DNA of 64,000 nucleotides from Aquimarina spinulae. Lineage in GTDB: Bacteria > Bacteroidota > Bacteroidia > Flavobacteriales > Flavobacteriaceae. A program made the position numbers and the translations under genes. Positions 1 through 64,000 of this stretch are shown piece by piece (the first letter of the stretch is position 1; every line of letters begins with the position of its first letter). The stretch covers positions 1,787,501 to 1,851,500 of the forward strand of contig NZ_CALSBP010000002.1 of NCBI RefSeq assembly GCF_943373825.1, written 5' to 3'. The notes under the pieces are model-generated. The model was not told the DNA's origin. It was given only the letters and a program-made list of their open reading frames with translations, and did no database searches.

Positions 1-1418
1 TCGATCAGAGAAACTGATAATGTGAGAATTACAACTACAGAAACTTCTCCAAAAAATTCTCCTATACGACCATCTAAAAACAGAAAAATACCAAAAGCAA
101 GTATTGTAGTAATAATAGCGGAAATAATGGGTGGTATTACTTCCATAGTACCATCTATAGCCGCTTGTACAGGGGTTTTTCCTTTCTCATAATGTTGATA
201 GATATTTTCTGCTATAACAATACCATCATCTACCAGAATTCCAATTACGATGATCATTCCGAACAGAGATAATACATTTATAGTCACATCAAATGAACCT
301 GCAAAAATAAACATTCCCAAAAAAGCTACGGGAAGCCCAAAAGCTACCCAAAATGCTAAGCGTGTATTAAGAAATAAGGATAAAAAAGTGAGTACCAGCA
401 ACATTCCTATGATAGCATTTTCTGTAAGAAGTTCTGTACGTTGTACTAATGTAATAGATCGGTCACTAATCACATTAAGTTGTACGTTATTGTACTTCTG
501 ATTAAATTCTGCTATATACTCTTTTGCCTTTTCAGCAGAAGAAATAAGGTCTTCGGTATTTGTGCTTGTGATTTCAACATTTACAGCTAAATCTCCATTA
601 AAATAGGTAGCATTAGCGGTTTCTGAAAAACGATCACGTATCTCTGCTACATCTTTAAGACGTATCACACTTCCTGAAGCATCTGCACGTACGATTAGGT
701 TAGAAAGTTCATTACCATAATACGAACGATTATTTGCTCTAATAAGATATTCTTCTGCGTCTGTTTTTATGGTCCCCCCGGTAGTTAGAATATTGGCTCT
801 ACTTACTGCTTGTGCTACTTCGCTAAAACTAAGGTTATATGCAAGTAAGTTTTTTTCATCTATGGCTATTTCAATTTCTTCTGCAGGATAGCCACTCACA
901 GAAATTTGGGAAATCCCTTCTATCCCACGAAGATCATTTTCTACCTGTCTTGCAATCTCTTTGAGAGTAACCAATGGTATATTATCTCCGCTTATAGAGA
1001 AATTGATGGTCGGTCGAATTGCTTCTTGTTTTGCGACTACCAAAGGTTCCATACCTGTTGGAAATGAAGGTACACGATCTACTGCATTTTTTACTTCTAA
1101 CAGCATGAAATCGATGTTCTTTCCTTTTTCAATTTCAACATTTATTGTTCCGTTATTTTCTCTCGAAGTTGAGGTTACTCGCTCTACTCCATCCAATCCT
1201 TTTAGGTTATCCTCTATCTTAAGCACAATCCCTTCTTCTACTTCTAATGGAGAAGCTCCTGGATACGTAATATTTATAGTGATGTTTTTGGAATCAATTA
1301 GCGGAAAAAAGGAAGATTTTAGGGATAGTGCTCCTACAACTCCAAATGCAAAAAACGCAAGTACAATCACATTTACCGCTACGTGATATTTAATAAAAAA
1401 AGCAATAATTTTACGCAT
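1..1418 (-). CDS. RND efflux transporter, inner-membrane subunit (AcrB/MexB family), partial
   Basis: The gene starts with ATG at 1418 on the minus strand and runs off the left edge, so only about the first 472 codons are present. The translation opens with a cytoplasmic stretch and first membrane helix (MRKIIAFFIKYHVAVNVIVL), followed by the periplasmic porter region with the YPGASPLEVEE motif that marks this family, and by hydrophobic helices towards the edge. RND pumps use proton motive force to expel drugs, detergents or metals in a tripartite complex. It begins two bases after the stop of the fusion-protein gene, so the two are co-transcribed. Substrate cannot be told. The outer-membrane TolC-like partner is not in the window. 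Confidence 0.93.
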   Translation of the reverse strand, partial: MRKIIAFFIKYHVAVNVIVLAFFAFGVVGALSLKSSFFPLIDSKNITINITYPGASPLEVEEGIVLKIEDNLKGLDGVERVTSTSRENNGTINVEIEKGKNIDFMLLEVKNAVDRVPSFPTGMEPLVVAKQEAIRPTINFSISGDNIPLVTLKEIARQVENDLRGIEGISQISVSGYPAEEIEIAIDEKNLLAYNLSFSEVAQAVSRANILTTGGTIKTDAEEYLIRANNRSYYGNELSNLIVRADASGSVIRLKDVAEIRDRFSETANATYFNGDLAVNVEITSTNTEDLISSAEKAKEYIAEFNQKYNNVQLNVISDRSITLVQRTELLTENAIIGMLLVLTFLSLFLNTRLAFWVAFGLPVAFLGMFIFAGSFDVTINVLSLFGMIIVIGILVDDGIVIAENIYQHYEKGKTPVQAAIDGTMEVIPPIISAIITTILAFGIFLFLDGRIGEFFGEVSVVVILTLSVSLI

Positions 1419-1420
1419 CA

Positions 1421-2587
1421 CTATTGTTTTTTAGCTGTACTAGCAGAACTATCACTATGCACATTATTATTTTCTTTCTTTCCCTGGTAGATCTTTATCA
1501 GCATTCCTGCATATGCTCCCGGAACACTTTTAGATAAAATTATGGTCTCTTCGGGAACTCCCTTAAGTACTACTTTTTTATCAGAAAAATATACGGGTTG
1601 TACATCTATAACATCAAGAATACTATCTCTAACCACAAATATTTTGTCTCCTTCCTGAAGCAATCCTCTTTCGATTTCGATAGCATTTTCTTCTTTCTTA
1701 GCATCAAGATTGGCCTCGAGGTACATCCCTTCTCTAAGGGATGGGTCTGCTACTTCAATAAAAGTTGTAATGGTCTGGGTGGCTTGATTAACGCTACTAT
1801 TAATTCTGGACACCTTTCCTGTAAATGTCTTTGTTTTGTTAAGGTTAGAAAGTTCTACCGATTCTCCAACACGAAGCAGATCTCCATATTCCTTGCCTAT
1901 TGCAACCTGCATTTCATATACTTTGGTGTCGATGTACTCTCCTAATTTTTGTCCCTGCCGAATTAAAGTTCCTTCGGTGACCAGGGCTTCGGTAAGTACA
2001 CCATTAAAAGGGGCAGAGATGGTATATTTTGCCAATCGCTGCTCCAGGTTTTTTACATTGTAATAGGTGGTATAAATATTTCTTCCTGTTATAAAATATT
2101 TTTCTTTTTCTGAAGTAACTTCTGGTAGTTTTGGTGTGGCTTTACTCATATCAAAGGTATTGAGATACCCTTGCCATTTTTCATAAATATCTGGATAATC
2201 CAATCGCAAATCCGGCATAATAGAAGTTACCAGATTGTATAAATTACTCTTGGCAGATTGCACACTAGCATAATATTCTGATGCATCGATCCTTATCAAT
2301 GCCTGTCCTCTTTGATATTTTTGACCGGGTTTAAATAAGTGAGTTCCTCCTTTAAAAATACCTTGAACTTCGGCATATAGCTCTAACCTTCTTTTTGCTA
2401 TTAAATTACCATTTGCTGCAATTTGAATAGGAATCGTTTTGTTTTTTACAGTATCTACAAAAACAGTTTTTATCACTTTTGCAGATTTGGGTCTAAATCT
2501 TTTTTTACTGTCTATTATTTTTCTGGCACCAAAATAAGCTGCCACAATCAAAAGTATCCCTAGGATTGAAAGTATAATTTTTCTCAT
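1421..2587 (-). CDS. RND efflux membrane fusion protein (HlyD/AcrA family)
   Basis: 388 aa. An N-terminal helix (residues about 3-21) anchors the protein, followed by a beta-barrel/lipoyl half motif (NGNLIAKRRLELYAEVQG), a short helical hairpin region (about 110-180), the second lipoyl half (ISAPFNGVLTEALVTEGTLI) and a C-terminal membrane-proximal domain. This is the periplasmic adaptor that links the RND pump to an outer-membrane channel. The 2-base gap to the pump gene shows an operon with this gene first. The C-terminal tail is rich in Ser/Asn/Lys and probably disordered. An inverted repeat lies just upstream (2608-2628). Confidence 0.92.
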   Translation of the reverse strand: MRKIILSILGILLIVAAYFGARKIIDSKKRFRPKSAKVIKTVFVDTVKNKTIPIQIAANGNLIAKRRLELYAEVQGIFKGGTHLFKPGQKYQRGQALIRIDASEYYASVQSAKSNLYNLVTSIMPDLRLDYPDIYEKWQGYLNTFDMSKATPKLPEVTSEKEKYFITGRNIYTTYYNVKNLEQRLAKYTISAPFNGVLTEALVTEGTLIRQGQKLGEYIDTKVYEMQVAIGKEYGDLLRVGESVELSNLNKTKTFTGKVSRINSSVNQATQTITTFIEVADPSLREGMYLEANLDAKKEENAIEIERGLLQEGDKIFVVRDSILDVIDVQPVYFSDKKVVLKGVPEETIILSKSVPGAYAGMLIKIYQGKKENNNVHSDSSASTAKKQ

Positions 2588-2607
2588 AGTATATCGGTAA
2601 CCACACT

Positions 2608-2628
2608 TTTTGTAGAATCGCTACAAAA
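2608..2628 (-). promoter_or_regulatory. inverted repeat upstream of the efflux operon
   Basis: TTTTGTAG and CTACAAAA are separated by 5 bases, 21 bases upstream of the fusion-protein ATG. It is not followed by a clear U-tract on the minus strand, so it may be an operator or 5-prime leader hairpin of the efflux operon, or a weak terminator of the ABC-F gene. Function is inference only. Confidence 0.3.
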
Positions 2629-2766
2629 CTATCAACCACACCCTTGGGATGCAGTTAAAGAACTCATAAAAGTTAACACGAGAGACTTTTACACTATAAA
2701 ATAGGTTTAACTATATAGAGTCACGATAATAAAAATAAAAATTAGAAGACAATATAAAACAACCCC

Positions 2767-4689
2767 TTATGCATCGTTTAATGCATCCATTTCTTCTTGT
2801 AATATTTCCCAATCTTCCATTAGCGAGGATAAGAGATCTTTTTTTGCCTGGTAATTATCAAAAAAGTTGGGTTGAGCAATCGTTTCATCATAATTGACCG
2901 CCAGTTCTACATCAATTTCTTTAATTTCCCTTTCGAGCTTATTGATTTTAGATTCTATATTACTCAACTTATTGCCAAGTGATTTCACTTTTTTCTGATC
3001 CTGATAAGATTGTTTTGCTGTTTCTTTGGTATCAGAAGTTGTTTTCTCTTGCTTATCTTTCTTTTCTATATCTCTTAGATCATTTATTCTTTTTTCTTCT
3101 AAGTAGAAATTTATATCCCCGAGATATTCTTTGATTTTTTTATCCTTAAATTCATAAACTGTATTGCTTAATCCTTGCAGAAAATCTCTATCATGTGACA
3201 CCAAAATCAGGGTTCCATCAAAATTTTTCAGAGCTTCTTTTAATACATTTTTCGACTTGATGTCCAAGTGGTTTGTTGGTTCATCCATCACCAATACATT
3301 AAAAGGCTGTAAGAGCATTTTACATAGTGCTAATCGGTTTCTCTCTCCTCCAGAAAGTACTTTTACCTTTTTATCCACTTCATCACCTCTAAACAAGAAG
3401 GATCCTAACATATCCCGAACCTTGGTTCGTGTTTTTTCATCGGCTGCATGGATCATTGTGTCATGAACAGTTAATTCTCCATCTAGATATTCAGACTGAT
3501 TCTGAGCAAAATATCCTATCTGTACATTATGACCCAACTTAAACTCTCCTGTATAAGCAATTTCATCAATAATAATCTTAGCCAATGTTGATTTACCCTG
3601 ACCATTCTGACCTACAAATGCTATTTTAGATCCTCTCTCTACCAGTAAATCAATGTCCTTTAGAATTTCTTTATCACCATAACTTTTGCTTACACTATCG
3701 GCTTCAATAACTACTTTTCCTGGTTGTACATGTATAGGAAAACTAATACTCATTACTGCATTATCATCTTCATCTACTTCTATTCTATCAATCTTATCCA
3801 ATTTCTTAATTAAAGATTGTGCCATAGAAGCTTTAGAAGCTTTGGCTCTAAACTTTTCGATCAGTTTTTCGGTCTGTTCTATCTGCTTAGATTGGTTCTT
3901 TTGTGTAGCTAATTGTTGCTCTCTAATCTCTTTACGAAGCACCAAATATTTAGAATAAGGCTTGTTATAATCATAAATACGTCCCAAAGAGATTTCTATA
4001 GTTCTATTGGTTACATTATCCAGAAACATTTTATCATGCGAAACAATAACTACTACTCCGGCATAATTTTTTAAAAAATTCTCTAGCCAGATAATAGATT
4101 CTATATCTAAATGGTTTGTAGGCTCATCTAATAGTAAAATATCGTTATTCTGTAATAACAACTTTGCTAGTTCGATTCTCATACGCCATCCACCAGAGAA
4201 TGTATCTGTAAGCTTATTAAAATCTTCACGAGCAAATCCGAGGCCTTGTAAAACCCTTTCTGTCTCTCCTTGATAGTTATACCCTCCCATGATCTCATAA
4301 TGGTGTGTAAGGTCACTTAAATCGGTAATTAGCTGGTTATATTTTTCACTTTCGTAATCTGTGCGTTCTGCCAGTTGAGCATTAATTGCATCGATATCTC
4401 GTTCTGCTTTTTTAATTTCTATAAAGGCTTCATAGGCTTCTTCTAAAACTGTACGCCCAAATACAAAATCTATATCTTGCTTTAAAAAACCAATCTTCAC
4501 CTCTTTATCCATAGCTATTTGACCAGAATCTGGTTCTTGCTCTTTGGACAAAATCTTAAGCATGGTAGATTTTCCTGCACCATTCTTTCCTATCAATCCA
4601 ACTCGATCCCCTGCATTTAATCTGAAGCTTATTTCTTCAAAAAGGTATTCTCCTCCAAACGAAATCGATAAGTTATGTATGTTTAACAT
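2767..4689 (-). CDS. ABC-F family ATP-binding protein (Uup/YheS-like)
   Basis: 640 aa with two ATP-binding cassettes and no membrane segments. The first cassette has Walker A GKNGAGKST (residues 34-42), signature FSGGWRMR and DEPTNHLD; the second has GQNGQGKST (about 364-372), signature LSGGERNR and DEPTNHLD. A charged linker joins the two, and the C-terminal 100 residues are a Lys/Glu-rich coiled coil. ABC-F proteins act on ribosomes (translation factors or antibiotic protection) rather than in transport. Length and the C-terminal coiled coil resemble Uup. There is no sign that it is a resistance variant. It is divergent from the DUF983 gene. Confidence 0.93.
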   Translation of the reverse strand: MLNIHNLSISFGGEYLFEEISFRLNAGDRVGLIGKNGAGKSTMLKILSKEQEPDSGQIAMDKEVKIGFLKQDIDFVFGRTVLEEAYEAFIEIKKAERDIDAINAQLAERTDYESEKYNQLITDLSDLTHHYEIMGGYNYQGETERVLQGLGFAREDFNKLTDTFSGGWRMRIELAKLLLQNNDILLLDEPTNHLDIESIIWLENFLKNYAGVVVIVSHDKMFLDNVTNRTIEISLGRIYDYNKPYSKYLVLRKEIREQQLATQKNQSKQIEQTEKLIEKFRAKASKASMAQSLIKKLDKIDRIEVDEDDNAVMSISFPIHVQPGKVVIEADSVSKSYGDKEILKDIDLLVERGSKIAFVGQNGQGKSTLAKIIIDEIAYTGEFKLGHNVQIGYFAQNQSEYLDGELTVHDTMIHAADEKTRTKVRDMLGSFLFRGDEVDKKVKVLSGGERNRLALCKMLLQPFNVLVMDEPTNHLDIKSKNVLKEALKNFDGTLILVSHDRDFLQGLSNTVYEFKDKKIKEYLGDINFYLEEKRINDLRDIEKKDKQEKTTSDTKETAKQSYQDQKKVKSLGNKLSNIESKINKLEREIKEIDVELAVNYDETIAQPNFFDNYQAKKDLLSSLMEDWEILQEEMDALNDA

Positions 4690-4694
4690 CTGCT

Positions 4695-4727
4695 TTTGAA
4701 TATTTTGTGCAAAGATGATTAATTTTG
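4695..4727 (+). promoter_or_regulatory. promoter of the DUF983 gene
   Basis: A TTTG (4695-4698) and a TAATTTTG (4720-4727, fits TAnnTTTG) are separated by 21 bases, matching the -33/-7 promoter of Bacteroidota. The ATG of the DUF983 gene follows 19 bases downstream. Confidence 0.5.
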
Positions 4728-4746
4728 CGTTAGAATAAAAACGCTC

Positions 4747-5133
4747 ATGAACTTCTTAAAAGGAACAAAAATTTATAGCATTATAACTGGTAGCTGCCCT
4801 GTATGCCAGGAAGAAAGTATGTATAAGGAATCGAATCCTTATAAATTAAGCCAAACTTTAAAAATGCAGGACCGTTGTAGTCATTGTGGCACCAAATACA
4901 AAATAGAACCTTCTTTTTTTTATGGAGCTATGTATGTGAGTTATCCTGTAGGGATTGCTTTTGCGGTTGCAGCTTTTGTGATTAGTAATCTCATTTTTAA
5001 GCTGGATCTAGTGGCTACTTTTATTATAATTTCTATAACGATGATTGCTTTTTTGCCTGTTATTTTAAGGTTATCCCGAAATATATGGATCAACTTTTTT
5101 ATGCACTACAAAAAAGAAGAGCATTCTTCATAG
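4747..5133 (+). CDS. DUF983 family membrane protein with zinc-ribbon Cys pairs
   Basis: 128 aa. Two CxxC pairs (GSCPVCQEE and DRCSHCGTKY) form a likely zinc ribbon, followed by the family motif EPSFFYGAMYVSY and two membrane helices (about 65-85 and 90-107). DUF983 proteins have no established function. A second family member lies at 56300-56713. The 3-prime end overlaps the convergent FAD oxidoreductase gene by 6 bases. Confidence 0.85.
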   Translation: MNFLKGTKIYSIITGSCPVCQEESMYKESNPYKLSQTLKMQDRCSHCGTKYKIEPSFFYGAMYVSYPVGIAFAVAAFVISNLIFKLDLVATFIIISITMIAFLPVILRLSRNIWINFFMHYKKEEHSS

Positions 5134-6174
5134 GTCACTATACCGTTTACAATCTATTTCTTTGTCTAAAGAAGTTCCTTTTTCTATATGTTTATATAGT
5201 TCTTTTGCCATAGTAGGAGCCAAGAGTATGCCTCTACTCCCCATACCATTTAAAATATGCACATTAGCATATCTGGCATGTGTTCCTATCAAAGGTCTTC
5301 GATCTCTTACTGTAGGACGTATTCCTGCTACCTGATCTACTACCTTGTAGGGCACTTTTAAAAATTTTTCCAGCTTTTTTTGCAATTCCTCCCTGGCAGT
5401 AGTTGTTATTTCGGGAGATTTATCCTCGTTATTATATGTTGCCCCTACTTTATATAAATCCTCTCCCAGCGGGATAATAAATATCGAAGATTTTATTGCT
5501 TCCTTTTGCTTAAGTGCTTCAGACTTAATAATAATATATTCACCTTTATTACCATATAATGGCAGATCATTAAAAAATGGATTCTTTTTTACTCCATACC
5601 CCTCAGCAAATACAATATGCCTGCATTTTATTTCTTTATATTGAATATAATCTTTTGCTACAGTGATTTTATCATACTCAAAGGATTCATCGATTAAAAT
5701 ATCGTTTTCTTTAAGGTTTTTTGCATAGGCAGAAAGCATATTGCTGATATCAATTTTTCCGGTATGTTTTACTTTTCCATAATGAAATGGGATATCTAGC
5801 GCCGGATTAGTATTTCGGATCAATTCTGAAGAAAGAAATTCTCCTAAAAGGGGTTTATCACAAGCTTCAAACCAGTTGTTTTGCTCCTCTACGGCATTAA
5901 ATCTTCGTAATATCGGAAGTTCTGAAACTAACGTTTTCTGGAGTTTTGTTTCTACATTTTTATAAAAAGAGACTGCTGTTTCAATTTGCTGCGAGGCTTG
6001 CCAAGCCATCGTAAAGCGCTTTAAAATTATGGGGTTATACAGACCTCCTGCTACTCTCGATGATTTCTGTGAAGCGTCTTCGAAAACTACATATGATTTG
6101 TTATGACTTTCTAATTCCTCTACAAAAGATAATCCCGATAATCCTAACCCTACAACAATATAATCTAATAGCAT
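5128..6174 (-). CDS. FAD-dependent oxidoreductase (DAO family)
   Basis: 348 aa. The N-terminus has the dinucleotide-binding motif VVGLGLSGLSF (GxGxxG, residues about 7-17), and the C-terminus has the conserved FAD-contacting stretch GIRPTVRDRRPLIG and LNGMGSRGILLAP, as in D-amino-acid-oxidase-like enzymes such as glycine oxidase, sarcosine oxidase and MnmC. The substrate is not evident: no methyltransferase half is fused to it, so it is not a full MnmC. It is a single gene with 6 bases of convergent overlap with the DUF983 gene. The 210 bases between its start and gldN hold the gldN terminator. Confidence 0.8.
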   Translation of the reverse strand: MLLDYIVVGLGLSGLSFVEELESHNKSYVVFEDASQKSSRVAGGLYNPIILKRFTMAWQASQQIETAVSFYKNVETKLQKTLVSELPILRRFNAVEEQNNWFEACDKPLLGEFLSSELIRNTNPALDIPFHYGKVKHTGKIDISNMLSAYAKNLKENDILIDESFEYDKITVAKDYIQYKEIKCRHIVFAEGYGVKKNPFFNDLPLYGNKGEYIIIKSEALKQKEAIKSSIFIIPLGEDLYKVGATYNNEDKSPEITTTAREELQKKLEKFLKVPYKVVDQVAGIRPTVRDRRPLIGTHARYANVHILNGMGSRGILLAPTMAKELYKHIEKGTSLDKEIDCKRYSDL

Positions 6175-6326
6175 TTAACTTCTTAATTTATCTAACTGGC
6201 AATACTCATTAATAAATAATACAATCATAAAATATAAGTTTGAGATTATAACCTAATTCGTAAAAATCGTTTAGATCAAATCGTTTTATGATCCCAAACT
6301 CATATTAGCATAGTTCAAAAATAACA

Positions 6327-6352
6327 AAACGCCCAACTATAGTTGGGCGTTT
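6327..6352 (-). terminator. rho-independent terminator of the gld operon
   Basis: A perfect 26-bp palindrome (arms AAACGCCCAACT / AGTTGGGCGTTT) lies 32 bases after the gldN stop. On the minus strand it is followed by a T-rich stretch (TGTTATTTTT). Confidence 0.8.
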
Positions 6353-6384
6353 CGTCTATTATTTATTGAAGAATAGTAAAGTCG

Positions 6385-7275
6385 TTAATAACTCCACATA
6401 TCCATTTCAAAATTTCGAATACTCTCCTTAATCCTTTCACTTTCAAGAAGTTGCATCAAGGCGTTATCAATAACGTAATCTTTAATTTCGCGGTCACCTT
6501 GAATATTATCTTCTTTATAAATTACAGAATTAAAGCGTCTTGCATTAAGGATATGATCATACGTAAAAGGCATTGATGTATTTTTCCTATTAAATGCCAT
6601 TGCATTATGAAATATTTCTCTGGCATCAGGATACCATATCCAGAATAATGCTACCATATCTGGTTCATCATCATCGATAAAGTTAACATCGGGTGCTACA
6701 GGTGCTAATCCAAGCAATCTGTATCTTAATTCTCCTAGTCTTTTATCAAAATACCAATATCCTCTTATTTTATATTCTGATATATCTGCAGAAGTAATAT
6801 CTCTTCTGTTAATATACTGAGGATCTACTTCTTCTCCAGCATTATACTGCTCAAATCCCAAATCGGTAGTATCGATTTTAGACATTGTAGACTGAAGATC
6901 TTCAAAAGTACGTGTCTCAGTAAAATATGAATCTGAATAAATATTTTTGATTTTTCCGTTTTTGATATTTGTCACCAATACATCATATAAAGATCGACGA
7001 TTGGCACCAATATTAAATGTATCAATAGGATAGTACAATGGGAAATTTATTCGCTCATCAAGGTCAATAGTTTCCCAAGTGGTTTTTGCCCACAATACAT
7101 CACGTTTATCTACATATCCGTACTCTAAGGGACGATCATTGTCATATAAAATCTGTTCTTGAGTTTTCTTTCCAATCTCATCAGGATTATTGGCATTTAA
7201 AACATTTGCCTGCCCGAAAGAAAGAGAAGAAACCAATAGACCAAAAACGGTTAATACAAAATTTCTCAAATTCAT
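6385..7275 (-). CDS. gldN: T9SS ring/gliding motility protein GldN
   Basis: 296 aa with a signal peptide ending near SLSFGQA. The body is the GldN/PorN family (for example YDNDRPLEYGYVDKRDVLWAK near the N-terminus and FWIWYPDAREIFH around residue 210). GldN is a periplasmic protein that forms the ring complex under the outer membrane with the lipoprotein GldK, and it is needed for type IX secretion and gliding. It is the last gene of gldKLMN, 19 bases after gldM, and is followed by a strong terminator. Confidence 0.95.
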   Translation of the reverse strand: MNLRNFVLTVFGLLVSSLSFGQANVLNANNPDEIGKKTQEQILYDNDRPLEYGYVDKRDVLWAKTTWETIDLDERINFPLYYPIDTFNIGANRRSLYDVLVTNIKNGKIKNIYSDSYFTETRTFEDLQSTMSKIDTTDLGFEQYNAGEEVDPQYINRRDITSADISEYKIRGYWYFDKRLGELRYRLLGLAPVAPDVNFIDDDEPDMVALFWIWYPDAREIFHNAMAFNRKNTSMPFTYDHILNARRFNSVIYKEDNIQGDREIKDYVIDNALMQLLESERIKESIRNFEMDMWSY

Positions 7276-7294
7276 AACTACGTAAGTTTATTTT

Positions 7295-8842
7295 TTAATT
7301 CGTTAACTCAATAATAACCGGAGATATTTTTTTCAATTTATATCCAGAGCTATTAGCTAACCGTGCTTTTATATCAATAATTTGAACAGAAGAACCTCTT
7401 TTTGCTTTACGCAAAGCTGATTTTGCTTTAGCATTAAGCCTTCCTCCAGGAACACTTACAGTTGGCTGTCCTTCTACTTTAAATTTAAATCCAGTAACTT
7501 TCAATTTAATATCAAAGTCAAAATCAGGCAGAATAGCACCTACAGATGAAATTTCTAAGGCATTTCTTGCCATTTTGATTGCTCCATCTTCACCACGTAC
7601 TGTTCCTACAGGTCTTGGTATACCTTTAATTCTAAATTTCTTACTATCACTTACTGTAGTACCATTTGCTAGTTTACCACTAACTTTGATATTAACTTCA
7701 CGAGCTTTTACAGCAGTAACATTCATCATATATTTTCCTGCTCCTCCAACTTTTCTTAATCCAGGGGCAGAAGCATTTACAGCTGGTACACCAGGAATAG
7801 AAATTGTCATTGGGTTATTAACTCCACGATACACCACATTCATTTTATCTGCAGAAATTACAGCAGAATTTGGTCTAGGAATTACAGTATATGAACTCTT
7901 AATCGGAATCGTTACTGTAGAATCTCCTTCTTTAAATTGAAGTTCTCCAGCCACATCTCTTTCTCCAACATTTCCTGCAGGGAAATCTAACATAATTTGT
8001 CCGTTTGTAACTTCTGTTTGCTCTTTACCATTAACCGTTACTTTGGTTGGTTTTAGTGTAGCATCAAAACGTCCAAGAACGATTCTACCTTTAAAACTTT
8101 CTCCACTAAAGAAAGCTGTTTTATCTGCAACTACAATCGCCTCATAGTTACTAAAAGAAAGTTCAGATGCTTGTTGTCCAGCTAATAAAGCTGAAAGCAC
8201 TTTACTTTCTGTTGTTTTAACATCGGCTTGCATTTGAGTAAGCTTAGTTAAAGAAGCAACCAAAGGAAATCCTTCAAAGTTATAGTTTAACCATTTTTTA
8301 GTTACTCCTGATCTGTCTTTTACATCATTTGTAGAAAAGGTTTTAATCACATCATCAGCAACCGAAGCATCTACTTCTTTTACTTCTTTGATTGCAGCAG
8401 ATACACCATCTCTGTATTTTGTGATTTTATCCAAAAATTCCTGAGCCCCGGCAGTAACCTTACCACCTTCAAAAAACTTTTGGTCTAATCTATCTGGTCT
8501 ATCCATAGTTTCATAATCCGTAGGATCTTCTCTATCGTCAACCAATTCTGCTTTAAGTTGATCTAGATATGAGTTAAACTCATTAGATAAAACACTTATC
8601 TGATCTGCTTTTTCTTTTAATGGGGTATATTTTTCTGGCTGTTCTGAAACCTTTTCGGCCAGACCTGCCATAAATCCAGTATTTCGTTGAGTAGCCAACT
8701 CATTTGATTCTGTCAATTTTTCTGACATTAAACCAAATGCAGTTAATACTTCTTTTGACATATTTAATGCCATCATCGCGATGAAAACCAAGTACATCAG
8801 GTTAATCATCTTCTGCCTTGGGGATAATTTTCCTCCTGCCAT
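7295..8842 (-). CDS. gldM: T9SS motor/gliding motility protein GldM
   Basis: 515 aa. A single N-terminal membrane helix (about residues 12-30, LMYLVFIAMMALNMSKEV) is followed by a long periplasmic part: a helical domain (to about 220) and then the Ig-like domains of the GldM family. With GldL it forms the proton-driven rotary motor of the type IX secretion system, and its periplasmic arm reaches the GldK-GldN ring. It lies 49 bases after gldL and 19 before gldN. Full length for the family. Confidence 0.96.
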   Translation of the reverse strand: MAGGKLSPRQKMINLMYLVFIAMMALNMSKEVLTAFGLMSEKLTESNELATQRNTGFMAGLAEKVSEQPEKYTPLKEKADQISVLSNEFNSYLDQLKAELVDDREDPTDYETMDRPDRLDQKFFEGGKVTAGAQEFLDKITKYRDGVSAAIKEVKEVDASVADDVIKTFSTNDVKDRSGVTKKWLNYNFEGFPLVASLTKLTQMQADVKTTESKVLSALLAGQQASELSFSNYEAIVVADKTAFFSGESFKGRIVLGRFDATLKPTKVTVNGKEQTEVTNGQIMLDFPAGNVGERDVAGELQFKEGDSTVTIPIKSSYTVIPRPNSAVISADKMNVVYRGVNNPMTISIPGVPAVNASAPGLRKVGGAGKYMMNVTAVKAREVNIKVSGKLANGTTVSDSKKFRIKGIPRPVGTVRGEDGAIKMARNALEISSVGAILPDFDFDIKLKVTGFKFKVEGQPTVSVPGGRLNAKAKSALRKAKRGSSVQIIDIKARLANSSGYKLKKISPVIIELTN

Positions 8843-8891
8843 ATTCTTTTTAGATTTTGGTAGTTATTATAAAATATTTAATTAAAAAATG

Positions 8892-9518
8892 TTAACTTCT
8901 GTTCATTGCAGTTAACATACCACCATATACTCCATTAAGCGAAGAAAGGTTACTAGCAAGGCTTTCCATTTGACTTTGAAGCTTAGTTGCATTTTCGGCA
9001 ATAGCCTGGTTAGCTTCAGCCTGACGTGCAGAAGATTCTAACTGAACTTTGTATAAGCTATTTAAAGATTCAAGGTGCGACGCTGCACTTGCCATCTCTT
9101 CACTATATTTTTTAGTTCCTTCTATAGCATCTGTTGTTGGGCCAAGGTTTCTTGCTGCTCCTTCAAAATTACGAATACTATCACCAAGACTACTCATAAG
9201 ATTAGTATCGAGTCTAGCTTCCTTAAGCATATCGTCTAATTTTTGAGACAATAATCCTTCTGGAGTTTCTTTCTCTTTTTTGTCTTTTTTGTTTCCTCCT
9301 GCTAATTCAGGATACACTAGAGACCAATCTAGATCATTATCTACAGGTTCGAATGCAGAAACAGTAAATACTAATGCTTCTGTGATCAAACCAACAATAA
9401 GCATTTCATTACCAAATGGCCAGTGCATAATTTTAAAAAGTGCACCTAATATTACAACGGCTGCTCCCAGACCGTAGACCATGTTCATTAATTTCTTGCT
9501 TGCTTTTGAATTTGCCAT
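8892..9518 (-). CDS. gldL: T9SS motor/gliding motility protein GldL
   Basis: 208 aa. Two membrane helices lie at about residues 13-31 and 37-57 (LGAAVVILGALFKIMHW and MLIVGLITEALVF), then a cytoplasmic part with coiled-coil heptads (about 95-200). A Glu within helix 2 (residue 47, GLITEALVF) corresponds to the conserved intramembrane Glu proposed to carry protons in the GldL-GldM motor. It sits between gldK and gldM. Confidence 0.96.
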   Translation of the reverse strand: MANSKASKKLMNMVYGLGAAVVILGALFKIMHWPFGNEMLIVGLITEALVFTVSAFEPVDNDLDWSLVYPELAGGNKKDKKEKETPEGLLSQKLDDMLKEARLDTNLMSSLGDSIRNFEGAARNLGPTTDAIEGTKKYSEEMASAASHLESLNSLYKVQLESSARQAEANQAIAENATKLQSQMESLASNLSSLNGVYGGMLTAMNRS

Positions 9519-9596
9519 AATAAATTTGTTTTGTTTTTTTTAAATCTTAAGTTTTAAAAAAGGGTTAGTAATTAAGTTGATAGAAAATTTTGGGAC

Positions 9597-10970
9597 TTAG
9601 TTTTGATTTTGAGTATTAGCTTCTCCAGTCGATTCAGTACCCATGTAGTCCTGAACTGTTCTAAATCCGATAAAACTCCTCGCAGAATCTGCGTATTCGT
9701 AATCTCTGGTACTTACCTGTAGGAAGTAAGCAACATCTTTCCAGGATCCTCCACGTACAACTTTACGTTTGTTTTCATCATCATTGACATTTGGGTTCAT
9801 TGATGACACATACTCGTAAGCTGCGGGATCATAAGACGACTGTACCCACTCAGAAACATTACCGGCCATGTTATATAGGTTATAATCATTAGGGTCGAAT
9901 GTTTTGGCTTCTACAGTATATAAAAAGTTATCTGCTGCGTAGTTTCCTCTAAGAGGCTTAAAGTTTGCTAAGAAGCAACCTCTATCATTTAACGCATATG
10001 GGCCTCCCCATGGATACGTAGCTGACTCGAGGCCTCCTCTAGCGGCATACTCCCATTCTGCCTCTGTAGGCAGTCTGAAGTAATTCACAAATTCTTTACC
10101 TTTTTTCTTTTGGTAGGTATTTTTCTCGATAGTTCTCCAACGACAGAAGGCTCTAGCTTGTTCCCAAGAAACACCTACTACCGGGTAGTCATCATATGCA
10201 CTATGCCAAAAATAGTCATTATGCATAGGCTCATTATATGAGTAGTTAAAATCCTTGATCCAAACTGTAGTGTCTGGATATACTTTTATAACTTCTTCTT
10301 TTACAAAATCTTTTCTTCCTCCTTTTCTAGCACGTGCAGCTGCCTGAATATCCATCCATGTAAATCTGAATTCAAATTTACTTACATCTAAAGTACGTCT
10401 ACCATTATAAGATTCTTCTAGAGGAATATACATAGTATCCATAACTTCGGCATAAAACTCATCGGGATAATCATTTATATCCCATTCGATATCTACATCC
10501 TTATTAAGTTTTCTACCTTCGTAGCCAGTTTCTCCTGTACCACTATAGTTATCGTACATATATTTTTCATAGACGGACATGTTTTCGGTATCAGCATCCA
10601 GGAATGCAAATTCTCCAATACCGTCATCACCTGGGGTCTTACCCAGCTCATCAGCCATTATTGCTAGCCTCATCCTAATAACAGAATCGCGAACCCAATT
10701 TACAAATTGTCTATACTCGCTATTAGTCACCTCAGTTTCATCCATGTAAAAAGAACGAACCGTAACCATTCTTGTAGGGGCATTTGCAAGTGCTGCTTTA
10801 TCATCATCCGACTTACCCATAATAAATGAACCTCCGGGGATGAGGGCCATACCATATGGTTTTTGCGGGTGCCATTTTTTCCCTTGTGCTCCTACCAGTT
10901 CTCCTCGGTTTCCACCACCACAACTGTAGAGCATTGCTAAAATAGCAAAGAGTGATACAAATTTCTTCAT
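9597..10970 (-). CDS. gldK: T9SS ring lipoprotein GldK
   Basis: 457 aa. The N-terminus is a lipoprotein signal (LFAILAMLYSCGGG, Cys 17). The rest is a formylglycine-generating-enzyme-like (FGE-sulfatase) fold with the typical RLPTEAEWEYAARGG and NVSEWVQ motifs and a C-terminal RVVRGGSWKD / RSFIGFR. In GldK the fold is structural: it forms the outer-membrane-associated ring with GldN. It is the first gene of the gldKLMN operon, with a probable promoter at 11009-11039. Confidence 0.96.
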   Translation of the reverse strand: MKKFVSLFAILAMLYSCGGGNRGELVGAQGKKWHPQKPYGMALIPGGSFIMGKSDDDKAALANAPTRMVTVRSFYMDETEVTNSEYRQFVNWVRDSVIRMRLAIMADELGKTPGDDGIGEFAFLDADTENMSVYEKYMYDNYSGTGETGYEGRKLNKDVDIEWDINDYPDEFYAEVMDTMYIPLEESYNGRRTLDVSKFEFRFTWMDIQAAARARKGGRKDFVKEEVIKVYPDTTVWIKDFNYSYNEPMHNDYFWHSAYDDYPVVGVSWEQARAFCRWRTIEKNTYQKKKGKEFVNYFRLPTEAEWEYAARGGLESATYPWGGPYALNDRGCFLANFKPLRGNYAADNFLYTVEAKTFDPNDYNLYNMAGNVSEWVQSSYDPAAYEYVSSMNPNVNDDENKRKVVRGGSWKDVAYFLQVSTRDYEYADSARSFIGFRTVQDYMGTESTGEANTQNQN

Positions 10971-11008
10971 AACGTGTTTTAGGTTAAGATCTTCTAGATT
11001 TAAGGACG

Positions 11009-11039
11009 TAAACCTATTTATTTATTTCCAGAAAAACAA
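11009..11039 (-). promoter_or_regulatory. probable promoter of gldKLMN
   Basis: On the minus strand a TTG (11037-11039), a 20-base spacer and TAGGTTTA (11009-11016, 7 of 8 to TAnnTTTG) lie about 40 bases upstream of the gldK ATG. Read-through from topA and the arginase-like gene is also possible. Confidence 0.4.
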
Positions 11040-11080
11040 TTTTTTTCTAAAAAAAACCTTAAATCGACCTAATAAAAATG

Positions 11081-12244
11081 TTAAACTTCGTTTTTTTGTT
11101 TTGCCTTATACCATCTTTCAGGTATTTCTTGATTACAAGCACGCTCATAATCGTTGTATGTGCAAGGTAATAACGTATGTCTTTTCAATTTATTATTACC
11201 AGATGAAATAAATGGTATTTCTATCCACCATCTTCCGGTCATAATACTTTTATAAAAAGACAAAATTTCGTCTTCTATCGGCACATTATAATGCAGTGTA
11301 CTTTTTAAATTTTTAATATCAATTTCGTTAGATCTGTAATTGATTCCTTCTACAAAATACCATATCATCTGAGCAATCAATAAGGAAGCCGTTTCTTCGT
11401 TTTTAAAGTTTTTAAATTCATAAATTCCAAAACTTTTAACCTTATCACTTATTCCTGCATATCTCGAAATCGCACAAATTTCGCGACCATCAAAACCATT
11501 AGGAGAAGCAGCATACCCACTTAAGCTTGTAGAATTAATAACTCCTAAATCTATAGAAACAATATCGGCATCTCGCATAATTGGCTCTACAACAGTTACA
11601 TCTGAAATAACCTCTCCCAAACGATACGCATCAAAATATAATTTTTCTATCAGATCAATTTCTTCTTGAGTATTAAAATACGTTTGATACCCTATATTAC
11701 TATAGTTAAACAAGTTATACGGTTGTTCTACAATAATTTTGCCTACAAATGAAGTATTCGTAATCGGCTTAGAAGAATTTCCTAAGTCAAATTTACTATC
11801 TACGTTAACCAAATTCACCATTCGCTCTAAAATATCGAATGATCTATATTGCGCATAGACTAAATCTTGACTCCCCCCTATAATGATAGGGATAATATTT
11901 TTTACCAATAATGCAGACAATACTTCCTGCACCAAATAGTAAGTATCGCTAACTTCATTACCTGGAGTGATATCTCCCAGATCCACCATATTAGTACTCC
12001 AGTTACCGGGATAAAGCTCGTATAACGATTTACGAATAGTATCAAAATTTAAGTTTTCACCCAAAAAATTAATATCATTCCTATTCTCACGAATACCGAG
12101 AATAGCAACATCTATTTTTTCCAGATCAGGTACTCCGCTAGCTGTTGTATGAATTTTAATTTGATTTCCTAATGCATGTTCAGAAAGTAAATTAGTATGA
12201 GCAGTAACTAAATCACTAACTGGTATAAGAAATTCGAAAGACAT
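11081..12244 (-). CDS. arginase/formimidoylglutamase-fold protein with altered metal site
   Basis: 387 aa. The fold is recognisable from IIPIIIGGSQDLVYAQYRSF (residues 118-137), NVDSKFDLG (147-155) and IVSIDLGVINST (228-239). These correspond to the GGxH, DAHxD and SxDxDxxDP manganese motifs of ureohydrolases. The metal-binding His of the first is Gln here, the DAHxD motif reads VDSKFD, and the third motif reads SIDLGVI. The two-manganese site therefore looks lost and arginase-type hydrolysis is unlikely. Relatives in this topA-gldK position are usually labelled formimidoylglutamase or arginase. The role is unknown. It starts 8 bases after topA ends, so it is probably co-transcribed with topA. 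Confidence 0.8.
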   Translation of the reverse strand: MSFEFLIPVSDLVTAHTNLLSEHALGNQIKIHTTASGVPDLEKIDVAILGIRENRNDINFLGENLNFDTIRKSLYELYPGNWSTNMVDLGDITPGNEVSDTYYLVQEVLSALLVKNIIPIIIGGSQDLVYAQYRSFDILERMVNLVNVDSKFDLGNSSKPITNTSFVGKIIVEQPYNLFNYSNIGYQTYFNTQEEIDLIEKLYFDAYRLGEVISDVTVVEPIMRDADIVSIDLGVINSTSLSGYAASPNGFDGREICAISRYAGISDKVKSFGIYEFKNFKNEETASLLIAQMIWYFVEGINYRSNEIDIKNLKSTLHYNVPIEDEILSFYKSIMTGRWWIEIPFISSGNNKLKRHTLLPCTYNDYERACNQEIPERWYKAKQKNEV

Positions 12245-12252
12245 ATATTGGT

Positions 12253-14754
12253 TTATTTCTTTTTAGTGGTCTTTTTTGTAGTTTTCTTTTTTGCTGCAGT
12301 CTTTTTCTTGGGAGCATTTTTCTCTATGAGATCTTTTACTTTATCCAACGTTAATTTTGAAGCATCAACGGTCTTGGGCAGTTCAATTTTAACTTTACCT
12401 TTTATGATATTACTACGACCCCATCTGGCTTTTTCAACTCGAATCCCTTCTTCTTCCCAATTATGAATAACCTTATCAATTTCTTTTTGCTTCTTCTCTT
12501 CTATAAGTGACACGATATCATCATCAGATAGATTATCAAAGTCATACTTCTTATTTACATTAATAAACATTCCGTTCCACTTAATAAAGGGGCCAAATCG
12601 ACCTTTTCCTTTTTGAACAGGAAGGTTTTCATATACATATATAGGAGCATCAGCTTTTTCTTTAGCATCGATTAATTCGATAGCCCTATCCAAAGAAGTG
12701 CTTAACGGATCTTCTCCTTTTTCTAAGGAAACAAATTTTTCACCAAAACGCACATAGGGTCCAAAACGACCATTATTAACTACAATAGTTTCTCCTTTAT
12801 ACACACCAAGTTCTTTTGGCAGCTGAAACAAATCCATTGCTTCTTCATAGGTAATACCACTTAATGTTTGTCCAGGAGGTAAACTAGCAAATTTTGGTTT
12901 GTCTTCATCATCGGCAGTACCTATCTGAACCATTGGTCCAAATTTACCTAATCGCACACTTACCACCTTACCTGTAGCCGGATCTTCTCCCAAAATACGC
13001 TCTCCCACTTCTCGCTCTGCATTCTGCGATACATCCTCTACTCTTGGATGAAACTCTTGATAAAATTCTTTCATCACATGAGTCCAATCTTCCTGACCTT
13101 CTGCTATTTCATCAAAATCCTGCTCTACTTTTGCAGTAAAATTATAATCAAGAATTGAAGCAAAATGATTTACCAAAAAATCATTTACAACCATCCCTAC
13201 ATCGGTTGGGATTAATTTCCCTTTATCGCTACCTACTTTCTCAGATAGTTTTTTCTCGTTCACAGCATCTCCCGAGAGAATCATTTGAATATAATTACGA
13301 ACCTCTCCTTCTTTAGCTCCTTTTTCTACGTAGTTTCTATTCTGAATTGTAGAAATCGTAGGAGCATATGTTGATGGTCTTCCTATTCCCAGTTCTTCTA
13401 ATTTTTTAACCAACGAAGCTTCTGTATATCGCCCTGGTGCTCTTGTAAATCTTTCTGTTGCAGAAATATAATTATTAAACAAGCTTTCTTGCACTTTCAT
13501 TGCAGGAAGGATTCCTTCTTGTTCTTCATCCTCATCATCATTTCCTTCTAAGTATACTTTCAAAAAGCCTTCGAACTTTATCACTTCGCCATTGGCAGCA
13601 AATTGTTCTTTATGTGTATTAGCATCAATCTTTACATTAGTTCTTTCTAATCTGGCATCACTCATTTGCGAAGCAATAGCTCGTTTCCAAATCAATTCGT
13701 ACAAACGTTGTTGATCATAATCAACATTTACACTATGTCTTGAAAAATCTGTAGGGCGTATTGCTTCGTGAGCTTCTTGTGCTCCTTTAGATTTCCCTTT
13801 ATATTGTCTTGGATTGCTATACTCACTACCATAAGCCGAATCAATTTCTGCCTTTGCACCATTTTGAGCTTCTGTAGATAGATTAACACTATCTGTTCTC
13901 ATATAAGTAATCAAACCTGCTTCATACAATCGTTGCGCCATCGTCATTGTTTTACTCACAGAGAAGTACAATTTTCTTGAAGCTTCTTGCTGTAATGTTG
14001 ATGTTGTAAATGGCGGAGCTGGTGATTTTTTTGCAGGTTTTGTAGAAAGATCTGCTACCTTAAACGATGCTCCTAGGTTTTTCTTTAAAAATGCTTCTGC
14101 TTCTTCTTTGGTTTTAAAATTTTTAGGAAGCTTAGCTTTAAAAGATTTACCGGCCTGATTAGAAAACTCTGCATCAATTCTATATGAAGCTTCAGGTTTA
14201 AAACCCAAAATATCACGCTCTCGTTCTACTATCAATCGTACTGAAACAGATTGCACTCTTCCTGCAGATAACCCTCCTTTTACCTTTCTCCATAACACAG
14301 GAGACAGTTCATACCCAACCAAACGATCCAAAACACGTCTGGCCTGTTGCGCATTTACAAGGTTGTAATCTATAGAGCGAGGATTCTCTATTGCTTTAAG
14401 AATAGCATTTTTAGTAATCTCATGAAAAACAATACGACGTGTTCTATCTTTATCTAATTTAAGAGTTTCTGCAAGATGCCATGCAATAGCCTCTCCTTCT
14501 CGATCCTCATCACTTGCCAGCCATACCATATCAGCATTCTTAGAAAGATCTTTTAGCTTTTTCACAACATCTTTCTTATCCTTGGAAATAATGTATTTGG
14601 GCTTAAAATCCCCTTCGACATCAACCCCTAATTCTTTGGAAGGTAAATCTGCAATATGTCCAAAACTGGATGCAACTGTATATTCTTTTCCAAGAAACTT
14701 TTCTATCGTTTTGGCCTTAGCAGGCGACTCCACAATCACTAAATTCTTAGCCAT
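12253..14754 (-). CDS. topA: DNA topoisomerase I (type IA)
   Basis: 833 aa. An N-terminal Toprim domain (LVIVESPAKAKTIEKFLG; SDEDREGEAIAWHL at about 81-94) is followed by the catalytic core with active-site Tyr 284 in LITYMRTDSVNLS. The C-terminal region carries repeated topoisomerase C-terminal segments (RFGPYVRFGEKF, RFGPFIKWNGMF) rather than Cys4 zinc fingers. It ends in a Lys-rich tail made largely of KKKTAAKK-type repeats, which is common in this phylum and is likely to bind DNA. It relaxes negative supercoils. A promoter lies at 14775-14802. Confidence 0.97.
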   Translation of the reverse strand: MAKNLVIVESPAKAKTIEKFLGKEYTVASSFGHIADLPSKELGVDVEGDFKPKYIISKDKKDVVKKLKDLSKNADMVWLASDEDREGEAIAWHLAETLKLDKDRTRRIVFHEITKNAILKAIENPRSIDYNLVNAQQARRVLDRLVGYELSPVLWRKVKGGLSAGRVQSVSVRLIVERERDILGFKPEASYRIDAEFSNQAGKSFKAKLPKNFKTKEEAEAFLKKNLGASFKVADLSTKPAKKSPAPPFTTSTLQQEASRKLYFSVSKTMTMAQRLYEAGLITYMRTDSVNLSTEAQNGAKAEIDSAYGSEYSNPRQYKGKSKGAQEAHEAIRPTDFSRHSVNVDYDQQRLYELIWKRAIASQMSDARLERTNVKIDANTHKEQFAANGEVIKFEGFLKVYLEGNDDEDEEQEGILPAMKVQESLFNNYISATERFTRAPGRYTEASLVKKLEELGIGRPSTYAPTISTIQNRNYVEKGAKEGEVRNYIQMILSGDAVNEKKLSEKVGSDKGKLIPTDVGMVVNDFLVNHFASILDYNFTAKVEQDFDEIAEGQEDWTHVMKEFYQEFHPRVEDVSQNAEREVGERILGEDPATGKVVSVRLGKFGPMVQIGTADDEDKPKFASLPPGQTLSGITYEEAMDLFQLPKELGVYKGETIVVNNGRFGPYVRFGEKFVSLEKGEDPLSTSLDRAIELIDAKEKADAPIYVYENLPVQKGKGRFGPFIKWNGMFINVNKKYDFDNLSDDDIVSLIEEKKQKEIDKVIHNWEEEGIRVEKARWGRSNIIKGKVKIELPKTVDASKLTLDKVKDLIEKNAPKKKTAAKKKTTKKTTKKK

Positions 14755-14774
14755 AGTCCTTTAATTTCTGACGA

Positions 14775-14802
14775 CAAAAGTATATCAATTTTTTGATATC
14801 AA
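14775..14802 (-). promoter_or_regulatory. probable promoter of topA
   Basis: On the minus strand, TTG (14800-14802), a 17-base spacer and TACTTTTG (14775-14782, full match to TAnnTTTG) lie 20 bases before the topA ATG. Confidence 0.5.
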
Positions 14803-14832
14803 GATTCTTTATCAAAAAAATTAGTTCAAAAA

Positions 14833-14854
14833 AAACCTGCTGATCAGCAGGTTT
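14833..14854 (-). terminator. terminator of the 262-aa membrane protein gene
   Basis: A perfect 22-bp palindrome (arm AAACCTGCTGA) is followed on the minus strand by a run of eight T (complement of 14828-14835). It lies 8 bases after the stop of the gene at 14863 and just upstream of the topA promoter. Confidence 0.85.
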
Positions 14855-14862
14855 CTTATTTT

Positions 14863-15651
14863 TTATTTTACAAATAATGTTTCTTTGTTTTCAAATTCGT
14901 CATCTTCAAAACCCAATGCATCCTTATATATAAAATAGATTGGCAGATAAACAAAAGAGGCTGTAAAAAACACCCCCACAAAACATAATATCATTCCTAC
15001 TAATTGAGATAAAATAGATGCCACTAGTATTAAGCCAAAACAAACTCCCCAAATTTTATTACCTAATTTAAAGCTAGCTTTTATAAGATCTGAAGCACTA
15101 TACTCTGGATTAAAAGCAAATATAACACCTAATAGCTGCAGCGGAACCATTACATAAAGAAGCGGAAGGTAACATAACAGTGCAGCTAAAATTGCTATCC
15201 CAAATATTGCTATTGCCAGCGTAAACACTTTTCCTAAATATTTCCCTTTAAGAAACATAAAATACGAAGATGTCTCTGGCAAACCTAAATCTACCTGTTT
15301 ACAAACTCTATAAAAATGTGCGGTAATCCCAAATTGAAGTGCAGATGCAATCATACTCACTATCAAAACCAGTATAATAAATAAAAACATTAGACCTACC
15401 GATAATTCTTCACTAGGGTGCCCATAGTCACCATAACTTTCATAACTATTTTCGAATCCTGATATGCCCGCAAGAGCAATAATAGGAATATACATCACAA
15501 AAAATAAAGGAAGCATAACCAACATCGAAATAAGCAAGTGTACAAAGCCCTGAAGCCATACTTTTTTAAAAAGTTCAATACTTTTATTAAAAATATCACC
15601 AAAATCAATAGCCTTACTATTTTCTATTTTTTCAAAGAGTGTATTTGTCAT
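14863..15651 (-). CDS. uncharacterised polytopic membrane protein
   Basis: 262 aa. After a short soluble N-terminus (MTNTLFEKIENSKAIDFGDIF) there are about six hydrophobic helices, including FVHLLISMLVMLPLFFVMYI, LFIILVLIVSMIASALQFG and CFGLILVASILSQLVGMIL. The arrangement is that of flavobacterial membrane proteins sometimes mislabelled as a carotene monooxygenase. No catalytic motif is visible. It is transcribed alone, divergent from miaB, and has its own strong terminator. Confidence 0.75.
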   Translation of the reverse strand: MTNTLFEKIENSKAIDFGDIFNKSIELFKKVWLQGFVHLLISMLVMLPLFFVMYIPIIALAGISGFENSYESYGDYGHPSEELSVGLMFLFIILVLIVSMIASALQFGITAHFYRVCKQVDLGLPETSSYFMFLKGKYLGKVFTLAIAIFGIAILAALLCYLPLLYVMVPLQLLGVIFAFNPEYSASDLIKASFKLGNKIWGVCFGLILVASILSQLVGMILCFVGVFFTASFVYLPIYFIYKDALGFEDDEFENKETLFVK

Positions 15652-15716
15652 TACATCTACATTTATGGGTTGAAAGTTATCAAATATAGATTTTTTAGAA
15701 AATAAATCCCTGCCAC

Positions 15717-15748
15717 TTTGTCATAAATCGTATTAAAAAGTATCTTTG
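15717..15748 (+). promoter_or_regulatory. promoter of the miaB operon
   Basis: TTTG (15717-15720), a 20-base spacer and TATCTTTG (15741-15748) match the Bacteroidota consensus exactly. The miaB ATG is 36 bases downstream. Confidence 0.65.
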
Positions 15749-15784
15749 CACACTATTTGACCCCAATCGGTAAGGAATTATTTT

Positions 15785-17230
15785 ATGGAGAAGATTATTG
15801 ACGAAAGTATACAGGGACAGTCACTTGCTCTTGATCAGAACAAAGAAAATAAACGTAAGCTTTTTATAGAAAGTTACGGTTGCCAGATGAATTTTAGTGA
15901 TAGTGAAATTGTTGCTTCCATTCTGGCCAAAGAAGGTTTTAACACCACACAACATCTTGAAGATGCTGATTTGGTATTGGTAAACACTTGTTCTATTAGA
16001 GAAAAAGCCGAACAAACAGTTAGAAAAAGACTAGAAAAGTATAATGCAGTAAAAAGAATCAATCCAGGAATGAAAGTTGGAGTTCTGGGGTGTATGGCAG
16101 AACGCCTAAAAAGTAAATTCCTTGAAGAAGAAAAAATAGTTGATCTTGTTGTTGGGCCAGATGCATATAAAGACCTCCCCAACCTGATCGAAGAAGTAGA
16201 TGCAGGACGTAATGCGGTTAATGTTGTCCTTTCTAAAGAAGAAACTTATGGTGATATTGCACCTGTTCGTTTACAAAGCAATGGCGTCTCTGCTTTTGTA
16301 TCTATTACTCGTGGTTGTGATAACATGTGTACGTTTTGTGTAGTGCCATTTACCAGAGGTAGAGAACGCAGTCGCGACCCCCAAAGCATCTCAAAAGAAA
16401 TCGATGACCTGGTAGCTCAAAATTTTAAGGAAATCACTCTACTAGGACAAAATGTAGATAGTTATTTATGGTATGGTGGTGGCCTGAAAAAAGATTTTGA
16501 AAAAGCTAGTGATTTTCAAAAAGCTACAGCAGTAGATTTTGCCAAACTGCTGGATATGACAGCCCAGAGACATCCAAAATTACGCATTCGTTTTTCTACA
16601 TCTAATCCTCAGGATATGACATTAGATGTGATAGAAATTATGGCAAAACATAAAAATATCTGTAAGCATATCCATCTCCCTATACAAAGTGGTAGTGATC
16701 GTATTCTTAAAGAAATGAATCGCTTACATACGCGACAAGAGTATATGGATTTGATTGATAATATTAAACAAATAATCCCGGATTGCTCAATTACTCAGGA
16801 TATGATTATTGGTTTTCCTACAGAAACAGAAGAAGATCATCAAGATACATTGTCTCTATTAGAATATGTAAAATATGAGCATGGATATATGTACGCTTAT
16901 TCTGAAAGACCAGGAACACTTGCCGAGCGTAAATTAGAAGATGATGTTCCCGAAGATGTAAAAAAGCGAAGACTCGCAGAAGTTATTGCTCTACAACGAA
17001 CGCACTGTGCCTATAGACATCAAAGTTATATCGGACAAACTTTTGAAGTATTAATTGAAAAAGAATCTAAAAAATCTGATCAGCATTGGAGCGGGAGAAC
17101 TACAAAAAATATTGTAGCTATATTCCCAAAAGGAGAATATCAAATAGGAGATTTTGTAATGGTTCGTATCGATGAGTGTACCAGTGCAACCTTACTTGGT
17201 GAAGCAATTGGATATTCTGACAATAATTAA
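15785..17230 (+). CDS. miaB: tRNA-2-methylthio-N6-dimethylallyladenosine synthase MiaB
   Basis: 481 aa. The order of domains is UPF0004 (ESYGCQMNFSDSEIV, with Cys for the auxiliary cluster; further Cys in LVNTCS and GVLGCMAER), radical SAM core with CxxxCxxC (ITRGCDNMCTFCVVPF) and C-terminal TRAM domain (SYIGQTFEVLIEKES onward). It adds a methylthio group to i6A37 in tRNAs that read UNN codons. It heads a plus-strand housekeeping run (sigma-54 activator, lptE, TPR, secG, groESL). Confidence 0.96.
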   Translation: MEKIIDESIQGQSLALDQNKENKRKLFIESYGCQMNFSDSEIVASILAKEGFNTTQHLEDADLVLVNTCSIREKAEQTVRKRLEKYNAVKRINPGMKVGVLGCMAERLKSKFLEEEKIVDLVVGPDAYKDLPNLIEEVDAGRNAVNVVLSKEETYGDIAPVRLQSNGVSAFVSITRGCDNMCTFCVVPFTRGRERSRDPQSISKEIDDLVAQNFKEITLLGQNVDSYLWYGGGLKKDFEKASDFQKATAVDFAKLLDMTAQRHPKLRIRFSTSNPQDMTLDVIEIMAKHKNICKHIHLPIQSGSDRILKEMNRLHTRQEYMDLIDNIKQIIPDCSITQDMIIGFPTETEEDHQDTLSLLEYVKYEHGYMYAYSERPGTLAERKLEDDVPEDVKKRRLAEVIALQRTHCAYRHQSYIGQTFEVLIEKESKKSDQHWSGRTTKNIVAIFPKGEYQIGDFVMVRIDECTSATLLGEAIGYSDNN

Positions 17231-17277
17231 TGATAACTTTATAGACACACATTTAAAACAAAAAACAAACTCCATAA

Positions 17278-18543
17278 ATGGAATCAATTCAAGCCATAAA
17301 ACAACGATTCGGAATCATAGGAAACGATCCTAAGTTAAACCGTGCTGTGGAAAAAGCGATCCAGGTAGCTCCTACCGATATTTCGGTTTTAGTAACCGGA
17401 GAAAGTGGTGTAGGTAAAGAAAGTATTCCTAAAATTATACACTCTCTGTCTCATCGTAAACACGGTAAGTACATTGCTGTAAACTGTGGAGCAATACCCG
17501 AAGGCACAATAGATAGTGAGCTTTTTGGTCACGAAAAAGGAGCCTTTACAGGAGCTACACAAACCCGAAATGGTTATTTTGAAGTAGCCGATGGCGGAAC
17601 GATATTCTTAGATGAAGTAGGAGAATTACCGCTTACTACACAAGTGCGTTTATTAAGAGTATTAGAGAATGGTGAATTTATTAAAGTAGGATCGTCAAAA
17701 GTTCAAAAAACAGATGTTCGTATTGTAGCAGCCACCAATGTTAATATGTTTGATGCAATTAAGAAAGGTAAATTCAGAGAAGATCTTTACTATCGCCTTA
17801 GTACAGTAGAAATCCTTTTACCTCCACTTAGAGATCGTAAAGAAGATATTCATTTACTATTCAGAAAATTCGCTTCCGACTTTGCTACCAAATATAAGAT
17901 GCCTACAATTCGGTTAAGTGAGGATGCGGTTATCTTACTAGAAAAATACCACTGGAGTGGTAATATCAGACAATTGCGCAACATTGCAGAGCAAATTTCA
18001 GTCCTTGAACAAAACAGAACGATAACAGGAGCTACCTTACATGGGTACCTACCTAATATCGGAAGTAATTTACCCGCAGTGATTTCTGCAGATAAAAAAG
18101 AAAGTGATTTCAGTAACGAAAGAGAAATATTATACAAAGTGCTTTTTGATATGAAAAGTGATCTTAATGATCTCAAAAAACTAACCATGGAGCTAATGCA
18201 AAGTGGTAATACACAACAAGTACAAAAAGATAATGAAAGGTTAATTCAAAAAATTTATCAGGAGAAGGAAAAAGAAACACATTTTGAAGAACCTCCGAGA
18301 CCAGCAACAACCTCTGAAGTGCTCGAAATACCGCCTCAAATTGCAATTCAGCGACAAGAAGATGATAAATACCATTTTGCTGAAGAAATTGAAGAAGAAG
18401 AAACATTATCATTGCATGATAAAGAACTGGAATTGATTAAAAAATCTCTAGAACGTCATAGAGGTAAACGTAAAGCAGCGGCAGAAGAATTAGGAATTAG
18501 TGAACGCACCTTATACAGAAAAATAAAACAATACGATTTATAA
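17278..18543 (+). CDS. sigma-54-dependent transcriptional activator without sensor domain
   Basis: 421 aa. The AAA+ domain starts almost at the N-terminus: Walker A GESGVGKE (41-48), the sigma-54 contact loop GAFTGA (88-93), Walker B GTIFLDEV (107-114) and an arginine-finger region. A variable acidic linker with coiled-coil character follows (about 280-380), then a C-terminal Fis-type HTH (KRKAAAEELGISERTLYRKIKQ). There is no receiver, PAS or GAF domain in front, so activity must be controlled through expression, the linker or a partner. It lies 47 bases after miaB and 5 bases before lptE and is probably in one operon with them. Its targets are unknown. Confidence 0.93.
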   Translation: MESIQAIKQRFGIIGNDPKLNRAVEKAIQVAPTDISVLVTGESGVGKESIPKIIHSLSHRKHGKYIAVNCGAIPEGTIDSELFGHEKGAFTGATQTRNGYFEVADGGTIFLDEVGELPLTTQVRLLRVLENGEFIKVGSSKVQKTDVRIVAATNVNMFDAIKKGKFREDLYYRLSTVEILLPPLRDRKEDIHLLFRKFASDFATKYKMPTIRLSEDAVILLEKYHWSGNIRQLRNIAEQISVLEQNRTITGATLHGYLPNIGSNLPAVISADKKESDFSNEREILYKVLFDMKSDLNDLKKLTMELMQSGNTQQVQKDNERLIQKIYQEKEKETHFEEPPRPATTSEVLEIPPQIAIQRQEDDKYHFAEEIEEEETLSLHDKELELIKKSLERHRGKRKAAAEELGISERTLYRKIKQYDL

Positions 18544-18548
18544 CATTG

Positions 18549-19055
18549 ATGAGAAAATTAAAATATATAGCAGCGACACTAATTGTAATAGTCTTGTTTC
18601 AAGGATGCGGAGCATACTCCTTTACCGGAACAAATATTTCTCCCGATACAAAAACATTTCAAGTTAATTTTTTCCAAAACCAATCCCCAAGAATTTTCCC
18701 TGGAGCCGATCAAACCTTTACGAATCAGCTACAAGATTTAATCCTTAATCAAACTAATCTTAGTTTATCTACTTCTGGAGGAGATATCATCTACGAAGGA
18801 GAAATCGTACAAGATTATGTTTCCCCAAATACAGCAACATCAAACATAACAGCTGCTCAAAACCGATTAACGATTGCCATAAACATGAGGTTTTATGACA
18901 CAAAAGACCCAACTCAAGATCTAGAACAACGTTTTTCTTTTTTCTTTGATTATCCCGCTTCTTCATCAGAAAACACGATAAGAGATCAGGCCTTGGATGT
19001 AATTTTTGAAAGAATCACGCAAGATATGTTTAATGCCACACTGGCCAGATGGTAA
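18549..19055 (+). CDS. lptE: LPS assembly lipoprotein LptE
   Basis: 168 aa from the ATG at 18549 (a TTG codon stands directly in front). The lipoprotein signal ends in VLFQGCGAYSF, so Cys 18 would be lipidated. The pattern that follows (FTGTNISPDTKTFQVNFFQN and TFTNQLQDLIL) is that of the LptE family in Bacteroidota. LptE plugs the LptD barrel in the outer membrane and helps deliver LPS to the surface. Another Lpt component, LptC, is encoded at 35118. Confidence 0.88.
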   Translation: MRKLKYIAATLIVIVLFQGCGAYSFTGTNISPDTKTFQVNFFQNQSPRIFPGADQTFTNQLQDLILNQTNLSLSTSGGDIIYEGEIVQDYVSPNTATSNITAAQNRLTIAINMRFYDTKDPTQDLEQRFSFFFDYPASSSENTIRDQALDVIFERITQDMFNATLARW

Positions 19056-19112
19056 AAACAATAGTAAACTCTATCAAAGAGTTGAATAATAAATATATAT
19101 AATTAGTACTAG

Positions 19113-20069
19113 TTGAATATTAAAGAGTTTTCATATCTACTTCAAAATCCTGCCCAGCTTAATAAGGAGCAGGCAAAATCCCTTGAAAAAATCACAAGAA
19201 CATTTCCTTATTTTCAGTCAGCACGAGCATTGGTATTAAAATCCTTAAAAGATCAGGAAAGTTTTAGGTACAACCAGGAATTAAAGACCACCGCAGCATA
19301 CACTACAGATCGCAGTGTATTATTTGATTTTATCACCTCTGATCTTTTTAAAGAAAGTAACATTACCGAAGAAGTAAAAAAGAAACAGAAGTCTGATATA
19401 ACAGTTATCGATCCAGAAGAGATTAAAATGCTTCCGAGAATAGCTATGGATGATGCTGTAAGAATGAAAATGAAAGAAGCAGAAAATGTTCTGGATCCCA
19501 AATTATTTTCTGAAAGAAAAGAAAACAGCACTCTTAAACAAATCGAAATTGCTAAGTCTGCAACTCCTGATATAACAGAAAAAGATCAACCAAAAAACAT
19601 TCAAGATAAAAACAAAACTCCAGAAGAAACTTTACAAATTGATAAACCTCTGGATTTTAATAAAAAAGAAACACATTCTTTTGCAGAATGGTTAAAACTA
19701 ACCTCTTTACACCCAATAGACAGAGATTCTGATCAGGAAATCAAAGCTCCGAGCCCTGAAATTGAAGAACAAAAACCTGTTAAATCATTAGATCAAAAAC
19801 ATAAATTCGATTTGATAGATGAGTTTATCGCTAACAATCCTAAGATACAACCTGCTGCCAAGAATACTCCTGCGCGCAATCTGGCTAAGGAAAATCTAGT
19901 TCCTTCAGACGAATTAATGACAGAAACTTTGGCCAGAGTATATTTGGTTCAGAAAAACTATAAAAAAGCAATTCAGGCTTATAACATATTAATTTTGAAA
20001 AATCCCGAAAAAAGTGGTTTCTTTGCAGACCAAATTCGAGCGATAAAAAAATTACAAGAAAATAAATAA
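19113..20069 (+). CDS. TPR-containing protein between lptE and secG
   Basis: 318 aa. TTG at 19113 is the best start, because the family N-terminus (MNIKEFSYLLQNPAQLNKEQ) begins right there. The middle (about 90-250) is charged and low in complexity, probably disordered. The C-terminus holds at least one TPR unit (ARVYLVQKNYKKAIQAYNILILKNP). There is no signal peptide, so it is cytoplasmic. The position just before secG is typical for flavobacteria, but the function is unknown. Confidence 0.8.
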   Translation: MNIKEFSYLLQNPAQLNKEQAKSLEKITRTFPYFQSARALVLKSLKDQESFRYNQELKTTAAYTTDRSVLFDFITSDLFKESNITEEVKKKQKSDITVIDPEEIKMLPRIAMDDAVRMKMKEAENVLDPKLFSERKENSTLKQIEIAKSATPDITEKDQPKNIQDKNKTPEETLQIDKPLDFNKKETHSFAEWLKLTSLHPIDRDSDQEIKAPSPEIEEQKPVKSLDQKHKFDLIDEFIANNPKIQPAAKNTPARNLAKENLVPSDELMTETLARVYLVQKNYKKAIQAYNILILKNPEKSGFFADQIRAIKKLQENK

Positions 20070-20076
20070 CAATATA

Positions 20077-20406
20077 ATGACAACGTTTTCAATATTCTTA
20101 ATCCTAATCGTTATCGTATCTTTTTTACTGGTAGTAGTAATTATGGTACAGAACCCTAAAGGAGGTGGATTATCTTCTTCTTTTGGTGGCGGCGGAACAC
20201 AACAACTAGGTGGTGTAAAAAAGACTACAGATTTCTTAGACAAGAGTACCTGGACTTTAGCCACACTATTACTGGTATTAATCCTGTTATCTAATATAGA
20301 TTTAATGGGTGGAAGCTCTATTCCCGAATCAAAAGTTAATACCGAGGATGTTCAGATAGAAACTCCTGTTACTCCTCCGGCAACAGAAAATGATGACAAA
20401 GAATAA
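20077..20406 (+). CDS. secG: preprotein translocase subunit SecG
   Basis: 109 aa with two membrane helices (about 5-22 and 57-76) separated by the SecG loop VQNPKGGGLSSSFGGGGTQQLGG. The acidic, Pro/Thr-rich tail is normal for Bacteroidota. It is part of the SecYEG channel for Sec-dependent export. It starts 7 bases after the TPR gene and is followed by a terminator. Confidence 0.95.
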   Translation: MTTFSIFLILIVIVSFLLVVVIMVQNPKGGGLSSSFGGGGTQQLGGVKKTTDFLDKSTWTLATLLLVLILLSNIDLMGGSSIPESKVNTEDVQIETPVTPPATENDDKE

Positions 20407-20430
20407 CATCTATTAAAAAAAACAACAACA

Positions 20431-20464
20431 AAAATGTCGACTTGTCATATAGTCGGCATTTTTT
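20431..20464 (+). terminator. terminator after secG
   Basis: The arms AAAATGTCGACT and AGTCGGCATTTT (one T-G pair) are followed by further T residues. This separates secG from groESL. Confidence 0.75.
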
Positions 20465-20490
20465 GTTTCAATTTGTCAGTATCGTCCCAC

Positions 20491-20505
20491 TGGCATAATT
20501 TCTGA
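20491..20505 (+). promoter_or_regulatory. possible sigma-54-like element upstream of groES
   Basis: TGGCATAATTTCTGA keeps the -24 GG and the -12 TG of TGGCAY-N5-TTGC but lacks the final GC. A TGTCAG lies 13 bases before it. No TAnnTTTG element is evident in this 100-base region. The assignment is tentative. Confidence 0.25.
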
Positions 20506-20562
20506 AATAAGAAGCATCGAAGATTTCATTTTAATTTTAACAAAAAAAAACAACAAATCATA

Positions 20563-20838
20563 ATGGGAGTAAACATCAAACCTCTTTCAGACCGTGTGGT
20601 TGTAGAGCCACTTCCTGCAGAGACGCAAACAGCATCAGGATTATTTATTCCTGACTCAGCCCAGGAAAAACAACAAAAAGGTAAAGTAGCTGCTGTAGGT
20701 GGCGGTAAAAAAGATCACGATATGACTGTTAAAGTTGGTGATACCGTACTTTATGGTAAATACGCTGGTACCGAATTAAAATTAGATGGAAAGGATTATT
20801 TAATCATGCGTGAGGATGACATCCTTGCTATCGTATAA
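20563..20838 (+). CDS. groES: co-chaperonin GroES
   Basis: 91 aa, full length. It has the typical start IKPLSDRVVVEPLPAE, the mobile loop around TASGLFIPDSAQEKQQKG, and the end IMREDDILAIV. It forms the heptameric lid of the GroEL chamber. GroEL follows after 114 bases. Confidence 0.98.
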   Translation: MGVNIKPLSDRVVVEPLPAETQTASGLFIPDSAQEKQQKGKVAAVGGGKKDHDMTVKVGDTVLYGKYAGTELKLDGKDYLIMREDDILAIV

Positions 20839-20933
20839 GAAGTATCAATTTAAAAATCACAAAAAACAAATCCACTGCTTTATTCAATATATTCTATGAA
20901 AAGGAAGTTTTGAATGTTGAGATTTGGATTTTA

Positions 20934-22590
<1,657 letters not shown>

Positions 22591-22649
22591 TCGCCCGGCG
22601 GCAGTAAAAATATTTAGCAAGTTTGTGAATATAAATTTGTTAAGAATAC

Positions 22650-22684
22650 AAAACCCCATTCTGAAAACTCAGGATGGGGTTTTC
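22650..22684 (+). terminator. terminator of groESL
   Basis: AAAACCCCAT and ATGGGGTTTT form the outer stem, CTGA/TCAG extends it with one mismatch, and TTCTTTT follows. It lies 60 bases after groEL. Confidence 0.8.
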
Positions 22685-22720
22685 TTTTACCGAAAAGGCA
22701 GTCTTTAAACTTATCTAACA

Positions 22721-24202
22721 CTAAGAATATTGCTTCATAATACCTTCTACCAACTCTGCCGTCTTTTTATGTTTCTCCTTAGCCAATAGTTGTTTAGGAG
22801 GAGCCATCCTAACTTCACAATCTAATAGCGAACATGATTCGCAAGTGACCCCCACTTTTTCTTTTAATATTTTTGGATCATTAACAAAATTGATTTTTTT
22901 CTCTAGAGTAGAAGATTTCAAAAATCCAATCCCTATACTACGATAATAGTCTTTTTTAAAAGGATCCTTTGTCGCCGAAGTAAACACCAAATACTGTTGA
23001 TCCGTATCTACATAATCAGAGATTTGGATATTAAACGCATATTCCAAATCTTTAGTAGCCGTATGCTGCAAAATCTTAATAGCCATCCATCGTCTGCAGT
23101 AATGCTCATTAACCTCGTTAGCATGAGGTTGCTGTTGGTGCGTAATATGTAATTCTTTAACCAAATTAAACTTCTCTGCCCCTAATTTATGAGTAAACCG
23201 AAGAAAGAATACATTTTGCATACCAAAATCTTTTGGCAATATATTAGTAAGACGTTGGTAAAAAGATTCTGGAGAAGCATTATACAATTTCATAATCTTA
23301 TGAAAAGCTTTCTCAGAGAATCGTTTCATTGAAAATAATTCTTTAAGGTGCTCTTTCAAATGAGCTCTAGGAATAATTAAGACACCAGCAAAGTACGATG
23401 CATAAAAATTATGTAACACTTCTTCAAAATTATCATACTTTATCCATGAAAAGGTATAAGGTCTTTCGGTAATTTCCAGGTATTGATATCCCAACTCCTT
23501 GGCATAAATAAACGTTTTTTGAGCCTCATCTACTCGATCTGATAACAATAGTGTTTTTGTAGAGGGCACAAATACCGATCTCAGATTATCCAATTCTTCC
23601 TGCTTAGGAATCCCGGCAACATTAATTGTATACCCATATTCTTCCTTAAGAATATCTTCTAAATCAGCCGAAGTAATTTTTCCACTTAAATCCAACTGAT
23701 ATGAGTTAGCACATCGCAAAGCCTTATCTTCTAGATCCTTAAAAAAGTTGTTATGCGCTTCTTGATAAGATCGTAAAGAAGCCAGGTAAAAACCTTCACG
23801 ACTCATATTATAATGTTGTGCAATTTCAATAATTGTACTTATAAACGCATTTACTTTTGATGGCGCATTAGCTATAATATCAATTAAATCGCTTTGCTGT
23901 ATCCCAAATAATTCTAATGGAATTTCATCTAGTATTCCAGATTGTAAAATTTCACCAATCGGCGCTAGGTTTTTATCTAATTTTAGAGAAACCAAATTAT
24001 CATAAGGAACATCAAATGTCTCTGCAAGTTTGATAATTTTATCTGTCTTAGGGTACTTTTTTCCTTTTTCTATTTCATTTAAATACGATTTAGAAAGCCC
24101 GCATAACTTTGACAATCCGAAAAGAGACAAGTCCTTCTCTGTTCGTATCTGCTTGATTTTCAGTCCAAAAATCAACCTAATATATTCTTCTGCTATCGCC
24201 AT
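22721..24202 (-). CDS. RamB/ScfR-type transcriptional regulator of the glyoxylate shunt
   Basis: About 493 aa from the ATG at 24202 (ATG 24220 and GTG 24235 are upstream alternatives; 24202 gives the usual EEYIRLIFGLKIKQIR start). The N-terminal HTH_XRE (LSLFGLSKLCGLSKSYLNEIEKGKKYP) is followed by an ImmA/IrrE-like peptidase region and a DUF2083-type C-terminus with a Cys cluster (GVTCESCSLLDCEVRMAPP). The HExxH motif is degenerate (FIYAKELGYQYL), so no protease activity is expected. RamB in corynebacteria and ScfR relatives control acetate and short-chain acyl-CoA metabolism. The divergent aceBA pair fits. It probably senses an acyl-CoA or acetate-related metabolite (inference). Confidence 0.85.
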   Translation of the reverse strand: MAIAEEYIRLIFGLKIKQIRTEKDLSLFGLSKLCGLSKSYLNEIEKGKKYPKTDKIIKLAETFDVPYDNLVSLKLDKNLAPIGEILQSGILDEIPLELFGIQQSDLIDIIANAPSKVNAFISTIIEIAQHYNMSREGFYLASLRSYQEAHNNFFKDLEDKALRCANSYQLDLSGKITSADLEDILKEEYGYTINVAGIPKQEELDNLRSVFVPSTKTLLLSDRVDEAQKTFIYAKELGYQYLEITERPYTFSWIKYDNFEEVLHNFYASYFAGVLIIPRAHLKEHLKELFSMKRFSEKAFHKIMKLYNASPESFYQRLTNILPKDFGMQNVFFLRFTHKLGAEKFNLVKELHITHQQQPHANEVNEHYCRRWMAIKILQHTATKDLEYAFNIQISDYVDTDQQYLVFTSATKDPFKKDYYRSIGIGFLKSSTLEKKINFVNDPKILKEKVGVTCESCSLLDCEVRMAPPKQLLAKEKHKKTAELVEGIMKQYS

Positions 24203-24258
24203 AGGTTCAAAAGTAACCATTTTTGCGTAATTCACGAAAAAACAAAAAGTTCACATTT

Positions 24259-24272
24259 AGCGAACGTTCGCT
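24259..24272. promoter_or_regulatory. perfect palindrome, candidate operator between the regulator and aceB
   Basis: AGCGAACGTTCGCT is a perfect 14-bp palindrome in the 121-base divergent intergenic region. Its last base is the first base of the TTG that serves as the probable -33 element of aceB. It is the best candidate binding site for the RamB-type regulator. Confidence 0.55.
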
Positions 24273-24302
24273 TGTTTTGTAAAAAACTTTTTTATAATAT
24301 TG
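24272..24302 (+). promoter_or_regulatory. probable promoter of aceBA
   Basis: TTG (24272-24274), a 20-base spacer and TAATATTG (24295-24302, 7 of 8 to TAnnTTTG) lie 21 bases before the aceB ATG. The palindrome abuts the -33 element. Confidence 0.45.
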
Positions 24303-24323
24303 TTCACTCAAACGATATAAGTT

Positions 24324-25922
24324 ATGGAAACACAGACAAACCTTAATCAGAAAATTAGCTTCACTAAAGAAGTTAAAAACTACCATCCAGAAATATTGAC
24401 CGATGGAGCCCTGATTTTTTTAGAGGCCTTACAAGATCGTTTTAACGAAAGACGATTAGTCCTTTTAAAAAATCGCCAAAGCCAGCAACAACTATTTGAT
24501 CTGGGAACTCATCCTTCTTTCCCAGAAAACACCAAAGAGATTCGCAATAGCGAATGGGCAGCTGCACCAATTCCTATGGATCTACAAGATCGAAGAGTCG
24601 AAATCACAGGACCTGTCGACAGAAAAATGGTTATTAACGCTTTAAACTCTGGAGCCAAAACATTTATGGCCGACTTCGAGGATAGCAATGCTCCGCTTTG
24701 GGAAAACTGTCTTCAAGGGCAAAAAAATTTAAAAGATGCGATTAACAAAACTATTTCGTTTTATAATCCTAAAAAAGATAAAACCTACAGACTTAACGAA
24801 AAGACAGCCACATTAATCGTACGACCCAGAGGTTTACATCTTAATGAAAAACATCTTTTATCAAAAGGTAAGGAAGTATCTGCTTCTCTATTTGATTTTG
24901 CTTTGTACCTGTTTCATAACAATGAACAGCTTAAAGAAAACGGCACCGGGCCTTATTATTACATCCCTAAACTAGAGCATTTTACTGAAGCTATATGGTG
25001 GAACGATGTAATTGATTTTTCTGAAGACTACTTAGGCATCAAACACGGAACAGTAAAAGTGACGGTTTTGGTAGAAACTATTACAGCAAGTTTTCAACTC
25101 GATGAAATTATCTATGCATTAAAAGATCACATCGTTGGGCTGAATTGTGGAAGATGGGATTATATTTTTAGCTACATCAAAAAACTAAGAAATCACCCAG
25201 GTTTTGTAGTTCCTGATCGTGCCCAGGTAACAATGACCAGTCCATTTATGGATGCATATAGCAAGCTGGTAATTCAAAGATGTCACAAAAGAAATATCCT
25301 GGCAATTGGCGGTATGGCTGCACAAATCCCAATTAAAGAAGACGAAGGCAGAAATGCAATTGCATATGCCAAAGTACAAGCAGACAAAGAGCGAGAAGTA
25401 AAAAACGGTCATGACGGCACATGGGTAGCACATCCGGGATTGGTAGCACTGGCAATGCGCGTATTTGATACTCATATGCCAAATCCTAATCAAATGGATG
25501 TAAAACGTGATGATATATACATTACCGAAAATGATCTTTTAGCTATCCCAAAAGGTACGATTACCGAAAAAGGAATACGACAAAACATTAATGTAGGAAT
25601 TCATTATATCGCCACCTGGTTGGGAGGGAATGGAGCAGTAGCATTATATCATCTTATGGAAGATGCCGCTACTGCAGAAATTAGCAGAACTCAAATATGG
25701 CAATGGCTACAACAGGAAGTAGTTTTAGAAGATGGCAGAACACTTAATAACTCATTATTCACTACTCTTTTTAAAGATGAACTTGAGGTAATTAAAAAGC
25801 AGGTAGGAAACGCACTCTTCAAAACCGAAAATTATCAAAATGCCATCCAGATTTTCGAACAACTGGTAACCTCAGATGAGTTTGAAGAATTTCTTACCAC
25901 CAGAGCATATCAATACATATAA
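24324..25922 (+). CDS. aceB: malate synthase A
   Basis: 532 aa, the usual length of the A isoform. Characteristic stretches include TFMADFEDSNAPLWENCLQGQ, LIVRPRGLHLNEKH, GLNCGRWDYIFSYIKK and NGHDGTWVAHPGLV. It condenses glyoxylate with acetyl-CoA to malate, the second step of the glyoxylate shunt. It is 32 bases ahead of aceA in one operon and divergent from a RamB-type regulator. Confidence 0.97.
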   Translation: METQTNLNQKISFTKEVKNYHPEILTDGALIFLEALQDRFNERRLVLLKNRQSQQQLFDLGTHPSFPENTKEIRNSEWAAAPIPMDLQDRRVEITGPVDRKMVINALNSGAKTFMADFEDSNAPLWENCLQGQKNLKDAINKTISFYNPKKDKTYRLNEKTATLIVRPRGLHLNEKHLLSKGKEVSASLFDFALYLFHNNEQLKENGTGPYYYIPKLEHFTEAIWWNDVIDFSEDYLGIKHGTVKVTVLVETITASFQLDEIIYALKDHIVGLNCGRWDYIFSYIKKLRNHPGFVVPDRAQVTMTSPFMDAYSKLVIQRCHKRNILAIGGMAAQIPIKEDEGRNAIAYAKVQADKEREVKNGHDGTWVAHPGLVALAMRVFDTHMPNPNQMDVKRDDIYITENDLLAIPKGTITEKGIRQNINVGIHYIATWLGGNGAVALYHLMEDAATAEISRTQIWQWLQQEVVLEDGRTLNNSLFTTLFKDELEVIKKQVGNALFKTENYQNAIQIFEQLVTSDEFEEFLTTRAYQYI

Positions 25923-25954
25923 AGTAAATCAATATATAGTAAAATCAATAAGTC

Positions 25955-27232
25955 ATGAACACAGAACAAAGAATAGAAGAATTGATTATCGATTGGACCA
26001 CAAATCCAAGATGGAAAAATGTAGAACGCCCTTATACTGCAGAAGAGGTAGTAAAGTTACAAGGCTCATACAAAATCGAGCATAGCGTAGCTAAACAAGG
26101 TTCTGAAAAACTATGGATGAAACTAAAAACTCAGAATTTTGTAGCGGGATTAGGAGCATTAACAGGTAACCAGGCTGTACAGGAAGTAGAGGCAGGATTA
26201 GAAGCAATATACTTAAGCGGGTGGCAAGTGGCCGCCGATGCAAATCTTGCCGGACAAATGTACCCAGATCAATCTCTATATCCTGTAAATAGTGTTCCGC
26301 AAGTTGTAAAGAGAATTAATAACGCATTACTACGAGCAGATCAAATACAAGTAGTAAATGGCGAGAAAAATAAAAAGGACTATTTGGTTCCTATCGTCGC
26401 AGATGCCGAAGCTGGTTTTGGAGGAAACCTAAATGCTTTTGAATTGATGAAATCTATGATTGAGTCGGGTGCCAGCGGAGTTCATTTTGAAGATCAATTA
26501 AGTTCTGCAAAAAAATGCGGTCATCTTGGCGGAAAAGTATTAGTCCCTACCCAGGAAGCTATTAATAAATTAGTAGCTGCTCGCCTTGCGGCAGATGTAA
26601 TGGGAGTACCCGCAGTTATTATTGCACGTACCGATGCCGATGCAGCCAATTTATTGACTAGCGACGTAGATGAGCGGGATAGAAAGTTTGTTACAGGAGA
26701 ACGCACCGATGAAGGTTTCTTTCATGTAAATAACGGAATAGAGCAAGGTATAGACAGAGGGCTATCATATGCACCTTATGCCGATCTTATTTGGATGGAA
26801 ACCAGTAATCCCGACTTAGAACAAGCTCGTAAATTTGCCGAAGCTATCCATGCCAAATATCCAGATCAAATGCTGGCGTACAATTGCTCTCCTTCTTTTA
26901 ACTGGGCTGCAAAGCTTTCTGTTTCAGAAATGGAAACATTTAGAGAGGAGTTGGCCGCTATGGGGTACAAATTTCAATTCATTACTCTTGCAGGATTTCA
27001 TGCATTAAACACAAGTATGTTTGAGTTATCTAAAGCATATAAAGAAAGAGGAATGGCTGGCTATTCTGAATTACAAGAAAGAGAATTTGCGCTACAAAAA
27101 GACGGATTTCGTGCTGTAAAACATCAAGGATTTGTAGGCACTACATACTTTGACGCTGTACAAAATACAGTAACTGCAGGTAAAGCTTCGACTGTAGCTA
27201 TGGAAGGCAGTACAGAAGTCGAGCAATTCTAA
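25955..27232 (+). CDS. aceA: isocitrate lyase
   Basis: 425 aa. The catalytic signature KKCGHLGGK contains the active-site Cys (about residue 188). Other family motifs are [29 protein letters not shown] and YNCSPSFNW. It splits isocitrate to succinate and glyoxylate and bypasses the CO2-releasing steps of the TCA cycle, allowing growth on acetate or fatty acids. It ends just before a terminator. Confidence 0.97.
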
Positions 27233-27277
27233 ATATAAAGCATGATTTTTTCCGATTTTTACAATTATTGTGCTTTA

Positions 27278-27312
27278 AAACGGCACTCATTAAGGTGAGT
27301 GTCGTTTTTTTT
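27278..27312 (+). terminator. terminator of aceBA
   Basis: AAACGGCACTCA and TGAGTGTCGTTT pair with one G-T and are followed by a T run. It lies about 45 bases after the aceA stop. Confidence 0.8.
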
Positions 27313-27347
27313 AGTCAGTACCACTCACTTTAAAGAACGATAAGGTA

Positions 27348-28112
27348 TCAATCACATTTCCACCTAAAATCTGATATTTTATACTTTGTGTTTCCTTTAA
27401 AATTATAGTGCCACCATTCTGTTCTAATGGTCTTAAAGCCATGCTTCTCCATAGTTTCTTTTAACAACTTACGATGCCCAAGTACTGTTTTCGATAGCGA
27501 TTTATACGAATGATGTGCTTCTTTTCCGAAATGATCAAAATCTGTTCCCATATCGACATGTCCACCAGCTGATCTAACCAAAGTTATATCTACAGCTGCC
27601 CCTCTATTATGTACGGATCCTCCTTTTGGGTCTGCTACATATCCAGGATTAGGAAAGATCTTCCACATTTTTTTCTGTACACTATATGGTCGATAGCAAT
27701 CAAAGAATTTCATTCTGTATCCTTGAGTAAGCAAATCATTATTTACCTTTATAAGTGCTTCTGCTACGTCTTTTCTAACAAAGCATTTGGCGCAAGAATA
27801 TACTTTTTCTTTTAAAAAATTATCAGAGGTAGCGTATTTCATATCCAAAATAAACTCATCAGACAAGCTCTCTATATTTATAAAATCTTTATCATTCGAA
27901 GTAACTTCTATGCTCGGCCCGCCGATAAGCATTACTATCGAATCTTTTTTTCTGAGCATACTCTGTTCTACTTTTTTCCCCCGTAACTGTAGTGCTTTAG
28001 ATTTTTCTATAAGAGCAATTGTCCGAACCGTAAGCCCAGGAGTCATTTTTGCTTCACTACAGGAAAAAAAGAGTACAGAAAAAATCAACAAGATTAATTT
28101 TTTCTCAATCAT
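27348..28112 (-). CDS. D-Ala-D-Ala dipeptidase (VanX/DdpX family, M15D), lipoprotein
   Basis: 254 aa. The lipoprotein signal ends in LLIFSVLFFSCSEA (Cys 18). The peptidase part has the zinc-site motifs of M15D enzymes, SVHNRGAAVDITL (His and Asp ligands) and TEWWHYNF (catalytic Glu and third ligand), plus FDCYRPYSVQKKMW. Members cleave D-Ala-D-Ala; outside vancomycin clusters they mostly serve peptidoglycan turnover. No vanH, vanA or vanS-like gene lies near, so a resistance role is not indicated. Confidence 0.9.
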   Translation of the reverse strand: MIEKKLILLIFSVLFFSCSEAKMTPGLTVRTIALIEKSKALQLRGKKVEQSMLRKKDSIVMLIGGPSIEVTSNDKDFINIESLSDEFILDMKYATSDNFLKEKVYSCAKCFVRKDVAEALIKVNNDLLTQGYRMKFFDCYRPYSVQKKMWKIFPNPGYVADPKGGSVHNRGAAVDITLVRSAGGHVDMGTDFDHFGKEAHHSYKSLSKTVLGHRKLLKETMEKHGFKTIRTEWWHYNFKGNTKYKISDFRWKCD

Positions 28113-28305
28113 ATCCTTTTTGTTTTATCCCAATTACAATACTAATCCAGTACGTATTAATGTCTTAAATTTCCCTCAAAATTAAGTTTATTTACGCACT
28201 TGATTCCTTATAAATATAATCAATATTTCTATTATAAGTATTTTCTTACTTTCCTATACTGGAAATATATTTTATATTTTGTACTAAATAACACGAATTC
28301 ACCTG

Positions 28306-28875
28306 CTATTCAAAAGTTTTTTCCACATTTCCACAGGCAAGCATTTTTTTTCCATAATATGGATTTCTAATTTCTTTAGAATCAGATAACCAATATCCTC
28401 CTTCTCCATCAAATGCCATAGGGCAAAATTGCTTATACACTTCGCCAGATGTAATTTCTGCTTTACCAATCAGTTTTTCTACTTCACTAGTTAATGTTAC
28501 AAAAAAATCACGTTGTTTTTTGATGTCTTTGGTTAGTGAAATGAGTTTTGAAACTGCTTTAAGCTGTTCATTCTCTTTTGAATCCTCTATAACAGCTTCT
28601 ATTTTTTTTGTTTCTGCCTGCACAATACTACTTTCTGAATTTACTAAAGCTGCTTTTACAGATAGATACAAATCATATATTTCTTGAATTTTTACATCAG
28701 AAAACTTAACTTCTGATCTAGAATCGGTCTTATTATAATCGGCAATTTCATTTACACTATCATCTACAGTAACCGATTCGGGTTTCTTATCCTTATTACA
28801 GGATACACCTGCCAAAGTTATAAATACTATTACTATAAAAAATCTTCCTGTTGTTCTCAAAATACTACTGCACAT
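28306..28875 (-). CDS. DUF3347-domain lipoprotein
   Basis: 189 aa. A signal ending in FITLAGVSCNKDKK places a lipidated Cys at about residue 26. The rest is a helical DUF3347 domain with the terminal motif KQFCPMAFDGEGGYWLSDSKEIRNPYYGKKMLACGNV. The Cys, Met and Tyr residues there resemble the copper-related CusB-associated module. It is a single gene without metal-transport neighbours, so a role in copper binding is only an inference. Confidence 0.75.
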   Translation of the reverse strand: MCSSILRTTGRFFIVIVFITLAGVSCNKDKKPESVTVDDSVNEIADYNKTDSRSEVKFSDVKIQEIYDLYLSVKAALVNSESSIVQAETKKIEAVIEDSKENEQLKAVSKLISLTKDIKKQRDFFVTLTSEVEKLIGKAEITSGEVYKQFCPMAFDGEGGYWLSDSKEIRNPYYGKKMLACGNVEKTFE

Positions 28876-29030
28876 GCAATTATACGCTAAAAATTAGTCT
28901 AGTTTCTTCACCATTAAGATGTCAAAAATACTCTATATATAAAACAATCGCCAATGCATTTTTATTTTTTAAGTGATTTTTTAACAAAACAATACCATTC
29001 TAAATAAGAGGCTTTTATATTTTTTTTAGA

Positions 29031-29038
29031 TATTTTTG
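29031..29038 (+). promoter_or_regulatory. -7 element upstream of the GAF-domain gene
   Basis: TATTTTTG matches TAnnTTTG, but no clear TTTG lies at the -33 position. It places the transcript start near 29045, only a few bases before a TTG and 13 before the ATG at 29058, which supports the ATG as the start. Confidence 0.4.
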
Positions 29039-29057
29039 CCGGGAAAAATTGTTAGGA

Positions 29058-29513
29058 ATGCTTTTTGAAGATTTAAAACCCCAGGTTACTCATATACTTA
29101 AGGACAATGACGAATCTGTTACAGATAGACTGTATATGATTTGCAAACTACTTAAAGACAACATAAGCCACTATGATTGGGTTGGTTTTTATTTTAAAAA
29201 TGAAGACAAAGAAGAATTAAAACTTCGCACATATGTTGGCGAAAAAACAGATCACGATATTATTCCTTTCGGAAAAGGGATTTGCGGTCAGGTTGCTATT
29301 TCTAATGAGAATTTTGTGGTTCCTGATGTGCAGGCACAAAACAATTATATCGCATGTAGTCTAACTGTTAAATCAGAAATCGTAATCCCTCTATTCAAGA
29401 ATGGAGAAAATATTGGGCAGATTGATATTGACTCTGAGAGCTCAGATCCTTTTACAGAAAAAGATGAACGATTTTTAGAATTTGTAAATCAAGAAGTTGC
29501 TAAAATCCTTTAA
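29058..29513 (+). CDS. GAF-domain protein of the free methionine-(R)-sulfoxide reductase family
   Basis: 151 aa from ATG 29058 (a TTG at 29049 would add three residues). A single GAF domain covers the whole protein: HYDWVGFYFKNEDKEELKLR, IPFGKGICGQVA and NYIACSLTVKSEIVIPL. The fRMsr enzymes of E. coli and yeast use three Cys. Two equivalents are here (GICG and IACS), but the first (VACQ in yeast) is missing. Whether it still reduces free Met-R-sulfoxide or binds another small molecule is open. It is followed 42 bases later by galE. Confidence 0.82.
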   Translation: MLFEDLKPQVTHILKDNDESVTDRLYMICKLLKDNISHYDWVGFYFKNEDKEELKLRTYVGEKTDHDIIPFGKGICGQVAISNENFVVPDVQAQNNYIACSLTVKSEIVIPLFKNGENIGQIDIDSESSDPFTEKDERFLEFVNQEVAKIL

Positions 29514-29555
29514 TTATTGTTCCTTCGTTGGTACAAATATTAAATCATTTTACAT

Positions 29556-30572
29556 ATGAAAATCTTAGTCACGGGGGGATTGGGGTTTATTGGTTCTCAC
29601 ACCGTTGTAGAGTTACAAAACAAAGGGTATGAAGTTGTTATTATCGACAACTGCTCGAATTCATCACCCGATGTGATTAAAGGAATTTGTGAAATCACAG
29701 GGAAAGATCTCGTTTTCGAAAAATTTGACCTTAGAGAGAAAGATAAGGTTCAAGAGTTTTTTAACCGTCATAATGACATAGAAGGAGTTATTCATTTTGC
29801 AGCATCAAAGGCTGTAGGTGAAAGCGTAGAAAAACCTTTATTATACTATGAGAATAATTTATCGACTCTGGTATATATCCTTCAGCAATTAGCTAATAAA
29901 CCATCGGCTAGTTTTATTTTTAGCTCTTCTTGTACGGTATATGGCCAGGCAGATGAGTTACCAATTACAGAAGATGCCCCGGTTAAAGCAGCAGAGTCTC
30001 CTTACGGAAACACAAAACAGATTGGAGAAGAAATCATAAGGGATACCTGCAAAGTATATCCTGCCTTAAAAGCTATTGCATTACGTTATTTTAATCCAAT
30101 TGGAGCGCATCCTTCGGCAGAAATTGGAGAACTTCCTATTGGGGTTCCTCAAAACCTGATTCCTTTTATTACACAAACAGCAATAGGGCTAAGAGAGCAA
30201 TTGTCTGTATTTGGTGACGATTACCCCACATCAGACGGAACCTGCATTAGAGATTACATACATGTCGTAGATCTCGCAAAAGCTCATGTAGTAGCCTTAC
30301 AACGATTGTTAGACAGCAAGAACGCATCTAATTACGAAGTATTTAATGTAGGCACTGGTACAGGAAGCTCTGTTCTAGAAGTGATACAATCCTTTGAAAA
30401 AGTATCTGAACAAAAACTAAACTACAAAATTGTAGAACGAAGAGAAGGTGATATTACAGCAGCTTATGCAGATACTACTAAAGCAAATAGTGAACTAGGA
30501 TGGAAAGCAAAAAGCAGCTTAGATGATTCTCTTACTTCTGCCTGGAAATGGGAACAAAAGGTTAGAAGCTAG
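29556..30572 (+). CDS. galE: UDP-glucose 4-epimerase
   Basis: 338 aa. The extended short-chain dehydrogenase fold is shown by the NAD motif GGLGFIGSH (7-15), SSSCTVYG (catalytic Ser/Thr) and SPYGNTKQIGEE (catalytic Tyr and Lys). RYFNPIGAHPSAEIGE and the C-terminal WKAKSSLDDSL are typical of GalE. It interconverts UDP-glucose and UDP-galactose for polysaccharide or LPS synthesis. It probably shares a transcript with the GAF gene and ends at a bidirectional terminator. Confidence 0.95.
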   Translation: MKILVTGGLGFIGSHTVVELQNKGYEVVIIDNCSNSSPDVIKGICEITGKDLVFEKFDLREKDKVQEFFNRHNDIEGVIHFAASKAVGESVEKPLLYYENNLSTLVYILQQLANKPSASFIFSSSCTVYGQADELPITEDAPVKAAESPYGNTKQIGEEIIRDTCKVYPALKAIALRYFNPIGAHPSAEIGELPIGVPQNLIPFITQTAIGLREQLSVFGDDYPTSDGTCIRDYIHVVDLAKAHVVALQRLLDSKNASNYEVFNVGTGTGSSVLEVIQSFEKVSEQKLNYKIVERREGDITAAYADTTKANSELGWKAKSSLDDSLTSAWKWEQKVRS

Positions 30573-30598
30573 ACACAAAAACTAGAACTAGTATATAA

Positions 30599-30629
30599 AA
30601 AACCCTGAAGAGTTATTCTTCAGGGTTTT
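30599..30629. terminator. bidirectional terminator between galE and ppiD
   Basis: AAAACCCTGAAGA and TCTTCAGGGTTTT form a 13-bp stem with a 5-base loop and have A and T tracts on the two sides. It can stop galE on the plus strand and ppiD on the minus strand. Confidence 0.85.
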
Positions 30630-30660
30630 AATTTTTTAATATATCAATCTAATCTACTTT

Positions 30661-31374
30661 TTAGTAGAATTTAGATCTCTTATCTTCTATTTCTGCAGCT
30701 TCTTTAAGCGCTTCAAAAACTTTGGTATTCACTGCTCCTGTCTGAGCTTTGGAAACTTGTGATGCATAACTCATATATGTATCTAAACCACTAGCTGGTG
30801 TTTTCTTAGTTACTTCTATAACATATACTCCGTTATTACCAACAATAGGACCAGATACTTTTCCTGGTTCTAAAGCAAAGGCTGTCCCCACTACTTTTGG
30901 CTCTGTTCCTGCTCCGCTAATAGTTGGAGTTTTCATAGTTAATGCAGAAGCGATTTTTACAGTTTGCCCTTGACCTTGAGCAATTGCATCTAGTGCGCTA
31001 CCAGAAATTTTACTTTTTAATTTTTCTGCTTTCTTTTTATTAACTAAGATAGGTTTTATAGTTAAACTTGCATCTTCTACTTTCATTGATCCCTCATCTT
31101 CTTTTTCAGTTAATTGAACTACCGCATATCCTTCAGGGATATCAAAACGTTTTATTTCACCTACTTTAGATTCTTCATTAAAAGCCCATTGCACAACTGC
31201 TCTTCTAGCTCCTAATCCAGGGATATTCTCATCTAATTCTTTGATTTTATTTACAGGTCGTACTGTTAATTCATTTTCTTTAGAAACTTCCTCAAAATCT
31301 TTGTCTCTAGCCGAAATCTGAAACTTGGTTGTTTCTGTAAAAATAGCATTAATCGTTTTTTTCACTTGGCTCAA
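30661..31374 (-). pseudogene. ppiD: ppiD, C-terminal part after a frameshift
   Basis: This reading frame continues the peptidyl-prolyl isomerase of 31349-32788 after a +1 shift in a run of seven A (complement of 31356-31362). The expected junction is KVEPSEK followed by TINAIFTETTKF. It contains the C-terminal SurA/PpiD-like part (ENIPGLGARRAVVQWAF, EGYAVVQLTEKEDEG) and normal flavobacterial C-terminal sequence with no other damage. Together the two parts give about 700 aa, the normal family length. Removal of one A would restore a single gene. The upstream codons of this frame before the A run are not real coding sequence. Confidence 0.8.
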
Positions 31375-32788
31375 CCTTTTGAGCTACTGTAGCTACTTTT
31401 ATAGCTTTTTGCTCATTTTTTTGATCTTCTATATTTATAATATGATATCCAAATTGCGTTTCTATAATTCCCTGATCTCCAGTTTTGTTTTCGAAACAAT
31501 AATCATTAAAAGCAGGAACCATTCTACCTGGTGAGAAATACCCAAGATCTCCTCCTTTATCTTTACTAGAAGTATCTGCAGAGAATTGTGTTGCCAGCGC
31601 TGAGAATTTTGTATTATCTGCTTGGGTTACTGCAATAATACTATCTGCTAAGGTCTTTGCTTCTTCTTTAGTTCGTTTTATATCACCTGCAGTGCCTAAT
31701 CCAGCCCAAGAAACTAAAATATGACTTGCTTTAACCGAGTCTGGCATTTGCTTTTGCGCAACTACTTTTGAAATTTTAATATAATCTCCATCTTTATATG
31801 GGCCATATACGTCTCCTATACCAAGATTATAAATCGTATCTGCTTCTGTAGTTGGTAAATCTTTTTTAAACTTAAATCCACTATCAAATTTTACAGCAGA
31901 ATTTTGATTTACAAACTCTTCTGCATCTTTTACATCAATGTTTTTGAATCCTAAAACCGAGTCATTCGTTTTAGTTACTTCATTAAACTCTACTTTATCG
32001 TCTAATAATGCAGCTACTTCTGCTTTTATTTGATCTTCATCTTCTTGACTAGGAACTTCATTAAATAACACATAACGTATACTTCTCGAAGCTTCTGCCT
32101 TATATTGATCTTTATGAGCATCGATATATGCTTTAATTTCTGCATCCGTCACTTCTACTTCTGTATCTTCAATACTAGAGAATGGAAGCTGTACATATTT
32201 GATATCTACATTATCATTTTCCATTTTATAAGCCAGCTCTCCTTCTTTTAATGTAGATCCTACACCAGCCTTAATCATATTAAGATAAGTTTGCTCTCTA
32301 GCACCTTTACTAACAGAAACCTCAAAATCCAACCATTGTTGATATGCTTGTGGCGAAGTAGCTTTTACATTAGCAACATATTCTTGCATTTTGGCTTTAT
32401 CAAAAACTCCGGCTTCATTCAAAAACGTTGGGTTATTTGCTAATGACTCTTCTAACAACTGGTTTACCTGATCTTCTCCTACTCTAATATTTAGTTCTTC
32501 GAATTGCTCTTCAAAAACTGTTTCTCTCAATTCTTGATTCCATACATAATTTACAGCTTGGATACTTGATGTTCCTCCTCCGAAACTTCTTGATGCTAGT
32601 TCTACTTTTCTAGCAAACTCTGTTCGATCAATATCTTTTCCGTTTATTGTTGCAATTGTATTTTCAGCTTTCTGGGAAATAGCCCCTCCATTACGAATCA
32701 AATCTGCTAACACAAAAGAGAAAAGTGCTAGTGCAATGATTACAATTAGAAAAACCGAACGCTGTCTGATTTTATTTAAAACTGCCAT
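31349..32788 (-). CDS. ppiD: peptidyl-prolyl cis-trans isomerase PpiD/SurA type, N-terminal part (frameshifted)
   Basis: 479 aa to the premature stop. It has an N-terminal membrane anchor (about 13-31, FLIVIIALALFSFVLADLI), a SurA_N-like helical domain (about 40-230) and a PpiC-type parvulin domain (about 355-455: ASHILVSWAG, GGDLGYFSPGRMVPAF, ETQFGYHIINI). It folds outer-membrane and periplasmic proteins as they leave the Sec channel. The frame ends at KVEPSEKND and a TAA right after an A7 run; the rest of the gene continues in another frame at 30661-31374. Either a sequencing slip, a real mutation or slippage at the A run may explain this. Confidence 0.88.
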   Translation of the reverse strand: MAVLNKIRQRSVFLIVIIALALFSFVLADLIRNGGAISQKAENTIATINGKDIDRTEFARKVELASRSFGGGTSSIQAVNYVWNQELRETVFEEQFEELNIRVGEDQVNQLLEESLANNPTFLNEAGVFDKAKMQEYVANVKATSPQAYQQWLDFEVSVSKGAREQTYLNMIKAGVGSTLKEGELAYKMENDNVDIKYVQLPFSSIEDTEVEVTDAEIKAYIDAHKDQYKAEASRSIRYVLFNEVPSQEDEDQIKAEVAALLDDKVEFNEVTKTNDSVLGFKNIDVKDAEEFVNQNSAVKFDSGFKFKKDLPTTEADTIYNLGIGDVYGPYKDGDYIKISKVVAQKQMPDSVKASHILVSWAGLGTAGDIKRTKEEAKTLADSIIAVTQADNTKFSALATQFSADTSSKDKGGDLGYFSPGRMVPAFNDYCFENKTGDQGIIETQFGYHIINIEDQKNEQKAIKVATVAQKVEPSEKND

Positions 32789-32935
32789 GGTATATTATAA
32801 TTTATTCAAAATATAGTGGGCGAAAGTACCATTTTATTGTAATAATACCAATTAAAAAACTGAAAGTCTGTATGAAGTTTTAACTCTTTCGGTTTTTAAT
32901 ATAGAATAGTGTGGTTTTTACGTACTTTTATTACT

Positions 32936-33628
32936 TTAAAAAATTTGATTTTTTTGCCTTAAAACACCACAAACAATCAAAAGCTGAGCTGTTGCATATG
33001 TAGTCATAATCCATACGTTACTCATAGGCAAAGGCTGATAAAACATTGTAAATGCCAAAAGGCTATCAGAGATCATAAAAAACAGGGAACCTATAAAAAC
33101 CATAAGAAAACTCATTTGGGAGACTCGTTTCTCTCTTAAATATGATGCATTTGACATTAACAAAATCACGATCATATACACCATCACAGGGATTAACATA
33201 TCTCCTAGCCCAGGATATAACAAATAGAACAAACCTGCTCCATAAGCAACAGTTAGCATAAGAAAAATCTTGTTTTTTTTGTGCTTATTATGCTTTTTAA
33301 GAAACAAGAAAATATACATTATATGTGCCAACAAAAACATAACTAAACCTGCAATAAAGAAAAGTTGAGATTGTACAACAAATAAAAGTAGTATATCTCC
33401 GGCCAAAGAAAACAACAAGGCCAATATCATTAATCTAAATACAGAAATACCCAGTCCCTTTCTATGCACCAAAAAAAAGATGATTAATGAACCCAGAATT
33501 GAAGGTTTTGTAATATTTCTAAAATCCGAATACGCTTCATTACTACTACAAACCAGATCACATATCACAATAATAATGTAAGCTACAACAAATACTACAA
33601 TCCCCTGGTTTCGTGTTTTTTTGCTCAT
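32936..33628 (-). CDS. lysoplasmalogenase (YhhN/TMEM86 family)
   Basis: 230 aa with about eight membrane helices. The family features are FSLAGDILLLF (helix 3), SNASYLREKR and FMISDSLLAFTMFY near the C-terminus. Family members cleave the vinyl ether bond of lysoplasmalogens; in bacteria without plasmalogens the real substrate is unclear. It lies 13 bases before the end of the CNNM-type gene (33642), so it is the last gene of a minus-strand run. Confidence 0.82.
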   Translation of the reverse strand: MSKKTRNQGIVVFVVAYIIIVICDLVCSSNEAYSDFRNITKPSILGSLIIFFLVHRKGLGISVFRLMILALLFSLAGDILLLFVVQSQLFFIAGLVMFLLAHIMYIFLFLKKHNKHKKNKIFLMLTVAYGAGLFYLLYPGLGDMLIPVMVYMIVILLMSNASYLREKRVSQMSFLMVFIGSLFFMISDSLLAFTMFYQPLPMSNVWIMTTYATAQLLIVCGVLRQKNQIF

Positions 33629-33641
33629 CGCAATAGTATTA

Positions 33642-34910
33642 TTAATCCTCTGGTATCACATGTAATTCTACAATCTCAATTTTGGTATTAGAAGTCTCTA
33701 TAATTTTAATTTTGAAACCATCTATTTTCACTTCTTCTCCTTGTTGAGGAATTTCTTCGGTATGGTTTACAATCATCCCTCCCAATGTTTCATAATTTTC
33801 ATCTTCCGGAAGGTTTAATTTATAGGACTCGTTGATATGATCTACTTCTATTCTTGCAGAAAATCGATAATCATTTTCTGACAATTGTTCTTCGATAAGT
33901 TCTACAGAATCATGTTCGTCTTCAATTTCGCCAAAAAGCTCTTCTACAATATCTTCTACTGTAATAATACCACTGGTACCTCCATACTCATCGATCACCA
34001 CTGCTATACTTTTATGTTTTTTGGTAAGAAGATTAAGTACATCTTTAACAAACATTGTTTCTGGCACAAAAACCACTGGCAAAAGAATTGATCTTAACGA
34101 TTTAGGTTTTTTAAATAACTCGAAAGAGTGTACATACCCAATGATATCGTCTACAGTATTGTTATACACAATTATTTTTGACAGACCTGTATCTATAAAT
34201 AAGGTACTTACTTCTTCTATTGATTGTAATTTCTCTACGCCTACTATCTCTGTTCTGGGAACCATTACTTCTCTCGACTTAACGTCTGAAAAATCCAATG
34301 CATTCTGAAAAATCTGGATTTCGCTATCAATTTCGTCATGCTCCTCGATAGTTTCCATTTGCTCATTTATATAATCCCCTAGTTCTGTTTTACTAAAAGC
34401 AAGTTGAACCTGATCTCCATCTGTTTTCAGAAATTTTTTGAGTACAAAATCAGAAACCCATATTACAAATGATGAAATAGGTGTAAATACAACATAAAAA
34501 ACATATGCCGGAAATGAAAAGGCTTTGAGTAACGTATTAGAATAAATCTGAAAGAATACTTTAGGTAAAAATTCTGCTGTAATTAGAATCACCAAAGTCG
34601 AAATAGTTGTTTGTAGTAGTAATGTAATACTACCTACTATTTCAGGAAAATATCCGGCTATTATTTTCATCAGTATTTCGCCCATATAAAACCCATATAC
34701 AACCAATGCTATATTGTTACCTACAAGCATTGTTGCAATAAATTTGGAAGGTTTTTTTGTTAATCGAGCTAGGATATTTGAGATAAATCCTCCTTGTTTT
34801 TTCTCAATCTCTATGTGTATTTTATTAGAAGAAACATAGGCGATTTCCATACCTGAAAAAAAAGCTGAAAGAATAAGGGAAAGAATAATAACAATGATGT
34901 GTAATTCCAT
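33642..34910 (-). CDS. CNNM/CorC-type hemolysin-family protein (DUF21-CBS-CBS-CorC_HlyC)
   Basis: 422 aa. The domains in order are a DUF21 membrane region with four helices (about 1-180), two CBS motifs (about 205-325, VMVPRTEIVGVEKLQ and KHKSIAVVIDEYGGTSGIITVEDIVEELFGEI) and a C-terminal CorC_HlyC domain (about 340-420, ETLGGMIVNHTEEIPQQGEEV). Relatives export Mg2+ or Na+. The gliding-associated GldE belongs to the same wide family, but there is no linkage here to gld genes. The 64-aa gene follows it upstream with a 3-base gap. Confidence 0.88.
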   Translation of the reverse strand: MELHIIVIILSLILSAFFSGMEIAYVSSNKIHIEIEKKQGGFISNILARLTKKPSKFIATMLVGNNIALVVYGFYMGEILMKIIAGYFPEIVGSITLLLQTTISTLVILITAEFLPKVFFQIYSNTLLKAFSFPAYVFYVVFTPISSFVIWVSDFVLKKFLKTDGDQVQLAFSKTELGDYINEQMETIEEHDEIDSEIQIFQNALDFSDVKSREVMVPRTEIVGVEKLQSIEEVSTLFIDTGLSKIIVYNNTVDDIIGYVHSFELFKKPKSLRSILLPVVFVPETMFVKDVLNLLTKKHKSIAVVIDEYGGTSGIITVEDIVEELFGEIEDEHDSVELIEEQLSENDYRFSARIEVDHINESYKLNLPEDENYETLGGMIVNHTEEIPQQGEEVKIDGFKIKIIETSNTKIEIVELHVIPED

Positions 34911-34913
34911 GAA

Positions 34914-35108
34914 TTAGTCTTTGTTATTGGCGTCAAATCGTTTTCTAAAGTTTCTTTTAAAGAAAAACATAAAAATTGCGGCGATTGCAAAGAAAATATA
35001 AAGCATACTTCTTCCACCTTCTTGTCCCCACTCTACATATGCTTCGTAAATAAAAAAACACATAATAGCCAAGTAGGCATATTCAAAAAATCTAAATACT
35101 TTCATCAT
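34914..35108 (-). CDS. small membrane protein, unknown function
   Basis: 64 aa (two adjacent ATG codons; the second gives 63). There are two hydrophobic stretches (YAYLAIMCFFIYEAYVEWG and SMLYIFFAIAAIFMFFF) and a basic C-terminal tail (KRNFRKRFDANNKD). It sits tightly between lptC (9 bases) and the CNNM-type gene (3 bases), so it is translated as part of this operon. I know no function. Confidence 0.7.
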   Translation of the reverse strand: MMKVFRFFEYAYLAIMCFFIYEAYVEWGQEGGRSMLYIFFAIAAIFMFFFKRNFRKRFDANNKD

Positions 35109-35117
35109 AGTACTGGA

Positions 35118-35675
35118 TTACTCCTCTATAAACATTACCCCATCATTTATTCTTGAATTCAAGATAGTAAAATCCTGATTAGCATCAAAACCATCTGCTT
35201 CATTAATTGTCCCATCTGGCAAATAACTTTTATAGGGTTGGTCTGTGAATATCCAATTAATATTTTGATCCCAATATAACTGTTTGGCTTGTAAATGAGT
35301 ACTATCGGCAGTTTGTATATCTACATTACCTCTCATATCGATTAGACCCGTTTGCTGGTAAGAAATTGCATAATCTGAAGTAACTACACTTACTTTTCCT
35401 TCTTTATCAATGATATCTAACACGATACCTTCTGGGAATTCATGGTACACAAAAGATTTGTTAGAATAATCTAATATTTTTGATGTTTTAAGTATTGCTG
35501 TAAGCCTTCCTGAATCTGTATATTTAAGATTTATCTCATACCCCTCTGCAATAGGAGCATCTTCTATAACTAAATCTCCCAGATCATTTTTTGATGTTGA
35601 TTGACATGAAAAAAACATTGTCACAGCAAATACTGTGACAATGTTCATTATTGTATATATTTTTTTATTCTGCAT
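35118..35675 (-). CDS. lptC: LPS export protein LptC
   Basis: 185 aa. The N-terminus is a lipoprotein-type signal (VFAVTMFFSCQST). The rest is an LptC/OstA-like beta jelly roll: YTDSGRLTAILKTSKI, FPEGIVLDIIDKEGKVSVV, ADSTHLQAKQLYWDQNINWI and the C-terminal GFDANQDFTILNSR. In the family LptC links LptB2FG to LptA. Its start overlaps the stop of the TPR gene by one base (TAATG), which indicates translational coupling. Confidence 0.88.
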   Translation of the reverse strand: MQNKKIYTIMNIVTVFAVTMFFSCQSTSKNDLGDLVIEDAPIAEGYEINLKYTDSGRLTAILKTSKILDYSNKSFVYHEFPEGIVLDIIDKEGKVSVVTSDYAISYQQTGLIDMRGNVDIQTADSTHLQAKQLYWDQNINWIFTDQPYKSYLPDGTINEADGFDANQDFTILNSRINDGVMFIEE

Positions 35676-37045
35676 TATAGCTTTGGCACTCTAACCGTTT
35701 CACCAATCCAGCATCCAATACTTATAGATTTTTTTTCTGGGTTATTAAAGATATCAGTTTTTGATGGTGCTTTAGCACGATAGTTAGCTGCAAACTTATT
35801 TGCGGTAGATCTTAAACTTGGATCTACTTTTCCTGCTCTTCTAGCATAGTTTTCTGCCAACCAATATACTGCTCTTTTACTAAACACATCAGCTCCACAA
35901 CTATTTGCACTACTTGCTATCATACTTGCAATTCTAAGATAACAAACTCCCATAGATGGTCTATGCTTAAGTGTTTTTCTATAATAGGATCTAGCTTTAC
36001 CCTTTGCTCCCTGCTTTTTAAGCATTTCTGCAATTTTGAAATATACTTTAGCCTTATCTCTAGGTTTTTCTTCCATTTCTGCAGCTTGGTCATAGTATTT
36101 CCTTGCTGTAGTCATTTTTCTATCTTTTTGTGCTAAGATCCCTAAATAATATGCTGTTTTTGCTGATGGTTCTGCTTTGTGTAAAGCCTCAACCAGTTTA
36201 AAGAACAGTGGATCTCCTGTACAGTCTTTTCCCGACATTCTTCCTGCAGCACCTTTTAACCAGCTAACATCTGTTTTTTTAGACTCAAACTGCCCAGCAT
36301 AAAGAGGTATTAGATTTTTACAATCAGCTAACTCTCCAAGTTTCTGGTTAATTCCTGCTTTTACCTTACTAAAAGCAGTTAAGTTGATTCCAGAATTTTT
36401 CAGTTTTCTTTTTTCTTTAGACGATAATGTAGTCCCTGCTTCTTCTTTTTCTGTAAGACCTGCTATTATTTTTGCCAATCTACTTTCTTCATTTTCTATC
36501 TTTTCTGTAATATCATCATATAGATCAAAAACTTCCTGAAGTTCTTTTTTTCCTTCACCATGAAGATCTACAAAAAGAGAGAAATAGGTATATAATTTCT
36601 TAGGTCTTTTAAAGTTTTTCTTATCTTTTGTATATGCTTTATCAAACTCTACAAACTGACTTTCTTTGGTTCCTATTTTGTTATCATACATTAACTGACC
36701 TATATCAGAATGCATATCCCCAATTTTAGTTTTTGCCGGGAAGTATTGAAAACGCTCTTTCCATAATGTAATGATTTCATTTGCAAGAGTAGATTTCTCT
36801 GCAGCAGAAGCTTTTTTATACTTAGCTACTAACAATTTTTGTCCAAATTGATATGTTGCGACGCTATATGTAGGACATTCTTTTCTTACTTTCCACAGAG
36901 GTTCCTCTGCAGCAGTATAATTCTTTACCTTAGCATGCTCATAAGCGATGGATGCTGTAGTTGCACAGTCTGTAGCCTGAGCACTTACTTTCGTAGTACT
37001 TAAAACTAATCCTGTTGCTATTATAAATAAAACTTTAGTATTCAT
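35675..37045 (-). CDS. exported TPR-like protein
   Basis: 456 aa with a signal peptide (to about STTKVSAQA). A helical repeat architecture is visible: EHAKVKNYTAAEEPLWKVRK near the start, a Lys-rich middle, and TPR units such as KTAYYLGILAQKDRKMTTARKYYDQA and KVYFKIAEMLKKQGAKGKARSYYRKTL. Placed between an outer membrane protein and lptC, it is probably periplasmic and perhaps linked to envelope assembly (inference). No enzymatic motif. Confidence 0.78.
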   Translation of the reverse strand: MNTKVLFIIATGLVLSTTKVSAQATDCATTASIAYEHAKVKNYTAAEEPLWKVRKECPTYSVATYQFGQKLLVAKYKKASAAEKSTLANEIITLWKERFQYFPAKTKIGDMHSDIGQLMYDNKIGTKESQFVEFDKAYTKDKKNFKRPKKLYTYFSLFVDLHGEGKKELQEVFDLYDDITEKIENEESRLAKIIAGLTEKEEAGTTLSSKEKRKLKNSGINLTAFSKVKAGINQKLGELADCKNLIPLYAGQFESKKTDVSWLKGAAGRMSGKDCTGDPLFFKLVEALHKAEPSAKTAYYLGILAQKDRKMTTARKYYDQAAEMEEKPRDKAKVYFKIAEMLKKQGAKGKARSYYRKTLKHRPSMGVCYLRIASMIASSANSCGADVFSKRAVYWLAENYARRAGKVDPSLRSTANKFAANYRAKAPSKTDIFNNPEKKSISIGCWIGETVRVPKL

Positions 37046-37065
37046 AGCTGTAGTAATTATTGTAT

Positions 37066-38310
37066 TTAATTAAATTTTATTTTCCTGAACCATTTATCAT
37101 TTAATGACAAACTTAAAGAGATATTAAAAAACTCTTCTTTAACAAGCCCAAAATTTGTTGTTCCCCGTTGACCATACTCGAAACCTATATTAGTATTCGA
37201 GAATAATCTACCAACTGGTAAGCCTACTCCAAAAGATATGCCAAACTCATTAATCGAACCGTTATTAATATTTAACCCTGTCTCTTCATAACGAAATCCA
37301 GCGCGGTATACCACCCTGCTAAAATAACCTGTTAACGAATTATAATTAGGAATATAATATCCTCCCGCTTTAAATTTTGAGGCGTTCTCATATACAACAT
37401 TATCCTGGTTAGATACAAGATTAGTAAATTTTCCAGAATCCATGTATATATATTCTGCGCCTACAAACCATTTTTTACGTTCCCCAATCCCGGCACCAAA
37501 TTTAAATTCGGCAGGAAGATCTATTTCTTTGTTTTCTACTGCAACATCTTGTCTTTCTATAACTCCTTCTCTACCACTATTATCAATTATAACAGTAGCA
37601 AGTTCTCTCGTACTATCTGCGGTTAATTCAAAAGAAGGTGTTGATACTGCAGAAGCAACTAGTTCTAGTTTCTCTGTGATCATAGTTTTATACGTCACTC
37701 CGAAAGATAAACTAAAGGATGATAAATCCGAATTATTTATTTCTCTTGTATCAAATTGAACACCCGGTCTTCGTAATATTGTTTTGTTTTCAATATTCCC
37801 AAAGTTATAATTTAAATCTATACCTACACTCAGATTCTTGTTAACTTTGAACCCTGTTGCCAAAAAGACCTTATTCAATCCTCCGTTCCCGGTGAATCGA
37901 AGTTCGCTTCCATCATCTTTAACACTATTAAGTTCATATCCTACAGAGGTAAGGGGAATAACTCCAAAACCAAAACCAAATTTACCAGCTGGAATACCAA
38001 TAGCCAAATAATCTAATGAGGCATTTTCTCCAGATGATGATTGATTGGCATTACTAATCTTATATCTACGATATGATGCTCCTACCGTATATGTTGTAAG
38101 TCTCAAATCTCCATAGGATGCAGGGTTTTGAAGGTTTAAATGGATACTATCTGTATAAATACTCAATCCCCCCATCGATCTGTTTTCTACTGTTCCTTTG
38201 AACTTCGGAATCCCTATTCCATAAAAAGAATACGGAGACGAAGTCCCTTCCTGAGCGTAAGATATTATGGCAACGTGTACCAATATGATCACTAAAATCT
38301 TCTTTATCAT
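37066..38310 (-). CDS. outer membrane beta-barrel protein (FadL/porin-like)
   Basis: 414 aa with a signal peptide (MIKKILVIILVHVAIISYAQ). It has the N-terminal pattern SPYSFYGIGIPKFKG-RSMGG and alternating amphipathic strands (TYTVGASYRRYKI, GFGFGVIPLTSVGYEL) ending in WFRKIKFN. This flavobacterial family is usually found next to coaX and lptC. The start overlaps the coaX stop by 4 bases (ATGA). The transported substrate is unknown. Confidence 0.82.
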   Translation of the reverse strand: MIKKILVIILVHVAIISYAQEGTSSPYSFYGIGIPKFKGTVENRSMGGLSIYTDSIHLNLQNPASYGDLRLTTYTVGASYRRYKISNANQSSSGENASLDYLAIGIPAGKFGFGFGVIPLTSVGYELNSVKDDGSELRFTGNGGLNKVFLATGFKVNKNLSVGIDLNYNFGNIENKTILRRPGVQFDTREINNSDLSSFSLSFGVTYKTMITEKLELVASAVSTPSFELTADSTRELATVIIDNSGREGVIERQDVAVENKEIDLPAEFKFGAGIGERKKWFVGAEYIYMDSGKFTNLVSNQDNVVYENASKFKAGGYYIPNYNSLTGYFSRVVYRAGFRYEETGLNINNGSINEFGISFGVGLPVGRLFSNTNIGFEYGQRGTTNFGLVKEEFFNISLSLSLNDKWFRKIKFN

Positions 38311-39038
38311 TTACTATTATTAAAAGCTAAAATGCGGTTTAATCCCTCCAACAAAAAATTAGAAGTGGCAAATATGCTATTTTTTAATCTTTTAGACAAA
38401 AAATGTGCATCTCCACCAGTTAAAATAACTGTTAAATCAGTATAAATGTTGCAATATTCTTCAATTACTCCATCAATTTCATGCAAAATTCCAAAAACTA
38501 CTCCCGAATGTATTGCCTCTTCTGTACTGTTTCCTATATAATTTTTTGGATCAGTTACCTGTAACAACGGTAGTTTTGCTGTATAATTATGAAGACTCTC
38601 ATATCTAAGTCGCACTCCCGGTCCAATTGCACCACCAAGATACTCTTCTTTTTTGTTTTTAAAATCATATGTTATACAAGTTCCTGCATCGATTACCAAC
38701 ACATCCTTATTAGGAAACTGATCTACTGCTGCTGCTACCAAAGCTGATCGATCTATTCCTAGTGTAGTTGGGGTCTTATACAGGTTTTTGAATGGCATTT
38801 CTACCTGGTGATCTAACATAAGTGTATTATACAAACGCTTAACATATGTTATATGATTCTCTTCTATAGTAGATACCGAAGAAATTATGGCATTGGTGAT
38901 CAAAGGGTATTCTTCTTTGATATTTTGAATTGCCTCTTTAAAATGATATTGTTCAATCCTTTTTTTATAGACAATTTTTGATTCTTCAAAAACTCCTATT
39001 TTGGTATATGTATTCCCTACATCAATAATGAGATTCAT
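38307..39038 (-). CDS. coaX: type III pantothenate kinase
   Basis: 243 aa. It shows the ASKHA-fold motifs of CoaX: LIIDVGNTYTKIGVFE (phosphate 1), PTTLGIDRSALVAAA and VLVIDAGTCITYDF (phosphate 2), plus LGGAIGPGVRLRYESLH. It phosphorylates pantothenate in coenzyme A synthesis. It is the first gene of the coaX - OMP - TPR - lptC - small protein - CNNM - yhhN series, all minus strand with tiny gaps or overlaps. Confidence 0.95.
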   Translation of the reverse strand: MNLIIDVGNTYTKIGVFEESKIVYKKRIEQYHFKEAIQNIKEEYPLITNAIISSVSTIEENHITYVKRLYNTLMLDHQVEMPFKNLYKTPTTLGIDRSALVAAAVDQFPNKDVLVIDAGTCITYDFKNKKEEYLGGAIGPGVRLRYESLHNYTAKLPLLQVTDPKNYIGNSTEEAIHSGVVFGILHEIDGVIEEYCNIYTDLTVILTGGDAHFLSKRLKNSIFATSNFLLEGLNRILAFNNSK

Positions 39039-39089
39039 ACTTTTATTTGTAAGTCGTAAAAATACAAAACGATTTTTTTAATTTTTTCT

Positions 39090-39120
39090 TTTGAGTATTA
39101 AAAAAAGCGTTCTATATTTG
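39090..39120 (+). promoter_or_regulatory. promoter of tRNA-Phe
   Basis: TTTG (39090-39093), a 19-base spacer and TATATTTG (39113-39120) match the consensus exactly. The tRNA begins 17 bases after the -7 element. Confidence 0.7.
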
Positions 39121-39136
39121 CATCCGCTTACAGCAA

Positions 39137-39209
39137 GGTGCCTTAGCTCAGTTGGTAGAGCAAAGGACTGAAAATCCTTGTGTCCCTGGTTCGATTCCTG
39201 GAGGCACCA
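39137..39209 (+). tRNA. tRNA-Phe (GAA)
   Basis: A complete 73-nt cloverleaf: acceptor GGTGCCT/AGGCACC, D-stem GCTC/GAGC, anticodon stem AAGGA/TCCTT with loop CTGAAAA (anticodon GAA), T-stem CCTGG/CCTGG with TTCGATT, discriminator A. The CCA end is not fully encoded (CC then T). Confidence 0.98.
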
Positions 39210-39218
39210 CCTTAAAAA

Positions 39219-39243
39219 CCCGAACAAATGTTCGGGTTTTTTT
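39219..39243. terminator. terminator shared by tRNA-Phe and the convergent short peptide gene
   Basis: CCCGAACA and TGTTCGGG are followed by seven T on the plus strand and, on the minus strand, by TTTTT. It stops tRNA-Phe and probably also the minus-strand peptide gene that ends at 39270. Confidence 0.8.
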
Positions 39244-39269
39244 ATTACATATCATTAAAAGGTTTTATG

Positions 39270-39446
39270 TTATTCTTCTACCGGAACTGTTTTTGTTAGT
39301 ATCGTGAAACACTTCTTCTCTGTATTACACAACCTTTGTGAGGCAGGCGGTATACTATCACCTCCTTTGATTGTATTTGCATTCACCAATTTGGTAATTT
39401 TTATCTTTTCTAACTTAAATGATTTTATTTTCTTATTTGTTTTCAT
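39270..39446 (-). CDS. short GG-leader peptide (lanthipeptide/bacteriocin-type precursor)
   Basis: 58 aa, ATG at 39446 and TAA at 39270-39272. The first 29 residues form a basic leader with alternating Leu/Ile (FKLEKIKITKLVNANTIKGG), as in GG-leader RiPP precursors of Bacteroidota. The presumed core after GG (DSIPPASQRLCNTEKKCFTILT... to the C-terminus) is 29 residues with two Cys and several Ser/Thr. It was read by translating the minus strand. It is preceded by a 22-bp operator-like element (39517-39538) and a -7 element (39478-39485), and followed by a terminator. No lanthionine synthetase or peptidase-transporter is in the window, so modification is unproven. A signalling or antimicrobial peptide is possible. 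Confidence 0.7.
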   Translation of the reverse strand: MKTNKKIKSFKLEKIKITKLVNANTIKGGDSIPPASQRLCNTEKKCFTILTKTVPVEE

Positions 39447-39477
39447 AACAATTTCGATTTACGTGTTCTTAATATTA

Positions 39478-39485
39478 AAAATATA
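39478..39485 (-). promoter_or_regulatory. -7 element of the 58-aa peptide gene
   Basis: TATATTTT on the minus strand matches 7 of 8 positions of TAnnTTTG. It begins 32 bases after the end of the operator-like element at 39517-39538. No TTTG is at the -33 position, which suits an activator-dependent promoter. Confidence 0.45.
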
Positions 39486-39516
39486 GTTTTTAACTAACTC
39501 CTAATGCAGCATACTA

Positions 39517-39538
39517 GTTGATATTTATAAATTTAAGC
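39517..39538 (-). promoter_or_regulatory. operator-like element, copy A
   Basis: On the minus strand the half-sites read GCTTAAATTTA and TAAATATCAAC. The copy upstream of 41614 differs at only 2 of 22 positions. It lies 71 bases before the ATG of the 58-aa peptide gene. Confidence 0.6.
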
Positions 39539-39575
39539 TATAAAAGCACTGAATTAGACACTATAAGTCTTTACG

Positions 39576-41276
39576 TTATACCTCTAAATGTTTAATAAAA
39601 TAGGATGGATAAATACCTGTTTTTTTATAAAATGCAGAAGAAAACGATTGTGCATTTTTAAACCCTACCTCTTCTGCAATAGCCTTAATGGTATAGGAAC
39701 GTAATGATTTATTAGATGTAAGCTCATCTACTGCAAAATCAATCCTTAAATTATTGAGATAATTTGCAAAGTTCACATTTTTATACACATTTATAATCTT
39801 TGATAAATATGCGCTATTTGTATTTAGCTCTTTGGCTAATGAGTTAAGCGTATAATGTTTTTTAGAAAATTTAACCGAATTCTCAAAATTATGAAGCTTT
39901 TTTAATACCGTTTCGACAACATCTTTTGGGATATCTATATCTTGTTTTTTTGAAATATTAGTATTGATATCAACAAAATCTAGTAGATTATGCTCTTTGG
40001 TTTTTTGATCTTCAAGTAATCTTAAAAAACGTTTTTTATTTACATAGCTTTTTCGAAAACCATATGTAGCAAGTATGATCAAAACAACAAGAAATACAAT
40101 TAGAATAGTTATCGTTTCTTCTTTTAAGAATTTATCGCGTTGCAACTGATCTATTAATTTTTCTTTTTCAGAAATTAATTCTACAGTATCGTATCTCTCG
40201 TTAATGTTTTTGGTTAAATATATTTGATTAGCATGTCTTATACTATCTAATCTTAATAGTGTATTGATATATTCAATTTGTTTTTCAAGATTTTTTTTTG
40301 ATTTAGAATCAGCAATCAAATAATCATATGTATCGATTAATTCAGGAATAACATCTTCAGTTTCTTTGAGAATACGATCTACATTTCTAAAATATTGTAT
40401 ACTCTGCTCTGCCATACCCTGATCCTGATATGAACGCGCAATATAATAATCACAGATAGCAATTCTTGTTTTTACCTCATCAGACTTTTGTATTAAATTT
40501 TTTCCTTTTTCAAGGCTGTCAATTGCCTGATTGTAGTTTTTAGAGAAATATTCATACATCCCCGAATACACAACAAAATTAGAATATATAGATATATCAT
40601 TTGTTTTTAATGCTTCCCGAATTCCTTTATCAATATAATCTTCGGCCAGTTTAAATTGATTACTATAAATGTATGAATCAGTAAGAGCAAATAGCACTCT
40701 ATTATACGTACTTGAGGTTTTAAATTTAGGGTTTTGATCTAAAAAGCTTAAATACTCCAAAAAAATAGCTTGAGCTTCTTCCCTTTCTCCAGCTGTATTT
40801 TTTAATAATCCTATATTAAATTTCAACTTTAGATATAACAGCTCATTCCCATTTTCTTTTGCAGATTTTGAGGCTATGAGATAAAGTTCTAAAGCCTCTT
40901 TATAGTTTCCTTCTTCATAACGCATATTACCCTTGCGTAAATAACCCAATGCCGGATATCTTTCATAATTTTTATTCTTGGTAATTGCAATAAGACTATC
41001 TGCATAACGTAATTGATTAGAACGACTTAGTTTGGATAAAAAATAATATGCATCGGCCATACGCAATGTATCTAATCGATTTATGGCTTTATCGAGAGAG
41101 CCCTGTGCTATTTTTAATTTTAGGGAGTCTTCTTGTTGCTCTGCAATTATCTCTTTTAATTCATCAAAATCTAGTGAATCCTGAGCACCATTAGGCCTTT
41201 TAACCTGTCCGCGTAATTGCTGCGCAAAAACAAATAAAATTAGCAGATAACCTAAAAATGAATACTTCCTGATCAT
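39576..41276 (-). CDS. TPR sensor with one membrane helix and C-terminal AraC-type HTH (first paralogue)
   Basis: 566 aa. A signal peptide or first helix (YLLILFVFAQQLRG) is followed by about six TPR-like units (80-350, for example YLRKGNMRYEEGNYKEALELYL), a membrane helix (about 388-408, ITILIVFLVVLIILATYGF) and a cytoplasmic part with an AraC HTH (about 465-562, YTIKAIAEEVGFKNAQSFSSAFYKKTGIYPSYF). The layout puts TPRs in the periplasm and the DNA-binding domain in the cytoplasm, so it may pass an envelope signal straight to DNA. It is a paralogue of the gene at 44336, and the two bracket the peptide locus. It is divergent from the lipoprotein at 41614. Confidence 0.88.
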   Translation of the reverse strand: MIRKYSFLGYLLILFVFAQQLRGQVKRPNGAQDSLDFDELKEIIAEQQEDSLKLKIAQGSLDKAINRLDTLRMADAYYFLSKLSRSNQLRYADSLIAITKNKNYERYPALGYLRKGNMRYEEGNYKEALELYLIASKSAKENGNELLYLKLKFNIGLLKNTAGEREEAQAIFLEYLSFLDQNPKFKTSSTYNRVLFALTDSYIYSNQFKLAEDYIDKGIREALKTNDISIYSNFVVYSGMYEYFSKNYNQAIDSLEKGKNLIQKSDEVKTRIAICDYYIARSYQDQGMAEQSIQYFRNVDRILKETEDVIPELIDTYDYLIADSKSKKNLEKQIEYINTLLRLDSIRHANQIYLTKNINERYDTVELISEKEKLIDQLQRDKFLKEETITILIVFLVVLIILATYGFRKSYVNKKRFLRLLEDQKTKEHNLLDFVDINTNISKKQDIDIPKDVVETVLKKLHNFENSVKFSKKHYTLNSLAKELNTNSAYLSKIINVYKNVNFANYLNNLRIDFAVDELTSNKSLRSYTIKAIAEEVGFKNAQSFSSAFYKKTGIYPSYFIKHLEV

Positions 41277-41473
41277 TAAAGTGATTTTTATAGTTCTTGA
41301 AAACTGCTCAACAGAATTCGAAAACCATATCTTTTAATTCAATATATAAGTGAATGACATAAAAAATAATACGAAATAAAACTACCAAAAAAAACAATGT
41401 GAATAATTTATTCAACACATAGTTTGATATACAATAGCAAAAACCAAACTCTTACAACATACACAAAGTATCG

Positions 41474-41495
41474 GTTTAAATTTATAAATATCAAG
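41474..41495 (+). promoter_or_regulatory. operator-like element, copy B
   Basis: GTTTAAATTTA and TAAATATCAAG. It ends 8 bases before the -33 TTTG of the promoter of the DUF5648 lipoprotein and 34 bases before its -7 element. It is the only notable element besides the promoter in the 337-base gap 41277-41613. Confidence 0.6.
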
Positions 41496-41503
41496 AATAT
41501 TAC

Positions 41504-41536
41504 TTTGTATTTCATGTACTCATCGTCATATTTTTG
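41504..41536 (+). promoter_or_regulatory. promoter of the DUF5648 lipoprotein gene
   Basis: TTTG (41504-41507), a 21-base spacer and TATTTTTG (41529-41536) match the consensus. The ATG lies 77 bases downstream, so the transcript has a 5-prime leader of about 70 bases. Confidence 0.6.
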
Positions 41537-41613
41537 AATTCTGTAGGGGATGAATACATACCAATCTTAAAACTAAATTTCATCAAATACTAATTTTTAA
41601 AACTCTTAAAACC

Positions 41614-42186
41614 ATGAAAAAAACCAAATTCTTAGTTTCAATTTTAAATTTGACTTTTGCAATATGTTTACTATTGACTTCTTGTGAGTCAGAAAATGAA
41701 GAGTTACCTCTAGAGCAAGTTTCTAATACAACTGAAAACAATATCAATACAAAATCAAGGGCTTTGAGTTCTCAAAATGTGTATCGATATTATAGCGGGG
41801 GATCTGCATCTCTTCATACCTATAAAACACAAGGAGGTCAAGGTATTGGAATAGGCCGTAGAGAAGGGGTTTCCTTTAGGACCGACGTAGCCAGATCTCG
41901 CCGGGAAATCGATTTTAATACATATAACGAGCTATACTTTTTGTTACATCCGAGAAAAATAGATTTCGTTTTAACAACTAGCCCTACCGAAATTTTAACT
42001 TTAATCAGTAAAGGCTGGAAAGATGTTTCCCGACTTGTTTTAATACATAAAAAACCAGGTAACGGAAGAAAAAAACTCTATCGTTTTTACAATACTCAAC
42101 ATTCTGATCACCTGTATACCAAAAATTATTCTGAAGGTATTAACGCCGGATATAAATATGAAGGAGTAACTGGCTGGGTGTATTAA
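41614..42186 (+). CDS. DUF5648-repeat lipoprotein
   Basis: 190 aa. The signal ends in CLLLTSCESENEE (lipidated Cys near residue 24), followed by a Ser/Asn-rich linker. Two aromatic repeats match the DUF5648 type: VYRYYSGGSASLHTYKT and, best preserved, LYRFYNTQHSDHLYTKNYSEGINAGYKYEGVTGWVY split over residues about 155-190. The repeat is found in secreted proteins and is thought to bind carbohydrate or surfaces, without firm evidence. It is the first plus-strand gene of the locus controlled by the operator-like element B. Confidence 0.75.
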   Translation: MKKTKFLVSILNLTFAICLLLTSCESENEELPLEQVSNTTENNINTKSRALSSQNVYRYYSGGSASLHTYKTQGGQGIGIGRREGVSFRTDVARSRREIDFNTYNELYFLLHPRKIDFVLTTSPTEILTLISKGWKDVSRLVLIHKKPGNGRKKLYRFYNTQHSDHLYTKNYSEGINAGYKYEGVTGWVY

Positions 42187-42280
42187 AAATATAATCGATA
42201 AGAAAAGGTGCCTTCAAAAATCATTTTGAGTTTGTGAGTAAAATACATGTTGATATTTATCTGAAGGAATTACGCCATGA

Positions 42281-42308
42281 AAAACCCAAACATCTGTTTG
42301 GGTTTTTT
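42281..42308 (+). terminator. terminator of the DUF5648 lipoprotein gene
   Basis: AAAACCCAAACA and TGTTTGGGTTTT with a 2-base loop are followed by T residues. It lies 94 bases after the stop, so the tandem peptide genes downstream have their own promoter. Confidence 0.8.
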
Positions 42309-42382
42309 GTTTTTATAACTTCAATTATACCTCTTTTTTGTTGATACAAAAGCAACCCAAGCTCTTTATAAAATTTAAAAAT

Positions 42383-42404
42383 CCTCAAATTTATAAATCT
42401 GATG
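42383..42404 (+). promoter_or_regulatory. operator-like element, copy C
   Basis: CCTCAAATTTA and TAAATCTGATG, matching the perfect palindrome of copy D at 20 of 22 positions. It lies 100 bases before the ATG of the first tandem peptide gene. Confidence 0.6.
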
Positions 42405-42436
42405 AAGTGCTAAACAAACCGAACCATCGTTTCAAC

Positions 42437-42444
42437 TACTTTTA
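42437..42444 (+). promoter_or_regulatory. -7 element of the tandem peptide genes
   Basis: TACTTTTA matches 7 of 8 positions of TAnnTTTG and begins 33 bases after copy C of the operator-like element. No TTTG is at -33. Confidence 0.45.
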
Positions 42445-42473
42445 TATCGAAGCAACTCATCAGCTTCAAAATG

Positions 42474-42489
42474 TATAAATCAAGTTTAA
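42474..42489 (+). repeat. 16-bp direct repeat in the 5-prime leader, first copy
   Basis: TATAAATCAAGTTTAA begins 31 bases before the ATG of the first tandem peptide gene. The same 16 bases begin 31 bases before the ATG of the second (42706-42721). Confidence 0.8.
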
Positions 42490-42504
42490 TTAAAAAAAGA
42501 CATC

Positions 42505-42678
42505 ATGTTACAAAACATTTCAAATTTAAAAGGAGTACAGGTATTAAAAAAAGAAAATGACTTAAGTACTATTAGAGGAGGTGATGATGGTAGAACATAT
42601 TTTGTTCTGAAAGGAAAAGATGGCAAGGATTATTTTGTACTAAAAGGAAAGGATGGAAAAGATTATTTTGTGCTTTAA
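42505..42678 (+). CDS. repeat-core GG-leader peptide (tandem peptide 1)
   Basis: 57 aa, ATG 42505 to TAA 42676-42678. The leader (residues 1-26, MLQNISNLKGVQVLKKENDL then STIRGG) is of the double-Gly type. The presumed core after GG is only 31 residues and is built of an exact 11-residue repeat, YFVLKGKDGKD, at 32-42 (Thr 31 before it) and 43-53, ending with a third YFVL at 54-57. Hydrophobic YFVL blocks alternate with Lys/Asp/Gly linkers. It has no Cys and no Ser or His in the core, so it is not lanthipeptide-like. Lys and Asp could be joined by ATP-grasp enzymes, but no such gene is here. The leader is shared with the next gene. Confidence 0.8.
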   Translation: MLQNISNLKGVQVLKKENDLSTIRGGDDGRTYFVLKGKDGKDYFVLKGKDGKDYFVL

Positions 42679-42705
42679 CACATAAAGAATTAATATCAAA
42701 AATTT

Positions 42706-42721
42706 TATAAATCAAGTTTAA
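42706..42721 (+). repeat. 16-bp direct repeat in the 5-prime leader, second copy
   Basis: TATAAATCAAGTTTAA, identical to the copy at 42474-42489, with the same distance of 31 bases to the ATG. Tandem gene duplication with a conserved leader region is the simplest cause. It may also act in translation initiation or RNA stability. Confidence 0.8.
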
Positions 42722-42736
42722 CCTAGAAAACACATT

Positions 42737-42910
42737 ATGTTACAAAACATTTTAAATTTAGAAGGAGTTCAACAATTAAATCATGAAGAAAAAAAATCCT
42801 TAAAAGCTGGTGATCACGATGAAATGTACGGAGAAGAATACTACGACTGTATTAGAACATGTGGCGGTAGTTGTAGTGCTACTGGACGTTGCTTTGAGAT
42901 GATAAAGTAA
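42737..42910 (+). CDS. Cys-rich GG-type-leader peptide (tandem peptide 2)
   Basis: 57 aa, ATG 42737 to TAA 42908-42910. The leader MLQNILNLEGVQQLNHEEKK then SLKAG is homologous to that of the gene before it, with AG at the double-Gly position. The core is acidic at first and ends in a Cys cluster (CIRTCGGSCSATGRCFEMIK, Cys 38, 42, 46 and 52), which allows two disulfides or thioether links. Same length as tandem peptide 1 but with a wholly different core, the usual pattern of RiPP and bacteriocin precursors. Probably co-transcribed with peptide 1; a strong terminator follows. No maturation gene is in the window. Confidence 0.8.
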   Translation: MLQNILNLEGVQQLNHEEKKSLKAGDHDEMYGEEYYDCIRTCGGSCSATGRCFEMIK

Positions 42911-42932
42911 ACACAAATTATAATGTTTATTT

Positions 42933-42968
42933 AAAAAATGGGGTTTAAAAAATTAAACCCCATTTTTT
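42933..42968. terminator. strong bidirectional terminator between the tandem peptides and the CARDB protein
   Basis: A 16-bp perfect stem (AAAAAATGGGGTTTAA with its complement, A4 loop) serves both the peptide genes on the plus strand and the convergent gene ending at 43065. Confidence 0.85.
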
Positions 42969-43064
42969 ACACATTACATCAACCATATTATAATCAATAT
43001 TTTACAACAACATTCTTTTTATTTTTTTAAAAGATGTTAAACTCTACCTAATGAAGGTAAAAAA

Positions 43065-44195
43065 TTATTCTTTGACAAAAGTTTTAATAATCCTTTGTTT
43101 ACCCTTGTAGATATGGAAATAATACATCCCAGAGTTAAGTTTTGAAATATCATGTGTGTATACCGTTTTCATATTAGAATCCCTATCGCTATATTTTTTC
43201 TCACCAATTAACAAACCATACATATCATATATCTGTATCTTTTCTGGGATCTCAGAGATTGATATTTCATTCCTAGCAGGATTAGGGTACAATTGTATCG
43301 ATTTTTGTAAAAGCTTATTACCCGAAAGAGGCAAGTATGAAACATTATTTGATTCATTCAATTCTAATATCATATTGCCTGGATCTACACTGTATAACAG
43401 ATAGTATTCAACTTCTGGTTTCATATTATTTTGTAAATGACGATACCCTATTCTTACTTCCTGACTTTGTGCTGGTTCTAAAGAAGAAATCTCTCTACTA
43501 CTTAAAAAAATATCTTGTTTATCGATAATAGTATCTGTAGAAATATAATGATTGATCACAGTCTGAGGTGAAATTTTCTTACCAACATTACTAACAACAC
43601 AAGTAGATTGTATTTGCCCCAAAATACCATCACCAATAATTAACTCAGCATTAACCGGAAACACCTCAAGGTCAGGTGCAGGGTCTTTAACAATAATCTC
43701 TTTATATATAGAGCTTGTAATTGGATAATATTTTGGGTCGGGTAAATTACTCCAAAAGTATTCTGAAGTCATTTCTAAAGCATAATCATTACTAATTAGA
43801 TTAAATTGAAGGTAATGATGATCTGGAATAAACTCATAACAATTGGCAGTAGAAGGTGTTCTTGTTGGAGGCGGCGGAATGGTTATTATAGGATCTTGCG
43901 CCCCATCAATATGTACAACAGATGCCCTGGAATTTTGATTAAAAAAATCATATTGCACCTTAAAATAAGGTGGGGTTATATTGTTCTCATTACATATTAT
44001 AAATTTAAACCCTACATATTCATCACGATATAATTCATCGGATATAGGGTTAGATACATATAATGTATATCTATCCGCGTCTACTATATCAATATTAACT
44101 TCTATTAAATAATCGAAACCAGGGCCAGATTGACCTTGCCCTTGAATAGTTAATGTAAATAAAAGTATGAGAAAAAAAAGTACCTTTTTGATCAT
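43065..44195 (-). CDS. secreted CARDB-domain protein with T9SS sorting domain
   Basis: 376 aa. Signal peptide (MIKKVLFFLILLFTLTIQGQ), an unknown N-terminal region with a Pro/Thr hinge, a CARDB adhesion-type domain (about 175-290, PDLEVFPVNAELIIGDGILG to LELNESNNVSYLPL) and a type A T9SS C-terminal domain (about 300-376: LYPNPARNEISI, IYDMYGLLI, LNSGMYYFHIYKGKQRIIKTFVKE). It should be exported by the GldKLMN-dependent system whose genes lie at 6.4-11 kb. It is preceded by operator-like element D and a -7 element, so it seems part of the same regulon as the short peptides. Confidence 0.88.
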   Translation of the reverse strand: MIKKVLFFLILLFTLTIQGQGQSGPGFDYLIEVNIDIVDADRYTLYVSNPISDELYRDEYVGFKFIICNENNITPPYFKVQYDFFNQNSRASVVHIDGAQDPIITIPPPPTRTPSTANCYEFIPDHHYLQFNLISNDYALEMTSEYFWSNLPDPKYYPITSSIYKEIIVKDPAPDLEVFPVNAELIIGDGILGQIQSTCVVSNVGKKISPQTVINHYISTDTIIDKQDIFLSSREISSLEPAQSQEVRIGYRHLQNNMKPEVEYYLLYSVDPGNMILELNESNNVSYLPLSGNKLLQKSIQLYPNPARNEISISEIPEKIQIYDMYGLLIGEKKYSDRDSNMKTVYTHDISKLNSGMYYFHIYKGKQRIIKTFVKE

Positions 44196-44237
44196 AATAT
44201 TTTGTTTTTAAAGAATTACAAATTGATTCTTGAACTT

Positions 44238-44245
44238 CAAAAATA
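44238..44245 (-). promoter_or_regulatory. -7 element of the CARDB/T9SS protein gene
   Basis: TATTTTTG on the minus strand matches TAnnTTTG fully. It starts 33 bases after copy D of the operator-like element and lies about 43 bases before the ATG at 44195. Confidence 0.5.
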
Positions 44246-44277
44246 TTGGGTATTCTCTGTAAAGCTATCATCCTTGT

Positions 44278-44299
44278 CCTCAAATTTATAAATTTGAGG
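44278..44299 (-). promoter_or_regulatory. operator-like element, copy D (perfect palindrome)
   Basis: A perfect 22-bp palindrome with half-site CCTCAAATTTA, upstream of the CARDB/T9SS gene. It also lies 36 bases after the stop of the second TPR-AraC regulator. It is the best palindrome of the four copies. Confidence 0.65.
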
Positions 44300-44335
44300 T
44301 TTTTAAAAAATATGGCAACTCTTATACAATTACAT

Positions 44336-46084
44336 TTAAGTGCTTTGGAAGTTTTCACTTTTATCAAGACACTTTATATAAAAGGAAGGATTTAAATTTG
44401 TTTTATCTTTAAATGCTTTAACAAATGTGTTACTACTTTTATATCCTACTTCCTGAGCGATAGCTTCTATTGTATAAGATCTGAATTTTGCATTATCATG
44501 TAATCTTAAAATCACATGATGGATTCTCAATTCATTTAGATATTGGTTGAATGATTGTTTTTTATATGTATTTATCGTCTTAGAGAGGTATGTTGTATTG
44601 GTGTTTATTTTTTTTGCAGTAGTATACAAGTTACATTCTTCGGAAAGAAAAAAAAGTGAATCCTGTAACTTATTTAATTCCTCGAGAATACTATTCACTT
44701 TTTCATCTTTAATACTATCTTTTTTTATAGTTTTCTGGTGATTATCAAAGGATTTTTCTTTAATACTTTTCGCAAGTTTTTGAAAGCGCTTTTCATTCTC
44801 TTTTGATTTTATTTTAAATCTAAAAAACATAAACACCAATACAAGCAATAAAATAGAAGCAATACCAATAGCTATTGCAGTAGCATACTTCTTTTTATCG
44901 TATCTGGCCACTAATGATTCATTATCTATTTTAAGTTTTGAAATATCTCGATTATAAAGCACATCTCTAGCTTTAAGCTGATCTTCACTAATCTTACTAA
45001 ATGTTTCTCTATAATCTTGATTAAGTGATATTATCAAATTTCTATCTTCTAGTTGTTCTGCTATATGAATAGCTAATTCATACATTTCATGCAGCTTATC
45101 CGTTTTTTGGATATTATTTTCTTTGATTACACCAAAGTTATATATCAATAAATCCAATGCCTCTTTAAGTTTTTCTAACTTGAAAAGACAACGTGCACTA
45201 TAAAATTCTGCTAATAAAATATTTGAAAAATTTGAAGACTGTACACTCTTCAATATTTTTTTACCTTCATTTAGATATCCTAAGGCTTTATGATATTCTC
45301 CTTTTTCATAAAAAACATCTCCAGTATTAATATAAAAATTCCCTTTTATATTCTTCAAGTCATACGTATTTGCCAACTCGGTACCTTCTTGATATGTGAG
45401 TAAAGCCTCGTCTAATCTATTGAGCTCTTTCAGGCAAAGCCCTTTAGACAAAATGACCCTAATATAGGTATGCTCAAATTGCTTTTTTGTATCTCTATAC
45501 TCTTCTTTTTCTAATTTTGATATAACCTTCTCTAACACTTCTAAAGCATCAGAATATCGCTTTAATTCAATTCTAACAAAGCCAATATTAGCTATACAAA
45601 TTAATTCTTTGTTTTTTAAACCTTTATCAATAGCTATTTTTTCGGCTTTCAGATAGGACTTAAGAGATTCATTATAATTAGCCAACCTCATATAAATTCC
45701 TCCCTGAAGAATATAGCTATCTACCAATTTAAGAGAATCTTCAATTTTGGTAGCTGCTTCTATCGATATTTCAGTATATGTTAGTGCTTTCCTATACTTT
45801 GATTTATTATAGTAAATATAGCTTATATACATACTGGCATACTGTTGTATATTGTAGTTTCCCTGATGTATTCCTTGTTCTAAAAAACCAATACTATATT
45901 GCAATGCTAAATCTTTATCAGAACTGTAAGTCTTATAAATCAGCATTTTAACCTCCTTTACAGGCATCTGATAGATTGAATCGTCTGTATCAAATAGTGT
46001 AGCTGTTGAATCTTTATTCTGTCCTGAAGTGATCATGCAAAAAAAGATGACATGACCAAGAATTATTAGCTGTAATTTTTGCAT
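44336..46084 (-). CDS. TPR sensor with one membrane helix and C-terminal AraC-type HTH (second paralogue)
   Basis: 582 aa. Signal peptide (about 1-21), seven or more TPR-like units (about 60-340, for example YLQGGIYMRLANYNESLKSYLKAE-type repeats), a membrane helix (about 396-418, ATAIAIGIASILLLVLVFMFF) and a C-terminal AraC HTH (about 480-578, YTIEAIAQEVGYKSSNTFVKAFKDKTNLNPSFY). Same architecture as the gene at 39576, with moderate sequence similarity in the HTH part. It is the probable sensor-regulator of the element found upstream of the genes between the two paralogues (inference). Confidence 0.88.
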   Translation of the reverse strand: MQKLQLIILGHVIFFCMITSGQNKDSTATLFDTDDSIYQMPVKEVKMLIYKTYSSDKDLALQYSIGFLEQGIHQGNYNIQQYASMYISYIYYNKSKYRKALTYTEISIEAATKIEDSLKLVDSYILQGGIYMRLANYNESLKSYLKAEKIAIDKGLKNKELICIANIGFVRIELKRYSDALEVLEKVISKLEKEEYRDTKKQFEHTYIRVILSKGLCLKELNRLDEALLTYQEGTELANTYDLKNIKGNFYINTGDVFYEKGEYHKALGYLNEGKKILKSVQSSNFSNILLAEFYSARCLFKLEKLKEALDLLIYNFGVIKENNIQKTDKLHEMYELAIHIAEQLEDRNLIISLNQDYRETFSKISEDQLKARDVLYNRDISKLKIDNESLVARYDKKKYATAIAIGIASILLLVLVFMFFRFKIKSKENEKRFQKLAKSIKEKSFDNHQKTIKKDSIKDEKVNSILEELNKLQDSLFFLSEECNLYTTAKKINTNTTYLSKTINTYKKQSFNQYLNELRIHHVILRLHDNAKFRSYTIEAIAQEVGYKSSNTFVKAFKDKTNLNPSFYIKCLDKSENFQST

Positions 46085-46212
46085 GATATTTATATAAACT
46101 CCCTAAGATTTATATTAAAAAAATATTAAAAGGCAGACTAATCTAAATTCATCAAAAAAATACAGCAAAACCATTTTTACAACAAAAATTAAAAACTTCG
46201 GGCATTTCAAAT

Positions 46213-46905
46213 TCAACCTGATACCTTTATTATCTCTGTAAGAATATATCCATCGGTTATATTTCCTGTTACAGAATTCGCTATACTGCGATTAATATCA
46301 CCAGAAAATATACCATCCTGAGCATTCGAAGTATCAAAATCTCCCTTATAATTTGTAGTAGCATAGACTGCTTTGGAAATATTTTCGGGAAAAGCAACTT
46401 GAGTAATAAGTAATGATTGCCCCGATGATTTTAAAATTTCTAAGTGAAGATGAGGTGCTCTACCCGGGTACCATCCTGGATATATGCTTATAAATGAAGC
46501 ATTACCGCTGGCATCTGTAGTTTGCCTTCCTCTTAAAAATTTTTGACTTGTAAAATCCCCATCCAACTGACCAGAATACTCAGAATAATTTCCCTTTGCA
46601 TCACATTGCCAGATATCTACAACCGCTCCTGCTAATGGTTTACAATTATCATTTACATTTTGCACCTGTATTGTTATTTTTAAAGGAATTCCTGTACGAT
46701 CACCAATTATATTTTCTTTTACCAAATCTGCTGGTGTTTTTATTGGAAACGGCCCTGCTGTTTCCACTGGGGAGACAATACATGATCCATCATCTACTAC
46801 GCCTCCTGCATCATCATCTTTATTACAAGATGTTATTAACGTTGGAATTGCTATAATAGAACCTATACCTGCCATTCCATTTTTTAAAAATTTCTTTCTA
46901 TCCAT
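46213..46905 (-). CDS. intradiol-ring-cleavage-dioxygenase-like lipoprotein
   Basis: 230 aa. The N-terminus MDRKKFLKNGMAGIGSIIAIPTLITSCNKDDD combines a Tat-like start and a lipobox Cys followed by Asn-Lys-Asp-Asp-Asp, a surface-export type signal in Bacteroidota. The body matches intradiol dioxygenases: ETAGPFPI, GAVVDIWQCDAKGNYSEY (Tyr ligand), YPGWYPGRAPHLHLEI (Tyr and two His ligands). The Fe(III) ligands thus appear intact. Secreted members act on unknown, perhaps non-catecholic, substrates. First of a group of minus-strand lipoprotein genes (46.2-49.9 kb). Confidence 0.85.
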   Translation of the reverse strand: MDRKKFLKNGMAGIGSIIAIPTLITSCNKDDDAGGVVDDGSCIVSPVETAGPFPIKTPADLVKENIIGDRTGIPLKITIQVQNVNDNCKPLAGAVVDIWQCDAKGNYSEYSGQLDGDFTSQKFLRGRQTTDASGNASFISIYPGWYPGRAPHLHLEILKSSGQSLLITQVAFPENISKAVYATTNYKGDFDTSNAQDGIFSGDINRSIANSVTGNITDGYILTEIIKVSG

Positions 46906-47108
46906 AATATCATAATTTGTGGTTGCAGGGGCGTAATTACATTACTATAATATAGAAACGCCCCACAACACTTTATTAATCTGTATTTTCTATTACAACA
47001 TTTACTATGAATAACACCCCTTGCTATTACCTACTCTCTCAAAAGACTGAAATACATTTAGATGTTACAAAATGTTATATATAAACAACAACTAAAGTTT
47101 ATTTTACC

Positions 47109-48284
47109 CTATTTTTTATTAATATACCCTACAGCAGCATCTAAATGAATATCATCTCCTGCTGTAACTTGGGCAGTGGTGGGTATAGATAATATATCGG
47201 GAGTTATACCAATTCCTTCGAAAGATTGAAACGTATTATTATATTTAATTTCTACATCGTGAGTTGAAACCCGGGTTTTCCATTTTCCTCCCCCATTAGT
47301 TAAGGTAAAAATATCGCTCCCTGCAAAGATCCCAAAAGTCGTATTTCCTATTGTTCTGGTATGAGATTGGGTTTTGATAGCAGCTGTAAAATACTCTGCT
47401 GCACTTGCCGTTCCTTTTGAAGTTAGTACTGCAACTTTTTTGGTAAATTGAAATGTCCCCGAAGCTACAATGGTATTATCTTCAGGAAAAACTCCTGCTA
47501 CAAAGCCTCCTTCTACTCTGGCATCGGGATATCCTTCGAACTCCTTTGTTGCCCATTCACCAAGAGAAGCAACGGTACTTCCTGCAGATGTCTTTATACG
47601 TTGTTGTATCAATTCTATCGGGGTATTGTTTGCAAAAAATCTACCCGCCAAATAATATGCAAATGGTCCTTGTCCACCTCCATTAGTACGAACATCTATA
47701 ACAATCCCTGCTTTATTTTGCAGTGCTGTTAATGCTTCGTCAACAATAGCTTTAAAATTATTAAACTCGCTATCATTTTCGTTTACTGGTTCAAAATTTT
47801 TGGAATTGATATATCCAATATTAGAATCACTGGTTATAGTACCGTACGACAAATATGGATTATTGGTACTGCTCGAGACAATACTTACTTTATCAGCAGT
47901 ATTGTTTTGGACCATATTTTGAATATTCCTATCAAATTCTGGTTCAAACCCTGCTTCTTGATTGGCATTAAAAGTTAAACTACTATGCCCATCTTTGACA
48001 ATAGTCCCCATTATCGTTTCAAAAACTCCAAACAATTGATTATCCGAAGTTGTACTTGTAATTTTTGGATAGTATGTATCATACACATTCTGCCAGTCTA
48101 TATTTTTTCTGTGCATTAAAGGATAATGTCTATCATAGATCTCCCAAAATTCTTTAAATACCTTTTGTTGTTCTATTAAAGTACCATTACCATCTGGTAT
48201 TATTACATCATCATCTTTATTACAAGAACCAATAATCAATACCAACAAAAAACCTAATAGCGGCAATCTAAATATATTCTTCAT
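47109..48284 (-). CDS. S41-family peptidase, lipoprotein
   Basis: 391 aa with lipoprotein signal GFLLVLIIGSCNKDDD (Cys 21, again followed by Lys-Asp-Asp-Asp). The C-terminal protease domain (about 170-380) has GYINSKNFEP, DVRTNGGG and the nucleophile region SKGTASAAEYF, as in tail-specific or tricorn-core peptidases. No PDZ domain is obvious. Likely a surface-exposed serine protease. It lies 203 bases after the intradiol gene start and is probably transcribed with or near its neighbours. Confidence 0.87.
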   Translation of the reverse strand: MKNIFRLPLLGFLLVLIIGSCNKDDDVIIPDGNGTLIEQQKVFKEFWEIYDRHYPLMHRKNIDWQNVYDTYYPKITSTTSDNQLFGVFETIMGTIVKDGHSSLTFNANQEAGFEPEFDRNIQNMVQNNTADKVSIVSSSTNNPYLSYGTITSDSNIGYINSKNFEPVNENDSEFNNFKAIVDEALTALQNKAGIVIDVRTNGGGQGPFAYYLAGRFFANNTPIELIQQRIKTSAGSTVASLGEWATKEFEGYPDARVEGGFVAGVFPEDNTIVASGTFQFTKKVAVLTSKGTASAAEYFTAAIKTQSHTRTIGNTTFGIFAGSDIFTLTNGGGKWKTRVSTHDVEIKYNNTFQSFEGIGITPDILSIPTTAQVTAGDDIHLDAAVGYINKK

Positions 48285-48388
48285 CGTTATTTTCTTTTAG
48301 TAATTTAAAAATCGAACACATCTTTTTAAACATTTCAATTTATCTAGGTTGTAATCAAAAACCAGATGTATTCGGTTAATTGCATTTA

Positions 48389-49264
48389 TTATCTTTTATA
48401 AGTACCATCTGGCAATTTTGCTGGCATTTTATATGTTGGATTTGTAAATATTGCCCAGGCTTTTGTATCAGTTCCTTCTACTTTGCCCCTGGTGTTTAAC
48501 CTCCATTCGTTGTTAATTTCACCTAATCTATTTTCTTGTGCTCCAAGCATAGAACTCATTATCCAATATAAATATTCGCCAACCTGGCAATTGTAGTCAC
48601 AGGTAGTATCATCATAAGTATACCAAGCGCTGGCAGGATAGCTAGCTGGAGGAGATTGAAAGTTACCTCCACGGGCAACATCCATTGCTTTACTGATTTC
48701 AGATCCAGATTGAGAACTAAAGACATTAGGATAGGCTCTTTCATGCCCGCCATTAGTAATAATATGCCATACCTCTTCTAAAGCAGCATCAAATGATCCC
48801 GTATGCCCATTTGTATGCCATGTCGGTACGGTTTCGTCTGCTCCTAAATCTTGCCCAACTTCAAACCCGGCGGGAGGGTTAAAATTATCTCTATCTGCTT
48901 CTGTTTTCCACATAAACAAAAAAGCTTTGTTAGATTTCATCGAATTGTGAATCGTTGTATTATCAATCGAACCATCTTCATCATTATCTAAATACTGAGC
49001 CATTAAATTAGCAGCATGCAACAGTTTAACATCTTCTACCACAGCTACAGCATAAATTGGAATATCAAAAACCGTAACTTTTCTGTTAAATGCACCAAAT
49101 CCAGCATCTGTATTTTTTACAATCTTGAAATTAGGGTCATTACCTGGAGTAACTGTTCCCGTTGTTGGTATTGTTGCAATATCATCGTCATTTGAGCAGG
49201 CTACACAACTTAAAATGGTGTAGGTTACTGCTATCACATTTACTATTCTAAAATGGTTTTTCAT
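48389..49264 (-). CDS. surface-type lipoprotein of unknown function
   Basis: 291 aa. Signal ending in SCVACSNDDD. There is an EF-hand-like acidic loop (YLDNDEDGSID, about residues 91-101) and a conserved-looking block DAALEEVWHIITNGGHERAYPNV (about 160-182) rich in Glu and His that could bind a metal. Several Trp/Tyr and one Cys pair (TCDYNC) lie further on. I do not recognise a named family. It is 6 bases from the next gene (49271), so the two are surely co-transcribed and may work together. Confidence 0.6.
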   Translation of the reverse strand: MKNHFRIVNVIAVTYTILSCVACSNDDDIATIPTTGTVTPGNDPNFKIVKNTDAGFGAFNRKVTVFDIPIYAVAVVEDVKLLHAANLMAQYLDNDEDGSIDNTTIHNSMKSNKAFLFMWKTEADRDNFNPPAGFEVGQDLGADETVPTWHTNGHTGSFDAALEEVWHIITNGGHERAYPNVFSSQSGSEISKAMDVARGGNFQSPPASYPASAWYTYDDTTCDYNCQVGEYLYWIMSSMLGAQENRLGEINNEWRLNTRGKVEGTDTKAWAIFTNPTYKMPAKLPDGTYKR

Positions 49265-49270
49265 ACTTTA

Positions 49271-49879
49271 TTATTTTGTTATTTTATATTGGGTTATCTC
49301 TTCTTCAGTCATCCAGTGTACACTTTCTGCTGGAGCGGCTTTAATAGTGAAATAATAAAAATCCTCGGCTTCTTTCTGTGTAAATCCTACCGACTTGTAA
49401 TAGTTGATATATGGTAAATGCACGGCGTGACCTACAGGATATGAAGTGGCTATTGGTTCTCCGGGACCAGCTCCCCAGGAATGTACCCCGATGCGACTTC
49501 CTTGTTCGCGTGTTCTTTTTATCCCTCCTACATACATGTCTACTGCTCCTGAGGCAATGACAGAGCGTGCAGATAAGTGAAACTCTATACCACTATCATG
49601 CATTTTTTTGGAAACAATCAAATTAGCATCATCATCATTAGAACCAGGGCAATCCAGCATATTTATTCTTTTCAGCCTGGGGTATTTTGCCAATAGGTTA
49701 TTAAAATGAACAGGGGTAGTGCTTGTAATCGTACCATTCATTTCGGCTGTTGTATCATTTATAGACTTAAAGATTCCAAAATCACTTTGAGCCACATTGT
49801 TATCATCATCATTAGTACACGCCAAAAAGCTTACAGAGATTAAAAACAGAATAATAAGTTGATTTCTTTTCATTTTCAT
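49271..49879 (-). CDS. ClpP/crotonase-fold-like lipoprotein (COG3904 type)
   Basis: 202 aa. Signal ending in VSFLACTNDDD (Cys 21). The central part resembles periplasmic COG3904 proteins with a ClpP-like fold: DANLIVSKKMHDSGIEFHLSA, then IASGAVDMYVGG (candidate nucleophile Ser 110) and SRIGVHSW (candidate His 133). The third triad member is not evident. Family function is unknown, but a Ser-His pair allows a peptidase or hydrolase role. It overlaps in function and location with the S41 peptidase two genes on (inference). Confidence 0.65.
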   Translation of the reverse strand: MKMKRNQLIILFLISVSFLACTNDDDNNVAQSDFGIFKSINDTTAEMNGTITSTTPVHFNNLLAKYPRLKRINMLDCPGSNDDDANLIVSKKMHDSGIEFHLSARSVIASGAVDMYVGGIKRTREQGSRIGVHSWGAGPGEPIATSYPVGHAVHLPYINYYKSVGFTQKEAEDFYYFTIKAAPAESVHWMTEEEITQYKITK

Positions 49880-49979
49880 AATTCTAAAATTTTATCGTTT
49901 ATATCTACAACATTTAAATACAGCTAAACCCTAAAAGTTATTCCACAGAACAAGTCCGAATGCTTCTATCTGGACTTTT

Positions 49980-50849
49980 TTAATTACTGCTCGGTTGATT
50001 TAAAGCACTTATGGCATTCACAGTAAAATTGCCCAAGACAACTTTATTTGAGTTTGAGTTCATAATATTCCCCAAGAGATTTACGGGAGGTGTTGCAAAC
50101 AATTGGCTCGGATCTCCAGAGCTTTCACTATCATTTGCTTCTAATTGTAGACTTTGATTTAAATAAAACTGATACGAACTAAAATTGATATTACAAAACG
50201 TGATTCGTATTTCATTATATATGATTTCGATATCCTCGTCATCCTGTAACCTAAATAAATCAACTTCTACAGATGCACTTTCTTTACCATTAAACACTAC
50301 ATCATTAGATTGTGATGTATTAGATGAGATTAATTGCCCTTCATTAAATAACGCTACGGTAAACTTATAAAAGTTGGTATCATTACCTGGATCACTAAAC
50401 TCTATTTCTAAAATATCTAAATTTTTAATTTTTGCATTGGTAATAGGGACAACAGGCTTTAATAGCTCTTCTTTTGATTTAAATAGAGTTCCATCATTTA
50501 ATCGCACTTCTATCCAATACGAATAACCTATTGTAGTCGAAATAGATTGAGCTGAAGTATAGACGCCTTGATCAATCACAAAATCATTTGTAACTAGATT
50601 TGTATTTCCCGAAGTATCCTTTGCATACAACGATACCGAAGCATCATTTACAGGTTTTGAAGTTGAAGAATCCTGCAAAGGAACCGATTGTTGAATACGT
50701 ATCGAAACCGGAGCAGTCTCATTAGAAATAGAACCAAAAATGATAGTCTGAGGCTCATGAGGTACATCAACACTTATTTCTTTGGTACAACTAGAAATAC
50801 AAAGTATAAGTAAACTACTTGCTATGATTTTTATATATATACTTTTCAT
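49980..50849 (-). CDS. DUF4249 lipoprotein, partner of a TonB-dependent receptor
   Basis: 289 aa. Lipoprotein signal SLLILCISSCTKEI, then the DUF4249 family pattern: PQTIIFGSISNETAPVSIRIQQS, VNDASVSLYAKDTSGN, GVYTSAQSISTTIGYSYWIEV. DUF4249 proteins occur almost always right behind a TonB receptor and are thought to act with it at the surface in uptake. It is 5 bases from the receptor gene. Confidence 0.87.
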   Translation of the reverse strand: MKSIYIKIIASSLLILCISSCTKEISVDVPHEPQTIIFGSISNETAPVSIRIQQSVPLQDSSTSKPVNDASVSLYAKDTSGNTNLVTNDFVIDQGVYTSAQSISTTIGYSYWIEVRLNDGTLFKSKEELLKPVVPITNAKIKNLDILEIEFSDPGNDTNFYKFTVALFNEGQLISSNTSQSNDVVFNGKESASVEVDLFRLQDDEDIEIIYNEIRITFCNINFSSYQFYLNQSLQLEANDSESSGDPSQLFATPPVNLLGNIMNSNSNKVVLGNFTVNAISALNQPSSN

Positions 50850-50854
50850 CTTAC

Positions 50855-53263
50855 TTAAAATTTAAAATTATAGGTTATAAAAGGTACTGGTGCACCAATT
50901 ACAGAATATTGAAATGTTTTTAGTTGATTATTTCTCACAGAAGAATACACCGAGAATGGGTTTTTATGACTGTATACATTATAGACTCCGAACACCCAAT
51001 TGCCACTCCACCTTCTGTTTGGTTTCTTTTTAGGTGTATATGTAAAAGAAATATCTAATCTGTGAGTAGGTTTTAAGCGAAATGCATTTCTGTCTGAGTA
51101 GGTAAAAAATTGGTTTCCGCCTACTTCAAACTTCCCTGTTGCATAAGTTGTTGGTCTCCCTGTTTGATATGTAAAAAAAGCTCCGACACTCCATTTTTTG
51201 GACAATTCATAATTAGAAGTAATATTAAAAATATGAGGACGATCGTAATTAGAAGGATAATAATTTCCGCTATTAATATTCTCAGAATTAAATGAACTTG
51301 TAGTCTTTCTTTTGGTTACCGAATACGTATAATTCGCATTTCCTGTGAGCTTTCCTTTTGTTTTATACCCACTTAATTCTAAGCCATATGAATATCCTTT
51401 TGCAGTTAATAGCTGAGTTTCTAAGTTTTCATTCAAAAACAAATCTGCCCCATTTTTATATTCTACCAGATTTTTAAAAGTCTTGTAATATCCTTCTACA
51501 GAAAAATTATATTTCCTACTAGGAGTATCATAAGCATATCCGGCAGAAATCTGATTCACTTCTAAAGGTTTTATATGATATCCTGCAGGTTTCCATATAT
51601 CAAAGGGTAGTGTAGAATAGCTATTAGAAATCAGGTGTATATATTGAAACATCCTGTTGTATCCCAATTTTATAGCTTTCCTATTATTAAGATCATACTT
51701 AAGTGCTAATCGGGGCTCAAAACCATGGTAATTTTTAATCACTTCGTTGCTTTTATAACTACGTGATCCTGTAATACTACTCACAGTTTGTGGCACCTGT
51801 GTATCATAAAAGGATACTTTATTTGGTCCTAAGTTTCCGAACCAGGAATATCGGAGGCCTATATTTGCAGAAAACTTATTTAATTTCTTTTCGTAAGAAA
51901 CATAAGGTGCTATTTCCAGGCCTTTTTCTGTGCCAAAGTTCACTGTATTTATAGAAGTATCATTTCCTGTAATCTTTGCAGGAGTAAAACGATATAATGT
52001 ACTATTAACTCCAAAACGAATTTTGGTCTCTGTATTCTGAAAGAATGTAAAATCGGGTTTAAGTATCCAATTTTCTACAGCCGATTTCCAGGTAAAATTA
52101 CTAGCCGATCCGGCAGGCCCACCACTACTATTTTCTGATGACAACGAGTAATTATAACGACTGAAGACTCCTGATAAATTCATAAATAATCTTTCAGAAA
52201 AAATGTGATTCCATCGTATTGTTGCTGTACTGTTTTTCCAGGAAAAGTTTATACTTTCATTAGTGTTTTGTTGGGTGTTCTGTTGATCCTCATCGGTATC
52301 ATCAAATTTTAATTTCATCACATCGGCTCCAAAATATCCAGAGGCAAATAGTTTATTTTTTTCGTTGATATCCCAGGAGAGTTTAGCATTTAGATCATAG
52401 AAATACACTTTATTTCCTTTTAAACTTTTTATAAGCGGAAATGCTAAATCAAAATAAGAACGCCTACCAGAGACCAAATAACTTAGTTTATCTTTTTTAA
52501 TCGGCCCTTCGAGAGTTAACCTAGAAAATAAAAGCCCTAATCCTCCTTCTCCTTTAAATTGTTTATTACTTCCTTCACGCTGTCTAATATCTAATACCGA
52601 AGAAGCTCTGCCGCCATACCTTGCCGGGATTCCTCCTTTGTATAATTTCATGTCTTTTATCGCATCCGAATTAAAAATGGAAAAGAATCCCCATACATGA
52701 GAAGAGTTATAAATGGGTGCTTCATCCAGAAGAATTAAATTTTGATCAATATTACCTCCTCTTACATTAAAACCAGACGTCCCTTCACCCACAGAGGAAA
52801 CCCCTGCTTGTGTAAGCATAGCTCTGGTTATATCTGGCTCTCCTAATAAGGCCGGTAATTTTTTTATATCCTGAGGTTTCAGATTTATAGAACCGGCAAT
52901 AATGTTTCCTGTCTGACTTTTGTTGTTTGTATTTGTTGTTATAATAACTTCATCCAAATTATTGCTAATTGGCTTTAATTCGATGTTTATTTTTTTATTT
53001 CCCGTTAGATCAATATTTTGAATGATATCCTCATAACCCAGATAAGAAATGATTAACGTATGTTCTCCTTCTTTAAGCGTTAAAGAAAAGAATCCATATT
53101 CATTGGTTACAGCTCCTTTTCCCGATTGCTTATCATAGATTGTAGCTCCCAATAGTGTCTCTCCCGTAGTGCTATCTTTAATAGATCCACTAATACTATG
53201 AGATTGCGCCTGTAACGTATAAAAGGCAGAAAAAAAAGTAAAAATCAAAAATAGGTGTTTCAT
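50855..53263 (-). CDS. TonB-dependent receptor with N-terminal carboxypeptidase-regulatory-like domain
   Basis: 802 aa. Signal peptide to about TLQAQ; a CarboxypepD_reg-like domain (about 22-105, SISGSIKDSTTGETLLGATIYDKQSGKG); plug (about 115-230, with GFNVRGGNIDQNLILLDEAPIYN); 22-strand barrel ending in the aromatic FITYNFKF. It belongs to the FecA-like group with DUF4249 partner rather than SusC/SusD. The substrate cannot be told. An AraC-type regulator (53345) lies just upstream on the same strand. Confidence 0.93.
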   Translation of the reverse strand: MKHLFLIFTFFSAFYTLQAQSHSISGSIKDSTTGETLLGATIYDKQSGKGAVTNEYGFFSLTLKEGEHTLIISYLGYEDIIQNIDLTGNKKINIELKPISNNLDEVIITTNTNNKSQTGNIIAGSINLKPQDIKKLPALLGEPDITRAMLTQAGVSSVGEGTSGFNVRGGNIDQNLILLDEAPIYNSSHVWGFFSIFNSDAIKDMKLYKGGIPARYGGRASSVLDIRQREGSNKQFKGEGGLGLLFSRLTLEGPIKKDKLSYLVSGRRSYFDLAFPLIKSLKGNKVYFYDLNAKLSWDINEKNKLFASGYFGADVMKLKFDDTDEDQQNTQQNTNESINFSWKNSTATIRWNHIFSERLFMNLSGVFSRYNYSLSSENSSGGPAGSASNFTWKSAVENWILKPDFTFFQNTETKIRFGVNSTLYRFTPAKITGNDTSINTVNFGTEKGLEIAPYVSYEKKLNKFSANIGLRYSWFGNLGPNKVSFYDTQVPQTVSSITGSRSYKSNEVIKNYHGFEPRLALKYDLNNRKAIKLGYNRMFQYIHLISNSYSTLPFDIWKPAGYHIKPLEVNQISAGYAYDTPSRKYNFSVEGYYKTFKNLVEYKNGADLFLNENLETQLLTAKGYSYGLELSGYKTKGKLTGNANYTYSVTKRKTTSSFNSENINSGNYYPSNYDRPHIFNITSNYELSKKWSVGAFFTYQTGRPTTYATGKFEVGGNQFFTYSDRNAFRLKPTHRLDISFTYTPKKKPNRRWSGNWVFGVYNVYSHKNPFSVYSSVRNNQLKTFQYSVIGAPVPFITYNFKF

Positions 53264-53344
53264 AAATTGTATGTATAAAAATTAGGTACATACAAAATAA
53301 CGCCCCTATCCAGGCATAGTTTCACTCAACAAGTCCAGCTGCTT

Positions 53345-54448
53345 CTATTCGGACTTTTTTAGCGATAGTTCATACTGCTTAGGAGTCACACCTTCTAGAG
53401 TCTTGAAGGTGTTATAAAATGTTGATTTAGAAGAAAACCCTGCTTCCTGAGCTATCCCTAAAATCGATAACTGCTGAGCCATTGGGGTTTGTACTAATCT
53501 TTTGAATTCGGTGACCCGAAAACCATTTATAAAATGGTAAAAATTAGTTTTAGCATGAATATTTATAAGTTTGGAGAGTTCTTTTTCTTTTATTTGAAGA
53601 GATTCGGAGAGTGTTCGCAAATTTAATTCAGAATTTGCATACAACTTTTCTTTTTCGATTGTACTCTTAACTTCTTCAAATCGTTTTTGATCTTCAGCAC
53701 TAGTTTCATTAATTGTAATCGTATGTGCTTTGAATGATCCTGAAGGCAAATCTTGCGAATCATGGATAAAAAGAGATGCTTTAAATATCTCTGATTGAGA
53801 AAACCCGTTGTAGGCTATCCAATACACCATTACAAATGAAAGTACTATCGAAATCGAATCAAGATACGGATCCACCGTTTCTTCTTCAAAACCTATAAAA
53901 CCTTCTACAAAATCGAATACAATAAATGCAAGACTAATATAAATGATAGTTTTTATCCAGGATAGTCTCTTATTTTCTAATTCTGAATAGAAATTATTTA
54001 ACTCTAATTTAAGTCCTTGTAATTTTTTCAAAATCAATACATATAATACAATCTCAATTGCATATTCCATTAAATCAATAGTCCAGATCATTTCTTCAGA
54101 GTTTATAACAAATAGAATAATCAAATAGGTTATAAACAAAGGGATAAACACATACTTCAACATTTTTAGGTAAGGTCTATTTATCGTTTGATAGGTATAC
54201 ATGTATAAAAGTGGGGCAATACATAAAGAAATAAGAAAAAAAACACGGTCAAGAAGAGCATCTTCTTCTATTTCATAATCTAATAAATCAACAAAAATAT
54301 TTAGTGAAAAGATCCAAAGAAATAGCCCCAAAAAAATATTGGCTTTTTTATTAGCAGATTTCATTGTAAAAAAGAGAAGTCCCAACATTAGAGCCCCAGA
54401 AAAGGTAAGAAGCTCTAAAACTGAGAAAAAAGATAACTCTATAACCAT
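53345..54448 (-). CDS. AraC-family regulator with polytopic membrane N-terminus
   Basis: 367 aa. Seven hydrophobic helices occupy the first 225 residues (for example LTFSGALMLGLLFFTM, IFLGLFLWIFSLNIFVDLL, VFIPLFITYLIILFVI), then an AraC HTH (about 265-362, LRTLSESLQIKEKELSKLINIHAKTN and LSILGIAQEAGFSSKSTFYNTFKTLEGVTPKQY). A membrane-bound one-component regulator, likely to control the adjacent TonB receptor/DUF4249 pair (inference from position). Confidence 0.87.
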   Translation of the reverse strand: MVIELSFFSVLELLTFSGALMLGLLFFTMKSANKKANIFLGLFLWIFSLNIFVDLLDYEIEEDALLDRVFFLISLCIAPLLYMYTYQTINRPYLKMLKYVFIPLFITYLIILFVINSEEMIWTIDLMEYAIEIVLYVLILKKLQGLKLELNNFYSELENKRLSWIKTIIYISLAFIVFDFVEGFIGFEEETVDPYLDSISIVLSFVMVYWIAYNGFSQSEIFKASLFIHDSQDLPSGSFKAHTITINETSAEDQKRFEEVKSTIEKEKLYANSELNLRTLSESLQIKEKELSKLINIHAKTNFYHFINGFRVTEFKRLVQTPMAQQLSILGIAQEAGFSSKSTFYNTFKTLEGVTPKQYELSLKKSE

Positions 54449-54530
54449 AGATCCAAAGTAAGAATTATTTAATAAGATTTTAAAGAATCCTCTTTTGTTT
54501 TCTACTATTAAAATTCATTTTTAAACAATA

Positions 54531-54560
54531 AACCCTTGCGAGTAATTATTCACAAGGGTT
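54531..54560 (-). terminator. probable terminator of the cysteine hydrolase gene
   Basis: AACCCTTG and CAAGGGTT with a 14-base loop, followed on the minus strand by TATTGTTT. It lies about 75 bases after the stop at 54635. Weak because the loop is long. Confidence 0.4.
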
Positions 54561-54634
54561 CCTATCATAAAAAAATCAATCCTCAATTATGAAATAATCA
54601 CATTTCACATTTTTTTTGTAATCCTAATAGTTTA

Positions 54635-55363
54635 CTATTTAGAACTATTGATTTCTTTAACAATGTCTTTGGTAGTAAAAACATGACTAGCGATCATCTG
54701 AAAGTTTACTACTGCTGCCTCATAAGCATTTAAACCGGGTAAAATAGCTCCTGCCGTTGCATCTTTTACTACAGCTACATCAAAACCTGACTCTACAAGA
54801 TCTCTCATGTGGGATTCTGTACACAGGTTCGCAGACATCCCTGCCAATATTACTTTACTATACCCATGTTTGCGTAATTGTAAGGCTAAATCATTGGATT
54901 CTGGTCCATATACTTTGTGAGGACTTGTTACAATTACATTATCCTTTTTAATGTATTTTTTGTATTTATCCAACCAATCTGCTCCAGAGCCTTCAAAACC
55001 TTCTGTAGATAATGCATCTTTTCTATCAAACATATTAATTTTATGCATTAATGCTTCTAGTGCTCCTTCTATTTCCCAGGTATGATCATGAGGATAATAA
55101 TAATGCGGAGAAACAAAAACAGTAATGTTTTTTTGTTGCGCTACTTTAAATAATGCTTCGATATTATCAACAGTATTATTTGCTGTAACACTTTCTCCTA
55201 CTACTCCCCAGGTTACACCATTAGGGCTTAAAAAATCGTTTTGAGGATCTGTAATTACGATGGCTGTATTTTGATCTACAGTAAATCCCGGATCAGGTAA
55301 TTGTGCATATACATTTGTTAAACCTGATATAATTAACGTTATTATTATTACTAAATTTTTCAT
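54635..55363 (-). CDS. secreted isochorismatase-family cysteine hydrolase
   Basis: 242 aa. Signal peptide (to about NVYAQ). Triad motifs of the family are present: Asp in IVITDPQNDFLSP, Lys in the middle (SPHKVYG region) and the nucleophile Cys in LAGMSANLCTESHMRDLVE, followed by FDVAVVKDATAG. Members hydrolyse isochorismate, nicotinamide or other amides. An exported form is less usual and the substrate is unknown. It lies 102 bases downstream of the AraC gene at 55465. Confidence 0.87.
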   Translation of the reverse strand: MKNLVIIITLIISGLTNVYAQLPDPGFTVDQNTAIVITDPQNDFLSPNGVTWGVVGESVTANNTVDNIEALFKVAQQKNITVFVSPHYYYPHDHTWEIEGALEALMHKINMFDRKDALSTEGFEGSGADWLDKYKKYIKKDNVIVTSPHKVYGPESNDLALQLRKHGYSKVILAGMSANLCTESHMRDLVESGFDVAVVKDATAGAILPGLNAYEAAVVNFQMIASHVFTTKDIVKEINSSK

Positions 55364-55464
55364 TGTCTTATTCTTTAGATTAATACTTAATTTGACAATG
55401 CAAAGATGGTGTAGAGAAGCAAGTCTTTGTTAGGTAACTATTCCCGAAGTGTTGGCAATTTTTC

Positions 55465-56289
55465 CTAGCTTACTTTTTCTTTGAATTCTGAAGGAGAAAT
55501 CCCTTCCTGGTTTTTAAAAAATCTGCTAAATGCCTGGACATCCTCATACCCAATTTCGTAAGCGATTTCTTTTATTTGCATACTTGTGTAGTGTAAAAGT
55601 CTTCTTGCCTCCAGCATTTTACGATCTTGTATATATTGCAATGGTGTTTTGGAGCCCATCTTTGAAAAAATATTAGACAATGTCTTTGGGGACTTATATA
55701 ATAACTCGGCATACTCAGATACGTGATGCTTTGTCTTGAAGTACTGTTCTACCAAAAAATTAAACTCTCTTACAATATCAAAGTCTGCTTTTTCATTGGG
55801 ATAATTCTCTTTTGACTTATATATTCTGGCACAAAGAATCAAATATCTTTTAAGCATCATTTGCAACATCTCTATTTGCAAACTATCATTAGATTGCATC
55901 TCTATAGTAAACATTTTCCATAATGTCTCGAATTTATCTAATTCTTCTTCTGGAATTTGAATGATTGGTAATTGTGACGCCCCAAAGAATAAAATACCTT
56001 TACAGCCTACCTCGGTATCGTGATCAAGAATACAATAGAAAGGTCTATTAAATCTTAAAAATCTAATACAGTCAATTTTTTCGATTACCACATTGTGAAA
56101 CTCTGTTAAGAAAACAATTTCATTCTTAGAGAATGTCTGCTTTTTTCCATCAATTATGAGTTCATTGTGATCAGATTCAAACCATAAAATAGTTAGACTG
56201 CTTTCTATAGTTTCATTTATTATTTTACTATTTTGATTATTAATGGTCTCTAACTGAAGATACTCCTTTATGTTTCCTAAAAATATCAT
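55465..56289 (-). CDS. AraC-family transcriptional regulator
   Basis: 274 aa. An N-terminal cupin-like ligand region (about 1-110, FESDHNELIIDGKKQTFSKNEIVFLTEFHNV) precedes the AraC double HTH (about 175-272, YAELLYKSPKTLSNIFSKMGSKTPLQYIQDRKMLEARRLL and IKEIAYEIGYEDVQAFSRFFKNQEGISPSEF). It begins 10 bases after the DUF983 gene, so the two probably form an operon. Its likely target is the downstream hydrolase, by position. Confidence 0.87.
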   Translation of the reverse strand: MIFLGNIKEYLQLETINNQNSKIINETIESSLTILWFESDHNELIIDGKKQTFSKNEIVFLTEFHNVVIEKIDCIRFLRFNRPFYCILDHDTEVGCKGILFFGASQLPIIQIPEEELDKFETLWKMFTIEMQSNDSLQIEMLQMMLKRYLILCARIYKSKENYPNEKADFDIVREFNFLVEQYFKTKHHVSEYAELLYKSPKTLSNIFSKMGSKTPLQYIQDRKMLEARRLLHYTSMQIKEIAYEIGYEDVQAFSRFFKNQEGISPSEFKEKVS

Positions 56290-56299
56290 ATAAAGTAAA

Positions 56300-56713
56300 T
56301 TATGGTAATTCTGTTTCTTTTGTACCTTCTTTAATAAACGAATTAGTTAATTCTGATTTATTTTGTGCTTTTCTGGTAAACAAATATATCCAAAATATCC
56401 TGGCATATTTATAATTTGTAGTGCTCAATAATACAGCACTCACAGATAAAATAATAAAGAAGTGAACTGGTCTTGTTACAAAAAAACTACTTAACAAATA
56501 AATTACAATCCCTTCGGCAACGGTTAGACCATAACTCACATACATTGCTCCATAAAAGTAACCAGGTTCAATCAAAAATTTATGATTACAACATGGACAT
56601 TTCTCATTCATTTTAGGTAATCGCAATGTAAACAATCCTCTTTTTTTAATAAAAACATCTCCTTCTTCACACTTTGAACATTTTCCCTTTAGGATATTTA
56701 TCACGGTTTTCAT
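56300..56713 (-). CDS. DUF983 family membrane protein (second copy)
   Basis: 137 aa. Two CxxC pairs (KGKCSKCEEGD and EKCPCCNHKF) precede the family motif EPGYFYGAMYVSYG and two membrane helices (about 64-82 and 86-103). Paralogue of the 128-aa protein at 4747; they share about the central 20 residues strongly and differ elsewhere. It is followed after 10 bases by an AraC gene and is divergent from another AraC gene (56813). Function unknown. Confidence 0.83.
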   Translation of the reverse strand: MKTVINILKGKCSKCEEGDVFIKKRGLFTLRLPKMNEKCPCCNHKFLIEPGYFYGAMYVSYGLTVAEGIVIYLLSSFFVTRPVHFFIILSVSAVLLSTTNYKYARIFWIYLFTRKAQNKSELTNSFIKEGTKETELP

Positions 56714-56812
56714 AAAAACTATTCTTTTTACTGCAAAATATGGACATTTTGATATTTTTATATTTCATTATTTACACTTTTATTTGTATAATTAAGACAT
56801 TTATTACACTCT

Positions 56813-57694
56813 ATGAATCTTCCTATTTTAGATATTACGCAATTTCACGATACCGGAAGTGTTGAAAATTTTTATGCAAATGACTTTGCAACTCATCTAT
56901 TAAATAATCGAGATATCATATCTCATCCGCACAAGCATAATTTTTATCTTTCTGTTTTGTTTATTGAAGGAACTGGAGTTCACGAAATTGATTTTGAATC
57001 GTATCCAATTAAACCCGGTAGTGTTTTTCTTTTGAGGCCTGGTCAGACTCATTTTTGGAAATTTAATACAAAAGGAAAAGGGTATATTATTTTTCATTCT
57101 AAGGAATTTTACGAAACCAGAGGGCAGAATAAAAACCTTTCTATTTTTCCGTTTTTTTTCTCAAATCAAAACTCTCCCTGTATCTATCTGGATAAAAAGA
57201 CACAGACATTGATTGAACCTCTTTTCATTTCTATTTTAAATGAATCTCGATCTAATGCATTATTAAAAAAACAAAAACTAGTTAACCTTATTGATCTCAT
57301 TTATATAGAATTATCACGTCTTGTTCTAAAGGACAATTTTGAGGACCTGGTAAATTCTAAAAATCTTACGATGAAACTACATAAGTTTGAGCAATTGATA
57401 GAAGAAAAATATAAGAGAGAAAAATCTGCTATTGCCTATGCAGAATCCATGAATATAAGTGTGAAACACCTAAATCGAATATGCAAAGAGACCATCGGAA
57501 AAACGACAACAGATCTTATTTTAGAAAGAGTTATTCTGGAAGCTAAAAGACAAATTCTATACTCAGAAAATAATCTAACAGAGATCGCCTGGGATTTAGG
57601 ATATGATGACTATTCTCATTTTTCAAAATTATTTAAACAAAAAAGCGGTATATCTCCTTCTCAATTTCAAAAAATGTATCTAAAAAAAACTTAA
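56813..57694 (+). CDS. AraC-family transcriptional regulator with cupin N-terminus
   Basis: 293 aa. The AraC ligand-binding cupin covers about 20-110 (ISHPHKHNFYLSVLFIEGTGVHEIDF, GSVFLLRPGQTHFWKF), and the HTH covers about 190-290 (YAESMNISVKHLNRICKETIGKTTTDLI and LTEIAWDLGYDDYSHFSKLFKQKSGISPSQF). It is divergent from the DUF983-AraC pair. Targets unknown. The third AraC regulator within 4.4 kb. Confidence 0.88.
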   Translation: MNLPILDITQFHDTGSVENFYANDFATHLLNNRDIISHPHKHNFYLSVLFIEGTGVHEIDFESYPIKPGSVFLLRPGQTHFWKFNTKGKGYIIFHSKEFYETRGQNKNLSIFPFFFSNQNSPCIYLDKKTQTLIEPLFISILNESRSNALLKKQKLVNLIDLIYIELSRLVLKDNFEDLVNSKNLTMKLHKFEQLIEEKYKREKSAIAYAESMNISVKHLNRICKETIGKTTTDLILERVILEAKRQILYSENNLTEIAWDLGYDDYSHFSKLFKQKSGISPSQFQKMYLKKT

Positions 57695-57795
57695 GTTTTT
57701 ATTCTTGCATCACATTTCGATTTTTTGCTCAAATATTTCCGGTCGTATGATTTATTTATGAATAAGTTACTATTTTTGCATTGCAAATCCCTACT

Positions 57796-58677
57796 ATGAA
57801 ATACACTAAATTACTGCTAATCTGCATTTTATTAACCTCTACATTCTCTATTTACGCTCAGGATTCTAATGACATGCAAGATTCTCAAAATGTTGGAGAT
57901 ACACTAGACACTAAGTCCGAAATGACCACCTGGCAAATGATCAAGCATGATGGTATGTCTGTATATGGTGGTGTAAAACATGTTTATACAGGTCCATTAA
58001 GATGGAAAGGAAAAGACTGGCTAACCTTTGGTGGAGTTATCGCCGGGAATGCTATTCTTTTGGCAGTAGACGAGCCTGCCAACGATGTTTTCAGAAAACA
58101 AGGAGATGGGGTTCCTGATGTTATAAAAGAAGCTGGTTTTAGGTTTGGAAAACCTCTATTAAACTATGGTTTAACGACTAGTGTTTATACTTTAGGGCTT
58201 ATTACAAAAAATAAAAAAATCAGACGAACTGGTGTTCTTCTTATTGCCTCTGCAACTGCAGGAGGACTTCTTCAAACATTAGGTAAAACTGCTGTGGGTC
58301 GTGCACGACCATTAGAAGGTGAAGGGAGCTTAAGTTTCCGTTTTTGGTCTAATGAAGCTGGATATCACTCCTTCCCTTCTGGGCATGCAATTTTGGCATT
58401 TACTACAGCACATGCATTTGCTAAACAATTTGATAACTTATTTGTGAAGGGTGGAATTTATGCTCTAGGCTTGGTCACTCCTATTTCGCGATTGTGGGAT
58501 GGTGCACATTGGTTGACCGATGTAACACTTGGATTAGTAATGAGTGTATTTATTGTTGACAGTGTTGATAATTATTTGAAGAAGGATAAGCGTTATGCTG
58601 TTGGCTCTAAAAAACATAAAATTCGATGGAATTTACGAGTAGGTGTAGGCCAAATAGGCCTTGTTGGTAGGTTTTAA
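57796..58677 (+). CDS. PAP2-family phosphatase, exported
   Basis: 293 aa from the ATG at 57796 (the reading frame is open 15 bases further up from a TTG). Signal peptide (LLLICILLTSTFSIYAQ). The three acid-phosphatase motifs are intact: KTAVGRARPLEG, YHSFPSGHAI and SRLWDGAHWLTDV. Membrane helices lie at about 75-90 and between the motifs. It removes phosphate from lipid phosphates such as undecaprenyl pyrophosphate or phosphatidic acid. A TATTTTTG -7 element lies at 57771-57778. Confidence 0.9.
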   Translation: MKYTKLLLICILLTSTFSIYAQDSNDMQDSQNVGDTLDTKSEMTTWQMIKHDGMSVYGGVKHVYTGPLRWKGKDWLTFGGVIAGNAILLAVDEPANDVFRKQGDGVPDVIKEAGFRFGKPLLNYGLTTSVYTLGLITKNKKIRRTGVLLIASATAGGLLQTLGKTAVGRARPLEGEGSLSFRFWSNEAGYHSFPSGHAILAFTTAHAFAKQFDNLFVKGGIYALGLVTPISRLWDGAHWLTDVTLGLVMSVFIVDSVDNYLKKDKRYAVGSKKHKIRWNLRVGVGQIGLVGRF

Positions 58678-58684
58678 CTTATTT

Positions 58685-59100
58685 TACACAAATTCTTTTT
58701 CATAATATGTAACAGCCTCTTGTAATAGTAAGTCCAGATATGTGTTTTCGGTTTCAAGTCGGGTTTTATCTCAATTTAGATATTTAATAAGACCTTTCTG
58801 ATTCTTTAATCAAATCGATTTCCGTTTATTTTAGATATCTAAGTCCACTATGAATAAGTTAAGTAAATTTATTACTGATACCAAAGGCAAAATCATTTTC
58901 TCTACCGGGCACTAGAGGCAACATCTAATACAGTTCTTACTCCTGTAACTTCTCCTCCGATCACAACAAGATCATACATTCGTTTTTTGCATTTTGCGAC
59001 TGCATAGCACCATCTAAAACCGAAAATCTAATCGAATCTTCTTCTTTTGCGATACCCTTATCTTTGTTTACTATAATGGTTTAGATGTTTTCCTCTGCTC
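58685..59100 (-). pseudogene. degraded gene remnant(s) with an FAD/NAD-binding fragment
   Basis: The 428-base stretch between the PAP2 and LacI genes has no intact reading frame, but several minus-strand fragments look like old coding sequence in different frames. One gives RMYDLVVIGGEVTGVRTVLD (about 58920-58982), a Rossmann dinucleotide-binding beta-alpha-beta with one Gly changed to Glu, like FAD-dependent oxidoreductases. Another gives IVNKDKGIAKEEDSIRFSVL (about 59010-59070). A third gives RLETENTYLDLLLQEAVTYY before a stop near 58693. I read them as the decayed remains of one or more genes; identity is unsure. Confidence 0.35.
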
Positions 59101-59105
59101 ATATT

Positions 59106-60116
59106 TTAATGAGTAGAGTCTCTTAAAATTAAAGATGTTTTAACGATTTCGGTATTGGTTTTGTGGTTTTCAACAAAATCATCCAGTTGGTTTACTAAAA
59201 TCTGAGCAGCTTTTACTCCTAAGTCCTCGGCATGTTGAGAAACGGTTGTAAGTTTTGGGTACGAATACTTAGACAACAAACCATCGGTAAATCCAATAAC
59301 GGAAATATCCTCAGGAATTTTGTATCCTAACTTATGTGACATATTTATAGTGATAGCAGCAGCCGTCTCATCTAGTCCAAGAACCGCATCAATATCATTG
59401 TTCTTAAGAAATTTCTCTATTTCTTGCTCATTGTTATTAGAGTCTTTTACCACCAATTCTATTAAGGATAGCTGATCATTAACACCTATAGCTTCTCTTG
59501 CTCCTTCTAAACGCAAATTGGCTACACTTAGACCGCCAATTGTTGTAATTACCGCTATCTTTTTACAACCTGTATCAATGAGATATTTTGCAGCTGTTTT
59601 TGAAGCTTGTTTATCGTCAACAATCACTTTATCACATTCGATCTCTTCTGTTACTCTATCAAACATTACTATCGGCACATTATCTCTTTTTAGTTCTTTG
59701 AAATGTTCGAATTCATTGAGAACTTGTGTTTCATGACTTAGCGACACTATAAAACCATCAACACTACTATAGTTTAGCATTTCTACATATTCTACTTCTT
59801 TTTTATACGATTCATTTGTAATGCAAGTCACAATTTTATATCCATTTTCTGAAGCTTCCTGTTCAATTCCGTAAAGGACTTTTGCAAAAAAATGATTGAG
59901 GATTTCGGGTAATATTACTCCTATAGTTTTGGTTTTATTACTTTTTAAACTTACTGCCAGTGCATTTGGTTTATAATTATAAAAATCTGCAAGTTCATGC
60001 ACTCTGGTAATTGTTTTTTGACTAATCTCTGAGTCGTTTTTTAACGATTTTGAAACTGTAGAAATAGAAAGGTTTAATTCTCTGGCAAGTTGTTTTAGGG
60101 TTACTTTTTTCCTCAT
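59106..60116 (-). CDS. LacI-family transcriptional regulator
   Basis: 336 aa. N-terminal LacI HTH (VTLKQLARELNLSISTVSKSLKNDSEISQKTITRV) followed by a periplasmic-binding-protein-like effector domain (about 60-335, KTIGVILPEILNHFFAKVLYGIEQEA, IPEDISVIGFTDGLLSKYSYPKLTTV). Such regulators sense sugars or derivatives. The gene it may once have controlled could be the decayed one next to it (58685-59100), or it may act elsewhere. It is 280 bases from the divergent arsenosugar operon; no palindromic operator is clear between them. Confidence 0.88.
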   Translation of the reverse strand: MRKKVTLKQLARELNLSISTVSKSLKNDSEISQKTITRVHELADFYNYKPNALAVSLKSNKTKTIGVILPEILNHFFAKVLYGIEQEASENGYKIVTCITNESYKKEVEYVEMLNYSSVDGFIVSLSHETQVLNEFEHFKELKRDNVPIVMFDRVTEEIECDKVIVDDKQASKTAAKYLIDTGCKKIAVITTIGGLSVANLRLEGAREAIGVNDQLSLIELVVKDSNNNEQEIEKFLKNNDIDAVLGLDETAAAITINMSHKLGYKIPEDISVIGFTDGLLSKYSYPKLTTVSQHAEDLGVKAAQILVNQLDDFVENHKTNTEIVKTSLILRDSTH

Positions 60117-60396
60117 AGCTTCAATTTTGGCTTCATAGTATTAGAAGAAGAACTGTCGAACTTCAACGCCTAAATTAAGCTTTTTTCTTAACGTAATATT
60201 AATATAGTGATGAGTTTGTAGTGTAATTCCTATATTTTTGCCAAAAAAATAGCTCATTTATTAATTTGGGTTTTTTATCTTACATATCTTTAAGAATTTA
60301 CATACTTTTTAAAGAAATAAACAATTTCTAATGTAAGTATAACATACCATCAACGACATAATATTGCATGTCTGTAACTCAAAAAAACAATCCCAT

Positions 60397-60732
60397 ATGT
60401 CAAAAACATATTATGACCCTGCCGACTTAAGAAAATTTGGAAAAATCACTGAATGGAGTGAAGAATTAGGTACTAAATTCTTTGATTACTACGGTAAGGT
60501 TTTTGAAGAAGGAGCGCTAAGTGCCCGAGAAAAATCATTAATTGCACTTGCTGTTTCTCATGTTGTGAAATGCCCTTATTGTATCGATGCTTATACCAAG
60601 GACGGACTACAACGAGGGATTACAAAAGAAGAAATGATGGAAGCAGTACATGCAGGTGCTGCTATAGAAAGTGGTGCCACCTTGGTTCATGGGGTACAGA
60701 TGATGAATAAATATGATAAGCTTTCTATGTAG
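60397..60732 (+). CDS. AhpD-like (carboxymuconolactone decarboxylase family) protein of the arsenosugar cluster
   Basis: 111 aa from the ATG at 60397 (MSKTYYDPADLRKFG). An AhpD/CMD domain with the CxxC motif VKCPYCIDAYTKDGL and GITKEEMMEAVHAGAAIESGAT. This matches the arsenosugar-associated peroxidase-like family that always sits next to arsS. The CxxC suggests a thiol-dependent redox or scavenging role in arsenic handling, but no activity has been established from sequence. Followed by arsS after 126 bases. Confidence 0.9.
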   Translation: MSKTYYDPADLRKFGKITEWSEELGTKFFDYYGKVFEEGALSAREKSLIALAVSHVVKCPYCIDAYTKDGLQRGITKEEMMEAVHAGAAIESGATLVHGVQMMNKYDKLSM

Positions 60733-60858
60733 GTTAATATGACCTTATAGAAGCAAAGCTTTATAAGCTTAAATACTAGCTTATATTGAGGTAAGTGAAA
60801 TCAAAAAAGGTTACCCAAATTAGATAGTCCCAAAAGAAATATAACCCAAGAACGGAAG

Positions 60859-61926
60859 ATGTCAGAAGCTAGAACAAAACAATCTTTACATAAGCGAAAT
60901 GATCAGTTAGCAAATGCTAACAGGCAATTAGAAATCTTGAATAATGGTATTTTTGCTAGTGGTGAACTCCCTAGATTTGCTGATAAAATAGCAGAAATTG
61001 GTCATTCTACTTTGCGCCCTAATAAGCTAGAAATTTTACAAATTAATGTAGGATATATGTGCAATCAGGTTTGTGAGCATTGTCATGTAGATGCAGGCCC
61101 CGATCGTAAAGAAATTATGACTAGGGAAACCATGCAGCAATGTCTGGATGTCATTAAAAAAACCGGAGCGCATACCTTGGACTTAACAGGAGGAGCCCCA
61201 GAAATGAATCCTAACTTTAGATGGTTTGTAGAAGAAGCAAGTAAAGCAGGAATCAAAGATTTTATTGTACGTAGTAATCTTACGATTATTAGAGCAAATA
61301 AAAAATATTATGATCTTCCTGATTTTTTCAAAAAACATAATGTACATGTAGTCTCTTCTATGCCCCACTGGACCAGAGGAAAAACAGATAAACAACGTGG
61401 TAGTGGTGTTTTTGACAAATCTATAAAAGCACTTCAGGAGCTTAATGACAGAGGGTATGGTATGCCAGATAGTGGCTTAAGGCTAGATTTGGTATACAAT
61501 CCTTCGGGAGCATTCTTACCGGGAGATCAGGTATCAATGGAGAAAGATTTTAAAAAGGCTTTGTTAGAAGATTTCAATATCCAATTCCATAATCTTTTTG
61601 CAATTACCAATTTACCTATTAGTAGGTTTTTGGATTACCTAATTGCTTCAGAAAATTATGAAGATTATATGTACGCTTTGGTAGAAGCATATAATCCGGC
61701 TGCTGTAGCAAATGTAATGTGTACTAATACGATCTCTGTAAGTTGGGATGGATGGTTATATGATTGTGATTTTAATCAGATGCTAGATCTTAAAGTAGCC
61801 AGTAAAGTAAAACATATAAGTGAGTATAACGAAGAATTACTTCAGGACAGAAATATTATCATTTCGCAACATTGTTATGGATGTACAGCCGGAGCAGGAA
61901 GTAGTTGCCAGGGAACAGTGGCCTAA
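60859..61926 (+). CDS. arsS: arsenosugar biosynthesis radical SAM protein ArsS
   Basis: 355 aa. The radical SAM motif CNQVCEHCHVDAGPDRKE (CxxxCxxC) lies at about 72-79, DLTGGAPEMNPNF follows, and the C-terminal part holds further Cys for auxiliary clusters (VMCTNTISVSWDGWLYDCDFNQML and QHCYGCTAGAGSSCQG). ArsS is reported to attach the 5-prime-deoxyadenosyl group to methylated arsenic, giving the precursor of oxo-arsenosugars. Its neighbours here cover the following steps. Confidence 0.93.
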   Translation: MSEARTKQSLHKRNDQLANANRQLEILNNGIFASGELPRFADKIAEIGHSTLRPNKLEILQINVGYMCNQVCEHCHVDAGPDRKEIMTRETMQQCLDVIKKTGAHTLDLTGGAPEMNPNFRWFVEEASKAGIKDFIVRSNLTIIRANKKYYDLPDFFKKHNVHVVSSMPHWTRGKTDKQRGSGVFDKSIKALQELNDRGYGMPDSGLRLDLVYNPSGAFLPGDQVSMEKDFKKALLEDFNIQFHNLFAITNLPISRFLDYLIASENYEDYMYALVEAYNPAAVANVMCTNTISVSWDGWLYDCDFNQMLDLKVASKVKHISEYNEELLQDRNIIISQHCYGCTAGAGSSCQGTVA

Positions 61927-61944
61927 TATTTCTTGAAACCCAAA

Positions 61945-62442
61945 ATGAGGATTTTTATACTTTCAATATCATTCTTTTTTTCTATTATAGCTAGTGCTCA
62001 GAATTCGTTAGATGAATTACTACGTCTATACAATAACGAAAGTATTCCTTATATTTCGGTTTCAACATTAAAAACTATTCAGGATACAGTATTAGTACTG
62101 GATGCAAGAGAGAGAAAAGAATATCAGATCAGTCATTTAAAAGAGGCAATTCATGTTGGGTATAATAATTTCAAAATAGATTCTATTACAACACAACCGA
62201 TTCCAAAAAACTCACATATAGTCGTCTATTGCAGTATTGGCATTCGATCAGAAGATATCTCAGAACAGCTTAAAAAAGCTGGATATACTAATGTTTATAA
62301 TCTGTATGGAGGTATTTTTGAATGGAAAAATAGAGGCTTGCCTATTCTAAACGCTAAAGAAGAATTAACAAATGAAGTCCATACCTATTCTGAAGAATGG
62401 AGTAAATGGCTATTTAAAGGAAAAAAAATCTATTCAAATTGA
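61945..62442 (+). CDS. exported rhodanese-domain protein
   Basis: 165 aa from the ATG at 61945; a TTG 12 bases upstream is less likely because the signal peptide (MRIFILSISFFFSIIASAQ) begins right at the ATG. One rhodanese domain with VLDARERKEYQISHLKEAIHVG and the loop IVVYCSIGIRSEDISEQL, where Cys is the likely sulfur acceptor. It lies 18 bases after arsS and its end overlaps the next start by 4 bases, so it belongs to the operon. Sulfur or arsenic handling in the periplasm is possible. Confidence 0.87.
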   Translation: MRIFILSISFFFSIIASAQNSLDELLRLYNNESIPYISVSTLKTIQDTVLVLDARERKEYQISHLKEAIHVGYNNFKIDSITTQPIPKNSHIVVYCSIGIRSEDISEQLKKAGYTNVYNLYGGIFEWKNRGLPILNAKEELTNEVHTYSEEWSKWLFKGKKIYSN

Positions 62443-63044
62443 AAGAAAAAAACCTACTTCTAATCTTTACCCGAAATCCAGAATTGGGTAAATGTAAGAC
62501 CCGGCTGGCAGCGACTATTGGGGATCAGGCAGCTTTGGATATCTATAAATTTCTGCTACAACATACAGTTGATATTACTAAAAATCTAGACGTTCATAAA
62601 GAAGTTCATTATTCTGTAAAAATAAGAGATAATGACTCTTGGAGTCCTAATATTTATACCAAAAAACAGCAGATTGGAGATGATTTGGGACAGCGAATGG
62701 AGTATGCTTTTGAAGCAGGTTTTGCTAATGGATATCAAAATATTATCATTATCGGAAGTGATCTGTATGATGTAACCCAAAAAGATATTGAAAATGCATT
62801 TCTGGCTTTGGCATCTCATGAGTATGTAATTGGCCCCGCAGAAGATGGAGGATACTATTTATTTGGAATGAAATCCTTAAATTCACAAGTTTTTAAAAAC
62901 AAAACCTGGGGAACACAAACTGTTCTTAAGGATACATTAAAAAATATTCAAAACGAAAACCTAAAATTATTAGAAGAACGCAATGATATTGATTATTATG
63001 AAGATATTAAAGACATTGCCGTTTTTCAAAAATTTCTAAGCTAA
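62439..63044 (+). CDS. DUF2064/TIGR04282-type transferase of the arsenosugar cluster
   Basis: 201 aa from TTG at 62439, which overlaps the rhodanese stop (ATTGA). N-terminal LIFTRNPELGKCKTRLAATIG and IIIGSDLYDVTQKDIENAF then GPAEDGGYYLFGMK are the nucleotide-sugar-transferase-like signature of DUF2064 proteins found in arsenosugar clusters. Probably cytoplasmic and active on sugar-nucleotide or arsenosugar intermediates (inference). No other in-frame ATG before residue 88 would keep the fold. Confidence 0.86.
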   Translation: MKEKNLLLIFTRNPELGKCKTRLAATIGDQAALDIYKFLLQHTVDITKNLDVHKEVHYSVKIRDNDSWSPNIYTKKQQIGDDLGQRMEYAFEAGFANGYQNIIIIGSDLYDVTQKDIENAFLALASHEYVIGPAEDGGYYLFGMKSLNSQVFKNKTWGTQTVLKDTLKNIQNENLKLLEERNDIDYYEDIKDIAVFQKFLS

Positions 63045-63052
63045 CAAACAAT

Positions 63053-63865
63053 ATGATCAAATACATCGAAGAAACCACAGAATTCCTTCAGAAAAAAGGC
63101 TTTGAAAATCCTGAAATAGGAATCATACTAGGAACAGGATTAGGACAATTAATTAATGAAATAGAGGTCATTAAAGAAGTAAGTTATAATCATATTCCTA
63201 ATTTCCCGACAGCTACTGTAGAATTTCATAAAGGAAAATTAATTTATGGAAAACTGGAAGGTAAAAATGTAATCGTTATGCAAGGGCGTTTTCATCTTTA
63301 TGAAGGATATTCGCTTCAGGATGTGACCTATCCGGTACGTATCATGCATAAACTGGGAATCAAAACCTTATTAGTTTCTAATGCTTCTGGAGCTGTTAAT
63401 CTCGATTTTAAAAAAGGAGAATTAATGCTTATCGATGATCATATTAACTTACAAGGAGGTTCGCCTTTGGCTTTTAAAGGTGTAGAACAATTAGGAAGTC
63501 GTTTTACAGATATGAGTGCTCCTTATAATGCAGATATAAATGCAAAACTCGAATCTATTGCCAGAGAAAATAACATCAATCTTCATAAAGGAGTATATGC
63601 CTCTGTAGTGGGACCTCAACTCGAGACTCGTGCAGAGTATCGTTATCTTAAAATCATCGGTGCAGATGCAGTAGGAATGAGTACGGTTCCCGAAGTGATT
63701 GTTGCTAATCATCTGGATCTGTCTGTAGCCGCTGTTTCTGTTCTTACCGACGAATGCGATCCCGATAATTTAAAACCGATAAATATCGATGAAATTATTG
63801 CAATGGCAGGAAAAGCAGAGCCAGAAATGATACTATTATTTAAAGAATTAATAAAGTCATTGTAA
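63053..63865 (+). CDS. purine-nucleoside phosphorylase (trimeric family), arsenosugar operon
   Basis: 270 aa. GIILGTGLGQL (phosphate loop), VMQGRFHLYEGYSLQDVTYPVR, LVSNASGAVNLDFKKGELMLIDDHINL and VVGPQLETRAEYRYLKIIGADAVGMSTVPE are diagnostic. Where animal PNP has Asn (TNK) for 6-oxopurines, this protein has VLTDECD, an Asp as in MTA phosphorylase for adenine (inference by motif comparison). In the arsS context it probably removes adenine from the deoxyadenosyl-arsenic intermediate. It lies 8 bases after the DUF2064 gene. Confidence 0.9.
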   Translation: MIKYIEETTEFLQKKGFENPEIGIILGTGLGQLINEIEVIKEVSYNHIPNFPTATVEFHKGKLIYGKLEGKNVIVMQGRFHLYEGYSLQDVTYPVRIMHKLGIKTLLVSNASGAVNLDFKKGELMLIDDHINLQGGSPLAFKGVEQLGSRFTDMSAPYNADINAKLESIARENNINLHKGVYASVVGPQLETRAEYRYLKIIGADAVGMSTVPEVIVANHLDLSVAAVSVLTDECDPDNLKPINIDEIIAMAGKAEPEMILLFKELIKSL

Positions 63866-63963
63866 GTAGTAGTGAAAGTTTTTTTCTCACTTTCCGACAA
63901 AACTGATTATAACCCAAAATAACTTATATTTCCTTCTTAATAGGAAACGACAAAAATTAATAT

Positions 63964-64000
63964 ATGAGCTACTTAAATACCACTCACGATGTGTATAAAG
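63964..64000 (+). CDS. start of a further gene at the right edge, possibly an ArsM-like methyltransferase
   Basis: ATG at 63964 and 12 codons to the edge (MSYLNTTHDVYK). The N-terminus resembles methyltransferase genes that follow PNP in flavobacterial arsenosugar clusters. With only 12 residues this is a guess from context. The 98 bases before it hold no obvious terminator, so it is probably in the same operon. Confidence 0.35.
   Translation, partial: MSYLNTTHDVYK

Follow-up and report, generated by a model that had tools for sequence, protein, structure and literature searches.

Four copies of a 22-bp element, A to D, found in a 64,000-nt stretch of Aquimarina spinulae DNA (the window), are probably operators at which two membrane-spanning TPR-AraC regulators activate transcription, forming peptide-linked regulons. 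Sequence comparisons support the operators, their spacing, their linkage to the regulators, the existence of two regulons and the linkage of these to peptides. The regulators belong to a large family whose gene often adjoins the gene of a small, presumably exported peptide, and this peptide may be the signal of the regulator.

The four elements and their predicted promoters

Site A (39517-39538, minus strand) stands before the gene of a 58-aa peptide with an LxLxK..IKGG leader (39270..39446, minus strand), a candidate signal peptide encoded by the first gene past the regulator gene at 39576. Site B (41474-41495, plus strand) lies in a divergent region and faces the gene of a lipoprotein with a DUF5648 domain (41614..42186, plus strand); DUF5648 proteins have also been found after such a site in other species. 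Site C (42383-42404, plus strand) precedes the genes of two GG/GA-leader peptides of 57 aa each: the first (42505..42678, plus strand) has a GG leader and the repeat FVLKGKDGKDY twice in full and once in part, and the second (42737..42910, plus strand) contains Cys and has a leader that ends in KAGD. Site D (44278-44299, assigned to neither strand) is located immediately past the stop codon of a second regulator gene, at 44336, and before the gene of a CARDB protein with a T9SS C-terminal sorting domain (43065..44195, minus strand), whose place in related loci is held by other proteins, two of them shown with a T9SS tail. The initial annotation had placed A-D before secreted or peptide genes, and at the locus this is borne out.

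The coordinates and sequences of the four elements given there were correct on re-check, and the identity of 20/22 within the pairs A/B and C/D was reproduced, as was the perfect 22-bp palindrome of D; A or B matches C or D at 16/22, and 18/22 bases are self-complementary in C and 16/22 in each of A and B. The exact core AAATTTATAAAT occurs in the window at A-D only, giving 5 strand matches (D counted twice) vs 0.24 expected, a number reached by 0/100 shuffles of the window, so that the claimed non-randomness of the elements stands. Genome-wide the core occurs at 35 places per 6.24 Mb, corresponding to 0.027 expected per 4.8 kb; 12 of the 35 are at regulator or peptide loci and the remaining 23, of which 19 were inspected together with their surroundings, are taken for chance occurrences. 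A loose 18-mer was discarded as a genome-wide marker, being too weak at ≤3 mismatches (779 rows vs 550 in the control).

Promoters of the Bacteroidota sigma factor have the consensus TAnnTTTG at -7 and TTTG at -33. A -7 element, ending in TTTG at B and D and in TTTA at A and C, is present at 4/4 sites: TATTTTTA (39476..39483, minus strand) starts 33 nt past A, TATTTTTG (41529..41536, plus strand) 33 nt past B, TACTTTTA (42437..42444, plus strand) 32 nt past C and a second TATTTTTG (44238..44245, minus strand) 32 nt past D. The fixed spacing in both orientations noticed earlier is thus confirmed by measurement, and so is the lack of TTTG at the -33 position of three promoters: it is present at B alone (41504..41507, plus strand), and its absence at A, C and D fits dependence on an activator.

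The initial annotation had proposed a genome scan for the motif. The 12-mer core proved nonspecific by itself (37 strand matches genome-wide vs 22 for the reversed pattern). Core plus -7 element gave 12 match rows at 9 places in the genome, 8 of them at peptide/regulator loci and 1 within an ORF, and no row when the spacing was set to any of ten other values. Across 52 genomes of the genus the combination at its proper spacing gave 113 match rows vs a single one with the pattern reversed; the ten other spacings combined yielded 31. P values calculated for the sites count orthologous occurrences as independent and come out too strong, and none of them serves as evidence here. To our knowledge few regulators have been mapped so far in Bacteroidota; the rule of a palindrome followed after 32-33 nt by a -7 element predicts activator-dependent promoters and dispersed regulons, whatever the role of the peptides.

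Two regulators and two predicted operator types

The gene at 39576..41276 (minus strand) encodes a TPR-transmembrane-AraC regulator of 566 aa with a signal helix (residues 2-25), a TPR part (31-326), a helix (330-430) that includes the membrane span (near 389-407) and an AraC domain (451-565). A second regulator of this kind, of 582 aa, is encoded at 44336..46084 (minus strand), and C and D are its predicted targets; the genome has about 15 such regulators. Both window regulators carry C-terminally the domain with two helix-turn-helix motifs that defines AraC/XylS proteins (HTH_18, 2.1e-13 and 1.8e-12) and both contain TPR repeats (Pfam TPR_12; model residues 31-326 in the 39576 regulator), and a domain search found neither a histidine kinase nor a receiver domain in the two. 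The signal helix together with one membrane span predicts that the TPR part is exposed outside the cytoplasm. The fold of this sensor matches peptide-bound forms of Rap and NprR; the eukaryotic TPR proteins LGN and APPBP2 match it equally well as Rap, and a Rap-like fold as the exclusive match was dropped on these scores.

On the best reading of the sequences A and B (arm NTCAA) pair with the 39576 regulator, and C and D (arm NTGA) with the 44336 regulator, as two related sets of predicted operators. Genus-wide, among the sites that have a regulator no more than 5 kb away, those of the NTCA type lie beside 39576-like vs 44336-like regulators in the ratio 22:0, and those of the NTGA type in the ratio 3:20. 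Since arm type follows regulator type, the reading of A-D as one regulon put forward in the initial annotation had to be abandoned. Four genomes (G001, G002, G004 and G030) retain the A/B pair and the ortholog of the 39576 regulator with no C/D pair of the CCTC type among their matches, and three of the four have NTGA sites elsewhere in the genome, next to a 44336-like regulator. The same sorting supports the AraC proteins as the likely binders, as suggested earlier. Contrary to the earlier, local reading, the sites are not confined to this locus: other loci of the genome and the genus carry such sites too, and there they precede genes of GG-leader peptides, of lipoproteins and of a putative metalloprotease, in agreement with the expectation that matches stand before GG-leader or secreted genes. 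The linkage of site to regulator is only partial because 37/59 NTCA sites are without such a regulator in the fetched stretch (~5 kb per side, shorter at contig ends). WIN1-like regulators and the sites co-occur by genome, and of the 24 genomes with a WIN1-like gene 5 show no such site.

The motif is part of a wider set of predicted operators differing among regulator lineages; in Kordia, Tenacibaculum and Flavobacterium, too, regulators of this kind have sites with the same spacing next to them. The palindrome arms change in step across loci (0/2000 permutations were as strong). The exact AT pattern was found in 22/299 genomes family-wide, two of these in the genus; outside the genus it gave 25 rows in 20/297 genomes vs 16 control rows in 13 genomes, so the exact AT operator is nearly specific to the genus. 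In a correlative comparison that takes account of the TPR domain, similar operators go with similar AraC domains. In the recognition helix, residue 489 is A/T/S with AT operators in 31/31 cases and K with CG operators in 22/25, with operator classes set by regular expressions and 39/95 proteins excluded as unclassified or both. As a contact code this residue was rejected, the pattern being mostly one phylogenetic split, and it is not used as proof because only 2 supported independent contrasts remain on the tree.

Peptides, a proposed mechanism and its rivals

An LxLxK..GG leader peptide gene lies ≤1.5 kb downstream of the regulator in 54/80 relatives and upstream on the same strand in 0; of the 26/80 regulators for which the regular expression detected no peptide, 14 have one by eye. 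Regulators of the 44336 type have, by reading, no LxLxK peptide directly downstream; in its place their loci encode Cys-rich peptides as well as a protein of the T9SS type.

In the model that we infer, the palindrome would be an activator operator bound directly by a dimer of a one-component regulator that consists of an outside TPR sensor, a single helix crossing the membrane and an AraC domain on the cytoplasmic side, and the bound site, ending 32-33 nt ahead of the -7 element, would lie directly upstream of the place where sigma binds. The 39576 regulator would act at A, on its own downstream GG-leader peptide, at B, on the DUF5648 lipoprotein, and within the genus also at dispersed genes of secreted products; the 44336 regulator would act at C and D. 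The GG-leader peptide adjoining many such regulators might be exported via a C39-peptidase ABC transporter (three C39 transporters are encoded in the genome) and read by the TPR sensor, which would close a positive feedback loop like that of peptide quorum sensing.

It is quite possible, though less than an even prospect, that the operators are real and the GG-leader peptides are mere products, such as bacteriocin-like effectors, with the TPR part reading envelope damage, a foreign peptide or another cue. Attack or surface outputs would fit the genes behind orphan sites (Cys-rich GG peptides, lipoproteins, a DUF5648 protein that also matches Peptidase_M57 weakly). This reading is further favoured by the Cys-rich peptides and T9SS-type protein that replace the LxLxK peptide at 44336-type loci, and by the 2/9 tested peptides that exceeded the cut-off of the lanthipeptide leader family NF038153. 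Unlike outputs would not explain, however, why regulators from many lineages and species are followed at a similar place by an LxLxK..GG peptide (the 54/80 above), and peptide core similarity goes with that of the TPR domain (0.172), although nearly as closely with that of the AraC domain (0.145).

AraC proteins usually bind direct-repeat sites and palindromes are unusual for them; the palindromic form of the sites counts against reading them as AraC operators. Together with the many sites near which the regulator is missing, this would favour binding by another transcription factor, the AraC genes being neighbours for other reasons, which we consider unlikely given that arm type sorts with regulator type, that the sites co-occur with WIN1-like regulators and that operator similarity follows the AraC domain. 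Hairpins in RNA or DNA (terminator, attenuator) or mobile repeats, suggested by the perfect inverted repeat of D right past a stop codon and by near-identical copies within pairs, were rejected on position and covariation and are highly improbable: all four palindromes lie upstream of their spaced -7 elements, hence outside the transcript that they precede, the arms vary between loci with symmetry kept, and by eye the flanks of A-D have no obvious sequence in common.

It is an evenly balanced question whether these pairs represent a large, apparently undescribed Gram-negative class of peptide communication in Bacteroidota. In such a class a GG-leader pheromone would be sensed outside the cytoplasm by a membrane-spanning TPR-AraC receptor-regulator, which would activate palindromic operators both at the gene of this pheromone and at genes of secreted outputs; each genome would run many such channels side by side (about 15 regulators here), and operator, sensor and peptide would diversify jointly. 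The operators, promoters and peptides predicted here are defined precisely enough for testing in a single reporter strain. In open-licence PMC full text, a scope with few subscription journals and without bioRxiv, no description of the motif or of the regulator-peptide pair was found. Two peptide clusters of Bacteroidales have been noted to include TPR-domain genes, for which binding of a pheromone was raised as a possibility, with no mention of AraC linkage in the part of that source consulted (PMC10352776).

Comparison with known systems

The window regulators combine a predicted outside sensor, one span and a DNA-binding domain in one chain. Membrane-spanning one-component regulators of the ToxR/CadC type likewise have an outside sensor, one membrane helix and a cytoplasmic DNA-binding domain in a single chain; the window regulators differ from them in the TPR sensor, the C-terminal AraC domain and the adjoining peptide gene. 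The output domain of Bacteroides hybrid two-component systems is AraC-type. These systems also unite a membrane sensor and a transcription regulator in one polypeptide (PMC11253607), but histidine kinase and receiver domains were not detected in the window regulators.

The leader pattern of the peptides resembles the LxLxKx5L..GG leaders of Bacteroidetes class I lanthipeptide precursors (PMC7268733; NCBIfam NF038153). A precursor of that class would show an NF038153 match and adjoining LanB/LanC genes; the window peptides matched no NCBIfam family, and no modification enzyme gene, LanB/LanC included, was seen beside them on reading the genes of the locus. Pheromones of the ComC/BlpC type have a GG leader, are exported by a PCAT (C39-peptidase ABC transporter) and are perceived by a histidine kinase receptor with a separate response regulator. 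Here too a GG-leader peptide gene lies beside regulatory genes, and C39-peptidase ABC export is presumed, but the receptor would be a single TPR-AraC chain.

Peptide quorum sensing via TPR receptors has been described for Firmicutes (PMC10075063). The criteria given there for RRNPP systems (Rap, NprR, PlcR, Rgg, AimR) comprise a propeptide of 10-100 aa, Sec secretion (PptAB for Rgg/PrgX), a receptor of 250-500 aa with TPR repeats, adjacent receptor and propeptide genes and an intracellular receptor binding the peptide (PMC10075063). The 58-aa peptide falls within this length, its gene adjoins that of a TPR protein as in RRNPP (the 44336 regulator has no such neighbour), and by analogy the peptide might be the signal of the TPR domain. 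In contrast to RRNPP, the receptors are longer (566 and 582 aa), have a signal helix plus a membrane span that would leave the TPR part on the outside, would bind DNA by a C-terminal AraC domain and belong to Bacteroidota, and the propeptide has an LxLxK..GG leader in place of a Sec signal, no hydrophobic signal helix being seen on reading its sequence. If the TPR-AraC/GG-peptide pairs work likewise across the envelope, Bacteroidota would own distinct peptide languages.

Four elements and their distance to the promoter

The initial annotation had placed four 22-bp palindrome-like elements, the predicted operators A (39517-39538, minus strand), B (41474-41495), C (42383-42404) and D (44278-44299), and these positions and the identities reported for them were confirmed. 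Their exact core, AAATTTATAAAT, occupies four places in the window (5 strand matches where 0.24 are expected, a number reached in 0 of 100 shuffles). The 6.24-Mb genome has 35 places and 37 strand matches versus 22 for the reversed pattern, so most copies elsewhere are probably due to chance. Eight places beyond A-D adjoin genes of one kind, namely a second regulator locus (contig C2, 348240 and 349402), two tandem core pairs with 22 bp spacing (C2, 1200244/1200266 and 2340945/2340967) and a peptide cluster that lacks a regulator (contig C3, 766230 and 766919). In the genus genome G027 a second core copy, exact ATTTATAAAT, stands 16 bp upstream of site C (locus L134, 8748 and 8764); its window counterpart, at about 42370-42382 just upstream of C, has decayed to AAATTTAAAAAT. 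A tRNA-Phe gene (39137-39211) lies just past the 58-aa peptide gene that follows site A.

When the elements are hand-oriented to the downstream gene, TAn(1-3)TTT begins 32 or 33 nt past the 22-mer at A, B, C and D, at both sites of each of the own-genome loci L091 and L104 and at the related listed intergenic sites of the genus. Sites without this spacing are B when read toward the regulator gene at 39576, the extra copy next to C in G027, those of G043b and G034b, and two that lie within ORFs. Across 52 genus genomes, the pattern of core, NTSA arm, gap of 34-35 and TAn(1-2)TTT, a form of the Bacteroidota -7 element (TAnnTTTG), gave 113 rows in 25 genomes, versus 1 row for the reversed control and 31 rows (20 genomes) for ten other gaps summed; one site can match twice and rows are not unique places. 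The genome of A. spinulae itself contributed 12 rows (9 places) versus 0 at the ten other gaps. Beyond the genus the bare pattern barely exceeded its control, with 25 rows in 20 of 297 genomes versus 16 in 13. Among 80 named regulator relatives (the best of at least 485), an AT-type core lies within 150 nt past the regulator stop in 29, six of them close orthologs of the window gene, and TAn(1-2)TT(T/G) occurs at 32/33 in 24 of these 29 loci, the mean per offset outside 31-34 being 0.45 loci. The exceptions are L188, L199, L208, L216 and L262, the last three with a -7-type element at 41-42 instead.

Four relative loci (L221, L223, L249, L253) carry a second operator class with a TTTCC-GGAAA core and the -7 element at 42, one helical turn beyond the AT class; in L249 and L253 there is a match at 40 as well. 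Near three other TPR-AraC genes of A. spinulae, L095 (C2:1935500-1949500), L097 (2333500-2347500) and L099 (1192500-1207000), operator copies with the core ATTTATAAAT and GGT(T/C)AA-type arms are repeated with a 22-bp period, and at L097 and L099 the copy proximal to the peptide gene retains the 32-33 nt spacing, as counted in the sequence.

Symmetry was assessed on 35 unique 22-mers (one per relative locus with a core of at most one mismatch, plus A-D). Counted over the six arm pairs, 62.4% of cells are complementary, compared with 38.7% when right arms were reshuffled among sites (0 of 2000 permutations as high), and symmetry is retained across arms as different as TCAAATTTATAAATTTGA, TCAGATTTATAAATCTGA, TGATATTTATAAATATCA and TGAAATTTATAAATTTCA, the trace that a dimeric protein site would be expected to leave. 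The best palindrome reaches at least 9 of 11 pairs at 29 of the 80 relative loci (null mean of best 7.3); p ≤0.05 is attained in 24 of 80, so this measure reveals no palindrome at over half of the loci.

Two operator sets and their probable regulators

The products of the genes at 39576 and 44336 combine TPR repeats, one strong membrane span and an AraC domain. The AlphaFold2 model of the former (49 sequences, mean pLDDT 86.9, pTM 0.65) comprises a first helix (2-25), TPR helices (31-326), a single helix holding the span (330-430) and the AraC domain (451-565); its closest named records are from Aquimarina, with 99% in strain Aq78 among the matches listed. By reading, A. spinulae has 15 TPR-AraC genes. 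By eye, the next same-strand gene encodes a GG/AG-leader peptide for nine, for one more it follows after one gene, and at five, 44336 included, such a peptide was seen in neither position. Three genes without a directly downstream GG peptide (L098, L101, L102) lie beside a repeated small-gene set (MRNIIQDLLT.. and others). At L094 (C2:2207500-2221000) a TPR-AraC gene and a 71-aa AG-leader peptide stand in what reads as a lanthipeptide-like cluster, with dehydratase-like and HlyD-like proteins (by eye) and a C39 transporter.

The four elements had been interpreted as one local regulon; instead, they divide into two operator sets in which arm type sorts with regulator type. Flanks were taken for all genus-pattern places but three (two in G027:C34, one own-genome in-ORF match), giving 86 unique sites, and regulators were scored within about 5 kb on each side, less at contig ends. 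NTCA sites (the A/B type) had a 39576-like regulator in 22 cases, a 44336-like one in 0 and neither within the stretch in 37; for NTGA sites (the C/D type) a 44336-like regulator was near 20, a 39576-like one near 3 and neither near 4. Two of the three NTGA sites near a 39576-like regulator are site C itself and the orthologous site of G027, both of which also have a 44336-type regulator nearby. The A/B pair occurs with a 39576 ortholog in G001, G002, G004 and G030, among whose matches the CCTC-type C/D pair is absent; G001, G002 and G030 carry NTGA sites elsewhere, at an L091-type locus with a 44336-like regulator of its own, and G004 has no NTGA match. Of the 24 genomes that contain a 39576-like gene (≥40% identity; G029, where it is a fragment with stops, included), 19 have NTCA sites, versus 1 of the 28 others; G009, G026, G033, G038 and G044 have the gene and no NTCA site.

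NTCA sites lacking a nearby regulator precede GG-leader Cys-rich peptides, lipoproteins and one DUF5648 protein with a Peptidase_M57 match barely above the cut-off. The genes downstream of sites divergent from the regulator encode DUF5648 and LytTR proteins (one example of each was tested), and the target of B is likewise a DUF5648 protein. In several species (L307, L309, L319, L324, L327) the 39576-like regulator has as its divergent target a protein of 201-204 aa; the sole one tested, from L309, has a LytTR DNA-binding domain, which suggests a regulatory cascade. L104 (C3:760500-772500) holds four GG/GA-leader Cys-rich peptide genes and two exact NTCAA operators, and its stretch contains no TPR-AraC regulator. 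A common order in the 20 genus stretches read around 44336-like regulators is regulator, secreted protein (with a T9SS tail where tested), lipoprotein and GG-leader peptide; sites there stand before the gene for the secreted protein or that for the lipoprotein/peptide, and several of the stretches lack one.

Peptide linkage and comparison with known systems

Of the same best 80 relatives, 54 have a same-strand ORF for an LxLxK..GG leader peptide no more than 1.5 kb downstream, and 0 have one upstream on that strand (the upstream stretch being shorter than 1.5 kb at three loci); leaders of any type number 4 upstream and 1 downstream on the opposite strand. A similar ORF was seen by eye at 14 of the 26 loci lacking a pattern-matched peptide. 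Covariation was analyzed in 58 regulator-peptide pairs, using 1609 of 1653 comparisons after exclusion of TPR parts >60% identical. With the TPR domain controlled for, operator-region similarity tracks the AraC domain (partial rho 0.29, 0/400); hardly any relation to the TPR domain remains once the AraC domain is controlled for (0.067, 26/400), so operator and AraC domain belong together. Leader similarity tracks the AraC domain (0.150, 8/400) but shows no such relation to the TPR domain (0.024, 142/400). Peptide-core similarity follows both the TPR (0.172, 0/400) and the AraC domain (0.145, 0/400); peptide and TPR domain probably belong together, in a covariation that does not isolate the TPR from the AraC signal. 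At L205, L212, L238 and L239 the GG peptide gene is followed by a secreted gene; the starts of these genes resemble each other and the L205 gene reads by eye like a prolyl oligopeptidase (DPYRW motif). The encoded protein might process the peptide.

Sequence comparison supports real operators of fixed promoter geometry, tied to the regulators and forming two sets. The regulators would bind these sites directly and would activate the promoters, three of the four sites A-D lacking a -33 TTTG as had been claimed. With the membrane topology predicted for the regulators and putative export of the peptide, the peptide as a ligand would close a feedback loop at A. Searches of open-licence PMC full text yielded no account of the motif or of the regulator-peptide pair. 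The window system departs from two of the five criteria for RRNPP quorum sensing published in PMC10075063 and is therefore not classed as RRNPP; it may work like an RRNPP system.
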